Assembly (NCBI GenBank): GCA_938074745.1
Contig: CALJEJ010000012.1
Location: 1-53,752, forward strand
Reading direction: 5' to 3'
Source of the DNA: an uncultured Endomicrobiia bacterium
Lineage (GTDB): Bacteria > Elusimicrobiota > Endomicrobiia > DTEH01
Length of the DNA: 53,752 nucleotides
The notes under the pieces were generated by a model. That model searched no databases. It was not told the DNA's origin and saw nothing but the letters and a program-made list of their open reading frames with translations. The position numbers were made by a program, and so were the translations under genes. Shown piece after piece: positions 1 to 53,752 of the stretch; positions within the stretch are counted from its first letter, which is position 1, and each line of letters begins with the position of its first letter.

Positions 1-5
1 TAAAT

Positions 6-210
6 ATGAACAAGAAAAAAATTTTTTCAAGTTTCAGGTTCTTTTAAAGAATCGGATAAAGTTATGAGAGAATATTATTTTTCATTAACACCAGAAGAAC
101 GGTTAGATATAGCACAGCATCTTCGTGAACAATATTATAAAATCAAAAAGATAAAACATCCAAGGATTGATAAAAATTGTTTTCGTGTTATAACGAAAGA
201 TGAGAGTTGA
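6..210 (+). pseudogene. Frameshifted small partner of a nucleotidyltransferase (antitoxin-like)
   Basis: A start at base 6 gives MNKKKIF and then leaves frame in an A7/T6 homopolymer run. The next frame carries VSGSFKESDKVMREYY and then SLTPEERLDIAQHLREQYY, ending at 210. From memory this resembles small proteins encoded just upstream of MNT-like or AbiEii-like nucleotidyltransferases, usually with a F-K-E-S...SLTPEERL pattern. If the frameshift is real the gene is broken; an intact 48-residue protein could still start at ATG 64. It overlaps the start of the following nucleotidyltransferase remnant by 11 bases, as expected for a translationally coupled pair. Family assignment is recollection, not a search. 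Confidence 0.45.
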
Positions 211-492
211 GAAAGATTTTGAAAAGAATTTATTAAATTTTGAACAAGAATAATGTTAAATATTGTATCATAGGTGCATATGCTGTGATGTATTATACTC
301 GTTCACGGTTCACTAACGAGTTGGATATTTTAATCCAACCAACTTTTGAAAATGCAAATGGTAATACCACAACATACTACATAGGTTTGGTTCAACTTAA
401 AAAAAACAAAGCAGCTGTTGCAAAAAAAATGTCGTAGACCCTAAGATAAAGACGATTATAAAAATCTTGTAGCGATAAAACAAAAAGTATAA
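200..492 (+). pseudogene. Nucleotidyltransferase-fold protein remnant (frameshift plus internal deletion)
   Basis: The gene appears to start at ATG 200 (MRVEKDFEKNLLNF). It leaves frame in the T-run near 236-240 and continues as LNKNNVKYCIIGAYAVMYY followed by the strand RFTNELDILIQPTFENA. This is the N-terminal nucleotidyltransferase core, in which G-A-Y-A and the D of ELDI sit where the active-site Gly-Ser/Asp motif lies. After FENA the family's middle section, roughly 80-100 residues, is missing. A C-terminal-like piece (GLVQLKKNKAAVAKK) follows and then stops. A frameshift together with a deletion argues for real decay rather than a read error. No other gene lies in bases 1-512, so this pair accounts for the stretch before lptE. 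Confidence 0.6.
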
Positions 493-512
493 TAGGAGGT
501 AAGTAACACAAT

Positions 513-1073
513 ATGAATAAAAATAAATTTTCAATGATATATCTACTTTTTTGTTTTATAATTATACTTTATAGCTGTCAATCCTATCAGCCATCTGTTA
601 AAATATTGCCCGCACATATAAAAAATATAAGTATCCAACCGTTTGAAAACCAAACTAATATTCTAGGGTTGGAAGAAAAATTAAAATTTGAAACAATAAA
701 TGAGTTTTTAAAAGATGGGAGATTTAATATTGTTTCTGAGATAGACAATAGTGATGGATATGTTACAGGAAAGATTTTGTATTATATTTTACAACCGACC
801 TCTTATGGTGCTAATTATGAACCACAACAATATAAGTTACGAGTAATACTTAACCTCTCATTTGTAGATAGAGTAAAAAATATAACTTTATGGGAAGAAC
901 CCAACATTGAAGAAGTTTTATTTTATTCTGCTCCAACTTTGCCCGGAGGGTTAACTGAAGAAGAGGCAAAAAATATAATACTTACAAACATTGCAAAAAA
1001 AATTTATATCCGAACCATAGAAGGGTTCGGTTCTGTTACTGGCACTTCGCCAAAAAAAGTCCCTCAGAAATAA
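513..1073 (+). CDS. lptE: LptE-like LPS-assembly lipoprotein
   Basis: A 186-residue predicted outer-membrane lipoprotein. Residues 8-22 form a hydrophobic signal ending in lipobox LYSC, so Cys22 would be lipidated. The mature part starts QSYQPSVKILPAHIKNISI and has the IPxFENxT-like and conserved-Glu pattern of LptE, which plugs the LptD translocon and helps insert lipopolysaccharide. The start is supported by AGGAGGT at 494-500, 12 bases before ATG. The order lptE-holA-rpsT is common in several diderm phyla, usually with leuS upstream; here a decayed cassette occupies that place. The family call rests on lipobox, size and neighbours, since LptE sequences are poorly conserved. It implies an outer membrane. 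Confidence 0.7.
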   Translation: MNKNKFSMIYLLFCFIIILYSCQSYQPSVKILPAHIKNISIQPFENQTNILGLEEKLKFETINEFLKDGRFNIVSEIDNSDGYVTGKILYYILQPTSYGANYEPQQYKLRVILNLSFVDRVKNITLWEEPNIEEVLFYSAPTLPGGLTEEEAKNIILTNIAKKIYIRTIEGFGSVTGTSPKKVPQK

Positions 1074-1085
1074 TCCTGTTCTACC

Positions 1086-1997
1086 ATGCCAGAATATAGT
1101 TTTAGCAGATTTGTTAATGAAATAGATAGAATATTGTCTACCTATAGGGTATACTTTTTCTATGGTGAGAACAATTATTATATTCATAAAACTGTAGAAA
1201 AAATAGTGGCCAAACTTGCAGAAAATGTGTTCAAAGAGACAATATATAGTTGGGAGATAGATTTTAACCAATTAACAACAAAACTTGTCACACCGACACT
1301 TTTTGGTAAAAATGTGGTTGTTGTATTAAGACATTTTGAAGCTACAAATAAAAAGGTTAAAAAACAAATAATTGAATTTTTACAAAGTACTAAATTGAAC
1401 CAATATTTTATTATTTTATATGAAGCAACAATTAATTACTTTGAGAAAGCTGACCAAGTAATTAGTTCGTTGTTAGACCTTTGTGTAAGTGTAAATTTTG
1501 TTAATCTGACGAAAGAGGAAATTTTGTCAAATTTTATTCCTAAAAAGTTAAAACTTAAAATTACTGAATCTGCTAAACAATTAATTTATGAAAATACAGG
1601 TAATGATTTATGGTTGTTATCTCATGAACTGGAAAAAATAAGTTATTATGTGGGAAATAAAAAAGAGGTTGTAGACGAAGATGTAATTAAATGTTGTAGT
1701 GCATATAACACCTCTGATTTAAAAGATTTAATAGAAAGTATTCAGAGAAGTGATTATTCAAAAAGTTTACAGATATTAAACCTTTTACTTGACAACGGTG
1801 TTTCATTAATGTACATTTTTACAAGTTTACATAGATACTTTTTAAGAATAGCAGAAAAAAAACAGTATAACGAGAAAAAATTTTTCCAACTGATAAAAGA
1901 GTTTTATAATGCAGATTATAAATTGAAAACAACCAGAAATGGAAAGTATGTGTTAGAGATTACTATATTGAACTTATGCAATATTTTAAAATCTTAG
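1086..1997 (+). CDS. holA: DNA polymerase III subunit delta
   Basis: A 303-residue protein with the delta-subunit layout. An N-terminal AAA+-like domain carries YRVYFFYGENNYYIHKTVEK in the place of the degenerate P-loop. Around residues 140-200 comes the lid region (NFVNLTKEEIL, then NDLWLLSHELEKIS), followed by a C-terminal helical collar with SLMYIFTSLHRYF. Delta opens the beta sliding clamp within the clamp-loader complex. The gene starts 12 bases after lptE and is probably cotranscribed with it. Its TAG stop lies one base from the stop of convergent rpsT. Length is slightly under the usual 320-340. Confidence 0.85.
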   Translation: MPEYSFSRFVNEIDRILSTYRVYFFYGENNYYIHKTVEKIVAKLAENVFKETIYSWEIDFNQLTTKLVTPTLFGKNVVVVLRHFEATNKKVKKQIIEFLQSTKLNQYFIILYEATINYFEKADQVISSLLDLCVSVNFVNLTKEEILSNFIPKKLKLKITESAKQLIYENTGNDLWLLSHELEKISYYVGNKKEVVDEDVIKCCSAYNTSDLKDLIESIQRSDYSKSLQILNLLLDNGVSLMYIFTSLHRYFLRIAEKKQYNEKKFFQLIKEFYNADYKLKTTRNGKYVLEITILNLCNILKS

Positions 1998-1998
1998 T

Positions 1999-2292
1999 TT
2001 ATGTTGGTTGTGAGACGATAATAGTGTTAAGTTTTTTACTTAAATTAGATTTTAATCTTGCTGCTTTGTTTTTATGGATGAAGTGTATTTTAGCTGCTTT
2101 GTCAACAATTTTATAAAACTGTTTTAGCAGTTCTTTTGCAAGATTTATATCTTTATTTGCCAAAGATTCTAAAAACTGTTTTTTTATTTGTTTTATTTTA
2201 TTCTTGTATAATAAATTCTGTTTTCTTCTGCGGATTGATTTCCGCAATTCTTTTAAAGCTGAGGTGTGTCGTCCTGTTTTAAGTTTTGCCAT
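1999..2292 (-). CDS. rpsT: 30S ribosomal protein S20
   Basis: A 97-residue, strongly basic, helical protein. It has the S20 signature of an N-terminal Lys/Arg-rich helix (ALKELRKSIRRRKQN) and a second half with LAKELLKQFYKIVDKAAKI and IHKNKAARLKSNLSKK. S20 binds 16S rRNA at the foot of the small subunit. It is the only minus-strand gene in the window. GGGAGGAAAG (complement of 2295-2304) is a strong Shine-Dalgarno just ahead of ATG. The gene is convergent with holA, and the two stop codons are one base apart. Confidence 0.95.
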   Translation of the reverse strand: MAKLKTGRHTSALKELRKSIRRRKQNLLYKNKIKQIKKQFLESLANKDINLAKELLKQFYKIVDKAAKIHFIHKNKAARLKSNLSKKLNTIIVSQPT

Positions 2293-2330
2293 AGCTTTCC
2301 TCCCAATATGTTTTAGAAATATTAAATTTC

Positions 2331-2357
2331 ATTATGAATTTTGTAATTAAAAATCAA
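2331..2357 (-). promoter_or_regulatory. Candidate sigma70-type promoter for rpsT
   Basis: On the minus strand, TTGATT (complement of 2352-2357) and CATAAT (complement of 2331-2336) are separated by 15 bases. An alternative -10, TAATGA, would give a 17-base spacer. The pair lies about 40-65 bases before the rpsT start, as expected for a short leader. The region is very AT-rich, so chance matches are likely. Confidence 0.3.
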
Positions 2358-2381
2358 TATTAAAAATTATTTTTATATTTT

Positions 2382-3959
2382 ATGACGAAAAACAAATTGT
2401 TATTAAAAAACATGTCTTTGGTTTCGTTAGGTATAATGGTATCACGGATTTTAGGATATTTAAGAGATATGTTAGTAGCGAGCGTTTTTGGTGCTGGTTT
2501 TTACGCAGACGCGTTCTATGCAGCGTTTAGGATACCGAACCTTTTCCGACGGTTATTTGGTGAAAGTTCGTTAAATGCAGCGTTTGTTCCAGTATTTAGT
2601 GAAAAGGTACAAACAGATACTAAACAACAAATTGAAAAATTAATTTCTGCTGTAGTAACAGTGTTATTTGTTTTTCTGAGTAGTTTTACAATTTTAGGTA
2701 TAATTTTTGCTCCACAGATAACAAAAATTATCACTTGGGGGTTTGAAAAAGAAAAGTTAGTGTTGACTTCACAACTTTTACAAATAATGTTTCCATTTAT
2801 GTTATTGATATGTCTTGCGGCGTTAGGGTTGAGTATATTGAATTGTTTAGGTGTGTTTTTTATTCCAGCAATGTCTTCTGCTTCATTAAGTATAGCAGAA
2901 ATTGTATTTGTTTTGTTTATTGTGAACCATTTACCTAAAGAAGAATGGAAAGTTAAAGGTCTTGCAGTGAGTGTGCTAATCGGAGGTATCTTACAACTGG
3001 TAATAAATTTTTATTTATTATTTCTGAAAAACTACAGGTTTTCTTTAATGATAAAACAGTTTTTTTATTTTCTTTCTTTAGCTGAGATTAAAAAAATATC
3101 AATTTTGTTTTTTCCTGTAGTAGTAGGTTTTTCAGCAGACCAAATAAATGCATTAGTTGATACACTTTGTGCTTCATTTTTGTCCGAAGGGTCAATAACA
3201 GCGTTATATTATTCTAATAGGTTAATGCAGTTACCTTTAGCACTTTTCGGGACTGCTTTAGTAACAGTAAGTTTACCTCAAATGTCTAAAGAAATAGTGT
3301 ATGGAACATACGAAGATATAAAAGAAACTATTGTTCATTCGTTTAGGAACACTTTATTTTTTATGTTACCAGCAATGATTGGGCTTGTATTATTAGGTAA
3401 ACCTATAATTAGTGTGTTGTTTGAACATGGGAAATTTACTCATAAAGCAACTTTGATGACTTACTCTTGTCTTATGTTTTATGCATTAGGTTTACCTTTT
3501 TTTTCAACAACAAAAATTTTAACCAGCGCTTTTTATGCATTAAAAATGCCTAACTTGCCTGTAAAAATTGCTTTCGTATCACTTATGTTGAATATTGTAT
3601 TAAACGTTATTTTGATGCAATTTTTAGAAGTAGGAGGGTTAGCATTGGCTTCTACAATATCTTCGTTGTTTTGCAGTATCCTTTTGTTTACCAATCTTAA
3701 AAAAATTATGAATACAAAATTTCTTACACCACAATTGAAAAAGTTTATTATAAAAATATTTTTTGTGAATATTATATTTGCAATAATTGTTTCATTAATT
3801 TCCTTATATTTTAAAACCCCAGGTATAATAACACTTCTTAGTGTGGGGTTAGGAATAATTATATATTTTGGTTTAACCTGGATGATGAAAATTGAAGAAA
3901 CTAAAATCTTAACTTCGTTTATTTACAGGTTTATTTATGCAAGTTCACATAATGTTTGA
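2382..3959 (+). CDS. murJ: Lipid II flippase MurJ
   Basis: A 525-residue polytopic membrane protein of the MOP exporter superfamily that flips lipid II for peptidoglycan synthesis. The N-terminal signature is clear: SRILGYLRDMLVASVFG, then ADAFYAAFRIPNLFRRLFGE and ALNAAFVPVF-like text, matching MurJ conserved arginines in TM1-TM2. About 14 hydrophobic segments follow, and the region ALYYSNRLMQLPLALFGTAL is typical of the second half. The ATG has no Shine-Dalgarno and sits in a TTTTATG context. The gene stands divergent from rpsT with an 89-base gap. Confidence 0.95.
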   Translation: MTKNKLLLKNMSLVSLGIMVSRILGYLRDMLVASVFGAGFYADAFYAAFRIPNLFRRLFGESSLNAAFVPVFSEKVQTDTKQQIEKLISAVVTVLFVFLSSFTILGIIFAPQITKIITWGFEKEKLVLTSQLLQIMFPFMLLICLAALGLSILNCLGVFFIPAMSSASLSIAEIVFVLFIVNHLPKEEWKVKGLAVSVLIGGILQLVINFYLLFLKNYRFSLMIKQFFYFLSLAEIKKISILFFPVVVGFSADQINALVDTLCASFLSEGSITALYYSNRLMQLPLALFGTALVTVSLPQMSKEIVYGTYEDIKETIVHSFRNTLFFMLPAMIGLVLLGKPIISVLFEHGKFTHKATLMTYSCLMFYALGLPFFSTTKILTSAFYALKMPNLPVKIAFVSLMLNIVLNVILMQFLEVGGLALASTISSLFCSILLFTNLKKIMNTKFLTPQLKKFIIKIFFVNIIFAIIVSLISLYFKTPGIITLLSVGLGIIIYFGLTWMMKIEETKILTSFIYRFIYASSHNV

Positions 3960-4007
3960 AATTAGTATTGATTTTATGAGAAATTTTTTATATATTAATT
4001 TTTTATT

Positions 4008-4898
4008 ATGAAAATTCTGATAGTATCACTTATTATATTTTTTTGTACAGTTTTTGGGTTAAATTCTAAGTTAAACAAAAATTTTTCTAATTATGATCTT
4101 GTATATAACTATCAACTTTATTTGAATTGTAAATCAAACGAAGACGAATTGTTAAAAGAAAATCTTTGTAGTGAAATAATAAGTAAACTCAACAGGTTGG
4201 TAGTTTTGCAGTATAAATATAAACCTGAAGATACGTTATATACTGTAGCAAAAAAGTTTGGTACTGATGTAAACTCTATACGTAGTACAAATTATATTGA
4301 AGCGATAGGCTTGTTGTACCCAGGTAAACTGTTAATAGTTCATAATAAAAAAGGATTATTATATAAAGTTAAACCCAATGAAGATCTATATTCAATTGCT
4401 AAAAAGTTTAAAAAAGAACCACAACAATTGTTGTTGGTTAACGACAAACCTGGTAACTATAAATTTTCTGCAGGAGAATACATTTTTATTCCAGAAACAT
4501 ATATTAAATTTAAAGATTTTATGTTGCCATTATTCAACACAAGAATAACTTCACAGTTTGGTGAACGGATACATCCTATTTTTCAAACATTAAAATTTCA
4601 TGAAGGAATTGATTTAAAACAAAGATATGGTGCTGCGGTTCGTGCAGCATGTGACGGTAAAGTCATTTTTGCAGGTTGGGCTGAAGGATATGGAAAGTTA
4701 ATAATTTTAAAACATCACAAAGGTTACACATCTTATTATGGCCACTTATCAAAAATTAGAGTTAAACCAGGACAAAAAGTATATAAAGGACAGATTATTG
4801 GCAATGTAGGAACTACTGGTTGGACAACAGGTCCTCATTTGCATTTTGAAATACGAAAAAATGGTGTTCCCGTAAATCCATTAAAAGTTGTATTTTAA
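4008..4898 (+). CDS. LysM-domain M23 metallopeptidase (murein hydrolase or activator)
   Basis: A 296-residue exported protein. Residues 1-20 are a signal peptide. Two LysM repeats lie at about 69-111 and 118-162 (the first with EDTLYTVAKKFGTDV, the second with EDLYSIAKKF). A C-terminal LytM/M23 domain follows. The zinc ligands are present: H198 and D202 in HEGID, and H277 and H279 in HLHFE, with GYGKLIILKH and YYGHLS in between. It therefore looks catalytically competent, unlike degenerate NlpD/EnvC activators. The likely role is cleaving peptide cross-links at the septum or side wall. It follows murJ by 48 bases. Confidence 0.92.
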   Translation: MKILIVSLIIFFCTVFGLNSKLNKNFSNYDLVYNYQLYLNCKSNEDELLKENLCSEIISKLNRLVVLQYKYKPEDTLYTVAKKFGTDVNSIRSTNYIEAIGLLYPGKLLIVHNKKGLLYKVKPNEDLYSIAKKFKKEPQQLLLVNDKPGNYKFSAGEYIFIPETYIKFKDFMLPLFNTRITSQFGERIHPIFQTLKFHEGIDLKQRYGAAVRAACDGKVIFAGWAEGYGKLIILKHHKGYTSYYGHLSKIRVKPGQKVYKGQIIGNVGTTGWTTGPHLHFEIRKNGVPVNPLKVVF

Positions 4899-4920
4899 CA
4901 CTTCAAATTTTTACTATAAT
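4894..4920 (+). promoter_or_regulatory. Candidate promoter for rpmE
   Basis: A perfect TATAAT lies at 4915-4920 and a weak TTTAAC -35 at 4894-4899, with a 15-base spacer. It overlaps the end of the M23 gene and leaves a leader of about 15 bases before the GGGG Shine-Dalgarno of rpmE. The -10 is convincing, the -35 less so. Confidence 0.35.
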
Positions 4921-4941
4921 TTTTAAAATAGGGGAATAACT

Positions 4942-5247
4942 ATGAAAGAAGGAATACATCCAAAATATGTAGATTGTATAGTAACCTGTGCTTGTGGTTA
5001 TACTTTTAGGACAAAATCTATTAAACCTGAGATAAAACTTGACATTTGTGCTAATTGCCATCCATATTTTACAGGAAAACAAAAGTTAGTAGATACAGCG
5101 GGTCGTGTGGAAAAGTTTAAAAAACGCTATGGTGAAAAAGTTCTACCTACACAAAGACCTAAAAAAGAGAAAAAAGCAAGAACTGAAAAAATTAAAAAAA
5201 CTGCAGAAAGAATTCTTACTACAACTGTTAAACGAAAAAAGAAATAA
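4942..5247 (+). CDS. rpmE: 50S ribosomal protein L31 (zinc-binding form, extended C-terminus)
   Basis: A 101-residue protein of the bL31 family. The zinc-binding C+ form is shown by C16 and C18 (VTCACGYTF) and C36 and C39 ([15 protein letters not shown]). The core ends near residue 70 with VEKFKKRYG. The remaining 30 residues are a Lys/Arg-rich tail not needed for the fold; most L31 proteins are about 66-90 residues. Start: ATG 4942 after AGGGGAATAACT. The gene precedes prfA, as in many bacteria, giving rpmE-prfA-prmC. Confidence 0.95.
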
Positions 5248-5274
5248 TCTTTTGTTGAACTTTCAGGTTGTTTT

Positions 5275-6363
5275 ATGTTGGCTAAATCTATAATTGACAG
5301 ATGTGAATTGTTATCTCGCCGTAAGAAAGAATTAGAACATAAACTTGCCTCTTTAGAAGTTATATCTAACCCTACAGAATATAAAAATCTTGTTTTAGAA
5401 TATGAACGGTTAGACAAAATTGTCTCGGTATACACTGAAATAAAAGATATAACACAAAAAATTGTTGAATTAGAAAAAGAAGAAGATGTTAATGATGAAG
5501 AGTATAAATCTATGGTTCAAGAAGAAATTAATTCTTTAACACAGAAACTGGAATTAAAAGAGTTAGAACTTTACAGGATGTTAGTTCCAGAGGATGTGAA
5601 TGAACGAAGGAATATAATTTTAGAAATTCGTGCAGGTACAGGTGGTGAAGAAGCAGCGTTATTTGCTGCAGATTTATTTCGCATGTATTCAAAATATTGT
5701 TCTAAAAAAGGTTGGAAACTTGAAATTCTGGATATTAACGAGACTGGACTTAAAGGAATTAAAGAGGTTATTTGTTATGTTACTGGTAAAGATGTGTATA
5801 AATATTTAAAATACGAAAGTGGGGTCCATAGAGTTCAACGTGTACCAGTTACAGAAGCGAGTGGTCGTATACACACTTCTGCTGCAACAGTTGCAGTTTT
5901 ACCTGAAGCAGAAGAAATAGATGTGAAAATCAACCCAAATGATTTAGTAATAGAAACATTTCGTGCTTCAGGTCATGGAGGACAACATTTACAAAAAACA
6001 GATTCTGCAGTAAGAATAAAACATATTCCTACAGGTATTGTTGTCCAATGTCAGGATGAACGTTCACAGTTAAAAAACAAAGAACGTGCAATGAAAATTC
6101 TTCGTGCAAAATTGTATGATATGAAACAAAAAGAACAAATTGAAAACATTGCTCAATTAAGAAGAAGTCAGGTAAAATCTGGAGATAGGTCGGAAAAAAT
6201 CCGAACTTATAATTTCCCACAGAACCGTGTTACTGACCATAGAATAAATTTTTCTGTATACAACATTGATGAAGTTATGGATGGAAATTTAGATGAAATA
6301 ATTTCTAAATTACAACAAAATGAACTTAAAGAAAAAATAGAATCGTTATGTACCACAACCTAA
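5275..6363 (+). CDS. prfA: Peptide chain release factor 1
   Basis: A 362-residue class I release factor that reads UAA and UAG. The anticodon-like tripeptide is PVT at 191-193 (RVPVTEASGRIHTS), the RF1 type and not the SPF of RF2. The catalytic GGQ is at 235-237 (ASGHGGQHLQKTDSAVRI), whose Gln is the target of PrmC methylation. The gene for that methyltransferase follows directly. UGA also ends many genes here (murA, hisA, dnaJ's neighbours), so a separate RF2 must be encoded elsewhere. Confidence 0.96.
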   Translation: MLAKSIIDRCELLSRRKKELEHKLASLEVISNPTEYKNLVLEYERLDKIVSVYTEIKDITQKIVELEKEEDVNDEEYKSMVQEEINSLTQKLELKELELYRMLVPEDVNERRNIILEIRAGTGGEEAALFAADLFRMYSKYCSKKGWKLEILDINETGLKGIKEVICYVTGKDVYKYLKYESGVHRVQRVPVTEASGRIHTSAATVAVLPEAEEIDVKINPNDLVIETFRASGHGGQHLQKTDSAVRIKHIPTGIVVQCQDERSQLKNKERAMKILRAKLYDMKQKEQIENIAQLRRSQVKSGDRSEKIRTYNFPQNRVTDHRINFSVYNIDEVMDGNLDEIISKLQQNELKEKIESLCTTT

Positions 6364-6374
6364 CAAGTGAAAAA

Positions 6375-7253
6375 ATGAAGTATCTCACTATTAATGAACT
6401 GTGGAATATAGTCTACACACAACTTAAAACAACTGCTATAGAATCAGCACGGGTAGAGACAGATGTTATTTTAAGCAAAGGGTTGAATGTAGATAAAAGT
6501 TTTATTTACACATATCCAGAACAACTAGTTAGAAATAAAGATTTCCGTAGGGTTCTTCGTTATACTTTTTTGCGAACTTGCAAAATTCCGCTTGCATATA
6601 TTTTAGCTGAAAAAGAATTTTTTGGATTATTGTTTAAAGTTAATAACAAAGTTTTAATTCCGCGACAAGAAACAGAGTTTGTTGTAGAAACAGCAATAAG
6701 TATAATAAAAACTATTTCTGAAACTACTTATGAAAAAATAGTTTGTGCTGATATTGGTACTGGATGTGGCAATATTGCCATCAGTGTAGTAAAAAATTTG
6801 TTAAATATAAATTTGGAAATGTACGCTACGGATATAAGTTCTTCAGCAATAAAATTAGCAAAACAAAATGCTAAACTGCATAATGTAGGTGATAAAATAA
6901 AATTTGTTACTACAAACCTATTAAAGTATTTTATAGATAACAGAATACTTCTTGATGTAATTCTTTCCAACCCGCCATATGTTTCTGAACAAGAATATGA
7001 ACAGTTACAACCTGAGATATATTTTGAACCTAAGAAAGCGTTGGTTGCAAAAACTGGGTTAGAATATTACAAATATTTTGCAAAACATGCAGGATATGTG
7101 TTGAGACCTAATGGTAAATTGGTATTGGAAGTCAATCCAAATTTGATACATAAAATTTGTGAACTATTTTTTCAGAGTGGATATAATATAAAAAAAATTG
7201 TTTCAGATTATTCTTCTTTACCTCGGGTAATAGTTGTAGAAAAAAATACTTGA
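6375..7253 (+). CDS. prmC: Release factor glutamine methyltransferase PrmC
   Basis: A SAM-dependent methyltransferase that N5-methylates the GGQ glutamine of release factors. It has the N-terminal helical domain (TINELWNIVYTQLK), the hinge VLIPRQETEFVVE, the SAM loop ADIGTGCGNIAISV and the catalytic NPPY followed by VSEQEYEQL. From ATG 6375 it is 292 residues and begins MKYLTINELW, as PrmC proteins usually do. An upstream in-frame ATG at 6348 would overlap prfA by 16 bases and add nine unconserved residues, so I prefer 6375. Pairing with prfA is classical. Confidence 0.92.
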   Translation: MKYLTINELWNIVYTQLKTTAIESARVETDVILSKGLNVDKSFIYTYPEQLVRNKDFRRVLRYTFLRTCKIPLAYILAEKEFFGLLFKVNNKVLIPRQETEFVVETAISIIKTISETTYEKIVCADIGTGCGNIAISVVKNLLNINLEMYATDISSSAIKLAKQNAKLHNVGDKIKFVTTNLLKYFIDNRILLDVILSNPPYVSEQEYEQLQPEIYFEPKKALVAKTGLEYYKYFAKHAGYVLRPNGKLVLEVNPNLIHKICELFFQSGYNIKKIVSDYSSLPRVIVVEKNT

Positions 7254-7266
7254 TAAAAAACCTCTT

Positions 7267-8553
7267 ATGGAAAAACTGCTAATTACTGGTGGTAAAAAAC
7301 TTTCAGGTAGTGTAAAAATTTCAGGGTCAAAAAATTCCGCATTGCCTATACTAATTGCAAGTTTGTTAACTGATGAGAAAGTAATATTACATAATGTGCC
7401 TAATTTAAAAGATGTAGATGTTACAATTTCTATAATAGAATATTTGGGTAAAAAAGTTATTCGTAAAAACAATACCGTAATCGTTACACAATTTACTTCT
7501 GCACCAAAGGATAAAGGCTACATAATTGCTCCTTATGAACTTATAAAAAAAATGAGGGCAAGTTTTTTAGTTTCAGGCGCATTACTTGCTAGAAATAAAA
7601 AAGTAAAAGTAGCGTTACCTGGTGGGTGTACTATAGGTGTACGTCCAGTAGATATTCATATTGCTGGGTTTGAACAGTTTGGGATAAAACATCATTTAGA
7701 AGAAGGTTATGTAGTATTCCAACGTGACAAACTATCTTCTGCTAAGATAAATTTTAGGTATCCTTCTGTTGGTGCAACAGAAAATATGATGTTAGTAGCT
7801 TCTTTAATTCCTGATGAAACAGTAATTTACAACGCTGCACGAGAACCTGAAATTCAAGATTTAGCAATTTTTTTGTCTAAACTTGGAGTAAAAGTGTACG
7901 GTGCAGGAACAAATGTTGTTCGTATCATTGGTAAGAAAAAATTGAGTTGTAATTTTCCAAATGGTCAACTAGAACATACTATTATTCCGGATAGAATTGA
8001 AGCAGGAACTTATATGATATCTGCAGGGATTACTAAAGGTGAAATTGTACTAGAAAATGTGGTTCCGGAACATCTTACTGCTTTGACAAAAAAATTGGTT
8101 TCTGCTGGGTTAAAGATAGAAATTTCTAAAGACAAGATTTTGACAAAATGGGTAAAAAAATTAATCCCACAAAATGTTATAACAAAACCTTATCCTGGTT
8201 TCCCGACAGATTTACAAGCACAGTTTATGGCACTTATGAGTGTTACAAAAGGCGTAAGTATAATACGGGAAACAGTTTTTGAAAATAGGTTTTTACATAT
8301 AGCGGAACTTAACCGTATGGGTGCAAATATTGTAGTGGATGGAAACAAAGCTATTGTTTATGGTGTAGAAAAACTAAAATCAGCAGAAGTTATGGTTTCT
8401 GATTTAAGGGCAGGAGCAGCACTGGTTTTAGCAGGACTTGCTGCAGAAGGTACTACAAAAATTTCGCACATATACCATCTTGACCGCGGATATGAAAATA
8501 TAGAAAAGAAATTGTCGTTATTAGGTGCAGAAATTAAACGGATTGAAGAATGA
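7267..8553 (+). CDS. murA: UDP-N-acetylglucosamine 1-carboxyvinyltransferase
   Basis: A 428-residue EPSP-synthase-fold enzyme that transfers enolpyruvate from PEP to UDP-GlcNAc, the first committed step of peptidoglycan synthesis in the cytoplasm. The substrate-binding SGSKNSALP motif is at 19-27, and the catalytic loop PGGCTIGVRPVDIH has Cys121, the residue attacked by fosfomycin in Cys-type MurA. The second domain carries FPTDLQAQFMAL, also typical. Its TGA overlaps the hisD ATG (ATGA), so the wall gene appears cotranscribed and coupled with histidine genes. Confidence 0.96.
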   Translation: MEKLLITGGKKLSGSVKISGSKNSALPILIASLLTDEKVILHNVPNLKDVDVTISIIEYLGKKVIRKNNTVIVTQFTSAPKDKGYIIAPYELIKKMRASFLVSGALLARNKKVKVALPGGCTIGVRPVDIHIAGFEQFGIKHHLEEGYVVFQRDKLSSAKINFRYPSVGATENMMLVASLIPDETVIYNAAREPEIQDLAIFLSKLGVKVYGAGTNVVRIIGKKKLSCNFPNGQLEHTIIPDRIEAGTYMISAGITKGEIVLENVVPEHLTALTKKLVSAGLKIEISKDKILTKWVKKLIPQNVITKPYPGFPTDLQAQFMALMSVTKGVSIIRETVFENRFLHIAELNRMGANIVVDGNKAIVYGVEKLKSAEVMVSDLRAGAALVLAGLAAEGTTKISHIYHLDRGYENIEKKLSLLGAEIKRIEE

Positions 8554-9761
8554 AAATGAACGAGGTTATAACTACAACCCAAAAAATTATAACTGATGTT
8601 AAAAAATACGGTGACGTTGCTGTTGTGAAATATACTAGAAAATTTGATAATATAAAAAATTTTACCATTAAAGATATAAAAATAAAAGTTCCATCAAATT
8701 ATAACATTGCTGATAAAAAGTTTATTAGTTGTATACAATTAGCAATAAAAAATGTCTACAAGTTTCATCTTCAAGAACTAAAAAATATAAAAACTTCATG
8801 GAGTTTTGAACATAAGGGAATTACAATAGGACAAAAACTTATCCCTTTAGATTCTGTAGGTGTTTATATTCCTGGTGGACGTTACGGGTTTAATTATATT
8901 AGCACACTTATAATGTCAGTAATTCCTGCAAAAGTTGCCGGTGTGAAAAAAATAGTTGTAACAACACCACCACGAAATGTTACGAAATATTTTTTGTTTA
9001 CATCTTTTTTGTTAGGAATAAAAGAAATTTATGCTGTAGGCGGAGTGCAAGCAATCGCTGCTTTAGCATTGGGGACAAAAACGATACCTAAAGTTGATAT
9101 GATAGTAGGGCCGGGTAATATTTGGGTTACTGAAGCAAAAAGACAACTTGCTGGTGTTGTAGGGATAGATTTACTTGCAGGTCCTTCAGAGGTTGCAGTG
9201 GTAGCGGATAGTAGTGTACCATTGGACGAAATTTTATATGAACTACTTGCTCAAGCAGAACACGATAAACATGCACAAAGTTATTTAATAGGGTTAGATA
9301 ATAAAGTAATAAAAAGTATAAAGTCAAAATTGTATAAAGAGTATAAAGAATTTGTTCCACAAATAAAATTTATACAAGTTAAAACATTAAAAGAAGCGGT
9401 GAAAATAGTTAACGATATTGCGCCAGAACATTTAACTGTATTAGTAGATAAGTTTACTGATTACTTTTTAAATAATACTACAAATGCAGGAGCAATTTTT
9501 TTAGGCAAAAATTCCTCTTCTGTTTTAGGAGATTATATTGTAGGTCCTTCTCATATCCTACCTACAAACAGAACTGCAAAATTTAGTTCTGGTGTTTCAG
9601 TAGTGACTTTTATAAAAAAAATTAGTATAATAAAAATTAAATCTTCCACAGTTAACAGCAACTTATTTGTCGCAGGTTCAAAACTTGCTGAAATAGAAGG
9701 AATGAAATTTCATAAAATGTTACTAGATGAAAAGGCAAAAAGAAGTTGTAAGAAAAACTAA
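8550..9761 (+). CDS. hisD: Histidinol dehydrogenase
   Basis: A 403-residue enzyme that oxidises histidinol to histidine in two NAD-dependent steps. Conserved blocks: VGVYIPGGRYGFN, VGGVQAIAALALGT, the NAD-binding VGPGNIWVTEAKR, DLLAGPSEVAVVAD, LAQAEHDKHAQS and the catalytic Glu-His in APEHLTV. The protein starts only about 10 residues before the DVKKYGDVAVVKYT motif, so its N-terminus is shorter than the usual 430-residue enzyme. The start overlaps murA by 4 bases and the end overlaps hisB by 35 bases. Confidence 0.95.
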   Translation: MKMNEVITTTQKIITDVKKYGDVAVVKYTRKFDNIKNFTIKDIKIKVPSNYNIADKKFISCIQLAIKNVYKFHLQELKNIKTSWSFEHKGITIGQKLIPLDSVGVYIPGGRYGFNYISTLIMSVIPAKVAGVKKIVVTTPPRNVTKYFLFTSFLLGIKEIYAVGGVQAIAALALGTKTIPKVDMIVGPGNIWVTEAKRQLAGVVGIDLLAGPSEVAVVADSSVPLDEILYELLAQAEHDKHAQSYLIGLDNKVIKSIKSKLYKEYKEFVPQIKFIQVKTLKEAVKIVNDIAPEHLTVLVDKFTDYFLNNTTNAGAIFLGKNSSSVLGDYIVGPSHILPTNRTAKFSSGVSVVTFIKKISIIKIKSSTVNSNLFVAGSKLAEIEGMKFHKMLLDEKAKRSCKKN

Positions 9762-10311
9762 GGAAACGTTTGTAAAAGTAAAGCTTAATTTAGACGGGAC
9801 TGGGAAAAGTAAAATTTCTACTTCTATTCCTTTCCTTGACCATATGTTAGAACTTTTTGCGTTTCATGGTAAAATTGATTTGACTATAACATCACATGGA
9901 GATACACATATTGATGACCACCATATTGTTGAAGATATTGGAATAACTTTAGGTACAGCGTTCTACGCTGCAGTTAAGAAAAAACCTGGGATTGCACGGT
10001 TCGGTGAAGTGATTACTCCTATGGACGAGTCTTTATCATATGTTGCGTTAGATATTTCAGGTAGGCCATATTTAAGTTTTAAAGTAAAATTTCAGCCACA
10101 GTATAAGAAATCCGAGTTTGATTACAGTCTTATTTACGAATTTTTTCGTGCGTTTGTAAACAATGCAAAAGTGACTTTACATATAAAAATGCTTGAACAA
10201 GGGAATAATCATCATATATGCGAATCAATATTTAAAGGGTTAGGTCGGGCTGTAAACCAAGCTGTAAGAGTTGTTTCAACTAAAACATCCTCGACTAAAG
10301 GAATTTTATAA
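9727..10311 (+). CDS. hisB: Imidazoleglycerol-phosphate dehydratase
   Basis: A 194-residue monofunctional dehydratase for the sixth step of histidine synthesis. The metal-binding His clusters are present: FLDHMLELFAFHG, GDTHIDDHHIVEDIGI, then LHIKMLEQGNNHHICES near the end. There is no histidinol-phosphatase domain, unlike enterobacterial HisB. The start lies 35 bases inside hisD. The chosen ATG 9727 gives the customary VRKTKETFVKVKLNLDGTG N-terminus. Confidence 0.95.
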   Translation: MKRQKEVVRKTKETFVKVKLNLDGTGKSKISTSIPFLDHMLELFAFHGKIDLTITSHGDTHIDDHHIVEDIGITLGTAFYAAVKKKPGIARFGEVITPMDESLSYVALDISGRPYLSFKVKFQPQYKKSEFDYSLIYEFFRAFVNNAKVTLHIKMLEQGNNHHICESIFKGLGRAVNQAVRVVSTKTSSTKGIL

Positions 10312-10312
10312 T

Positions 10313-11038
10313 ATGTTAATAATTCCAGCAGTAGATTTACACCAAGGTAAATGTGTACGGTTAACTCAAGGTAGACTTGATAAAGAAACTGTTTATTCTA
10401 CTGATCCTGTATTTGTTGCTCGATTGTGGCAAACAAAAGGTGCAAAACGGTTACACCTTGTAGATCTTGACGGTGCGTATTGCGGTATTGTTCAACATTG
10501 GGACATAATAAAAAATATAAGAAAACAGCTTACAATACCGATAGAATTTGGAGGTGGAGTAAGAACATTAAAAACTGTAGAAAAACTTGATAAAATAGGA
10601 ATTGATAAAATCATTATAAGTACCGTATTAATCAGTAATCCTATAGAAGCAAAAAAAATTGTGCAAAAATATAAAGAAAAAATTATGGTTGCTGTAGATG
10701 TGTTCGAGGGTAAAATTGCAATCGGTGGTTGGAAAGATAAAATGCCTATTGAAGCGAAAGAGTTTATGCAGCAAATTGCTCAATTAGGAATAAATGAAAT
10801 TATTTTAACTGATATTTCACGAGAAGGGTTGTTAGAAGGTATAGATCTTGATAATATTTCAAAGTTGATTGAAGGTACAAAGTTTAATGTAATAGTTTCT
10901 GGCGGAATCACAACTTTAGACGATGTTAGAAAATTAAAAATGTTAGAACCGTATGGTGTAGTAGGTGTGGTCATAGGTAAAGCACTTTATGCAGAAAAAA
11001 TTATACTTGAAGAAGCAATTGCTATTGCAGAGTCATGA
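10313..11038 (+). CDS. hisA: Phosphoribosylformimino-5-aminoimidazole carboxamide ribotide isomerase
   Basis: A 241-residue TIM-barrel isomerase (ProFAR to PRFAR). The N-terminus [17 protein letters not shown] contains the first catalytic Asp (D8). The second half has [15 protein letters not shown], then [17 protein letters not shown] and a phosphate-binding [11 protein letters not shown] use ATG 10313, one base after the hisB stop, because homologues begin at MLIIPAVD; an earlier in-frame start inside hisB would add 14 unconserved residues. It overlaps hisI by 4 bases. Confidence 0.95.
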
Positions 11039-11454
11039 TTATGAAATTAACTCCTAAGAAAATTATAGAATTTGTTGAATCGTTAAAATTTGATACAAAA
11101 ACTAAACTTATTCCTGCTGTTGTACAAGATTATAAAGATAATACAATTTTGATGTTAGCCTATATGAATAAAGAATCTCTGATAAAAACTTTGCAGACAA
11201 AAAAAATGTGGTATTATAGCCGGTCTCGAAAAAAATTGTGGATGAAAGGTGAACAGTCAGGTCACCTGCAGTTAGTAAAACAAGTATATATTGACTGTGA
11301 TAATGACTGTCTGTTATTCAAAGTAAAACAGGTAGGTGAAGCAAGTTGTCATACAGGATATAGGAGTTGTTTTTATAGAAAATTAGATTCTAAAGGAAAT
11401 CTAAAAATTATAGCAAAAAAAATTTTTGACCCTAAAAAAGTTTATACTTTATAA
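11035..11454 (+). CDS. hisI: Phosphoribosyl-AMP cyclohydrolase
   Basis: A 139-residue enzyme that opens the purine ring of PR-AMP, the third step of histidine synthesis. Signature: [38 protein letters not shown] with metal-binding D87, D89 and D91 plus C88, and CHTGYRSCF with C105 and C112 as zinc ligands. There is no fused HisE pyrophosphohydrolase domain. With hisD, hisB and hisA it makes a partial pathway set; hisG, hisE, hisF, hisH and hisC are not in this window. Confidence 0.95.
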
Positions 11455-11462
11455 AATAGGTA

Positions 11463-12299
11463 ATGAAAAAACTAAAATTTGCAAAATTTGTAGCAAGTGG
11501 GAACGATTTTGTAATATTGAACAATATTGATAAAAAAATTAACCCTAAGAGATATCCTATAATTGCACAAAAGTTATGTAGAAGGAAATTTTCTGTTGGT
11601 GCAGATGGTTTATTAATTATTGAACCTTCTTCAAATCCTTACTACGCATTCAAAATGGTATATTATAATTCTGATGGTAGCAAAGCTTCAATGTGTGGCA
11701 ATGGAGCACGATGTATATCATATTATGCCTATGAATTAGAACTTTGCGAAGATGAAGTAAGTTTTGAAACTGACGCTGGCGTAGTAAAGTGTCAAATAAA
11801 ACGTACTAACACTGTAAAGTTAAAATTACCAGAACCAAAAGATACAAAATTAGATTTTGTTATAAATGTTAACAACAAAGAAATAACTGCAAATTTTGTT
11901 AACACAGGGGTGCCTCATACTGTAATTTTCGTTGAAGATATTGAAAAAGTAGATGTTAATCTTTTAGGTAAAGAGATAAGATATCATAAATTATTCATGC
12001 CTGAAGGAACAAACGTAAATTTTGTAAAAGTTTTAGATAAACATAATCTTATTGTAAGAACTTATGAACGTGGAGTTGAAAACGAAACTTTGTCTTGTGG
12101 GACAGGAGTAACAGCTTCTGCTGTTATTTCTGCAATAAAAGGTTTTGTTGTCTCACCAGTTAGTTGTTTAACTCAAAGTAATGAAAAACTTATTATAAAG
12201 TTTAAAAAGAATTATCCAGAAGATATAATTTCTCCGGTGTCAGATTTATTTTTAGAAGGTAAGGTATATCATGTATTTGACGGTGAAATAGAGATTTAA
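11463..12299 (+). CDS. dapF: Diaminopimelate epimerase
   Basis: A 278-residue PLP-independent epimerase that converts LL- to meso-diaminopimelate for lysine and peptidoglycan. The two catalytic cysteines are visible: C78 in MCGNGARC and C212 in LSCGTGVTAS. The N-terminus (KFAKFVASGNDFVIL) and NSDGSKASMCGNG are standard. It starts 8 bases after hisI and begins the lysine/DAP part of the cluster. Confidence 0.96.
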   Translation: MKKLKFAKFVASGNDFVILNNIDKKINPKRYPIIAQKLCRRKFSVGADGLLIIEPSSNPYYAFKMVYYNSDGSKASMCGNGARCISYYAYELELCEDEVSFETDAGVVKCQIKRTNTVKLKLPEPKDTKLDFVINVNNKEITANFVNTGVPHTVIFVEDIEKVDVNLLGKEIRYHKLFMPEGTNVNFVKVLDKHNLIVRTYERGVENETLSCGTGVTASAVISAIKGFVVSPVSCLTQSNEKLIIKFKKNYPEDIISPVSDLFLEGKVYHVFDGEIEI

Positions 12300-12320
12300 T
12301 TTTTTATAAGGGGGAAGAAG

Positions 12321-13211
12321 ATGTTTCAAGGTTCTATAGTAGCGTTAGTAACACCATTCAAAGATGGTAAAGTAGACGAACAAAAATTGTTAGATTTAGT
12401 AGAATTTCATATTGCACAAAAAACTGATGCTATTTTACCTTGTGGGACTACTGGTGAATCACCTACATTATCGTATGAAGAACATAATAAAATCATAGAA
12501 TTAGTAGTAAAACATGCAAGAGGAAGAATACCCGTAATAGGTGGTACTGGCAGTAACTCTACTTTAGAAACATTATTGTTATCAGAACATGCAAAACAAG
12601 TAGGTTGTGATGCTATACTTTTAGTTGTTCCTTATTACAATAAACCCTCTCAAGAAGGACTTTTTCAACATTATGTTACAGTTGCTCAAAAAATTAACAC
12701 CCCAATAATATTGTACAACATTCCTTCAAGAACAGGTGTAAATCTTGAACCAGAAACGTTTGTACGTATAGCAAAGAAATGTAAAAATATTATAGGAATA
12801 AAAGAAGCTTCAGGGTCAATTGAACAAATATCACAAATATTTTACCGACTTAAAGAAGAAAATTTGGATGATAGAGTAAGAATTTTCAGTGGAGATGATT
12901 CTTTAACCTATCCTATAATGACACTTGGTGGTAAAGGTGTAATTTCAGTAGTAGCAAATATTATTCCTGAAAAAATGCACAACTTTACACAGTACCTTTT
13001 AAATAACAAATATGAAGAAGCACAGAAAATACATTATGAACTCTATCCATTGTTTAAAGCGATGTTTATAGAAACAAATCCTGTTCCTGTAAAAACTGCT
13101 ATGGGAATGATGGGTTTATGTTCTTCGGAGGTAAGGTTACCTTTAGTACCGATGTCACCACAAAACAATCAAAAGTTGGCAGATGTGTTGAAAAAATATA
13201 ATTTGATTTAA
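12321..13211 (+). CDS. dapA: 4-hydroxy-tetrahydrodipicolinate synthase
   Basis: A 296-residue class I aldolase-fold enzyme that condenses pyruvate with aspartate semialdehyde. K161 in IIGIKEASGS is the Schiff-base lysine. Y132 and R137 (LYNIPSRTGV) and the CGTTGESPTL loop complete the active site. The start follows a good Shine-Dalgarno (AAGGGGGAAGAAG). The sequence is full length. Confidence 0.96.
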   Translation: MFQGSIVALVTPFKDGKVDEQKLLDLVEFHIAQKTDAILPCGTTGESPTLSYEEHNKIIELVVKHARGRIPVIGGTGSNSTLETLLLSEHAKQVGCDAILLVVPYYNKPSQEGLFQHYVTVAQKINTPIILYNIPSRTGVNLEPETFVRIAKKCKNIIGIKEASGSIEQISQIFYRLKEENLDDRVRIFSGDDSLTYPIMTLGGKGVISVVANIIPEKMHNFTQYLLNNKYEEAQKIHYELYPLFKAMFIETNPVPVKTAMGMMGLCSSEVRLPLVPMSPQNNQKLADVLKKYNLI

Positions 13212-13218
13212 TTCTTAA

Positions 13219-13827
13219 ATGAAAAAATTAATTTTATTTTTAGTTTTTTTATTAATTTTCGCTCAGGCTTTTTCAGAAATAAAAACAAATGATATTTTTA
13301 AAGGATTGCCTAAAGGATTATACGCTGCAATAATTACAGATTATGGGAATATAGTTTTTGAACTTTATGAGACAAAAGCACCTAAAACAGTAAAAAATTT
13401 TGTAGACCTTGCGTTAGGAAAGAAAGAATGGATAGACCCACTATCAGCTAAAAAAGTTAAAAGACGGTTTTACGATGGACTGATTTTCCATCGTGTAATA
13501 CCAAATTTTGTAATCCAGACAGGTTGTCCATTAGGAAATGGTACTGGAGGGCCAGGCTATACTTTTGAAGACGAATGTACACCTGAGTTAAGGTTTGACC
13601 GTGCAGGAAGAGTTGCAATGGCAAACCGAGGACCTAATACTAACGGGTCACAAATTTTTATCACTTTAGGACCAACTCCATGGCTGGATATGAAACATAC
13701 AATTTTTGGTCAAGTGGTTTCTGGACAAGATGTTGTTGAACATATTGCCAATGTACCACGCGATATGAAAGATAAACCAATTTCTGCTGTATATGTTCGC
13801 AAAGTAATTATAAAACGTATAAAGTAA
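13219..13827 (+). CDS. Exported cyclophilin-type peptidyl-prolyl isomerase
   Basis: A 202-residue protein with an N-terminal signal peptide (MKKLILFLVFLLIFAQAFSE) and a full cyclophilin domain: ITDYGNIVFELYETKAPKTV, FYDGLIFHRVIPNFVIQ with the catalytic Arg, GNGTGGPGYTFEDE, AMANRGPNTNGSQIFITLG and LDMKHTIFGQV. It should assist folding of envelope proteins by isomerising Xaa-Pro bonds. The gene sits inside the dap cluster, 7 bases after dapA. There is no obvious functional link to lysine synthesis. Confidence 0.92.
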   Translation: MKKLILFLVFLLIFAQAFSEIKTNDIFKGLPKGLYAAIITDYGNIVFELYETKAPKTVKNFVDLALGKKEWIDPLSAKKVKRRFYDGLIFHRVIPNFVIQTGCPLGNGTGGPGYTFEDECTPELRFDRAGRVAMANRGPNTNGSQIFITLGPTPWLDMKHTIFGQVVSGQDVVEHIANVPRDMKDKPISAVYVRKVIIKRIK

Positions 13828-13882
13828 ACTTTATTATCACTAAAATGAAAAATTAAATTATTATCTTTTGGAGGACAAAGTT

Positions 13883-14206
13883 ATGGTAAAAAAAATCGTG
13901 AATGTTCCATTGGCTATCTATACACCGGAATTTTTAATTACAGGGTTTGTCAAAATATCTCCAAGAAAAAAATTTTTTTTAAAACCATATGTTCCACGAC
14001 GAATTTCCGAAATCATAGATATTGCAGGAGAAAGAATGGAACGTGTTGGTGAAAAAGAATTTCTTGAAGTAGCCAATGCTGATATTCAAGATTTGAGAAC
14101 CAATACTATGTTAAAAACTCAAGTGAAACGTGTTGTGGTTAGCAAAAGTGCTATAAGGATAATTATACCTATAGAAATTCCACCATTTGAAGAAGAAAGA
14201 GTATAA
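13883..14206 (+). CDS. Small conserved protein of unknown function (DUF6812-like?)
   Basis: I do not recognise this 107-residue protein with certainty. It starts at ATG 13883, placed by the strong GGAGGACAAAGTT Shine-Dalgarno, and not at the in-frame ATG 15 bases upstream. It begins VKKIVNVPLAIYTPEFLITG and is mostly beta-strand in appearance, with a middle SEIIDIAGERMERVGEKEF and a final VKRVVVSKSAIRIIIPIEI. The pattern T-P-x-x-x-I-x-G followed later by a strand and V-V-S-K-S recalls small DUF6812-type proteins, but that is a loose impression. It is cytoplasmic, with no signal or membrane segment. It sits between the cyclophilin gene and dapB, 15 bases from dapB. Confidence 0.65.
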   Translation: MVKKIVNVPLAIYTPEFLITGFVKISPRKKFFLKPYVPRRISEIIDIAGERMERVGEKEFLEVANADIQDLRTNTMLKTQVKRVVVSKSAIRIIIPIEIPPFEEERV

Positions 14207-14221
14207 TTAGGAGATAAAATA

Positions 14222-15001
14222 ATGTTAAAACTTACAATAATAGGTGCACTTGGTCGTATGGGGAGAAAAATTACAGAAATATCTCTTTCTGATCCTGAAA
14301 TAGAAATTGTTGGTTTAATTGAAAGTCCTTTTCATAAAGATATAAATAAAAAAATTTATCCTACATTGCCTGAAGTCTTGCCAGACTTAACAAAAGTTAT
14401 TTTTAATACAGATGTGGTCATTGATTTTTCAACGCCACAAGCAACTCAAGAAGTTGTCTTTGTTTGTAAAAACAATAAAAAACCTATTGTAATTGGTACA
14501 ACAGGACATACACAACAACAAATAACAGAAATTTGTTCTGCAGCGAAAATTATCCCAATTGTACTGTCGCCAAATATGAGTGTTGGTATGAACATATTTT
14601 TTAAACTTATAGAGTCTATTGTAAAATTGGCAAAAAAAATAAATTATGATATAGAAATAATAGAAACACATCACAGAAATAAAAAAGATGCTCCGTCAGG
14701 TACTGCAAAAAAAATTATGGAAATTATAAAAAATTTTTTACCTGAAACTAAATTTGTATTTTCTCGTGAAGGAGAAAATATAAAACGAAGTAATACTGAA
14801 GTAGGAGTGTTTTCAATTCGTGCAGGAGATATTGTTGGAGAACATAAAGTATTGTTTGTTACTGAGGGGGAAAAAATAGAACTTACACATACTGCTTTTT
14901 CAAGAGATATTTTCGCTATTGGAGCACTCTCAGCAGCAAAATGGGTTGTTGATAAACCTCCAGGGTTGTATAATATGTATGACGTAATTGGTATTGATTA
15001 A
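14222..15001 (+). CDS. dapB: 4-hydroxy-tetrahydrodipicolinate reductase
   Basis: A 259-residue NAD(P)H-dependent reductase, the step after DapA. The Rossmann motif GALGRMGRKI is at the N-terminus, DVVIDFSTPQAT lies mid-domain, and the catalytic and substrate loop ETHHRNKKDAPSGTAKK is intact. The C-terminal FSIRAGDIVGEHKVLF and LTHTAFSRDIFAIGAL are family hallmarks. An AGGAGATAAAATA Shine-Dalgarno precedes the ATG. Full length. Confidence 0.96.
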   Translation: MLKLTIIGALGRMGRKITEISLSDPEIEIVGLIESPFHKDINKKIYPTLPEVLPDLTKVIFNTDVVIDFSTPQATQEVVFVCKNNKKPIVIGTTGHTQQQITEICSAAKIIPIVLSPNMSVGMNIFFKLIESIVKLAKKINYDIEIIETHHRNKKDAPSGTAKKIMEIIKNFLPETKFVFSREGENIKRSNTEVGVFSIRAGDIVGEHKVLFVTEGEKIELTHTAFSRDIFAIGALSAAKWVVDKPPGLYNMYDVIGID

Positions 15002-15024
15002 GTAGAATTGATTATTGTCACAAG

Positions 15025-15795
15025 ATGAAGATTGGATTTGCCAAAGTAGAGTATAACAATAAAATTCTTTATGGAATTATAGATTTTTATAAAAACTGTA
15101 TAAAAACTATTAATAATTCTTATTTTGAAAACTATGAATTTGACGGTAACACAATTGAGTTTAAGAAAAACAACATAAAATTCCTACCTCCAACTTCACC
15201 TACTAAGATTGTTTGTTTAGGACTTAACTATAAAGATCATGCTGAAGAGCTAAAAATGCCAATACCTTCAGAACCTATAATTTTTATAAAACCGCCTTCT
15301 TCAATAATTGGAGATAAAGATAATATTATTTATCCACCAAATGTTCAACAACTAGACTACGAAGCTGAACTCGCAGTAGTGATAAAATCTAAGTGTAAAA
15401 ATGTAAAAGAAACTGAAGTAGATAAATATATTTTAGGTTATACTTGTTTTAACGATGTTACAGCACGCGATTTACAAAGAAAAGATGGTCAATGGACAAG
15501 GTCAAAATCTTTTGACACTTTTGCACCAATTGGGCCATATATTGTTTCAGGAATAGATGTAAGTAATTTAAATATACAAGCAATACTTAACGACAAAATT
15601 GTACAAAATTCTACTACTGCAAACATGATTTTTAGTATAGAATATGTTATAAGTTTTGTCTCTCACATAATGACACTTTACCCTGGTGATGTAATTTCTT
15701 TAGGTACACCTGTAGGTGTGGGACCAATGCAACCAGGAGATAAAATTGTTGTAAAAATTGAATCTATTGGAGAATTAACTAACTATGTGGTATAA
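15025..15795 (+). CDS. Fumarylacetoacetate hydrolase-family protein
   Basis: A 256-residue protein of the FAH fold (2-hydroxyhepta-2,4-diene-1,7-dioate isomerase, acylpyruvase or oxaloacetate tautomerase group). Hallmarks: CLGLNYKDHAEELKM, PIIFIKPPSSIIG, the metal-binding YEAELAVVI pair of Glu, FNDVTARDLQRKDGQW, KSFDTFAPIGPYIV and PGDVISLGTPVGVGPMQPGD. The exact substrate cannot be told from sequence; many such genes remove oxaloacetate enol or acylpyruvates. Its last 11 bases overlap the following TPR gene. Confidence 0.88.
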   Translation: MKIGFAKVEYNNKILYGIIDFYKNCIKTINNSYFENYEFDGNTIEFKKNNIKFLPPTSPTKIVCLGLNYKDHAEELKMPIPSEPIIFIKPPSSIIGDKDNIIYPPNVQQLDYEAELAVVIKSKCKNVKETEVDKYILGYTCFNDVTARDLQRKDGQWTRSKSFDTFAPIGPYIVSGIDVSNLNIQAILNDKIVQNSTTANMIFSIEYVISFVSHIMTLYPGDVISLGTPVGVGPMQPGDKIVVKIESIGELTNYVV

Positions 15796-17356
15796 AAAAT
15801 TTTTATATATTTTATTGTTAATTGTAGTAGCAGCAGAGATAAGTTTTGCGTTCAAAGAAACTTACTATACATACGTAGAAGGACTATTAGCAATCCAACG
15901 AGGAAATTACGAAGATGCTGTAGAAAAGTTTGAATACATAATAACTAAGGATACACAAGCAATAGAAGTAGCTAAACAGTTGTTATATTTGTATATTCTT
16001 ACTGGGAAAATTGAAAGAGTGAAAAATTTTACTCCTTTCATATTAGATAATATAACCGATATAGAACTGTTAATTTCAATAGGTAATTTATTATGGTTAG
16101 ATGGTGAGAATGATATTGCAATAAAATTTTTCAACAAGGTTTTAGAAATAGATCCACAAAATAAAACTGCAATTTTAAGTTTAGCACAGATAAATTTTTC
16201 CTCTGATACACAAAAATCATCTGAATTGTATTCACAATATTTAAAAGATATCCCAGAAGATATAGATGTATTATTTCAATCTGCATTAACAGAGTATAGA
16301 TTAGGTAACTACGATACTGCTAAGAAAATGTTAAAAAAAGTTGTAGAATCACAACCTGATAATGTAATTGCAAAAGTTATTTTAAGTGACTTACTTTGTA
16401 TTACAACAGATTACTTGTCTACGGAAGTTGAAAAAGGATATATTGAATATTTAGAAAAATTTCCTGAAGACTATCATGTGATGTTAAAACTTGTCATTTT
16501 ATTGTTTATAAAAGAAAAATATGATGTAGCAGAAAAATATATAAAAAAATTAGAACAAATTCCTAAGAAGGAATTCACTGCTGAACATAGTTATTTTATT
16601 GCTATGTTTTACGAATATAAGAAAGATTTTAAAAAAGCAATAAGATTTATGGAAAAATGTATAAAATTACAAAAGTCAGAACATCCTGAGAATTTACTGG
16701 CCCACATTAAGGTAAGTTATTATTATATAGTTACTAAAAAATTTAATAAAGCAAAAGAAAAATTAAATTATGTTATAAAAAAATATGATAACCTAAACGC
16801 AAAAATAATGTTGGCACTATTATACATTGACATAAAAAAATATGTTAATGCAATAAAACTGTTAGAGAATATAGTCCAGTCACCACAAAATTTCCCTAAA
16901 GCATATTTTTATCTTGGATATTGTTATGACCAAATTGGGAAATTTGAACTTGCAGAAAAATATTTTCTTGAATCTATTTCAAAAAATCCTAATGACCACG
17001 AATCTTTAAACTACTTAGGTTATAGTTACGTTGAAAAAAATATAAAACTTGATGTAGCCAAAGAGTATATTGAAAAAGCGTTGTTACTTGATCCTGGCAA
17101 TCCCGCATATGAGGACTCTTTAGGATGGTTGTACTATCGTCAAGGTGAGTATATTAAAGCAGAAGAAATAATAAGCAACGCAGCACAAAAAATTAATGAC
17201 CCAATAATATTTGACCATTTAGGAGACATAAAGGTGAAACTTAATAAAAAAGAACAGGCAATTGAATTTTATAAAAAATCGTTACAGTTAGATCCCAAAA
17301 ATAAAAAAATAAAACTTAAATTAAAAAATCTTTTATCAGAACTGAAACAAAAATAA
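15785..17356 (+). CDS. Exported tetratricopeptide-repeat protein
   Basis: A 523-residue protein with a signal peptide (residues 1-22, ending FAF) and tandem TPR units over nearly the whole mature length. Clear units include GNYEDAVEKFEYII, NDIAIKFFNKVLEIDPQN, GNYDTAKKMLKKVVESQPDN, GKFELAEKYFLESISKNPND and KEQAIEFYKKSLQLDPKN. The domain pattern resembles periplasmic scaffold or outer-membrane assembly TPR proteins. No enzymatic domain is seen. It overlaps the FAH gene by 11 bases and its stop overlaps the ispE start by one base. Function unknown. Confidence 0.85.
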   Translation: MWYKKFLYILLLIVVAAEISFAFKETYYTYVEGLLAIQRGNYEDAVEKFEYIITKDTQAIEVAKQLLYLYILTGKIERVKNFTPFILDNITDIELLISIGNLLWLDGENDIAIKFFNKVLEIDPQNKTAILSLAQINFSSDTQKSSELYSQYLKDIPEDIDVLFQSALTEYRLGNYDTAKKMLKKVVESQPDNVIAKVILSDLLCITTDYLSTEVEKGYIEYLEKFPEDYHVMLKLVILLFIKEKYDVAEKYIKKLEQIPKKEFTAEHSYFIAMFYEYKKDFKKAIRFMEKCIKLQKSEHPENLLAHIKVSYYYIVTKKFNKAKEKLNYVIKKYDNLNAKIMLALLYIDIKKYVNAIKLLENIVQSPQNFPKAYFYLGYCYDQIGKFELAEKYFLESISKNPNDHESLNYLGYSYVEKNIKLDVAKEYIEKALLLDPGNPAYEDSLGWLYYRQGEYIKAEEIISNAAQKINDPIIFDHLGDIKVKLNKKEQAIEFYKKSLQLDPKNKKIKLKLKNLLSELKQK

Positions 17357-18213
17357 TGTTTACATTATTATCTCCTGCAAAAATTAATCTATTGTTAGAT
17401 ATCGTAGGGAAACGATCTGATGGGTATCACAATATTATTAGTGTAGTTCAAACTGTCTCTTTATACGACGTAATTGAAGTTGAACCGATAAAACAGAATA
17501 AAATTATTGTTGAATGTAATATTAAAAATTTATGTATGGAGAATAATTTATGCTACAAAGTTGTTTCTTTCATCAAAGAACAGTTTTTGGTTAAATCTGG
17601 AGTTAAAATTTTAATAAAGAAACATATTCCTTTAGGTAGTGGGTTAGGTGGTGCTTCGTCAAATGCAGCAACTGTATTAAAATTTTTATTACAATTATGG
17701 AAAATAAAAGTAGATAAGAGTGAGTTAATAAGATTAGTTTCTAAAATAGGTAAAGATATACCATACTTTTTTTACAACAGTTGTTGTTTAGTAGAATCTA
17801 CGGGCGAAAAAATAATCCCATTAATACCTTGCTGGAAAAATAATCCTTTATGGATATTGTTAATATATCCTCAAATATCTTTGTCTACAAAAGAAGTGTA
17901 TGAACGGTTTGATATAATGTTGCCTGATTATAAACCTAAATCTGATAAAAAAAATATTTTAAAATGGATAAAAATAGGAAATTTTCAAGATTTATTATAT
18001 AACGCATTACAACCTGTTGCTGAAAAATTGTGTCCAGAATTAAAACAAATAAAGATATTACTTGCCAAGGGTGGATTTAAAAATATTAATATGTCAGGCT
18101 CAGGTTCTACTATATACGCTGTGTTTAATAACGAAAAAGAAATGTTCAAATGTATAGATTTTTTGAAGAAATATAGTAATTACAAAATTTTTATTGTAAA
18201 AACTATAAATTAG
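17356..18213 (+). CDS. ispE: 4-diphosphocytidyl-2-C-methyl-D-erythritol kinase
   Basis: A 285-residue GHMP kinase of the MEP isoprenoid pathway. SPAKINLLLDIVGKRSDGYHNI is the family N-terminus (Lys plus Asn for substrate), HIPLGSGLGGASSNAA is the ATP loop and MSGSGSTIYAVF is the C-terminal glycine motif. DIPYFF (catalytic Asp) also matches. It overlaps the TPR gene by 1 base. Confidence 0.94.
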   Translation: MFTLLSPAKINLLLDIVGKRSDGYHNIISVVQTVSLYDVIEVEPIKQNKIIVECNIKNLCMENNLCYKVVSFIKEQFLVKSGVKILIKKHIPLGSGLGGASSNAATVLKFLLQLWKIKVDKSELIRLVSKIGKDIPYFFYNSCCLVESTGEKIIPLIPCWKNNPLWILLIYPQISLSTKEVYERFDIMLPDYKPKSDKKNILKWIKIGNFQDLLYNALQPVAEKLCPELKQIKILLAKGGFKNINMSGSGSTIYAVFNNEKEMFKCIDFLKKYSNYKIFIVKTIN

Positions 18214-18254
18214 ACAAAAATCAAAATACTAAAAGAAGGAGGAAGTAAATATAT

Positions 18255-18539
18255 ATGCAAGTAACTGAAGTAAGAATATACCCACAACAAGAAAAAAAAG
18301 TTAAAGCATATGCTACGATTACTCTTGATAACGAATTCGTGGTTCACAATTTACGGATCGTAGAGTTTGAAGATGGAGTAAAAGTGTTTATGCCTTCACG
18401 AAAAGTTAGTGATGGTTCTAGGAAAGATGTAGCTCACCCTATAACTAATCAATTAAGACGTCATATTGAAGACCAAGTTATTTCGGCATATAACAAAAAA
18501 ACAGGACAAAATGTTGTCTTAAAACGAGATAAGAAATAA
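18255..18539 (+). CDS. spoVG: SpoVG family RNA/DNA-binding regulator
   Basis: A 94-residue SpoVG protein: MQVTEVRIYP, KVKAYATITLDNEFVVHNLR, FMPSRKVSDGSRKDVAHPI and ERIDDQVI-like end EDQVISAYNK. SpoVG is a small nucleic-acid-binding regulator found in sporulating and non-sporulating bacteria; ispE-spoVG adjacency is known from Firmicutes. Its strong AGAAGGAGGAAG Shine-Dalgarno fits abundant expression. The nearby genes give no sign of sporulation. Confidence 0.93.
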   Translation: MQVTEVRIYPQQEKKVKAYATITLDNEFVVHNLRIVEFEDGVKVFMPSRKVSDGSRKDVAHPITNQLRRHIEDQVISAYNKKTGQNVVLKRDKK

Positions 18540-18620
18540 TTTAATCTTTTAATAAAATTATCCAAGTTTTAAGTAATTTTTTAAAGTAGGTGTAGTCTAT
18601 ATTTTATTTAGGAGGAAAAA

Positions 18621-19922
18621 ATGATACCAAGATATTCTTTACCTGAAATGAGTGATATTTGGTCTGAAGAAAATCGTTTTAAACTAATGTTAAAAATAGA
18701 ACTGACTGTATTAGAAGTACTGGCTAAAAAGCATATTGTAGATAAAAATGATTATTCACAAATTGTATCAAAAATAAAACTTGACATCCCACGAATAAAG
18801 GAAATTGAGAAAATTACAAAACATGATTTAGCATCTTTTGTAGACCAGATAAGCGAATCTGTAGGAACTTCGTCAGCTAGATGGATACATTTTGGTTTAA
18901 CTTCATCAGATATTTTAGATACTGCAACTGCGATACAACTTAAATTAAGTTGTCAACAGATTATTAAAAGACTTAAACAATTATCCACAATATTACTAAA
19001 ACAGGCAAAAAAATATAAAGATACTCTTATGATCGGCAGAACTCATGGAGTTCATGCTGAACCTATTACTTTCGGGTATAAACTTTTAAATTGGTATACT
19101 GAAATTAAACAACATATTTCTGTTATGGAATTTATGCAATCTATAATTTCAGTAGGGAAAATTTCTGGAGTTGTAGGGACTTATTCACAATTATCACCTG
19201 AAATAGAAAAACAAGTGTTACAAAAATTAGGTCTTACTCCAGAACCTGTCTCTACACAGGTTATCCCACGATATAGATATTCGTATTACATCTCAGCATT
19301 GGCATGTATAGGAGCATCAATAGAACGGTTTGCTACAGAAATTAGACATTTACAACGTAGCGAAGTTTTTGAAGTAGAGGAACATTTTACAACTGGACAG
19401 AAAGGTTCTTCTGCAATGCCACATAAACGTAATCCAGTAGAAAGTGAGAAATTGTGTGGTTTAGCAAGGTTGTTACGTGGATATGCCTATTCTTCGTTTG
19501 AAAACGTTGCTTTATGGCATGAACGAGATATCTCACATTCTTCAGTTGAACGTATAATTTTACCAGATGCTAACATTGTTACTGATTATATTATTTACTG
19601 TTTCACTAATATTGTAAGAAATTTAGTTGTTTATGAAGAAAATATGCTTTCTAACTTAAAAAAGATGTTTAACATATATTTTTCCCAAACAATACTTACT
19701 GAACTAATTAAAAAAGGTTTGTTACGAGATGAAGCATATAGAATGGTTCAATCTGTGGCTCATAAAGCAATTAAAGAAAAAAAAGATTTTGTTTCACTAA
19801 TAAAATTAGATAAAAAAATAAAAAAATATTTGTCTGACGAAGAAATAACAAAAATATGTTCAATAAAATATTTGTTAAGGAATATTGACAAAAAATTTAA
19901 AGAAATATTGAAAAATAAATGA
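18621..19922 (+). CDS. purB: Adenylosuccinate lyase
   Basis: A 433-residue member of the fumarase/aspartase superfamily acting twice in purine synthesis. The signature SSAMPHKRNP (263-272), the catalytic base loop GRTHGVHAEP (H142) and TSSDILDTATAIQL are intact. VALWHERDISHSSVERI follows. A strong TAGGAGGAAAAA Shine-Dalgarno precedes ATG. The 81-base gap after spoVG holds no convincing promoter. The stop overlaps the next start (ATGA). Confidence 0.96.
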   Translation: MIPRYSLPEMSDIWSEENRFKLMLKIELTVLEVLAKKHIVDKNDYSQIVSKIKLDIPRIKEIEKITKHDLASFVDQISESVGTSSARWIHFGLTSSDILDTATAIQLKLSCQQIIKRLKQLSTILLKQAKKYKDTLMIGRTHGVHAEPITFGYKLLNWYTEIKQHISVMEFMQSIISVGKISGVVGTYSQLSPEIEKQVLQKLGLTPEPVSTQVIPRYRYSYYISALACIGASIERFATEIRHLQRSEVFEVEEHFTTGQKGSSAMPHKRNPVESEKLCGLARLLRGYAYSSFENVALWHERDISHSSVERIILPDANIVTDYIIYCFTNIVRNLVVYEENMLSNLKKMFNIYFSQTILTELIKKGLLRDEAYRMVQSVAHKAIKEKKDFVSLIKLDKKIKKYLSDEEITKICSIKYLLRNIDKKFKEILKNK

Positions 19923-21121
19923 ACTATTATAAAATTTTAGTAATCGCAGTAATAATAGTAAGTATTGTGATAGGACTAAAAATATATTTTTCTCCTAAAA
20001 TGAAATTTTATGTGGATGCTAACAATATTACTGTTAGTTCATCTACTATAAAAATTTCTTCAGAACTTGTATCATATGCTGACCGTTATTATAAAATAAA
20101 ATTTTTGATTCTGTCAGGGAAGGAAAAATTTTTACTTTATCCTGAACATGTTGTAATGTTAAGAAAAGGTCAAACTTATAAAATTGATAAAATGTATGAT
20201 ATCTCTGAAATTTCTTTAATCCCGGGCAAACAATTGTATCTTTTATCTACTGTAAATGAAATTTTTCCAAGAAACAGAGTATGGAGAAAAAAATATGTGG
20301 TATCTATTGCAAAACCTAAATTAACACAACAACATTATGTTGGTTTATACACCCAACCTACCACATATTTGTCCCACACAACAGTATCTATGATACCTTC
20401 TACAACATCGGTAGTTAAACCACAGGAAATATCACTATCAACTTCTGTAATATCTGTTGTGAAAAAAGAAGAACCTAAATTAATCTCTCAGAAACCTCAA
20501 TATCAAGTTTTGGTTTCTACTGAAAATTTTTTGACTGAATATAACTATGATACACCTATTATTCCTAAAATTGAAATAATTAATTTCACATCTGAAACCA
20601 CTAAATCTACAGTTTCAATTTTGTTAAAAAATAAATTTGAAATTGTGATTAGTTCTGAGACATACATTTTTTCTTTAAAACCTAAAGAAAAAATTACCCC
20701 TGAATTTAAAATTGTAGTTCCACAAAATATCTCGCCAGATGAATATTTTTTAGAGATAAACTGGTTTGTTAACAACAAAAAGCAGACCTGTGTGTTACCT
20801 AAATTCACTCTTGTAGATAGAAAACCGACGATAGTTATCCCTGAAATGCCGAAAATAAAGTATAACGCTACGAACACAATTATTGCAGAAGTTCAAGACG
20901 ACCGTGAAGTTAAAACTGTCAATTTTATAGAATATACACCAAAAGGTCAACAAATTTTAAATAATATGATATTAATTGCTGGAGATAAAAAATACGGGAT
21001 ATATAGTTTTACAACACACAAAATTCAATCAAAGAAAAATTATAAGTTCCAGATAAAAGCTGTGGATAATATTGATAACACTACTGTGACAGAAATTTAC
21101 GAAATACCAATAACAAAATGA
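19919..21121 (+). CDS. Membrane-anchored extracytoplasmic protein, unknown function
   Basis: Not recognised. The 400 residues comprise one N-terminal membrane segment (about 5-23, then positive KIYFSPK), a beta-rich region to about residue 130, and a low-complexity Thr/Ser/Pro/Val linker at about 140-190. Two further beta-rich domains that look Ig- or fibronectin-like follow (about 195-290 and 300-400, the latter with EVQDDREVKTVNFIEYTP). The topology suggests a surface or periplasmic protein on an anchor. It overlaps purB and the following CHASE2 cyclase by 4 bases each, so it is probably coexpressed with the cyclase. No catalytic motif is visible. Confidence 0.7.
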   Translation: MNYYKILVIAVIIVSIVIGLKIYFSPKMKFYVDANNITVSSSTIKISSELVSYADRYYKIKFLILSGKEKFLLYPEHVVMLRKGQTYKIDKMYDISEISLIPGKQLYLLSTVNEIFPRNRVWRKKYVVSIAKPKLTQQHYVGLYTQPTTYLSHTTVSMIPSTTSVVKPQEISLSTSVISVVKKEEPKLISQKPQYQVLVSTENFLTEYNYDTPIIPKIEIINFTSETTKSTVSILLKNKFEIVISSETYIFSLKPKEKITPEFKIVVPQNISPDEYFLEINWFVNNKKQTCVLPKFTLVDRKPTIVIPEMPKIKYNATNTIIAEVQDDREVKTVNFIEYTPKGQQILNNMILIAGDKKYGIYSFTTHKIQSKKNYKFQIKAVDNIDNTTVTEIYEIPITK

Positions 21122-22941
21122 CTTTAAAGTTTTTTGAAAAAAAATTTGTTGTAAGTTTAGTTTTTTCAGGAATAATATTATTCTTTTCTTTATTTTCCTA
21201 TCATTGTAAAATATTCTCACCTATTGAGAACATTTTTTACGATTTAAGGTTCAAACTAAGAGGATATTTGAAAACTTCAGGTAATATTGTCATCATAAAA
21301 ATAGATGAAGAGTCGTTAAACGAGTTAGGTCGTTGGCCTTGGGATAGAAAAATTATAGCACAAGCAGTAAGAAATTTGTTTTCTGCTGGAGTCAAAGTGG
21401 TTGGGTTAGATATTATCTTTCCTCAACCCAGTAATAAAATTTCAGACTTATATTTATCTAATGCGTTAAAACAAGGAAATTCTGTAATTGCAATACATTT
21501 TGAAGAAACGTACCAAACTGTAATTACAGAAAACAAGATTAATAAGATAAAAGTTGAAATCCCATTGTTACCAATACCACAATTACAAACAGCGGCAAAG
21601 TTAGGATTTACGAATGTATATCCTGATATTGACGGAGTTCCACGAAATTATGTACTTTTTAAAACATGGAATAATAAAAAATATTATAGTTTTGACATGG
21701 TCATAGCGGAAACATTTCTTGAAAAATCTATTGACTTGCCACAGCAGATATATATAAATTATTATGGCCCATCTGAATATACTACACCAACTTCACTGAG
21801 AAGTTTATATACATTTAACAATTACTCTTTTGTTGCTATATACAAAAATATTATTCCTGCTAGTTGGTTAAAGAATAAAATTGCACTTATAGGTGCTACT
21901 GCAACTGCTACCTATGACCACTATCCGATACCTTACCAAAAAATTTTTCCTGGGGTTGAATTACATGCCAACGTTATAGAAAATATATTAAATAACACAT
22001 ATCTTACAAAAATTGACAAAAAATATTACATTTTATTGGTTGTGTTCATAACTTCTCTAATTACCATTTTGTTTTACAAAATTCATCCTTTATTGACTGC
22101 AATTTTAATTGTTTTAACTACTGTAGGATATTACTTTGTTACTGTGTTACTTTTTATAAAAGCAAGGTTGATATTAGACTTTGTACCTATCGCAGTTGTA
22201 ATAACTACAATTGGTTTTATAAACATTCTTCAGAAAGTGTTGTTAGAGCAGCAAGAGAAAAAAAAGATAAAAAATATTTTTTCAAAATATATTAATCCTT
22301 ATGTGATGGAAGAGTTATTAAGTGATTCTAGTAGCTTAGTTAAATTAGGTGGAGTAAAACGAGTAATTACAGTAATGTTTACTGATATTCGTAACTTTAC
22401 TACTATATCAGAACAGTTACAACCAGAAGAAATTGTTTGTTTATTAAATGAATATTTGGAAGTAATGAGCGAGTTGATACTTAAGTATAACGGAACTGTA
22501 GATAAATATATTGGAGATTCTATAATGTGTTTTTGGAATGCTCCATTGCTACAACCTGACCATGCTGAGTCTGCAGTAAAATGTGCTATAAATATGTTAT
22601 CTGAACTTGAAAAACTTAACCAAAAATTTGTTTTAGAAAAAAAACCAAAAATAGCAGTCGGTATAGGAATAAATACAGGTGAAGCAATTGTTGGTAACAT
22701 TGGGTCGACAAAAATAATGGAGTATACTGCAATTGGAGATACTATAAATACAGCATCAAGGTTGCAAGAACTAACTAAAGAATATCACACACCTATAATA
22801 TTATCTGAGTTTACGTATTCTTTGGTTAAAGATACAATTCCGTGTGTTTCTTTAGGTAAAATAAATCTTCGGGGAAAAACACATGAAATAGAAATTTTTA
22901 AAATTAAAGATACACCTGAACTTGTAATAGCTGAGATTTGA
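21118..22941 (+). CDS. CHASE2-domain adenylate/guanylate cyclase
   Basis: A 607-residue transmembrane receptor cyclase. One TM (about 10-27) precedes an extracytoplasmic CHASE2 sensor domain (about 35-300, with IVIIKIDEESLNELGRWPW and VVGLDIIFPQP). Three TM helices (about 303-372) and a class III cyclase domain (about 412-600) follow. Catalytic metal ligands are D423 (VMFTDIRNFT) and D467 (YIGDSIMCFWNAP). K532 and D541 (TKIMEYTAIGD) match ATP-specific class III enzymes, so cAMP is the likely product. The CHASE2 ligand is unknown. The gene overlaps its upstream partner by 4 bases, suggesting a sensing unit. Confidence 0.92.
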   Translation: MTLKFFEKKFVVSLVFSGIILFFSLFSYHCKIFSPIENIFYDLRFKLRGYLKTSGNIVIIKIDEESLNELGRWPWDRKIIAQAVRNLFSAGVKVVGLDIIFPQPSNKISDLYLSNALKQGNSVIAIHFEETYQTVITENKINKIKVEIPLLPIPQLQTAAKLGFTNVYPDIDGVPRNYVLFKTWNNKKYYSFDMVIAETFLEKSIDLPQQIYINYYGPSEYTTPTSLRSLYTFNNYSFVAIYKNIIPASWLKNKIALIGATATATYDHYPIPYQKIFPGVELHANVIENILNNTYLTKIDKKYYILLVVFITSLITILFYKIHPLLTAILIVLTTVGYYFVTVLLFIKARLILDFVPIAVVITTIGFINILQKVLLEQQEKKKIKNIFSKYINPYVMEELLSDSSSLVKLGGVKRVITVMFTDIRNFTTISEQLQPEEIVCLLNEYLEVMSELILKYNGTVDKYIGDSIMCFWNAPLLQPDHAESAVKCAINMLSELEKLNQKFVLEKKPKIAVGIGINTGEAIVGNIGSTKIMEYTAIGDTINTASRLQELTKEYHTPIILSEFTYSLVKDTIPCVSLGKINLRGKTHEIEIFKIKDTPELVIAEI

Positions 22942-22996
22942 TAGTTTTTTGTTCAAATATTGTAATATTTTTTAATTTTTTATAAACTTTAAAATT

Positions 22997-23689
22997 ATGA
23001 AAATATTTTTTAGATTATTACTTGCACATTTACTTGCTGATTATACTCTTCAAACCAATTATATTGCTAACTGGAAGAAGAAAAATTTTTTAGGAGTGTT
23101 GGTTCATGCAGGTATTTTTTATATATTAGGCATGTATCTTACTTGGGATGAACTTAATAACATATGGTTTGATTATCCAGTGTCGTTATCTGGTTGGTGG
23201 TGTATGTTGATATTATTTATTCTTCACGCGATAGAAGATGAATATCGTGCACATAATGTAAGAGTAGGAAATGCACAAGATAACATTTTATTTTATTTTT
23301 GGGACCAGTTGATACATATAGTTTTTTTGTTTATGTTTTCTCCAATAAAATCTTTTTATTTTGAGCCTGAAATAATTATATTGTGCATTATAATCTTGGG
23401 TACGCATTTTACCAGTGTGGTTACTTTGTATATTGAATCTTTAATTTATAACACTCAAGTTGCTTATTATAATTTTGCTACAAAATATCATTATATTATT
23501 TTAAGGTTGATCACTATGTTATTATTTTTTCTTCCGGGGAAATGGTATTTAGTGTCTTTGTTGATGGTACCTGTATTTTTTGTTGTTTATAATAAAGTTC
23601 GACATATTACTAAAATAGGATTAGTATTTAACTTTTTTGTTACCTACTTACTTGGTTATACCATTTTGTTGGTTCTTGGTAGGGTATAA
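22997..23689 (+). CDS. DUF3307 family membrane protein
   Basis: A 230-residue polytopic membrane protein. The N-terminal LLLAHLLADYTLQTNYIANWK is the DUF3307 motif (L-A-H-L-x-x-D-x-x-x-Q), VLVHAGIFYILG follows, and a second conserved stretch, HAIEDEYRAHN then FYFWDQLIHIVFLF, has the Asp-Gln-x-x-His of the family. About seven hydrophobic helices. Function unknown; the conserved His and Asp residues in or near membranes suggest metal binding or catalysis, which is inference. No Shine-Dalgarno; the start is in an AAATTATG context. Confidence 0.85.
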   Translation: MKIFFRLLLAHLLADYTLQTNYIANWKKKNFLGVLVHAGIFYILGMYLTWDELNNIWFDYPVSLSGWWCMLILFILHAIEDEYRAHNVRVGNAQDNILFYFWDQLIHIVFLFMFSPIKSFYFEPEIIILCIIILGTHFTSVVTLYIESLIYNTQVAYYNFATKYHYIILRLITMLLFFLPGKWYLVSLLMVPVFFVVYNKVRHITKIGLVFNFFVTYLLGYTILLVLGRV

Positions 23690-23710
23690 ATTTATTTTTA
23701 CTTTACGGCT

Positions 23711-24481
23711 ATGAAGACAGTGTTGAGTTTAATACTTTTTTCAATAAAAGAAAATTTTAAAACAAAACTTTATTTAGTTTTGTTATTGTTTTCGCTGATA
23801 ATGATTTTTATAGGTCTTTTGCTTACTGGGTTAAGCGGGTTTGAACAGCCACAACGTGTATTAGTAGATACTGGGATTGCAATGATAGAACTTTTTTGTA
23901 TCTTAGTAGTTTTATTAAATTCTGCAGGGTTATTGTTGCAAGATATTGAATCAAAAAGTATTCATTTACTACTTTCAAAACCTGTCTCTCGGGATAAATA
24001 CGTAGTAAGTAAATATTTAGGTCTTTTAGGTGTTACAATAATAAATGTGTGTGTAATGGCAGTATTTCATATAATTTTTTTAAAAATTTCAAAATGGAGT
24101 ATAGACATTGGTTATTTTATGACACTTACTACAATTATATTAAAAACAAGTATTATTACAGCAATTTCTCTGTTTCTTGTATTAACAATGACTTCACAAA
24201 CTGCTGCTGTAATAACTTCATTACTTTTATGGATAGCAGGACATTTTCTTACAGAATTGAAGTTTATGATTGATAAGATTAATATTTTGTGGGTAAAAAT
24301 TTTATTAAAAATAATATATTACCTTATTCCCAACTTCCAATATTTTAACATAAAAGATTTTTTTGAAGAACAATATTTTGTCTCACAACTTAGTATAGGG
24401 TATAGTATTTTGTATTTAATTAGTTATATTTCAGTATTAATGTTTCTAACAATACAAATTTTTAAAAAGAAAAATCTGTGA
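23711..24481 (+). CDS. ABC-2 type transporter permease subunit
   Basis: A 256-residue protein with six predicted membrane helices and the ABC-2 permease layout: a short cytosolic N-terminus (SIKENFKTKLY), a first helix pair, then LLLQDIESKSIHLLLSKPVSRDKYVVSKYLG, the coupling-helix region typical of NosY/GldF-like permeases. The ATPase subunit is not adjacent and must lie elsewhere. The stop overlaps the next gene by 4 bases, tying it to the following TPR protein. Confidence 0.87.
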   Translation: MKTVLSLILFSIKENFKTKLYLVLLLFSLIMIFIGLLLTGLSGFEQPQRVLVDTGIAMIELFCILVVLLNSAGLLLQDIESKSIHLLLSKPVSRDKYVVSKYLGLLGVTIINVCVMAVFHIIFLKISKWSIDIGYFMTLTTIILKTSIITAISLFLVLTMTSQTAAVITSLLLWIAGHFLTELKFMIDKINILWVKILLKIIYYLIPNFQYFNIKDFFEEQYFVSQLSIGYSILYLISYISVLMFLTIQIFKKKNL

Positions 24482-25251
24482 AAAGATATAATTTTGTTAA
24501 ACTTATATTTTTATTAGGTATGATTGTTTGTATGATTACCTCTAGAATGCTTATGGACCAAAAGTTAGTGTCTCCATTTGTAAGTTTAAAAGATACGAAA
24601 TTACCTTTAGGAAAATTTTTTGTTCTTGACAGTGTGGGGATAATTTTAGGTCTGCGCAGAGTTGTTAGTGATATTGCTTGGATACAGTTGTTACAATATT
24701 ATGGTAGTGAACCTAAAGAAATTGGAGAAGAAGATAATGACGATACTCATAACCATTTTTTAGAACATATGACTAAAATTCAACCAGGCAAATATAAATT
24801 GTTGTTAAATTATTGTCAACGTGTAGTCAGGTTAGATCATTTGTTTTCTTATGTTTATTTTTATGGTAGTAGTGCATTAGCGTGGAATGTGGAACGGCCA
24901 GATGAAGGGTTGCAATTAATTGAAGAAGGGAAAAGATATCTAGAATATCAGAAGAACGATCCTAACACAGATTATTGGGATTTAATTCGATATCAGCAGG
25001 CAATATATTATAAATTAGGTGGGAAATACAAAGAAATGTTGGACGAGTTAAAAGATATAGTAGACCGAGGTAAAGCACCGTATATGGTAAAGGCAATACT
25101 TGCAAATTTGTATAAAAAGTTTGGCGAGTATGAAAAATCTTTAGAAATATGGTATGAACTTTTATATTGTGATGATCCAAATTATGTTTCTCGTGCAAAA
25201 AAGCAGATTACTGAAATAACTGCTATATTGAAAAAAAATGTTAAAAATTAA
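24478..25251 (+). CDS. Membrane-anchored TPR-like protein linked to an ABC-2 permease
   Basis: A 257-residue protein with GTG start overlapping the permease stop. A single N-terminal membrane helix (about 7-26) is followed by an alpha-helical TPR-like domain. The segment GLRRVVSDIAWIQLLQYYG and later DHLFSYVYFYGSSALAW and KFGEYEKSLEIWYELL form a pattern I associate with permease-linked TPR proteins of Elusimicrobia-like genomes, where R-x-x-x-A-D-x-x-W-L recurs. It carries a conserved-looking acidic patch EEDNDDTHNH. Function unknown; probably an extracytoplasmic accessory of the transporter. Confidence 0.72.
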   Translation: MKRYNFVKLIFLLGMIVCMITSRMLMDQKLVSPFVSLKDTKLPLGKFFVLDSVGIILGLRRVVSDIAWIQLLQYYGSEPKEIGEEDNDDTHNHFLEHMTKIQPGKYKLLLNYCQRVVRLDHLFSYVYFYGSSALAWNVERPDEGLQLIEEGKRYLEYQKNDPNTDYWDLIRYQQAIYYKLGGKYKEMLDELKDIVDRGKAPYMVKAILANLYKKFGEYEKSLEIWYELLYCDDPNYVSRAKKQITEITAILKKNVKN

Positions 25252-25275
25252 ATTTTAGATTTTTTATAGGTTCGT

Positions 25276-26124
25276 ATGGCTAAGGAAAATAAAGAAGAAA
25301 AAACTATTCAAGTTCCTAAAGATATTGTTGAAACTTGTCCTAAATGTCATAAGATATTGTTAAAAAAAGAACTTGAAGAAAATTTTAAGATATGTCCTTG
25401 TTGTGGACATTTATTTCGTTTAGGATGTAAACAGACAGTTGCACTTTTAGCTGATGAGGGAAGTTTTCAAGAATTTGCCACTGAATATTTAACTGAAGAT
25501 GTTCTAAATTTCCCTGAATATACAACAAAATTAAAAGAAGCAAAAGAAAAATCTGGTGTTAACGAAGCATGTATTTGTGGTACAGCAACTATTGATGGTA
25601 TAAAAGTTATTCTATGTATTTTAGACTTTAATTTTATGGGTGGAAGTATGGGTTCTGTACTTGGAGAGAAAATAACTGTTGCGTTTGAAAAAGCTAAAAG
25701 GAACAAATTGCCAATAGTAGTAGTATCTTCTAGTGGCGGAGCGAGAATGCAAGAAGGTGTACTTTCGTTAATGCAGATGGCAAAAACTTCTGCTGCAGTT
25801 GCTGAATTTAAAAAAACAAATCTGCCATACATTTCTGTGCTTACAGATCCTACGACTGGTGGTGTTACTGCATCGTTTGCTATGCTTGGTGATATTCATA
25901 TTGCAGAATCTAAAGCATTGATAGGTTTTGCAGGTCCAAGAGTTATTGAACAAACAATAAAAGAGAAATTGCCCGACGGATTTCAATCTGCAGAGTTTTT
26001 GTTAGAACATGGATTTGTAGATATTGTAGTTCCAAGAAAAGAGTTGAAATCTACGATTAGTAAAGTTCTAAAATTGTGTTTAAATAATCTATCTATAATA
26101 TCGTCTAAAAAAACTAAAAAATAG
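25276..26124 (+). CDS. accD: Acetyl-CoA carboxylase carboxyltransferase subunit beta
   Basis: A 282-residue AccD, which with AccA transfers the carboxyl group from biotin to acetyl-CoA for fatty-acid synthesis. The N-terminal zinc ribbon is C21-C24 (CPKC) and C40-C43 (CPCC). The crotonase-like fold shows VVVSSSGGARMQEG, TDPTTGGVTASFAMLGDI and IGFAGPRVIEQTIKE. accA is not adjacent. Four bases before the next gene. Confidence 0.95.
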   Translation: MAKENKEEKTIQVPKDIVETCPKCHKILLKKELEENFKICPCCGHLFRLGCKQTVALLADEGSFQEFATEYLTEDVLNFPEYTTKLKEAKEKSGVNEACICGTATIDGIKVILCILDFNFMGGSMGSVLGEKITVAFEKAKRNKLPIVVVSSSGGARMQEGVLSLMQMAKTSAAVAEFKKTNLPYISVLTDPTTGGVTASFAMLGDIHIAESKALIGFAGPRVIEQTIKEKLPDGFQSAEFLLEHGFVDIVVPRKELKSTISKVLKLCLNNLSIISSKKTKK

Positions 26125-26127
26125 TTT

Positions 26128-27357
26128 ATGAAAAAAGAAAAAATTGTTTTAGCCTATTCTGGCGGTTTAGATACGTCTGTTATGATAAAATGGTTAATTC
26201 AGAAGTACAATTTTGATGTAATCTGTTGTATTGTAGATGTTGGACAGAAAGAAGACTTTGTATTACTTTCAGACCGTGCAAAACAAACCGGAGCAAAAAA
26301 AGTGTATGTTATAGATGCAAAAAGAGAGTTTGTAGAAAAATATATCTTTAATGCTATAAAAGCTAATGCAGTATATGAAGGGAAGTATTTGTTAGGCACA
26401 TCGTTAGCAAGACCGTTAATTGCACAAAAAGTTGTCCAAGTGGCAAAAAAAGAACGTGCGAAATATCTAGCCCATGGGGCTACTGGTAAGGGAAATGACC
26501 AAGTACGGTTTGAACTTGCTTTTAAATATTTATATCCTCAAGCAAAGATAATTGTTCCGTGGCGTGAATGGGAACTAAAATCGCGTGAGGAAGAAATTGA
26601 GTATGCAAAAAAGTATAATATCCCTATTACTGTAACAAAAGAAAAACCTTATTCTACTGATGCCAACCTTTGGCATATAAGTTATGAAGGTGGAATTTTG
26701 GAAGATTTAAATAATGAACCTGACGAAAAAATGTTTATTATGACCATTTCACCATTGAATATTACAGCTGCTCCTACAGAAATAGAGATTGAATTTTTTA
26801 AAGGAGTACCTAAAAAATTAAAAATTGGTCAAAAAATTATTACCGATCCTGTAAAACTTATAGATGAACTTAATAAAATAGGTGGGAAACAAGGTATTGG
26901 TAGAGTGGATATTGTAGAGAATAGGTTTGTTGGAATAAAATCTCGAGGTGTTTATGAAGCTCCTGCTGCTACGATACTTTATTTCGCACACAGAGAATTA
27001 GAATCGTTGGTCCTTGATAGAACAGTTATGCATTATAAAGAACACATTTCGTTAGATTATGCAGAACTGGTTTACAACGGGGAATGGTTCTCACCAAAAC
27101 GTGAAGCTTTGGATAAATTTATTAATGAGACTCAAAGATATGTTACTGGAAAAATAGGGTTGCGGTTGTATAGAGGCAACATTTTTGTTACTCATCGGAG
27201 TTCTCCATATACACTTTACAATCTTCAATTAGCATCTTTTGATATGTCGACTAAAGGTTTAGTAGAATATAACCAAAAAGATGCTGAAGGGTTTATAAAT
27301 CTGTTTGGGTTGCCATATAAAATTGTATCACTCAGGAATAAGAAAAATAAAATTTAA
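26128..27357 (+). CDS. argG: Argininosuccinate synthase
   Basis: A 409-residue ATP-dependent ligase joining citrulline and aspartate. The PP-motif AYSGGLDTS (residues 9-17) binds ATP. HGATGKGNDQVRFEL, YSTDANLWHISYEGG and GVYEAPAATILYFAHRELE are characteristic. Full length. Start context GTTTATG, no Shine-Dalgarno. Its last base is the first base of the following small membrane-protein gene (TAATG). Confidence 0.96.
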   Translation: MKKEKIVLAYSGGLDTSVMIKWLIQKYNFDVICCIVDVGQKEDFVLLSDRAKQTGAKKVYVIDAKREFVEKYIFNAIKANAVYEGKYLLGTSLARPLIAQKVVQVAKKERAKYLAHGATGKGNDQVRFELAFKYLYPQAKIIVPWREWELKSREEEIEYAKKYNIPITVTKEKPYSTDANLWHISYEGGILEDLNNEPDEKMFIMTISPLNITAAPTEIEIEFFKGVPKKLKIGQKIITDPVKLIDELNKIGGKQGIGRVDIVENRFVGIKSRGVYEAPAATILYFAHRELESLVLDRTVMHYKEHISLDYAELVYNGEWFSPKREALDKFINETQRYVTGKIGLRLYRGNIFVTHRSSPYTLYNLQLASFDMSTKGLVEYNQKDAEGFINLFGLPYKIVSLRNKKNKI

Positions 27358-27719
27358 TGAACACAGTAATAACATTGATTCTAGCAGCAATAGCAATAAT
27401 TATCCTACTAAAACTTATATTTAAAATTACTTCGTTCTTTGTAAAACTTTTGTTAGAATTTTTACTTATTGTGGCAGTGTTATATTTTGTCAATTACTAC
27501 ATTTTACCTAAACTGAAAATTTCGCCTTTGCCATTAAAAGAAAAAATTAGTTCTGTAATAAAACATAATAAAGAATTAAAAACACAAATAGAAACTTCGT
27601 TACCTAAAATAAAGAACGAGATAGAATATGCAGTCCTGCCAGAAACAAAAAAAATTGTCACTGAAGTAAGTTCTTATCTTTCCAAAACAAAATCAAGTAA
27701 TATGGAAGACAGAAAATAG
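27357..27719 (+). CDS. Small membrane protein, unknown function
   Basis: Not recognised. 120 residues: two closely spaced hydrophobic helices (about 4-22 and 29-48), then a charged, helical soluble tail (about 55-120) rich in Lys and Glu with possible coiled-coil. The start overlaps argG by one base (TAATG), an arrangement common in this window. It precedes the damaged RNase H gene by 7 bases. Confidence 0.65.
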   Translation: MNTVITLILAAIAIIILLKLIFKITSFFVKLLLEFLLIVAVLYFVNYYILPKLKISPLPLKEKISSVIKHNKELKTQIETSLPKIKNEIEYAVLPETKKIVTEVSSYLSKTKSSNMEDRK

Positions 27720-27726
27720 TTTTTAT

Positions 27727-28137
27727 ATGTCTAATATACAACTAAATAAACGCTGGAAAATTTATTTTGATGGCAATAAAACTCCACAAGGTGTTACTTG
27801 TTCATATCTTATAGTAAACGAACTTGGTGAAAAAATCAAGGAAACTACTTTAATGTTACCTAAGGAAACTACTGTTCCAGAAGCAGAATATTACGGGTTA
27901 ATATATGGGATTGAAAATATTTTAACCGAACTATGTCCCTCTATCTCTTGTTCGCCTAAAGAAATTGAATTAGAAATTTACGGTGATTCACAACTTGTAA
28001 TCCGACAAATAAATGGTGATTACGAATGTAAAAAACCGCAATTACGGGTTTTAAGAAGCAAAGTTAGAACTCTTCTTGAACAGTTTTCTTCTTACAATTT
28101 GACTTGGGTCCCACGAGAAAAAAATTTAGTCCGATGA
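27727..28137 (+). CDS. RNase HI-like protein, C-terminus probably frameshifted
   Basis: A 136-residue RNase H-fold protein (RHAQ-like, Type 1 RNase H or reverse-transcriptase-like nuclease group). Three catalytic acids are present: D15 in YFDGNKTPQG, E54 in PEAEYYG and D87 in YGDSQLVIRQINGDY. WVPREKN then leads to LVR and a TGA stop. The expected N-x-x-A-D motif with the fourth Asp is missing. The +1 frame reads DDTKLHIFH right after the break (bases 28133-28162), so a one- or two-base indel near 28130 may have cut the last catalytic Asp. The activity of the truncated product is doubtful. Confidence 0.72.
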   Translation: MSNIQLNKRWKIYFDGNKTPQGVTCSYLIVNELGEKIKETTLMLPKETTVPEAEYYGLIYGIENILTELCPSISCSPKEIELEIYGDSQLVIRQINGDYECKKPQLRVLRSKVRTLLEQFSSYNLTWVPREKNLVR

Positions 28138-28211
28138 TACAAAGTTACATATATTTCATTGAAAAATTGAACTGCTTCATTCTTAACTGAAGATTGTTAT
28201 ACGAACAGGTT

Positions 28212-28856
28212 ATGGAAAAACATCAGATTTATTTTGAACTTTTAGACGCTTTAAAAGAAAGAGGTTGTCCTATTTGTTTTCTTATCAATAGCAGGGTTCA
28301 TAAATTAATGGAAAATCTCTTGTATGAAAATGTTAACGATATAGAAATTCGTAAAAAGATAAAAGAATCTTTAGGTTTTTGTAATCTTCATTCATGGCAG
28401 TTAAAAAAATTTGCTGATGGTCTCGGTTTAAGTATAATCTATGAGGACTTATTGAATGTAATAAAAAATAAAATCAAAGAATTTCTCGGTAAGAAAGGAA
28501 AGAAAGTTGAAATTGGCTTAAACTGTCTCATATGTAGAGAAGCAAAAAATATTGAAAGAAGATTTATCTCATTATTTATAGAATATTTCAATGATATAGA
28601 GTTTAAAAATAATTTTAAATCATCATTTGGCCTTTGTTTGCCACATTTTATATCAGTTATAAAATCTTGCAAAGACAAGAATGTTATTGTAGAATTGTAT
28701 AGGATTGAAACAGAAAAGATAGAATTATTAAGGCACGAGTTAAATGAATTTCAGCGTAAACAGGATTACAGATTTTCCGCTGAAGGTTATGGCAAAGAAA
28801 AGGATTCTTGGATTAGAGCAATAGAAAAATTAACAGGTAAAGAAGGTGTATTTTAA
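28212..28856 (+). CDS. DUF6062 family protein (two-fold Cys/His motif)
   Basis: A 214-residue protein from ATG 28212; a TTG 18 bases upstream would add six residues. It is highly helical and holds two copies of a C-x2-C ... C-x2-H pattern: C19, C22, C57, H60 and C105, C108, C142, H145, with the first half reading RGCPICFLI and GFCNLHSW and the second LNCLICREA and GLCLPHF. This is the DUF6062 arrangement as I remember it. The ligand set looks suited to zinc or an iron-sulphur site; function unknown. Cytoplasmic, no signal peptide. Confidence 0.8.
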   Translation: MEKHQIYFELLDALKERGCPICFLINSRVHKLMENLLYENVNDIEIRKKIKESLGFCNLHSWQLKKFADGLGLSIIYEDLLNVIKNKIKEFLGKKGKKVEIGLNCLICREAKNIERRFISLFIEYFNDIEFKNNFKSSFGLCLPHFISVIKSCKDKNVIVELYRIETEKIELLRHELNEFQRKQDYRFSAEGYGKEKDSWIRAIEKLTGKEGVF

Positions 28857-28866
28857 GAACTGTCAG

Positions 28867-29000
28867 ATGGCAAAAATCAGTGAACTAAAAACAAGAGAAA
28901 TTCTTGCCTCACGGAGAAATCCCACAGTTGAAAAATTGATGTTATTCTTGGTGTCTCGTTTGCAACAATAAAAATGTTTGAAAATAAATTAAAGAACTAA
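28867..29000 (+). pseudogene. Enolase gene fossil
   Basis: ATG 28867 opens MAKISELKTREILASRRNPTVE, which closely matches the enolase N-terminus (AKI..xREILDSRGNPTVE), with D to A and G to R changes. The frame then drifts. In the +1 frame the text IDVILGVSFATIKMF follows, where IDV is near the normal V-D-V and ILGVS-A-A-K resembles a later enolase block (N-A-I-L-G-V-S-L-A). This fits a gene shrunk by a large internal deletion and a frameshift, ending at 29000. The rest of the gap to yggS holds no other gene that I can see. Confidence 0.65.
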
Positions 29001-29079
29001 CATTCTACTCTTGTTTTGTCTTATCCTTTATTCTTTTCTATATTGAATTTTGATACAAAAATTTTGTATATTTTTCAAA

Positions 29080-29781
29080 ATGAGCCAAGTTTTACCCTTA
29101 TCTTTAATTGAAAAAAATTTTTATAATTTAAAACAAGAAATTAATAAGATAGTAAGACACGAGGTAAGTATTGTTATAGTAACAAAGTATATAGAAGATA
29201 TAACCTTGATCTCACAGTTGGCAGATATAGGTATTACAGATATTGGTGAAAATTATGCCCAAGATATGCAAAAAAAATATGAACTTTTAATTCAAACTAC
29301 TGGAACTGCTAAATTTCGTTGGCATTTTATTGGTCATCTGCAAAAAAATAAAGTAAAAAAAGTTGTCCCTATAGCAGATTTGATACAATCAGTTGACAGT
29401 TTTGAATTAGCCCAAGAAATAGACCGTCAAGGGAAAAAAATTAATAAAATTCAAAATTGTTTAATAGAGGTAAAAGTTTCTCCTGAACCTACTAAATACG
29501 GATGTTTACCAGAAAATGTAGAAGAATTGGTAAACAAGATAAAGAGTTTATCTAACATTCGTATATGTGGTTTAATGGCGATGGCGCCTTTTTTTGAAAA
29601 TCCGGAACTCGCCAGACCATATTTCAGAGTTGTGTCCGAACTTTACAGAAATCTCTCTTCTAAATTTGCTGATGACTGTCCTCACTATCTTTCAATGGGG
29701 ATGAGCAACGATTATTTGGTAGCTATTGAAGAAGGAGCAAATATGATAAGGATTGGCAGTAAAATTTTATTAAAAGGATGA
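29080..29781 (+). CDS. yggS: YggS family PLP-binding protein (PLP homeostasis)
   Basis: A 233-residue alanine-racemase-fold single-domain protein that holds PLP and helps control B6 and amino-acid pools. K36 (VTKYIED) is the PLP lysine. IGENYAQDMQKKYE, RWHFIGHLQKNKVKKV, ALMAMAPF-like CGLMAMAPF, LSMGMSNDYLVAIEEGANMIRIG are standard. Start at ATG 29080 (MSQVLPLSL) chosen over a TTG 30 bases upstream. The yggS-proC-DUF167 order is common in bacteria. Confidence 0.95.
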   Translation: MSQVLPLSLIEKNFYNLKQEINKIVRHEVSIVIVTKYIEDITLISQLADIGITDIGENYAQDMQKKYELLIQTTGTAKFRWHFIGHLQKNKVKKVVPIADLIQSVDSFELAQEIDRQGKKINKIQNCLIEVKVSPEPTKYGCLPENVEELVNKIKSLSNIRICGLMAMAPFFENPELARPYFRVVSELYRNLSSKFADDCPHYLSMGMSNDYLVAIEEGANMIRIGSKILLKG

Positions 29782-29787
29782 TTGTTT

Positions 29788-30600
29788 ATGAAATTTGGTA
29801 TAATTGGTTGTGGTAAAATGGGTAGTGTAATTTTAGAATCGATATTATCTTTAAAATCAGTTAACCACAGAAATGTGATGATAAGTGATATTGATGAAAC
29901 CAAACTTAGACATTATGAAAAAAAGTATAAAATACTTATAAGCAAATCTAATTGTAATTTAACCAAATTTTCTGATTTAATAATTCTTGCTGTAAAACCA
30001 CAACAAATAAAAGAAGTTTTAGATGAAATAAAAAGTTTTGTCACACCACGCAAAATTGTTGTTTCAATTGCTGCAGGAGTGAAAATTTCTACTATAGAAA
30101 AAGTTTTAGGAAAAAATGTCCCTATAGTAAGAACAATGCCAAATTTACCACTTAAAGTAGGTTGTGGCATTACAGCAGTGTGTTATAATTCAACAGCCAA
30201 AAACAATTCTAGAATAAAATCTCTTACTAAACGAATCTTTTCAGTAAAAGGCGAAATTGTTGAAATTAAAGAAAACAAAATGGATTTAATAACAGCAATT
30301 TCAGGGTCAGGACCTGCGTATCTGTTTTATATTTCTGAAATATTACAGTATTGTGGGGTAAGGTTCGGATTAGCAAAAAATGTTTCTGAAAAATTGGTAA
30401 ACCAGACTTTACATGGTGCTGCAGTAATGTTGTCTGAAAGTGGTATTTCTGCAGAACAATTACGTAAGGATGTCACCTCTAAAGGTGGAACTACAGAATA
30501 TGCATTGAAAACATTTTATAAATATAATCTGAAAAAAATTTTTTATAAAGCAATTCAGGCAGCTAAGAACCGTGCTAAAGAGTTGTCTAAGATGGTTTGA
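29788..30600 (+). CDS. proC: Pyrroline-5-carboxylate reductase
   Basis: A 270-residue enzyme for the last step of proline synthesis. Rossmann motif FGIIGCGKMGSVILES at the N-terminus; VRTMPNLPLKVGCGITAV and the C-terminal SGPAYLFYISEI, QTLHGAAVMLSESGI and RKDVTSKGGTTEYAL signature. ATG 29788 gives the standard start and follows AAGGATG; an in-frame TTG two codons earlier is less likely. Full length. Confidence 0.96.
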   Translation: MKFGIIGCGKMGSVILESILSLKSVNHRNVMISDIDETKLRHYEKKYKILISKSNCNLTKFSDLIILAVKPQQIKEVLDEIKSFVTPRKIVVSIAAGVKISTIEKVLGKNVPIVRTMPNLPLKVGCGITAVCYNSTAKNNSRIKSLTKRIFSVKGEIVEIKENKMDLITAISGSGPAYLFYISEILQYCGVRFGLAKNVSEKLVNQTLHGAAVMLSESGISAEQLRKDVTSKGGTTEYALKTFYKYNLKKIFYKAIQAAKNRAKELSKMV

Positions 30601-30652
30601 GTATGTAATAAGAAATTTAGAGAAGGATTTTAATTTAAAGAGGTGATGTGGA

Positions 30653-30919
30653 ATGATAATAAAGGTAAGAGTATTACCAAACTCACCTAAAAACGAAATA
30701 GTATCAAGGATAGGTGCAGTGGTGAGAGTACAACTTACAACAAAAGATGTAGGTAGTGAAGAGACCAATAAATTGTTAAAACAGGTAATTGCAGAGTTTT
30801 TTGGTATAAAGGAAAAAAATATATACATTCGTAAAGGTCATCGAGGAAAAGAAAAAACTATAGAACTTGAAGGAAAAACTGAAGAAGAGTTTAAAGAATT
30901 GTTAGATTGTATCCCTTAA
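30653..30919 (+). CDS. DUF167 / YggU family protein
   Basis: An 88-residue small protein with the family core MIIKVRVLPNSPKNEI and a Lys-rich end IYIRKGHRGKEKTIELEG. Function unknown in general; it commonly lies near yggS and proC, as here. A clear GAGGTGATG Shine-Dalgarno precedes ATG. Confidence 0.88.
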   Translation: MIIKVRVLPNSPKNEIVSRIGAVVRVQLTTKDVGSEETNKLLKQVIAEFFGIKEKNIYIRKGHRGKEKTIELEGKTEEEFKELLDCIP

Positions 30920-30931
30920 GTTGTTAATCTT

Positions 30932-32005
30932 ATGAGGTCTTTAGAACCATTTTATTTTGAAAGACAAGATAATTGTCTATATGTACTTAACCAAAAAATT
31001 TTACCATTAAAAATTGAATATGTTAGATGTGTGACTTGTGAAGATGTTGTAAAATCTATAAAAGATATGACAGTTCGTGGTGCACCTGTAATAGGTCTTG
31101 TTGCAGGTTATGGGTTTGTGTTAGGAATTAAGGAGTTCTTTGATCATTATGCTAAAAGGTTATCAGAGGATCAGATAAATAAGAAAAAATTTTTTTTGAA
31201 ATATATTTCAGATCTTGAATCTAAATTAGTTTCTACACGACCTACAGCAGTAAACCTTTCATGGACTGTTAACAAAATAAAATCGTTTCTTATTACGAAA
31301 TTAAATTCTACCAATATATCCCGAAAGATAATTACATTAGTTTTAGCCGAAATGAAAAATATTCATCAAGAAATTATCTCACAAAATCTAAAAATTTCAA
31401 AACTTGGATACAAGTTAATTTCTAAACAGAAAGATAAATGTGTTATACTTACACATTGTAATGCTGGGACACTTGCAACTGGCGGTGTTGGAACTGCATT
31501 AGGAATTATAACAGAACTTCATCGTCATAAAAAAATTAAAACTGTGTATGTTACAGAAACACGGCCGTACATGCAAGGTGCAAGGTTGACAATGTTTGAA
31601 CTTATTTCCCAAGGTGTTCCTTGTGAACTTATCTGTGACAATATGGCAGGGTTTGTGATGAAAAATAAACAAGTAGATTGTGTAATTGTTGGTGCAGATA
31701 GAATTGCAAAAAATGGCGATACAGCAAACAAAATCGGTACATATTCCTTAAGTATACTCGCAAAATATCACAATATACCATTTTATGTTGCAGCACCAAG
31801 TTCTACTATTGACACTTCAATTTCTGATGGGGATAAGATTGTCATAGAAGAACGTTCTGAAGAAGAGCTCAAGATTGTAAATGGTAAATTAATAACATTG
31901 AAAAATGCTAAAGTGTACCATCCAGCGTTTGATATTACTCCAGCAAAACTTATTTCTGCAATTATTACAGAAAAAAAAGTGTATCGTTATCCTTATAAAT
32001 TTTAG
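30932..32005 (+). CDS. mtnA: S-methyl-5-thioribose-1-phosphate isomerase (MtnA-type)
   Basis: A 357-residue eIF-2B alpha/beta/delta-fold isomerase of the methionine salvage pathway. Conserved: TVRGAPVIGLVAGYGF, RPTAVNLSWTVNKIKS, CNAGTLATGGVGTALG with the catalytic Cys, RPYMQGARLTMFEL and IVGADRIAKNGDTANKIGTY with the catalytic Asp. No other methionine salvage gene is near; the neighbours are hydrogenase-maturation genes. An R15P isomerase role cannot be excluded from sequence alone. Confidence 0.9.
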   Translation: MRSLEPFYFERQDNCLYVLNQKILPLKIEYVRCVTCEDVVKSIKDMTVRGAPVIGLVAGYGFVLGIKEFFDHYAKRLSEDQINKKKFFLKYISDLESKLVSTRPTAVNLSWTVNKIKSFLITKLNSTNISRKIITLVLAEMKNIHQEIISQNLKISKLGYKLISKQKDKCVILTHCNAGTLATGGVGTALGIITELHRHKKIKTVYVTETRPYMQGARLTMFELISQGVPCELICDNMAGFVMKNKQVDCVIVGADRIAKNGDTANKIGTYSLSILAKYHNIPFYVAAPSSTIDTSISDGDKIVIEERSEEELKIVNGKLITLKNAKVYHPAFDITPAKLISAIITEKKVYRYPYKF

Positions 32006-32012
32006 TTTTTAT

Positions 32013-32546
32013 ATGGACAATATTAATGAATTTTCTTTATTATTAAAAAACATTGTTGTTCCTGAAAAAACTTTATTTATAGGTATCGGTAATATTTTAA
32101 GGACGGACGATGGTGTGGGTAGTATAATTATAAGTTCGTTGAAAAACAAATATGGAGATTGTTTACCTAATAAAGTAAAACTTCTTGATGCTGGAATAAA
32201 CATAGAAAATTTGTTATCTCAAATCATAAATTTTGGACCTAAAACTGTCGTATTTTTTGATGCAATAAGACCAAATAACAAGTTTTTAGATAAAGAAATT
32301 GTTGTTTTACCAAAAGAAAAATTGCAAAATACTACTTTCAGCACTCATAATATCTCATTGGCTACAACTATAGAATATTTAAATTTTCAGATAAATGAAA
32401 AATTTAACTTTCAACCAGAATTTTATGTTGTCGGGATAAAAGTTTTTAACATAAATTTTGCACAAAAAATATCTGAAAAAGTTTTATCTTATATAAAAGC
32501 AATATTGTCAGAAATTGAAGCATGGGTAAATAATATACCTTATTAA
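32013..32546 (+). CDS. Hydrogenase maturation protease (HycI/HyaD family)
   Basis: A 177-residue protease that removes the C-terminal tail of a [NiFe] hydrogenase large subunit after metal insertion. GIGNILRTDDGVG near residues 24-36 holds the first nickel-sensing Asp; LDAGINIENLL and FDAIRPNN are followed by STHNISLATTIEYL with the His ligand. Start at ATG 32013, since the in-frame TTG upstream lies inside mtnA. Eight bases after mtnA. The target hydrogenase is not in the window. Confidence 0.85.
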   Translation: MDNINEFSLLLKNIVVPEKTLFIGIGNILRTDDGVGSIIISSLKNKYGDCLPNKVKLLDAGINIENLLSQIINFGPKTVVFFDAIRPNNKFLDKEIVVLPKEKLQNTTFSTHNISLATTIEYLNFQINEKFNFQPEFYVVGIKVFNINFAQKISEKVLSYIKAILSEIEAWVNNIPY

Positions 32547-32563
32547 AAACAGACACACCTTTT

Positions 32564-32908
32564 ATGCACGAACTTAGTTTAGCACAAAATTTGATGGCAA
32601 GTATACTAAATATTTTAAAACAATATGATTCTGTAACCAAAGTTATACGAATTAAAATATGTATTGGCGAAGCTTCTGGTGTGGATGTAAACTTTTTAGA
32701 CCATTCGTTAAAAGAGCATGTGTTAAAAAATACTGTATGTGAAAATGCTCAAATAGAATATGAGAAACTTCCTGTAAAAATAAAATGTAAATCTTGTGGT
32801 AAAATTTATTCTGAAATAACAGCGAACATTTGTACAGTTTGTGGAGAGGATGGATTTGAAGTTATATCTGGTAACGAATTTTATGTAAAAGAAATTGAGC
32901 TAGAGTAA
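32564..32908 (+). CDS. hypA: Hydrogenase nickel-incorporation protein HypA
   Basis: A 114-residue nickel chaperone. M1-H2-E3 gives the N-terminal nickel site (MHELSLAQNLM). The zinc site is formed by C75 and C78 (CKSC) and C90 and C93 (CTVC). It delivers nickel to [NiFe] hydrogenase with HypB, which is not in this window. Five bases before the next gene. Confidence 0.93.
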   Translation: MHELSLAQNLMASILNILKQYDSVTKVIRIKICIGEASGVDVNFLDHSLKEHVLKNTVCENAQIEYEKLPVKIKCKSCGKIYSEITANICTVCGEDGFEVISGNEFYVKEIELE

Positions 32909-32913
32909 CAAAA

Positions 32914-34071
32914 ATGGTAAATACTATACAAATAGATGAAATATTTAAAAAACCAATTTTAGGTGTTGGAGCAGAACTAAAAAACACTTTTGCTGCTGGT
33001 GTAAATAATAATGTGTTTATAAAAGAGCACGATTATATTGATAATAATTTAAAAATGTTGTCATTATTTGACAATACAGTGAAATATTTTGAAAAAGAAT
33101 TAAGTTTCTTACCTGAAATAATTGTCCACGATTTACATCCCGAGTATCTTTCAACAAAGTATGTACATGAATTGGTTCACAAATATAAAAAACTAAATAT
33201 TTATTCTGTCCAACACCATTTTGCCCATATGGTAAGTTGTATGACGGATAACAATATTACGACAACCTCTATAGGAGTAATTTTTGATGGTACAGGGTTT
33301 GGGTTAGATGGAACTATCTGGGGTAGCGAATTTTTTGTTGCTGACAGAAAAAAATTTTGTCGTGTAGGATATTTTGACTATATAAATTTAGTTAGTGGAG
33401 ATTTGGGGATTAAAGAACCCTACAGAACTACTTTAGGATTCTTATATCAACATTCTTTTGAAAATATTGAAAAATTACCTTTTTGGAAAAAATTTGTCAT
33501 TCAATATAAAAAAGATTATGTTCTGCGTGCTAAAGGAATAAAATTCCTTATAGATAACAATATTAATATTGTAAAAAGTTGTGGTATGGGACGAATTTTT
33601 GACATTGTAGCAGTATTATGTGGTCTTGGTTTGGTGAACAGTTATGAAGGTGCTCTACCTATTGAAACAGAACAACGAGTACCTAAAAATCCAGATGGAA
33701 CTATAGATACAAAGTTATTTTATAACTATAGGATAATTTCTCACGATAACCAATATATAGTTGATACCACAACATTGTTGAAATGTATTGTTGAAGATTT
33801 GTTAAAGAACGTACCATTGGAAGAAATTTTAACAAAATTTTATTCTACAATAGTGTTAACTACTTACAAAATTGTTTTAGAATTACATAAAAAGTTTGAT
33901 ATTGACAAAGTCCTTTTTTCTGGAGGTGTGTTTCAAAACAAAGTGCTAACAAATACATTAACTAAACTTCTTACCGAAGCAAAATTAAAAGTTTATACCC
34001 ACAAAAATATACCATGTAACGATGCTGGAATTTCTATCGGCCAAATTGTAGCTGTTAATAATTTACAATAA
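32914..34071 (+). CDS. Stand-alone HypF carbamoyltransferase (Kae1-like) domain
   Basis: A 385-residue protein covering only the C-terminal carbamoyltransferase domain of HypF, normally about 750 residues. GVGAELKNTFAA opens it at once. HDLHPEYLSTKY, QHHFAHMVSC (metal ligands H101, H105), IGVIFDGTGFGLDGTIWGSE (D125), KSCGMGRIFDIVAVL, EGALPIETE, LFSGGVFQN and CNDAGISIGQ follow HypF order. The acylphosphatase, zinc-finger and YrdC-like domains are absent, and hypA ends only 5 bases upstream, so no N-terminal remnant is hidden here. Whether it makes carbamoyl-adenylate with an external partner is open. Confidence 0.85.
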   Translation: MVNTIQIDEIFKKPILGVGAELKNTFAAGVNNNVFIKEHDYIDNNLKMLSLFDNTVKYFEKELSFLPEIIVHDLHPEYLSTKYVHELVHKYKKLNIYSVQHHFAHMVSCMTDNNITTTSIGVIFDGTGFGLDGTIWGSEFFVADRKKFCRVGYFDYINLVSGDLGIKEPYRTTLGFLYQHSFENIEKLPFWKKFVIQYKKDYVLRAKGIKFLIDNNINIVKSCGMGRIFDIVAVLCGLGLVNSYEGALPIETEQRVPKNPDGTIDTKLFYNYRIISHDNQYIVDTTTLLKCIVEDLLKNVPLEEILTKFYSTIVLTTYKIVLELHKKFDIDKVLFSGGVFQNKVLTNTLTKLLTEAKLKVYTHKNIPCNDAGISIGQIVAVNNLQ

Positions 34072-34082
34072 AAAAAAATATT

Positions 34083-34961
34083 ATGATACCGAAAGAAATT
34101 TTACAAAAAGTGCGTAAAATTGAGTTTAAAACTAACCGTATAGTGAACGATTTGTTCTCAGGCCAATATTCAAGTGTGTTTAAAGGTCGTGGAATTGAAT
34201 TTGAAGAAGTCAGAGAATATGTTCCGGGAGATGATGTTCGCTGTATTGACTGGAATGTTACTGCAAGATATAATAAACTATTTATAAAGAAATTTGTAGA
34301 GGAACGTGAACTTACTATAATGTTATTACTTGATCTTAGTAAATCACAATATTTTGGTTCTGTAGAAAAAATAAAATCTGACATAATAGCAGAGATTGCT
34401 TGTATACTATCTTTTTCTGCATTAAAAAATAATGATAAGGTTGGTGCAATAATTTTTACTGACGAAGTAGAATTGTATATACCACCTAAAAAATCTTTAT
34501 CCCATAGTTTAAGAATCATAAGAGAAATACTCTATTATAAACCCAAAAATACAATGACTAATATAACCAAAGCGTTAGAATTTTTTTACCGAGTACAAAA
34601 AAAGAAATGTATTGCTTTTTTATTCTCAGATTTTATTGATACTGGGTATGAACATTCAATAAAAATTGTTGCTAAAAAACATGACCTTATACTTATTCGT
34701 ATTACTGATCCAAAAGAAAGAGAAATCAATGTTCCAGCATTTATTGAATTTGAAGATATTGAAACAAAAGAAAAATTTGAAATTGATTTTTTAAAAAAGG
34801 ATAATAGAGAAAAATTTTTTTCAATTGTTAAACAGAACGAAGAAATATTGAACCAAATTGTTAAAAAATACAATATAGATTTAATAGACATTACCACAGA
34901 TAAACCATATATACAACCTTTATTAAAATTTTTCTCAACGAGAGAACAAAGGTTTAGATAA
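34083..34961 (+). CDS. DUF58 protein with MIDAS-like motif
   Basis: A 292-residue soluble protein of the DUF58 family found in MoxR/Bat clusters. It has the family core SSVFKGRGIEFEEVREY and VPGDDVRCIDWNVTARYNKLF, and the D-x-S-x-S site in LLLDLSKSQYF. It heads the aerotolerance operon; a MoxR AAA ATPase, the usual first gene, is not seen upstream. Likely couples MoxR to the VWA proteins, inferred from the family. Confidence 0.88.
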   Translation: MIPKEILQKVRKIEFKTNRIVNDLFSGQYSSVFKGRGIEFEEVREYVPGDDVRCIDWNVTARYNKLFIKKFVEERELTIMLLLDLSKSQYFGSVEKIKSDIIAEIACILSFSALKNNDKVGAIIFTDEVELYIPPKKSLSHSLRIIREILYYKPKNTMTNITKALEFFYRVQKKKCIAFLFSDFIDTGYEHSIKIVAKKHDLILIRITDPKEREINVPAFIEFEDIETKEKFEIDFLKKDNREKFFSIVKQNEEILNQIVKKYNIDLIDITTDKPYIQPLLKFFSTREQRFR

Positions 34962-35007
34962 AATCTAAATCTTACCTTAAAAAAAATTTATCTATATACG
35001 TCATCTA

Positions 35008-35913
35008 ATGAAATATATAAAGTTTTTATTATTAATATCTTTAGTAGTCACAGAACTTTTTGGAAAAATAAAATCGCAATGTTTTTTAGACAAAAAGTCT
35101 GTTAATATTGCAGATATAGTAAAATATAATGTTATTTTAGAATTTCCGTCGGAGTTTACACTTAAAGATATGGATATTTATACTGCTATAATAGACACCG
35201 CAGGTGTGCAATGTTTTGTTTTAATGAATAAACAACAAAAAAAGATAAAAAAATTTTTCTCTAACAAAACAATAGAAAAATATATTTTTCATTTAATGCC
35301 TATCCAATTAGGAAATCAGAAAATTGGTCCGCTGGAAGTTAGTTTTGTTAACACAACAACTAATGAAATCAAAATTGTGAAACTTCCGGAAATATCGTTA
35401 GAGGTAAAACCTGTAGAAAAACCTAAAAACAGAAAATTTGATGGTGAAATTGTAGATATAAAAGGTCAGATATGGATATACAAATGGTATTTATGGTTTA
35501 TTCTATTGTTGATTTTTATTATATGTGGAATTATATTCTATCTAAAAAATAAAAAAATCCGCACACAGACAGCTTCAGTTTTACAACAAGAATTGGACGC
35601 AAAAGAATTAGCATTGAAACGTCTGCAGGAATTATGGCTTAAAGACTATATTTCTAAAATGTTAATAAAAGAATTTTACTTAGAATTGACTGAAATTGTA
35701 AAAGAGTACATTTCTTATAAATACAAAATCAATGCTTTAGAATTGACTACGGAAGAGTTGTTTCATACTTTGAAAAAATTTGTTGATAAGAAATATAATT
35801 TAAAACTAAAAAGTTTTTTAGACAATGCTGATTTGGCAAAATTTGCAAAATATATTCCTGAGGTTGCTCAAATCAAACAAGATTTTGATACTGCTAAGGA
35901 GTTAATAATATAA
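35008..35913 (+). CDS. BatD-like/DUF4381-like membrane protein
   Basis: A 301-residue protein with a signal peptide (about 1-20, ELFGK), a beta-rich extracytoplasmic domain (about 25-140), one TM (about 157-180, WYLWFILLLIFIICGIIFYL) and a helical C-terminal tail (about 190-300) that resembles DUF4381 tails, for example KEFYLELTEIVKEYISYKY. Such proteins sit between DUF58 and BatA in many operons. It is 2 bases from batA. Function inferred from context. Confidence 0.75.
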   Translation: MKYIKFLLLISLVVTELFGKIKSQCFLDKKSVNIADIVKYNVILEFPSEFTLKDMDIYTAIIDTAGVQCFVLMNKQQKKIKKFFSNKTIEKYIFHLMPIQLGNQKIGPLEVSFVNTTTNEIKIVKLPEISLEVKPVEKPKNRKFDGEIVDIKGQIWIYKWYLWFILLLIFIICGIIFYLKNKKIRTQTASVLQQELDAKELALKRLQELWLKDYISKMLIKEFYLELTEIVKEYISYKYKINALELTTEELFHTLKKFVDKKYNLKLKSFLDNADLAKFAKYIPEVAQIKQDFDTAKELII

Positions 35914-35915
35914 AA

Positions 35916-36917
35916 ATGACTTTTGAACGACCATTATTATTGTTATTTTTATTACCTTTACCATTAATTTGGCGTTTTTTGTTATATAAGAAACAAAGTA
36001 TAACTATTAAATTCAGTAACACTTCACCATTAAACGAAATATTGAAATCTAAAAAACAAATCAGTTTAAAAAAATTGTCTAGTATATTAACTGTAATAAT
36101 TTTATCTTTGTTAATAATAGCAAGTTCCGGACCTAAAAAAGGTATTGTTACTAAAGAAGATACTAAACACGTAGTGGATATAATGTTATGTCTTGACACT
36201 TCCACAAGTATGTATGCACTTGATTTTAAACCCAAAAATAGGTTTGAAGTAGCACAAGCTGCTGCTAAAGAATTTGTCAAGTTACGTAAAGATGACCGTA
36301 TTGGAATTGTTTTATTTAGTGGTGTTCCTGTGTTACAATGTCCATTAACAACTGACCATAATGCAGTATTAAAAATGTTAGACAATGCCCATATAGGAAT
36401 TATAAAACTTGATGGTACAGCGATAGGTAGCGCCATTATGAGCTGTATTGCAAGAATGACTTCAGGCAGTACTAAAGAAAGTAAGTCTAAGGTAATAATT
36501 TTGCTTACTGACGGAAGAAATAATATGGGCGAGATAGACCCTATTACTGCAGCAAAAGCAGCACAATCGTGTGATATAAAGATTTACACTATAGGTTGTG
36601 GTACTGCTGGTGGTAAGTCGTTGTATATAATTGACGATCCTTTCTGGGGCAAACGCGAAGTATATCTACCACAGGACCTTGATGAACCTCTGTTAATCCA
36701 AATTGCAGATATTACAGGTGGAAAATATTTTAATGTAAGAACTAAAGAACAAATGTATGAAGTGTTTAAGGAAATAGATAAATTAGAAAAAACAGAAGTA
36801 AAAATGAAAGAATATACAGAGTATAGATATTTACATCAAGGATTTTTAATATTAGCATTTTTATTATTTGTCACGCGATTTGTGTTAGAAAAAATAATAT
36901 TTTTCAAAATACCATAA
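35916..36917 (+). CDS. batA: BatA, VWA-domain aerotolerance protein
   Basis: A 333-residue protein. An N-terminal TM pair (about 6-22 and 55-72) precedes a von Willebrand A domain with an intact MIDAS, D94-T-S-T-S98 (MLCLDTSTSMYA), and the expected GIVLFSGVPVLQCPLT and IILLTDGRNNMG. A final TM follows near residue 312-332 (HQGFLILAFLLFVTRF). VWA proteins bind metal-dependent ligands; the operon is associated with oxygen and envelope stress tolerance in Bacteroidetes and Leptospira. Confidence 0.92.
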   Translation: MTFERPLLLLFLLPLPLIWRFLLYKKQSITIKFSNTSPLNEILKSKKQISLKKLSSILTVIILSLLIIASSGPKKGIVTKEDTKHVVDIMLCLDTSTSMYALDFKPKNRFEVAQAAAKEFVKLRKDDRIGIVLFSGVPVLQCPLTTDHNAVLKMLDNAHIGIIKLDGTAIGSAIMSCIARMTSGSTKESKSKVIILLTDGRNNMGEIDPITAAKAAQSCDIKIYTIGCGTAGGKSLYIIDDPFWGKREVYLPQDLDEPLLIQIADITGGKYFNVRTKEQMYEVFKEIDKLEKTEVKMKEYTEYRYLHQGFLILAFLLFVTRFVLEKIIFFKIP

Positions 36918-36922
36918 ATGTT

Positions 36923-37942
36923 ATGAAATTTGTATATCCTTTTTATCTTTATTTACTAGCAGTGTTGGTTCCGTTGTTTATTGTAGTGGCTATAAAAATT
37001 TATAAAAAATACAAGAGAATAATTACTGTTTTTATTAATTTAAAGTTATTAAACCATATATGTTCTGTACCGCAGATTTTAAAGGTTTATAAAGTCCAAC
37101 TGTTAATATCAATTTTTATATTAGCAATTTTTTTATTCTCGTTAAGTTCACCGCAGTGGGGTATCGTACCTCAAGAAGTAAAAACTCATGGAGTAGATGT
37201 AATAATTGGTATTGATACTTCTAAAAGTATGTTAGCTGAAGATATAACACCTAATAGGTTAGAGTTTACTAAAAAAATAATTAATGTTTTATTAGACAGA
37301 TTACAAGGAAATAGAGTAGGTATAATAACTTTTGCAGGTATTGCATTTTATCAATGTCCATTGACTTTAGATATTGATGCGGCAAAATATTTATTATCAG
37401 TGATAGATACTGATATTGTTCCATATCCTGGGACAAAAATTGGTGATTGTATTGCAGAAACAATTCGTGTTCTGAAAGACCAGCCACATAAAGGAGGGAA
37501 AATATTAATTATTTTTACTGATGGTGAAGACCATGATTCCTCACCAGTACAACTTGCACAAGAAGCAAGGAAAAATGGTATTGTTATTTACACTGTAGGT
37601 GTAGGAACTCCTGAAGGTAGACCAATACCAATTCGCGATAATGCAGGAAATATAGTAGATTATAAAAAAGATAAATCTGGTAATATAGTAACCAGTAAAT
37701 TAAATGAAGAACTGTTAACACAAATTGCAAATATTACTAATGGTAGATACTACTCGCTTACTTATGGTGAACTGGGTATTGTAGAACAGTTGTATGACGA
37801 AATTGCTAATACGCAAAAAGTTGAGTTAAAAAGCAAAATTTATAACTTATATAAAAACAGATATCATTATTTTGTATATATTTTAATTTTTCTTTTTTTA
37901 ATAGAAATTTTTGTTCCGCCAAAATGGTTTGCTGAAATATGA
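36923..37942 (+). CDS. batB: BatB, VWA-domain aerotolerance protein
   Basis: A 339-residue paralogue of BatA: two N-terminal membrane helices, VWA MIDAS D98-T-S-K-S102 (VIIGIDTSKSML), AGIAFYQCPLTLDID, LIIFTDGEDHDSS and IYTVGVGTPEGRPIPI, and a C-terminal TM. Its stop overlaps batC by 4 bases. Start ATG 36923 in a TGTTATG context without a Shine-Dalgarno. Confidence 0.92.
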   Translation: MKFVYPFYLYLLAVLVPLFIVVAIKIYKKYKRIITVFINLKLLNHICSVPQILKVYKVQLLISIFILAIFLFSLSSPQWGIVPQEVKTHGVDVIIGIDTSKSMLAEDITPNRLEFTKKIINVLLDRLQGNRVGIITFAGIAFYQCPLTLDIDAAKYLLSVIDTDIVPYPGTKIGDCIAETIRVLKDQPHKGGKILIIFTDGEDHDSSPVQLAQEARKNGIVIYTVGVGTPEGRPIPIRDNAGNIVDYKKDKSGNIVTSKLNEELLTQIANITNGRYYSLTYGELGIVEQLYDEIANTQKVELKSKIYNLYKNRYHYFVYILIFLFLIEIFVPPKWFAEI

Positions 37943-38574
37943 AGAGGTTTATTCTATTACAAATTTTTTATAGTCTAATTATTGTGAACATAAGTTTTGC
38001 AGGTTTCAGCAAAGATATTAACCAAGGCAACAAACTTTTCCAAAAAGAAAAATATGATGATGCAATGGAGAAGTATCGTTCAGCTGAAATTAAAAAACCA
38101 GACTCTGCTGTTCTTTATTACAACCGTGGCAATGTGTTTTATAAACAGCAATTTTATGATGAAGCGATTAAGGAATATCAAAAAGCGTTGGGATATACTA
38201 AAGATAAATATGTAAAATCTAAAATTTATTATAATATGGGTAACACATACTATAAAATGGGGAATTTTGAACAAGCAAAAGAAATGTATAAACAATCTCT
38301 CTTACTTAATCCTGAAGATATAGACGCAAAATATAATCTTCAGTACATATTGTTAAATCCGAACCTTAAACCTCAACAAAAACAAACTTCTCAACAACAA
38401 AAAGAAAAAAATAAAAAACAAGATGAACAACAAAGCCAACAAAAAAAGAAGTTTATGAGCCAACAAGATGTTGCAAGATTACTAGAAATGAACGAACAAC
38501 AACAAAAACAGTGGCAAAAAGAAATGTTAAAAAAAATTAAACCAAAATTACCTGCTGTAGATAAGGATTGGTAA
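37939..38574 (+). CDS. batC: BatC, TPR protein with Gln-rich tail
   Basis: A 211-residue exported protein: signal peptide (1-22), three TPR units (EKYDDAMEKYRSAEIKKPDS, FYDEAIKEYQKAL, GNFEQAKEMYKQSLLLNPED), then a Gln/Lys-rich low-complexity tail from about residue 136 and a short helical end. Typical BatC; likely a scaffold for BatA and BatB. Confidence 0.88.
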   Translation: MKRFILLQIFYSLIIVNISFAGFSKDINQGNKLFQKEKYDDAMEKYRSAEIKKPDSAVLYYNRGNVFYKQQFYDEAIKEYQKALGYTKDKYVKSKIYYNMGNTYYKMGNFEQAKEMYKQSLLLNPEDIDAKYNLQYILLNPNLKPQQKQTSQQQKEKNKKQDEQQSQQKKKFMSQQDVARLLEMNEQQQKQWQKEMLKKIKPKLPAVDKDW

Positions 38575-38578
38575 TATT

Positions 38579-40387
38579 ATGAAGAAATTGATTTTGTTAA
38601 TAGTGCTGATTTTAATTTGTTATTATAATTTTGCTGAAATTACTATTACAGCTACTGTAGATAAAAATGTTATTTCTTTAGATGAACAGATAAATCTTCA
38701 GGTGACAGTCTCGGGCAATGTTACAACTTTACCTAATCCCAAACTGCCTGACTTATCTGATTTTCAAGTATACTCTTCTGGAAGAAGTCAAAACATCTCT
38801 ATTATCAACGGTCAGATAACTTCTTCTATAGTATTTAATTATGTCCTTTCTCCGAGAAAAGTAGGCGAGTTCACAATAAATCCTATAACAATTGAATACC
38901 AAGGAAAAATTTATCAAACACAACCAATTCAAATTAAAGTTGAAAAAACAATACAACAAAAATCGTTGCCTACAGAAAAAGATGTGTATAGAGGGACAAA
39001 GAAAGATATTTTTGTTGAAACCTTTGTAGACAAACATACTGTTTATGTAAATGAACAAATTACGCTCACTTTTAGGTTTTACACAAAAATAAATCTTTTA
39101 TCTCAGCCACAATATTCTCCTGCAGATACTACAGGTTTTGTAAAAGAAGATTTACCTCCGCAGAGAAATTTTTACACTATTATAAACGGTGAACGATATT
39201 ATGTCTCAGAAATAAAAACAGCGTTGTTTCCTGTAAGTTCAGGCAAATATGTTATTGGACCTGCTGTAGTAAAATGTGTAATTGAAGATTTTGATATAGA
39301 CAGATTTTTTTCTGACAGTTTTTTTAGACGATTTTTTTCTCAGGGTAAAGAGTTGGTGTTAAAATCTAACCCTATAGAAATTACTGTTTTACCTTTGCCA
39401 CAGCCACAACCACAGGATTTTAGCGGTTCTGTAGGAAAATTTGTGATAACATCTTCTTTAGATACCAATAAGTTAGAAGTTAACAACACAACTATGTTGA
39501 ATGTAAAAATTTCGGGGTTGGGTAATATTAAAAGTGTATCTTTACCTAAACAAATGATACAAAAAATTTTAGGTCAAGAATTTGTCGTTTTCGACCCAAT
39601 TATATCTTATGATATAAAAAAAGAAAATTATAAAGTCAGTGGAACAAAAATAATAAAATTTCCAATTTCTGCAACATCTCCAGGACAAAAAATTTTACCT
39701 GGGATAAGGTTTGTATATTTTAATCCTGAAACTCGTTCTTACGAAACTGCAGTATCAAAACCACTTATACTAGAAGTTACACCGTCAAAGACGTCTCTTG
39801 CTCAAGGGAAAAAATTTTCAATAGATTATCAACAAAAAAAATCTGACAAAAGTATACCTTTCAAACTGGAAGATATAAGATATATAAAGACAAATTTAAA
39901 CATAGTTAAACACAACACTATATCAACATCTGTTTTAATAATACTTCAAATTTTACCACTTTTAAGTTGGTTATCTTTTAGCAGTTACAAAATTTATTCT
40001 AAAAGTCGCAGTAAAGATGTTAAAAAACTGAAGTTTGTTTTTGCATTTAAAAACTTTAAAAAAAATATCCGTAAATTGAAATCCAATGCTGGAAAGTTAG
40101 AACCTAAAAATATAATGAACTCCTTATACACACTATTATTAGAATATTTAAATGACAAACTTTCTTTAACTTCTGACAAAGTGACTATTACTATTGATTC
40201 AGTAAAAGAATTTTTAGAAATAAAAAACGTTTCTTCAATAGTGATAAATGAATTTATAACTTTATGGGATGAAATAAATTTCTATAAATTTTCGCCTGCT
40301 ACAGTTGAAAATATAGATCTTAAAGAATTAATAACTAAAACAGAAAATATTGTTACAAAACTTGAATATGAACTACAAAAAATGTAA
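38579..40387 (+). CDS. batD: BatD, oxygen-tolerance protein
   Basis: A 602-residue protein with a signal peptide (about 1-20) and a beta-rich periplasmic region with several immunoglobulin-like repeats (ITATVDKNVISLDEQINLQV, VEKTFVDKHTVYVNEQITLTF-like text). A TM near residue 445-465 (STSVLIILQILPLLSWLSF) is followed by a cytosolic helical tail. This matches the BatD family. The last 20 bases overlap batE. Confidence 0.87.
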   Translation: MKKLILLIVLILICYYNFAEITITATVDKNVISLDEQINLQVTVSGNVTTLPNPKLPDLSDFQVYSSGRSQNISIINGQITSSIVFNYVLSPRKVGEFTINPITIEYQGKIYQTQPIQIKVEKTIQQKSLPTEKDVYRGTKKDIFVETFVDKHTVYVNEQITLTFRFYTKINLLSQPQYSPADTTGFVKEDLPPQRNFYTIINGERYYVSEIKTALFPVSSGKYVIGPAVVKCVIEDFDIDRFFSDSFFRRFFSQGKELVLKSNPIEITVLPLPQPQPQDFSGSVGKFVITSSLDTNKLEVNNTTMLNVKISGLGNIKSVSLPKQMIQKILGQEFVVFDPIISYDIKKENYKVSGTKIIKFPISATSPGQKILPGIRFVYFNPETRSYETAVSKPLILEVTPSKTSLAQGKKFSIDYQQKKSDKSIPFKLEDIRYIKTNLNIVKHNTISTSVLIILQILPLLSWLSFSSYKIYSKSRSKDVKKLKFVFAFKNFKKNIRKLKSNAGKLEPKNIMNSLYTLLLEYLNDKLSLTSDKVTITIDSVKEFLEIKNVSSIVINEFITLWDEINFYKFSPATVENIDLKELITKTENIVTKLEYELQKM

Positions 40388-41165
40388 AAGTTCTAAAATT
40401 AGCAGTCGGGTTTTAATAGTTGTGGGTTTTATATTAATTTATTCAGTAGGATATTCTGTTGACCTACAACCTACAGAAATATCTAATTTAAAATTATTGT
40501 TTAACCAATCTGTTGAATTATATTCAAAAGGAGAATACTCTGCTGCACGAGAAATATTAGAAAAAATTAATACACAATTAATTCAAAACCAGCTATATTG
40601 TGTGGGCGTGTTATACAATTTAGGGAATTGTTATTTTCGTGAGAACAAATTAGGTTGGGCAAGGTATTATTACGAACTTGCTAAACTTTTAGATTATCAC
40701 GATGCAGATGTAAACCACAATTTATATTTTGTAAAAAAAGTTTCCAATAATTTAGAAATGGAAAATGTGTTAACTAAAATTTTTTATTTTTTTTCATTAA
40801 AAGAATTGTACATAGGATTATTACTGTTCAATATAATGTTTTTTTTAACTTTAATTGTGTCTACGTTTTATACAACAGTTGTAGTGCGTAGATGGAGAAT
40901 TATTTTTTTTGTTGGGTTTGTATTTTTCTTAATTTGTTTTATAATAAGGTATAATCAAAATTTGCAAAAAACTGGTATTGTTGTAGAACCTACAAATTTA
41001 ACTTCAGAACCACGGGAAATTTTAAATATAAAATCAATTCCATTATCTGAAGCACGAAAAGTTGTTGTTCTGACACAAAAAGATGATTATTACGCTATAT
41101 ATCTGCCAAAAGAAAAAATTCAAGGTTGGGTAAAAAAAGATAGTGTAAGAATTGTAAAATTATAA
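40368..41165 (+). CDS. batE: BatE, TPR and SH3-like protein
   Basis: A 265-residue protein from ATG 40368; an in-frame TTG 18 bases earlier is a weaker choice. N-terminal TM or signal (about 13-33), TPR-like helices (SVELYSKGEYSAAREIL, LGNCYFRENKLGWARYYYELAKL), two TMs (about 143-160 and 175-195) and a C-terminal SH3-like domain (VVVLTQKDDYYAIYL, GWVKKDSVRIVKL). That order is typical of BatE. It ends the bat operon, 6 bases before the HIT gene. Confidence 0.85.
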   Translation: MNYKKCKSSKISSRVLIVVGFILIYSVGYSVDLQPTEISNLKLLFNQSVELYSKGEYSAAREILEKINTQLIQNQLYCVGVLYNLGNCYFRENKLGWARYYYELAKLLDYHDADVNHNLYFVKKVSNNLEMENVLTKIFYFFSLKELYIGLLLFNIMFFLTLIVSTFYTTVVVRRWRIIFFVGFVFFLICFIIRYNQNLQKTGIVVEPTNLTSEPREILNIKSIPLSEARKVVVLTQKDDYYAIYLPKEKIQGWVKKDSVRIVKL

Positions 41166-41171
41166 AAACAT

Positions 41172-41663
41172 ATGCAGATATTATGGGCACCGTGGAGAAT
41201 AAAATTTATCAAAACTCATAAAAAAATGCGTAGTTGTGTGTTCTGTAAGAAAATTAAAAGTAGAAACGATAAAAAGAATTATGTGGTTTATAGAAGCCAG
41301 CATTGTTGTGTAATGTTAAACTTATATCCCTACACTAACGGTCATGTTATGGTTATTCCGTATAGACATTTGAAAAATTTGTCTGAACTGTCCTGTGAGG
41401 AACTTCTAGATTTGTTTTCTACAGTGACAAAAATGACGGAAGTTTTAAAAAAAGTGTTAAAATGTGATGGTGTGAATATTGGGTTAAATTTAGGTAAAGC
41501 AGCAGGTGCAGGAATTGAGGGCCATTTACATGTTCATATAGTTCCGAGGTGGTTTGGAGATACCAACTTTATTTCTGTTATTAGTGAAACAAAAGTTATT
41601 TCTCAATCATTACAGGAAACATATCAACTACTTTCCAAGGAGGTGAAAAATTGTGACACATAG
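41172..41663 (+). CDS. HIT family protein (Ap4A phosphorylase-like)
   Basis: A 163-residue histidine-triad nucleotide hydrolase or transferase. The triad is H118, H120 and H122 in GHLHVHIVPRWFGDTNF. The N-terminal LWAPWRIKFI and the CVFCKK pair are typical of the FHIT/APA-like subgroup, which cleaves dinucleoside polyphosphates. Its end overlaps a short basic gene by 11 bases. Confidence 0.9.
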   Translation: MQILWAPWRIKFIKTHKKMRSCVFCKKIKSRNDKKNYVVYRSQHCCVMLNLYPYTNGHVMVIPYRHLKNLSELSCEELLDLFSTVTKMTEVLKKVLKCDGVNIGLNLGKAAGAGIEGHLHVHIVPRWFGDTNFISVISETKVISQSLQETYQLLSKEVKNCDT

Positions 41664-41784
41664 GTCTAAAAGTAAACAAAAGATTAGAAAACTTAAGATT
41701 AGGCAAAGATATAAAAGAAGATTAAAAAAGAAAAAAAAGGCTCAGAAAATTGCAATGTCACAACAACAAGAAAATCAAACTTAG
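41653..41784 (+). CDS. 43-residue basic protein, probably RNA- or ribosome-associated
   Basis: A short gene starting GTG 41653 behind CAAGGAGGTGAAAAATT, a nearly perfect Shine-Dalgarno inside the HIT gene. The product begins MTHRSKSKQKIRKLKIRQRY and continues with KRRLKKKKKAQKIAMSQQQ. Nearly half its residues are Lys or Arg in the first 33. It has no Cys, hydrophobic segment or signal. The composition resembles small ribosomal or RNA-binding proteins. The stop (41782-41784) is 28 bases before the phosphorylase start. The very strong initiation site argues that it is made. Identity unknown. Confidence 0.65.
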   Translation: MTHRSKSKQKIRKLKIRQRYKRRLKKKKKAQKIAMSQQQENQT

Positions 41785-41812
41785 TTTATTTCATTCTATT
41801 AAAGGAGGGGTA

Positions 41813-42592
41813 ATGAAGAAAAATAAAGAGTATCATATAGCCTTAAGTAAAGGTGATGTTGGCAGGTATGTACTGTTACCTGGGGATCCAGCAAGAACTG
41901 AACTTATTGCAAAATATTTTGACGAAGCCAAAGAGGTAGCGTTTAACCGCGAGTTTAGAACTTTTAGTGGATATATTACAGGTTATGATGGTAAAAAAAT
42001 AAAAATTTCCACAACTTCTACAGGTATTGGTTGTCCTTCTACAGCAATTTGTATAGAAGAGTTAGCAAGGATTGGTGCTGATACTTTTATCAGAGTAGGG
42101 ACTGCAGGGTCGTTGCAAAAAGAGGTTGATATTGGCGATGTAGTAATTTCTACGGCAGCGATACGTGAGGAAGGTACAACTCGACAATATATTCCGTTGT
42201 CATACCCAGCAGTGGCTTCACTTGAGGTAACCAATGCGTTAATTGAAGCAGCAAAAAAATTGAAATTTAGGTGGCATGCAGGAATTGTGCATTGTAAAGA
42301 TGCGTTTTATATTGAATCTGCGCCAGGTAGTCCTCCGTTACCTTTACAAGAAGAAAACGAATTGTTGTGGAAAGCGTGGGAACGTGGTAATGCTCTTGCT
42401 ACTTCAATGGAATCTGCAGCTTTGTTTGTAATTTCTTCAATAAGAAAACTTTCAGCAGGAGAGATTCTGGCAATTATAGGAGCGACTTGGTCTTCTGCAC
42501 CAATTGTAAAAAAAGTTGGTATTGAAGAAGCAATAAAGATTGCAATTGAAGCTGTAAAAATTATTGATTATAACCGAAAACAACACAAATAG
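41813..42592 (+). CDS. udp: Uridine phosphorylase-like nucleoside phosphorylase
   Basis: A 259-residue NP-I family enzyme that cleaves nucleosides with phosphate. YVLLPGDPARTELIAKYF, SVTSTGIGCPSTAI-like TSTGIGCPSTAICIEEL, FIRVGTAGSLQ, HCKDAFYIES and TSMESAALFV are typical of uridine phosphorylases; pyrimidine preference is inferred. ATG 41813 is fixed by the AAAGGAGGGG Shine-Dalgarno; upstream in-frame codons belong to the small basic gene region. Confidence 0.86.
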   Translation: MKKNKEYHIALSKGDVGRYVLLPGDPARTELIAKYFDEAKEVAFNREFRTFSGYITGYDGKKIKISTTSTGIGCPSTAICIEELARIGADTFIRVGTAGSLQKEVDIGDVVISTAAIREEGTTRQYIPLSYPAVASLEVTNALIEAAKKLKFRWHAGIVHCKDAFYIESAPGSPPLPLQEENELLWKAWERGNALATSMESAALFVISSIRKLSAGEILAIIGATWSSAPIVKKVGIEEAIKIAIEAVKIIDYNRKQHK

Positions 42593-42607
42593 CCAGGGTA
42601 GTTTTTA

Positions 42608-43453
42608 GTGAAAAAATTTTTATATTGCAGTGTTCAACTGAGACCTGTTCCGTTAAATATAGATAAAAATGTCCAAAAATGTGTATCTTGGATAAAAGAG
42701 ATATTTAGGCAAAACATTACTCCGCATTTAATAGTATTTCCAGAAACTGTTACTACTGGATTCTCGTTGTCTTCGGATAACAAAACACAAAAAATAAATA
42801 AAATTTATCTAGAACTAAAACATAAACTGCCAAAAATAATCCAGCTGTTCTCCACGTTAGCCAAACAGTATAACACGAATATTTTATTTCCAACTTACGA
42901 ACCTTCTAATGTTAAAAACAAGTTCTATAACAGTGTAATATTTATCACCTCTAAAGGAAAAATTGAGGGGATATATAGAAAAATATATCTTTTCCCTACA
43001 GAACACTGGAGTATAGCTGGTAGGAAAATTTCTTTGTGGAAGACGGAAAGTGTAAAATTTGGTTGTGTGATATGTTTTGACGGCGATTTCCCAGAACTTG
43101 TAAGAGAATATGCATTATCAGGCGCAGAGATGGTAATAAGACCTTCGGCCTTTCTTAGAGATTATAATATATGGAAACTTACTAATTGTAGTAGAGCTTA
43201 CGAGAACCAAATATATTTCTGTGCAGTAAATTCTGTAGGTACTGATTACGCAGGAAAAAGTTATTTTGGTCACAGTATGGTTATAGACCCTTATGCAAGG
43301 ATTGTTGTTTCAACAGGTGCTAATGAAGATGTTTTGTTGGCAGAAATTGAACCCAAAACTGGGTTAGAAACATCTAATATTATGAAAATTGATCATCTGG
43401 CATATATCAAGAAAAGAGGTTATATATATGAACAACTCAAAAAATGCTGCTAA
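42608..43453 (+). CDS. Carbon-nitrogen hydrolase (nitrilase superfamily)
   Basis: A 281-residue amidase-type nitrilase. The catalytic Glu-Lys-Cys triad is E46 (VFPET), K125 (GIYRKIYLFP) and C156 (GCVICFDGDFPE). The fold core includes YNSVIFITSKGKI and YFGHSMVIDPYA. The substrate is unknown; several family members hydrolyse omega-amides or carbamoyl compounds. GTG start at 42608. The last 26 bases overlap grpE. Confidence 0.88.
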   Translation: MKKFLYCSVQLRPVPLNIDKNVQKCVSWIKEIFRQNITPHLIVFPETVTTGFSLSSDNKTQKINKIYLELKHKLPKIIQLFSTLAKQYNTNILFPTYEPSNVKNKFYNSVIFITSKGKIEGIYRKIYLFPTEHWSIAGRKISLWKTESVKFGCVICFDGDFPELVREYALSGAEMVIRPSAFLRDYNIWKLTNCSRAYENQIYFCAVNSVGTDYAGKSYFGHSMVIDPYARIVVSTGANEDVLLAEIEPKTGLETSNIMKIDHLAYIKKRGYIYEQLKKCC

Positions 43454-44150
43454 AAAAGAAAATCCAGTTGAAGAAGTAATTAAACTTGCTCGTGAAGAAA
43501 AAATTAATGAAGAAGACCTTTTGCGACAGTCAATTGAGGAAAAAAATAAACTTATTAAAGAACAAGAGGATAAAATTAAACAGTTAGAGGAAAAAAATAA
43601 AGAAAGTTATAGACAAATACTTTCATTAAAAGCAGAATTTGAAAATTATAGAACCCGTGTTGAAAAAGAAAAACGTAAACAGTTTTTATTAGGTAAAATA
43701 TATGTACTTGAAGAACTTATTACGTTATACGAGACTTTTTTGCATGCTATAACTTCTATGAAAGACATAAAACCTTTGACTAATAAAGTTGCAACTAACG
43801 AAACCAATAACAGAGTTGATAATATTGTGGAGGGGATAAATTTGTTATATAAACAGTTAGAAAATTTTTTAAAAAAAGAGGGAGTTGAAAAAATTGACTG
43901 TGTAGGTGAGATGTTTGACCCGTTGCGACATGAGATAGTAGAGTATGAATACAACGATGATAAAGAAAAAGAAAATGTGATTGTTGCTATTGTTTCAAAT
44001 GGTTATTTGATAAAACACGATGGTGAGGAAATAGTTCTACGTCCTGCGAAAGTTAAAGTTATAAAACCCCATCCAGAAGAAACAAAAGTTGATACTGAAC
44101 CTACTGAACAACCTGATGAAAATGAAACGAATGTTGAAAAACAAAATTGA
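43428..44150 (+). CDS. grpE: Nucleotide exchange factor GrpE
   Basis: A 240-residue GrpE that releases ADP from DnaK. A long N-terminal coiled coil (about 30-95) is followed by EFENYRTRVEKEKRKQF and the C-terminal beta wing with GEMFDPLRHEIVEY and GYLIKHDGEEIVLRPAKVKV. Start at ATG 43428, preceded by GAAAAGAGGT, overlapping the nitrilase gene by 26 bases. A Glu/Thr-rich tail ends it. No HrcA gene or CIRCE element is adjacent. Confidence 0.92.
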   Translation: MNNSKNAAKKENPVEEVIKLAREEKINEEDLLRQSIEEKNKLIKEQEDKIKQLEEKNKESYRQILSLKAEFENYRTRVEKEKRKQFLLGKIYVLEELITLYETFLHAITSMKDIKPLTNKVATNETNNRVDNIVEGINLLYKQLENFLKKEGVEKIDCVGEMFDPLRHEIVEYEYNDDKEKENVIVAIVSNGYLIKHDGEEIVLRPAKVKVIKPHPEETKVDTEPTEQPDENETNVEKQN

Positions 44151-44193
44151 AAAAATTTAATAGAAAAAATTTTAAAACAAGGAGGGATGACTT

Positions 44194-46083
44194 ATGGGCA
44201 AAATAATTGGTATTGACTTAGGTACTTCTAACTCTGCTGCTGCGTATTTAGAAGGAGGTAAACCTACTATAATTCCAGCAGCAGAAGGACTAACTCTTGG
44301 TGGTAAAGCTTTCCCATCATACGTTGCATTTACTAAAGATGGGCAATTACTTGTTGGTGAACCAGCAAGAAGACAGGCTGTGTCAAATCCTGAAGGTACA
44401 ATTACTGCGTTTAAACGTAAAATGGGAACTGATTATAAGTACAAAATTTTTGGTAAAGAATATACACCACAACAAATTTCTGCATTTATTTTACAGAAAA
44501 TCAAACGTGATGCTGAAGCGTTTCTTGGCGACAAAGTTGACCGTGCAGTGATTACAGTTCCTGCATATTTTAATGATAACCAAAGACAGGCAACTAAAGA
44601 TGCAGGAACAATTGCAGGACTTGAGGTTGTTAGAATTATTAATGAACCTACAGCTGCATGTTTAGCATATGGTATTGATAAAGCAGCTCATGAAGAAAAA
44701 ATTATGGTATTTGATCTTGGTGGTGGAACTTTAGATGTTACAATAATGCGTTTTTGGGAAGCAGGTGGAGCAAAAAGTTTTGATGTAATATCTACTGCTG
44801 GAGATACACAACTTGGTGGTACTGATATGGATAATGCGTTGATAGAGTATATCATAGCACAGTTTAAACGAGAAACTGGAATTGATCTGTCAAACGATAA
44901 AATGGCGATGCAACGTATTCGTGAAGCAGCAGAAAAAGCTAAAATTGAACTTTCAAGTGTGTTAGAAACAGAAATAAATTTACCATTTATTACAGCGGAT
45001 GCTACAGGACCTAAACATCTCACTATGAAAATCACACGTGCTACTTTAGAACAACTTGTTCGTCCAATTGTAGAAAGATGTGCAAAATCTATTGACCAAG
45101 CAATTAATGACGCAAAAAATAAACCTAATAGCGGGATAAATTCGTTACGCGATATAACACGAATAATTCCAGTTGGAGGGCCTACCAGAATGCCTATCGT
45201 AATAAAATTTCTTGAAGATTATGTTGGTAGGAAGGTTGAACGTGGGGTAGATCCTATGGAATGTGTAGCGATAGGTGCTGCAATAGAAGCAGGTATCATA
45301 GGTGGAGAAATAAAAGATATTGTTCATTTAGATGTAACTCCTTTGTCTTTAGGTGTAGAAACTTTAGGAGGTGTGTTTACAAAACTTATTGAAAGAAACA
45401 CAACGATACCTACACGACGTTCTGAAATATTTACCACTGCTACAGATAACCAAACTTCAGTAGAAATTCATGTATTACAAGGTGAACGTCCGCTAGCAAA
45501 AGATAATACTTCTTTAGGAAGATTTTATCTTGAAGGTATTTTACCTGCGCCTCGTGGTGTACCTAAAATTGAAGTTACATTTGATATTGATGAAAATGGT
45601 ATATTACATGTGAGTGCAAAAGATTTAGGTACGGGTAAAGAACAATCTATTCGTATTACTGCACCTCATAAACTTTCTAAAGAAGAGATTGAACGAATGA
45701 TAAAAGAAGCAGAACAGTTCGCTGAACAAGATAGAAAAAGAAAAGAGATTATTGAAGAACGGAATAATTTAGATGGAATAATTTATACTACAGAAAAATC
45801 GTTAAGAGACTACGGTGACAAACTTTCTCAAGAGGAGCGGTTAGAAATTGAACGTGCAATAAATGATGCTAAAAGTAAACTTACTTCTGAAGATATAAAT
45901 GAATTAAGGAAAGCTAAAGATGACTTGTTAAAAGCTACATATAAACTCAGTGAGATTGTATACAAAGAAGCACGAAAAACTGATAAAGAAAAAACATCTT
46001 CTACAGGCGAGTCTTCTTCTGAACAACAAAAAAACGGGAAAGATAGAGGCGAAGTTATAGATGCTGAATATAAAGAAAAATAA
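44194..46083 (+). CDS. dnaK: Chaperone DnaK (Hsp70), archaeal/Gram-positive-like form
   Basis: A 629-residue Hsp70. N-terminal [20 protein letters not shown]-binding [13 protein letters not shown] and the C-terminal substrate and lid domains are complete, ending in an Asp/Glu-rich tail ([11 protein letters not shown]). In the N-terminal quadrant it lacks the roughly 20-residue insertion of most diderm DnaKs. [39 protein letters not shown] and [19 protein letters not shown] recall archaeal DnaK such as Thermoplasma. A strong ACAAGGAGGGATG Shine-Dalgarno precedes ATG. Confidence 0.97.
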
Positions 46084-46108
46084 AAAAAAATAGGTTGAAA
46101 AATAAAAT

Positions 46109-47203
46109 ATGCCAGTAAAAAAAGATTACTACGAAATTTTAGGTGTAAGTAGAAACGCATCTCAAAAAGAAATTGAGGAGGCGTATAGACGACTTGCTGT
46201 ACAATATCATCCTGACCGTGTTCCACCAGAAAAAAAGAACGAAGCTAGAGAAAAGTTTAAAGAAATTTCGGAAGCTTATGCAGTATTATCTGACCCAAAC
46301 AAACGAAGACAATACGATATGTACGGTCATGCTGGAATAGACAGTGCTTACACACCAGAAGATATATTTTCAGGTGTAGACTTTAGTTCTATATTTCGTG
46401 ACATAGGTTTTGGCAGGGATATTTTTGAAGATCTGTTTGATTTTTTTGGAGTTCGTCAACAACCTCGTGGTCCTCAACGTGGTGCAGATATAGAAATTCC
46501 TTTAACAATAACTTTAGAAGAAGCGTTTAAAGGAGTAGAAAAAAATTTATCATTTTATCACACAGTAACTTGTCCTGTGTGTAAAGGTTCTGGAGCGAAA
46601 CCGGGTACTGCTAAAAAAGTCTGTCCAAAATGTAAAGGTGCTGGATATGTTCAACATTCTAGAGGATTTTTTAGTTTTACTGAAACTTGTCCACGATGTA
46701 AAGGGAAAAGAGAAATTGTTGAATTACCTTGTGAACGGTGTTATGGTCACGGGAAAGTTAAAGAACATGAGAATATTGTGGTAAAAATTCCAGCTGGTGT
46801 GGATAACGGAACATCAATTCGTGTAAAAGGTAAAGGTGAAGCAGGAACTGAAGGTGGTAGTCCGGGAGATTTGTACGTAGTGATTCGGATTGAACCACAT
46901 CCAGTGTTTGTTCGTCAAGGAGATGACTTAGTGTGTAAAGTAGAAGTTCCATATCCTATTGTAGTATTAGGTGGTGAAATAGAAGTCCCAACAATAGATG
47001 GTTCAAAGATACAGATGACAGTACCGCCTGGGACACAACCAAACAAAGTTTTCCGGTTAAAAAACAAAGGTATGCCTGATCTTCATACGGGCCGTCGTGG
47101 AGATTTATATGTTGAAATAATAATACAAGTGCCTACAAAACTTAATGAAAGACAAAAAAATGCGTTACGTGACTATGGTAAAACCTTAGGATTAAATATT
47201 TAG
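46109..47203 (+). CDS. dnaJ: Chaperone DnaJ (Hsp40)
   Basis: A 364-residue type I DnaJ. J-domain HPD is H34-P35-D36 (YHPDRVPP). A short Phe-rich spacer ([21 protein letters not shown]) replaces the usual glycine-rich stretch. The zinc domain has four CxxC pairs: CPVC, CPKC, CPRC (the third not followed by the usual G-x-G) and CERC. C-terminal substrate domains are complete. Stimulates DnaK ATPase. It is 25 bases after dnaK. Confidence 0.95.
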
Positions 47204-47213
47204 TAAAACTATA

Positions 47214-47942
47214 GTGACACAGTTTTATATTCCAGATATAGATAAAAATTCTGAAGAAGTTATAATTTCGTCTGAAGAGACTTTACACATTATAAAATCC
47301 TACCGTGTAAAAACAGGTGAAAGAATAAAATTGTTTAACGGTGTTGGAGACGTATTTTATGGTATAGTTAAAAAAATTGCTGATAATGTTTTAACTGTAA
47401 AAATTCTTGAAAAAAAAGAAAACAAAATTGTTCTATGTCAGAGTATAATAAAAATTAAAAATTTTGAACTTGTAATAAGAAAAACAACTGAGTTAGGAAT
47501 AGATACAATTGTTCCGTTGTTAACTTCACGTTGCGAAGTAGATAAAGACAATTTTGTTAAAAAATATGATAGGTTTTACAAAATAATTATAGAAGCTTCT
47601 AAACAATCAGAACGACCTTATCTTACTGAACTTACTTATCCTTGTAATATTGAGGAGTGTTTTAAACATAAAAATAATACTAAAGTTTATAACATCATAG
47701 CATATAAAAATTCGTCTCAAACAAATTTATTGAAAATTTTACAACAGATAAAATATAGTAATACAAAATTCAATATTAGATTATTTATAGGTCCAGAAGG
47801 AGATTTCACAAATTCTGAGATAAATTTTTTCCTCAATCAGAAAGATACATTTTTTGTAAATTTAGCGGATACCATTCTTTGTAGTGAAACTGCAGGAATA
47901 TTATTAAGTGGGCTTGTTGTTTATTATATAAATAACATATAA
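47214..47942 (+). CDS. rsmE: 16S rRNA m3U1498 methyltransferase RsmE
   Basis: A 242-residue SPOUT methyltransferase with the deep knot motifs RLFIGPEGDFTNSEINFF and LGSETAGI-like ILCSETAGILLSGLV at the end. RsmE methylates U1498 of 16S rRNA and often follows dnaJ. The chosen start is GTG 47214 (MTQFYIPDIDKNS); the upstream gap is only 10 bases. Somewhat divergent but full length. Confidence 0.9.
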   Translation: MTQFYIPDIDKNSEEVIISSEETLHIIKSYRVKTGERIKLFNGVGDVFYGIVKKIADNVLTVKILEKKENKIVLCQSIIKIKNFELVIRKTTELGIDTIVPLLTSRCEVDKDNFVKKYDRFYKIIIEASKQSERPYLTELTYPCNIEECFKHKNNTKVYNIIAYKNSSQTNLLKILQQIKYSNTKFNIRLFIGPEGDFTNSEINFFLNQKDTFFVNLADTILCSETAGILLSGLVVYYINNI

Positions 47943-47948
47943 CAAAAA

Positions 47949-49055
47949 ATGAAAAAACTTTTTGTAAGAACATTCGGATGTAAAACTAACCAGTACGAAA
48001 GTCAACTAATAAAAGAACTTGCAGTAAAATCTGGATATCTACTGGTTGAAGATTATAAATCAGCAGATGTAATAATAGTCAACAGTTGTTGTGTAACACA
48101 ATCTGCAGAACGTGATGTTTACAAATTTATTCGTCGGGTAGCAAGAGATTCTGATATTTTTAAAAAAAGAACACTTCTTATTGGATGTTATGCTGAATAC
48201 ATTAAACAAAACAGTTTGTATTCAGATTTTTACTTACGGCTTGCAATCCCAATTAATGTAGAATTTGTAGATAACAAAAATAAATATACTTGTGTAGACA
48301 GTTCTTGTCAGAAAGAATACATTAGCAGTTTTTTTGGTCATACAAGAGCATACGTCAAAATACAAGACGGATGTAACAATTTTTGTTCTTATTGTATTGT
48401 TCCTTTTTTAAGGAGCAATATTTATTCCAAACCTAAAAAGTTAGTTATTGACGAAATAGAGAATTTAAGAAAAAATGGATTTAATGAAATAGTTTTGGTA
48501 GGGACTAACATAGGGAAATACTCTGATGTAACAAATGGACACAATTATGACCTTGTAGACCTTGCAACTGAAATACTACAAAATGTAGATGTAAAACTTA
48601 TTTTTTCTTCACTTGAACCAGTTGATATTAATGACAAGTTTTTTTCTTTAATAGAAAAATATAAAGATAAGATATTTCCACATTTTCATATATCTTTACA
48701 ATCAGCAGATGATTATATTTTAGAGTGTATGAACAGAAAATACACTGCACAAGAGTGTAAAGACAAAATTATGATATTGAAAAAAATTTTCCCTGGGGTA
48801 ATAATTTCAGTAGATTTAATTGTAGGATATCCGGAAGAAACTAAAGAAAGATTTAATAATACCTTAAATTTTATTAAAACTTTAAACCTTAACTGGATAC
48901 ATGTTTTTCCTTATTCACCAAGGATAGGGACACTTTCATATAAAAAATATAAAAATTTTGTTCCTTATGATACAAAATCTCGTGTTAGAGAAATCCTTCA
49001 GTTGAACTGTGTGTTGGGCGAGAAGTATTATAAACAAATATGTAAAGTAATATAA
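47949..49055 (+). CDS. MtaB-like tRNA methylthiotransferase (no TRAM domain)
   Basis: A 368-residue radical-SAM methylthiotransferase. Three N-terminal iron-sulphur Cys are C11 (FGCKTNQYE), C47 or C48 (NSCCVT) and C80 (IGCYAEY). The radical-SAM triad is C142, C146 and C149 (GCNNFCSYC). GCKTNQYE is the MtaB (t6A37) type. The protein ends about where the TRAM RNA-binding domain would start, so it is shorter than the usual 420-440. No further frame continues it. Substrate by analogy: ms2t6A37 of tRNA. Confidence 0.85.
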   Translation: MKKLFVRTFGCKTNQYESQLIKELAVKSGYLLVEDYKSADVIIVNSCCVTQSAERDVYKFIRRVARDSDIFKKRTLLIGCYAEYIKQNSLYSDFYLRLAIPINVEFVDNKNKYTCVDSSCQKEYISSFFGHTRAYVKIQDGCNNFCSYCIVPFLRSNIYSKPKKLVIDEIENLRKNGFNEIVLVGTNIGKYSDVTNGHNYDLVDLATEILQNVDVKLIFSSLEPVDINDKFFSLIEKYKDKIFPHFHISLQSADDYILECMNRKYTAQECKDKIMILKKIFPGVIISVDLIVGYPEETKERFNNTLNFIKTLNLNWIHVFPYSPRIGTLSYKKYKNFVPYDTKSRVREILQLNCVLGEKYYKQICKVI

Positions 49056-49125
49056 AAAAACTAGTTCAACTTTTGTTTTAACCCTGCCTAAATTTTAACA
49101 TTCAAAAATATTTTCTTAACATATA

Positions 49126-49153
49126 TTGACTTTTTATATAAACTTTTTATAAA
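49126..49153 (+). promoter_or_regulatory. Sigma70-type promoter for the rpsP-rplS operon
   Basis: TTGACT at 49126-49131 and TATAAA at 49148-49153 with a 16-base spacer, ahead of a roughly 25-base leader and a GAAGGAGA Shine-Dalgarno for rpsP. It lies in the 129-base gap after the mtaB-like gene. It is the clearest promoter match in the window and sits where a ribosomal operon promoter should be. Confidence 0.65.
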
Positions 49154-49184
49154 CCAAACAAAAATAAGTTTGAAGGAGAAGTAT

Positions 49185-49466
49185 ATGGCAGTAGTTTTAC
49201 GGTTACAACGAGTTGGGAAAAAAAATGAACCTCGCTATAGAATAGTGGCTATTGACAGTAGACGAAAAGTTAGTGGTAAACCGATAGAAGTTATTGGCAG
49301 TTACGATGCAAAAACTAAAAAAATTGAACTAAAACTTGAACTTTATCAAAAGTGGTTAAACTACGGTGCTAAACCTACGCCAACAGTTGCTTCATTATAT
49401 AAAAAATTTGTTAAAAAACAAAAAATTGAATCTGAAATTATTCAGGCTATAACATCTAATCAATAA
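49185..49466 (+). CDS. rpsP: 30S ribosomal protein S16
   Basis: A 93-residue S16: MAVVLRLQRVGKKNEPRYRI, AIDSRRKVSGKPIEVIGSYD and WLNYGAKPTPTVASLYKKF. ATG 49185 is set by GAAGGAGAAGTAT; an in-frame TTG 15 bases earlier is rejected. It heads the rpsP-khpA-rimM-trmD-rplS cluster. Confidence 0.96.
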   Translation: MAVVLRLQRVGKKNEPRYRIVAIDSRRKVSGKPIEVIGSYDAKTKKIELKLELYQKWLNYGAKPTPTVASLYKKFVKKQKIESEIIQAITSNQ

Positions 49467-49472
49467 GAAAAA

Positions 49473-49488
49473 CCCGAGGTTGGTCGGG
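49473..49488 (+). other. GC-rich hairpin between rpsP and khpA
   Basis: CCCGA (49473-49477) and TCGGG (49484-49488) form a perfect 5-bp stem around a GGTTGG loop, followed by more G-rich sequence to about 49495. Such GC content is exceptional here. There is no U-tract after it, so it is not a classical terminator; it may shape or protect the transcript between rpsP and khpA. Confidence 0.35.
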
Positions 49489-49525
49489 GGCGAGTCTGTT
49501 AAATTGTTGAAAGGGGGAAAGATGT

Positions 49526-49756
49526 ATGAAAGAATTACTGTTAACAATTGTGAAAGCCTTGGTAGATTATCCTGAAAAAGTTGAAGTGAAAGAGATTGGC
49601 GGTGAGAAATCAGTAATCCTTGAACTAAAAGTTGCTGATACTGACCGCGGAAAAGTTATTGGTAAACAAGGTAGACTTATACGAGCAATAAGGACAATAA
49701 TGGGTTGTTCTGCAGCAAAACTTGGTCGTAGAGTTGTTATAGAAGTTATAGAATAA
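49526..49756 (+). CDS. khpA: KH-domain RNA-binding protein KhpA
   Basis: A 76-residue single-KH protein (YlqC type) with the RNA-binding GxxG loop in VIGKQGRLIRAIRTIMG. It binds RNA, usually with KhpB. It begins after GAAAGGGGGAAAGATGT, a strong Shine-Dalgarno. Standard neighbour of rpsP. Confidence 0.94.
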   Translation: MKELLLTIVKALVDYPEKVEVKEIGGEKSVILELKVADTDRGKVIGKQGRLIRAIRTIMGCSAAKLGRRVVIEVIE

Positions 49757-49807
49757 AATTATTTTGTTTTACCTTATTATGGAACTAAAACATAAAAATA
49801 CAAAACT

Positions 49808-50338
49808 GTGCTTTTAAAAATTGGCAAGATTCTTCGAACAAAAGGGTTAAATGGCACTTTTGTAGTAACTTTTTCTTCAGCAAAACTGGTTCCACAAACC
49901 GGAGATATAGTAATTTTTGAAAAAAAACAATCTCTTCTTGGAACGTATACAATCAGTTTTCTAAACAAAACTAATAAAGAAAATTTTTATCTACTTCAGG
50001 TAAAAGAAATTACAAGTATTTCACAAGCAAAAGTTGCTGTTAATGCCATTATCTATAAAGAGTTTAAGCAATTACCAGAAAATGTGTTTCTTATTTCTGA
50101 ACTTATAGGCTGTTGTGTGAAAACTGGCTGTCAAGCAGGAAATTATAAAGAAATTGGGATTGTCAAAGAAGTAATAAAAATTCCACAAAAATATAGTTTG
50201 CTAATTGTTCAAAAAAATAATGAAAAAGAATTAATGATTCCTTTTATAAAAGAACTTATAGAAAATGTGGATGTTTTTAATAAAATGATTTTTGTAAAAC
50301 ATGTAGATGGTATAACTGATAATGGTGATGAGAATTGA
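49808..50338 (+). CDS. rimM: Ribosome maturation factor RimM
   Basis: A 176-residue two-domain protein: N-terminal RimM barrel (LLKIGKILRTKGLNGTFVV) and a PRC-type domain (about 95-170, EIGIVKEVIKIPQKYSLLIV and LMIPFIKELIENV). It binds S19 and helps 30S maturation. GTG start at 49808. The end overlaps trmD. Confidence 0.9.
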   Translation: MLLKIGKILRTKGLNGTFVVTFSSAKLVPQTGDIVIFEKKQSLLGTYTISFLNKTNKENFYLLQVKEITSISQAKVAVNAIIYKEFKQLPENVFLISELIGCCVKTGCQAGNYKEIGIVKEVIKIPQKYSLLIVQKNNEKELMIPFIKELIENVDVFNKMIFVKHVDGITDNGDEN

Positions 50339-51077
50339 TGTTATAACTGTGTTACCTAAAATTTTTGATTCTGTAATGAATTATGGTATAATATCTCGTG
50401 GGATAAAAAACGGTAAAATTTTGGTTAATATTTACGATTTACACGATTTCGCAAAAGATAAACATAGAACTGTGGATGATCGGCCTTATGGTGGCGGACC
50501 CGGAATGGTATTAAAACCAGAACCTATTGTTAGAGCAATTAACAAAATCAAAAAAGAAAATAAAAATAAAAAACCTTGGATAATATACGTTTCTCCACAA
50601 GGTAAACTGTTAACACAACAAAAAGTTTATGAACTTTATAAAAAAAAGTGGCTTGTGATTATTTGTGGAAGATATGAAGGTATTGATGAACGAGTATTAA
50701 AGTTTGTAAACGAAGAAATTTCTATTGGCGATTACATACTTACTGGTGGTGAAATTCCTGCTATGGTATTAATAGACAGTGTATGTAGATATGTTAAAGG
50801 TGTAGTGAAACAACAAGGTTCGTTAAAAGACGAAAGTTTTATTAAAAAATTTTTAGATTATCCTCAATACACACGACCATATAAGTTTTATAACATGCGT
50901 GTTCCGGATGTACTTCTTTCAGGTGATCATAAAAAAATTGCTTTGTTCAGGTTAAAAGAATCTATAAGAAACACATATAAAAAACGGCCTGAAATTATTG
51001 AAAAAATAAAACTAACTAAAACAGAAAAAATGTTACTTGAAGAAGTAATTAAGGAGGAGAAAGTTAATGAAAATTGA
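50322..51077 (+). CDS. trmD: tRNA (guanine37-N1)-methyltransferase
   Basis: A 251-residue SPOUT enzyme that methylates G37 of tRNAs to prevent frameshifting. VISRGIK-like [57 protein letters not shown] and [16 protein letters not shown] build the trefoil knot and SAM site. Start ATG 50322 or 50328; both are within rimM. Confidence 0.96.
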
Positions 51078-51441
51078 TCTTACAATGTTAGACCCTAATG
51101 TTAAAAAACAAGTTACAGAATTTTCTGTTGGAGATACAGTTAAAGTTATATTTACAGTTAAAGAGGAAGGTGTAGAAAAAACACAAACGTTTGAAGGTAT
51201 AGTAATTGCTAAACGTGGTCGCGGGATAAATTCTACTTTTACTGTACGTAAAATTTCTTATGGTGTGGGTGTGGAAAGAATTTTTCCTTTGTATTCTCCT
51301 ATGATTAAATCTATAGTAGTATTAGAACGTGGTAAAGTCCGAAGAGCAAAATTGTATTATTTACGTGAAAAAGTTGGTAAAGAAGCAACAGTAAAAGAAA
51401 CTCAAGAAAATAAAGCAACTAAAATTGAAACTAACCAATAA
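51067..51441 (+). CDS. rplS: 50S ribosomal protein L19
   Basis: A 124-residue L19: [41 protein letters not shown] and [20 protein letters not shown], with a Lys/Glu tail. The strong Shine-Dalgarno TAAGGAGGAGAAAG lies inside trmD. It sits at the 30S-50S interface. Confidence 0.96.
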
Positions 51442-52069
51442 TGATAATAAAGTTGTAAATCAACTTTTTTTGTTTGACAAAAAAATAAGAGAGGAGTTTT
51501 CTGCAGAGTTATTATGTGGTGTTGACGAAGCAGGTAGAGGTTGTATAGCAGGACCTTTAGTAGCAGCAGCGGTTGTTTTTTCAGCTCAAGTATATATTCC
51601 TTATCTTAACGAATCCAAAAGTCTCTCACCAAAAAACAGAGAACTTTTGTTTAACCAGATTGTAAATTTAGCAGAGGAAATTTCTTATGTTATAATCCCC
51701 ACTAAAATAATAAACACTGTTATGCTTTCTATAGCGAACCGTCTTGCAATAAAAAATGCAGTAAATAAGTTGACTAAAAAAGTAGATTTAGTACTTGTAG
51801 ATGGATATTCAGTAGACGGGATTAAATTTTTATGTAAGAACATAATAGGTGGGGATAAAAAAAGTGCAGTAATAGCTTCGGCTTCTATTATTGCAAAAGT
51901 TATCAGAGATAAAATTATGACACTTTATGACCAACTTATACCGTATTATAATTTTGCAAAACATAAAGGGTATGCTACAAAATTACATATGAAAAAAATC
52001 TATGAAATTGGTTTGTGCGAATTGCATAGATATTATGCTTCAAAGTTTGTTTTTAATAAACCATGTTAA
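51425..52069 (+). CDS. rnhB: Ribonuclease HII
   Basis: A 214-residue RNase HII that removes ribonucleotides from DNA. D34 and E35 lie in [15 protein letters not shown]126 in LVLVDGYSV, and [21 protein letters not shown] and [12 protein letters not shown] follow. TTG 51425 is the most upstream start and overlaps rplS by 17 bases; a second in-frame TTG at 51470 is possible. Confidence 0.94.
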
Positions 52070-52419
52070 ACAGGCGTAAAACAGGAGTTATAGCTGAAGA
52101 AATTGCTGTAAAATATCTTACTTCCCACAACTACGAAATTATTGAAAAAAATTTTTCAACACGGTGGGGCGAAATTGATATTATCGCGTACGATAAAACT
52201 AATGATACTCTCGTGTTCGTAGAGGTAAAATATAGAAGTAATCTTTCTTACGGTTTACCTCAAGAAGCAGTAAATTATATAAAACAACAAAGAATAATTA
52301 AATCTGCAATGATATATCTGAAAACTACTAAAAGAAATTTTAGTAACTACAGGTTTGATGTATTGGCTATAATGCCACCAAATAATATTGAACATATAAA
52401 AAATGCGTTTCAAGTATAA
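52063..52419 (+). CDS. yraN: UPF0102 (YraN) family nuclease-fold protein
   Basis: A 118-residue protein with a PD-(D/E)XK-like core: E37 and D39 in WGEIDIIAYD, E54 and K56 in VFVEVKYR. AEEIAVKYLTSHNYEIIEKN opens it. Function not established; it commonly follows rnhB, with which it overlaps by 7 bases. Confidence 0.93.
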   Translation: MLNRRKTGVIAEEIAVKYLTSHNYEIIEKNFSTRWGEIDIIAYDKTNDTLVFVEVKYRSNLSYGLPQEAVNYIKQQRIIKSAMIYLKTTKRNFSNYRFDVLAIMPPNNIEHIKNAFQV

Positions 52420-52421
52420 TT

Positions 52422-53752
52422 ATGTTGTTTAGGTTTAAATTTAATTCTGTAATTAAACTACTTCGCAATAACCGTCTTGATGAAGCTTGTAATTCGTTAT
52501 TACAGTTAATCAAATTATATCCTAATATACCTGAATTATATATCAGCTTGGCAAAAGTTTATTTTAGAAAAGGATTGTTTCAGGAGTGTAAAAATTATTT
52601 ATTAAAGACAACTACATTACCAAAATGGTATACAAAAAATAATGTAACTGAAATATTAGAACTAACGAATTGGAAAATGTTGTTCCCTAACAGATATTTC
52701 TGTAGGGAACCATCATTTTCTTTTGACGGAAATAAAATTGTCTTTATTGCTGCTACTGAAGATACTAACAATGACGGAAAAATTAATATTTCTGACTGTG
52801 CTGGAGTATATATAATAAATAGAGATGGGACAGGTGTGGAATGTGTTGTTCCTAATAAATATTATAACTCTTCTGCTGTATTTTCTTATGATGGGAGATA
52901 TATTTGTTTTCTTTCTGCGAGGGAAGATACTGATGGTAATGGTATAATTGACAATTTTGACCAGCAAGGTCTTTATTTGTTAGACTTAACTACAGGGAAA
53001 GAAAAGTTATTAATTCCTGCTAGATATAGACCTAAACATCCTTCATTTTCTTTAGATAGTAAAAAAATAATTTTTACTTGTTGGCAGTCTCCAACTGCGT
53101 ATAGTGGAGTTTATGAAATAGAAATAGATTCTTTAACAACAAGACGTCTGGTAGAAGATAAATATGAAAACGCTTTCCCTTCTTATTCTCCGGACGGGTC
53201 TAAAATATTGTACGTTTCATGGAGAACTGATTATTCATTAGGTGTTGTAGGGAAAGGTTCGGGAGTTTATATTAAAGATATTATCACAGGCGAAGAATTT
53301 AATGTTGCACCTTCGTATTATATTAATTCATTTCCGGTATTTTCTCCCGATGGTAAGAAGGTTGCTTATCTTAGTAAAAGACGAGATACTAATAATGACG
53401 GAATTATTAACACACTGGATAATGATGGAATATATCTATATGATTTGAGAAGTAAAAAAGAAAAATGTGTCCATTCAGATAATTATTATAACAAATTCAT
53501 AAATTTCACTGCGGATGGCAAATATATTGTCTTTTTATCCACATGGCATAGAAAAAAAGATAAAGATATTGTACGAAGAGATTATTTTGAATTCAAAGGG
53601 ATTTATTGTTGTAACTTAAACGGTAAAGAGTTAAAACAAATTGTTTCTGACAAATACTATGGTTGTGCATCGCCGAAAGTTTCACCAAAGTTTAACGAAG
53701 TTGTCTACACATCGTTTAGGAAAGATACTTTGCGAGGGTTGTATCTTGCAAA
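52422..53752 (+). CDS. TPR plus TolB-like beta-propeller protein with Ca-binding-like loops (partial)
   Basis: Open to the window edge (443 codons seen), starting ATG 52422, 2 bases after yraN. The first 70 residues look like a TPR pair (LDEACNSLLQLIKLYPNI, LYISLAKVYFRKGLFQEC). After that PD40/WD40-like units recur: FSFDGNKIVFIAAT, FSYDGRYICFLSA, YSPDGSKILYVSW, FSPDGKKVAYLSK. Three units carry DTNNDGKIN, DTDGNGIID and DTNNDGIIN, an EF-hand or dockerin-like acidic loop. There is no signal peptide in the part seen. Function unknown. Confidence 0.75.
   Translation, partial: MLFRFKFNSVIKLLRNNRLDEACNSLLQLIKLYPNIPELYISLAKVYFRKGLFQECKNYLLKTTTLPKWYTKNNVTEILELTNWKMLFPNRYFCREPSFSFDGNKIVFIAATEDTNNDGKINISDCAGVYIINRDGTGVECVVPNKYYNSSAVFSYDGRYICFLSAREDTDGNGIIDNFDQQGLYLLDLTTGKEKLLIPARYRPKHPSFSLDSKKIIFTCWQSPTAYSGVYEIEIDSLTTRRLVEDKYENAFPSYSPDGSKILYVSWRTDYSLGVVGKGSGVYIKDIITGEEFNVAPSYYINSFPVFSPDGKKVAYLSKRRDTNNDGIINTLDNDGIYLYDLRSKKEKCVHSDNYYNKFINFTADGKYIVFLSTWHRKKDKDIVRRDYFEFKGIYCCNLNGKELKQIVSDKYYGCASPKVSPKFNEVVYTSFRKDTLRGLYLA

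Follow-up and report, generated by a model that had tools for sequence, protein, structure and literature searches.

The gene at positions 32914-34071 of the window (the whole 53,752-nucleotide stretch of DNA that was analysed) encodes a protein that belongs to HypF by descent and contains the Kae1-like domain only, and this protein, referred to here as HypF-C, probably works as a HypE carbamoyltransferase that receives its carbamoyl-AMP in trans. HypF, which begins the synthesis of the cyanide ligands of [NiFe] hydrogenase, has been described as having four domains and a tunnel inside that shields labile intermediates. As we read the window genome (G000, a MAG of 85 contigs with 93.9% completeness), HypF has lost its acylphosphatase, zinc-finger and YrdC domains, and the transferase half is the only HypF found; carbamoyl-AMP would no longer be made and channelled within HypF, another protein would supply it, and HypF-C would pass the carbamoyl group from carbamoyl-AMP to HypE. 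The likeliest supplier, which we name tentatively, would be the Sua5 encoded behind hypC-hypD-hypE. The features of the locus are as follows.

29050-32005, + strand: upstream block of YggS-like, ProC-like, DUF167-like and mtnA genes, in the order that also precedes full-length hypF in genome G004
32013-32546, + strand: hydrogenase maturation protease (HycI/HupD superfamily; TIGR00072, 1.1e-24, above cut-off; start chosen by reading)
32564-32908, + strand: hypA, nickel metallochaperone (PF01155, 8e-25)
32906-32916, + strand: junction of the hypA stop and the hypF-C start, with 5 bases between them and about 400 codons missing compared with HypF of the same family
32914-34071, + strand: Kae1-like-only HypF (carbamoyltransferase half), 385 aa, ATG start, open frame (Pfam, TIGR00143, AlphaFold)
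33214-33228, + strand: HHxxH (residues 101-105), where the metal of the Kae1-like domain is expected to bind (alignment)
33919-33939, + strand: SGGVFQN nucleotide-binding loop, residues 336-342 (alignment)
34021-34023, + strand: Asp370, C-terminal active-site Asp, invariant in 19 sequences

The 385-aa open reading frame was matched in Pfam by PF17788 (HypF_C; 1.3e-23, residues 12-112) and PF22521 (HypF_C_2; 3.8e-61, residues 121-377), with no Pfam match to the acylphosphatase, zinc-finger or YrdC families, nor to Carbam_trans_N or Carbam_trans_C of the TobZ/NodU type. The hypF model TIGR00143 aligned over its positions 389-740 of 741 only (4.2e-67), with a score of 226.9 bits that lies under the cut-off of 466.1 for full-length HypF. 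Identity as TsaD/Kae1 was rejected (TIGR03723, 29.5 bits against a cut-off of 296.1). When 19 HypF Kae1 domains were aligned, the expected active-site columns (HHxxH at 101-105, D125, SGGxFxN at 336-342 and D370) were invariant or nearly so, with H101, H102 and H105 of the first motif and G337, G338, F340 and N342 of the loop invariant throughout; the metal site of Kae1 has been described as HxxH...D (PMC9654439). The AlphaFold model of HypF-C had a mean pLDDT of 91.8, and its best PDB matches were the HypF structures 3vth/3vti (TM 0.86), with TsaD/Kae1 more distant, so that sequence and structure both place the window protein with HypF and not with TsaD/Kae1. The original prediction that the Kae1-like domain of HypF is encoded alone, with its motifs all kept and in tight linkage to hypA and a hydrogenase protease, is borne out by these profile and alignment data and by the gene order protease, hypA, hypF-C, in which hypA lies 5 bases away.

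Only 5 bases separate the end of hypA (32908) from the ATG of hypF-C (32914), which leaves no room for a coding remnant, and this spacing rules out an upstream coding half or a frameshift. In genomes of the same family a full-length HypF occupies the same place: G004 carries YggS-like, ProC-like, DUF167-like and mtnA genes, hycI and hypA, with a full-length HypF of 789 aa beginning 8 bases further on, and G001 carries hycI and hypA and then a full-length HypF. The HypF of G003 meets a contig end, yet its frame reaches into the YrdC domain and it is apparently full-length. Proteins of the upstream block were 50-69% identical to those of G004 (TIGR00512 named mtnA; the names YggS-like, ProC-like and DUF167-like come from reading and from homology with the G004 block). 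The window protein and the HypFs of G001, G003 and G004 formed one group in the tree with 100% bootstrap support, HypF-C being 45-48% identical to the HypFs of G001 and G004, compared with 59-60% among the relatives. Because same-family genomes have this gene order with a full-length HypF, the N-terminal half (about 400 residues) was deleted in place from a full-length HypF. Positions 28194-28856 of the window, upstream of the hyp genes and separated from them by a few others, encode a DUF6062 protein with CxxC motifs.

Within G000, matches to TIGR00143 were confined to the HypF-C frame, TsaD, Sua5, a TobZ-type protein and a stand-alone acylphosphatase. The N-terminal half (400 aa) of a HypF from the same family had the acylphosphatase as its sole match; these profile and N-terminal-half searches therefore found no second HypF, no full-length HypF and no separate HypF half in this genome, although at 93.9% completeness a missing gene is possible for G000 taken alone. 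Stand-alone acylphosphatases are common in the class and occur also in several genomes with a full-length HypF, which led us to reject the one in G000 as a specific partner of HypF-C. The original prediction had called for a separate carbamoyl-adenylate source, a view open to refutation by a full-length HypF elsewhere or by an upstream coding half, and had proposed a search for a detached acylphosphatase-YrdC half and for a NiFe hydrogenase. The hydrogenase is present, and of the HypF parts only the stand-alone acylphosphatase was found, which agrees with that call; since the half that makes the activated substrate is lost, another enzyme probably must supply carbamoyl-AMP.

The partners expected for such a pathway are encoded on other contigs of G000. 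The genes hypC-hypD-hypE lie on contig C26, and HypE ends in PRIC, the C-terminal Cys of HypE being the acceptor of the carbamoyl group (PMC4506123). Contig C52 encodes a Complex-1/group-4-like [NiFe] hydrogenase whose large subunit keeps both CxxC motifs (ERICGIC, DPCYCC). A carbamoyl-phosphate synthase is also encoded, and as its large subunit scored above cut-off in 11 of 11 genomes tested, a lost supply of carbamoyl phosphate was rejected as the cause of the truncation. HypD and HypE show scarcely any extra divergence in the G000 lineage compared with relatives, and HypA has diverged faster. In another member of the family, G002 (95% complete), a group-4-like large subunit with both CxxC motifs (L179) was observed, with no match to HypF or HypD.

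Among 341 genomes surveyed from the phylum (Elusimicrobiota), 113 have HypF, and Kae1-only HypFs away from contig ends occur in at least G000, G011, G024 and G038, which represent four families. All four of these genomes of the class are 94-100% complete, with G024 at 100%; profile search found no separate HypF half in any of them, and direct search with the HypF N-terminal half returned acylphosphatases only. The HypFs of G011, G024 and G038 resemble the window protein in domain content, in the presence of hypD in the genome and in being accompanied by one PF01300 protein each; a hydrogenase protease gene lies near HypF in all three, and hypA adjoins it in G011 and G038. They differ from it as independent truncations, with other breakpoints and tree positions. 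With HypF1 of Cupriavidus necator as a fifth case, the five Kae1-only forms need five changes on the tree, of which well-supported branches force at least four; a single clade of such forms was rejected (AU test, p-AU 1.2e-5), which excludes one ancient Kae1-only subfamily; as the letter make-up of some tree rows was uneven, the exact count of changes is less secure than the conclusion that they do not go back to a single origin. The shortening of HypF happened several times independently. In G000, G011 and HypF1 the reduced form begins immediately ahead of the Kae1 domain, and the forms of G024 and G038 have differing leaders; the leader of G038 (MKTYKININGR..., L046:8594-8660) is like the first strand of an acylphosphatase and, judged by this resemblance, may be what is left of the deleted half. 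Of the 80 best GTDB relatives, which were also inspected, 74 had readable frames and six loci had none, and among the 74 no Kae1-only form was found except for frames meeting a contig end, which indicates that the reduced form is rare.

Synthesis of t6A requires Sua5 or TsaC, and the four Kae1-only genomes have exactly one PF01300 (YrdC) protein apiece. In G000 this protein is a Sua5 of 343 aa (L013:10682-11713, contig C26), encoded after hypE and pcm, with the YrdC and the SUA5 C-terminal domains both matched (PF01300, PF03481). It reads GTSAN, with Thr for the signature Pro, has Arg at position 62 and is without the PGM..HY gate motif; at these two positions the Sua5 proteins of all four same-family genomes, G001-G004, have the signature Pro (before SAN) and Asp, and they carry the PGM..HY motif. 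Thr at the signature position is the residue of TsaC, HypF and TobZ, and the gate region of the G000 Sua5 was modelled as disordered (pLDDT about 38). This Sua5 was 55-59% identical to those of relatives, compared with 68% among the relatives, so that HypF-C and Sua5 are both extra diverged in the G000 lineage, unlike HypD and HypE; as HypA is extra diverged too, the argument from their shared divergence is limited. The linkage hypE-pcm-sua5 was found in four genomes of the family (L013:7491-11713, L082, L083 and L084), with hypD adjoining where the contig allows. Because sua5 and hypE are linked also in G001, G003 and G004, where HypF is full-length or apparently so, the linkage is older than the truncation and did not arise as compensation, and the case for sua5-hypCDE linkage as a specific compensation is weakened accordingly. 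A counterexample is G011, where a Kae1-only HypF is found with an ordinary, canonical Sua5, and G024 and G038 have TsaC, which carries Thr regardless.

The link between the Sua5 changes and the truncation of HypF in G000 is correlative. It is possible, at rather less than even likelihood, that Sua5 is the carbamoyl-AMP supplier and has adapted to the task. The fuller scheme, in which Sua5 or TsaC would take over both duties, making TC-AMP for TsaD and carbamoyl-AMP for HypF-C, with the G000 Sua5 adapted through an open gate and the Thr, is somewhat more doubtful. The HypF tunnel shielding carbamate has been stressed in reviews (PMC12134894), and this counts against any supply in trans.

A different supplier can be named in the same genome, a TobZ/NodU-type O-carbamoyltransferase on contig C76 (564 aa, Carbam_trans_N and Carbam_trans_C, L016:2042-3736), from whose YrdC-like domain carbamoyl-AMP might leak or dock, as enzymes of this type, which have no acylphosphatase domain, use carbamoyl phosphate and ATP to form carbamoyl-AMP (PMC9633730, PMC9654439). 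Its gene lies on another contig, among glycosyltransferase-like genes and without hyp linkage, and possible relatives (weak matches) occur in G021 and G002, that is in full-length-HypF and HypF-less genomes, so that these matches gave no correlation with truncation; we consider this source rather unlikely. That the missing half is a separate gene in an unassembled part of the genome, HypF being split, is a less probable explanation still: incomplete assembly of G000 (93.9%, 85 contigs) would allow it, but none of the four Kae1-only genomes yielded a separate half in the profile search, each has a single PF01300 protein, the N-terminal search gave only acylphosphatases, and a partner gene would usually adjoin, where beside hypF-C there is no room.

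Equally improbable is that HypF-C is a decaying or non-functional remnant in a cell whose hydrogenase either lacks activity or matures with no cyanide ligands. The long branch of HypF-C relative to its full-length sisters would fit decay, as would the large subunit kept in G002 beside no HypF or HypD match, but the frame is open, the active-site columns are invariant, the fold is confident, the tight order with hypA is retained, HypC, HypD and HypE with its PRIC are conserved, and the reduced form has been kept intact in independent lineages. The alternative in the original prediction, a carbamoyltransferase for a new substrate apart from hydrogenase, draws on the accelerated divergence and on fold relatives such as TobZ and GdmN that act on small molecules, but is very improbable given the gene order with hypA and the protease, the presence of hypC, hypD, the acceptor HypE and a NiFe hydrogenase, and the grouping with HypF (100%) and not with the TobZ or TsaD families. 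Taken together, the kept residues, the pathway partners, the loss in place and the placement within the HypF tree make a working HypE carbamoyltransferase the most likely reading of HypF-C; its enzymatic activity, the supply in trans and the role of Sua5 as supplier are what we infer from them.

If this reading is true, the HypF tunnel is dispensable and carbamoyl-AMP can pass from one protein to another, as TC-AMP does when t6A is made, hydrogenase maturation would be tied to tRNA modification, and the Kae1-only genomes would offer naturally minimal systems in which to test the chemistry and from which to build simpler sets of hydrogenase maturation genes. The arrangement proposed is like that of TsaD/Kae1 with Sua5/TsaC, where a separate YrdC-type protein makes the acyl-AMP for a Kae1-type protein, but the t6A system differs in its substrate, threonylcarbamoyl-AMP, and in its acceptor, tRNA. 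The full-length HypFs of G001 and G004 share the Kae1-like domain, active-site residues and neighbourhood with the window protein, and the solved HypF (3vth/3vti) shares the domain and the residues; all of these differ in having acylphosphatase, zinc-finger and YrdC domains on a single polypeptide. Atypical Sua5 proteins of Archaeoglobi resemble that of G000, as their description in PMC10321239 has it, in loss of the PGM gate motif and a basic residue at position 62, and that of A. profundus in its Thr signature; they are archaeal, and the description of their gate loss states no link to HypF (PMC10321239), which counts against tying the gate loss in G000 to the truncation.

The closest known parallel is HypF1 of C. 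necator H16 (pHG1, 394 aa, WP_011153939.1), which like the window protein has the Kae1-like domain only and is encoded among hyp genes, in the hypABFCDEX operon. C. necator differs from G000 in having also a hypF3 gene (PMC3702609) and a full-length HypF2, so that HypF1 could receive adenylate from another HypF, and in the tree HypF1 falls with HypF2 and not with the window protein, which speaks against common descent of the two truncated forms. In an E. coli hypF mutant HypF1 showed no activity, which counts against the reading proposed here, although it was not established that HypF1 was made there (PMC5350229). It has been described as having one of the three HypF domains and as likely to need carbamoyl adenylate, so that a truncated HypF and the proposal of an external need for carbamoyl-AMP are already published (PMC9100943). 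What appears to be new here is a truncated form as the only HypF found in a genome, its repeated origin, and the coinciding changes in the sole Sua5.
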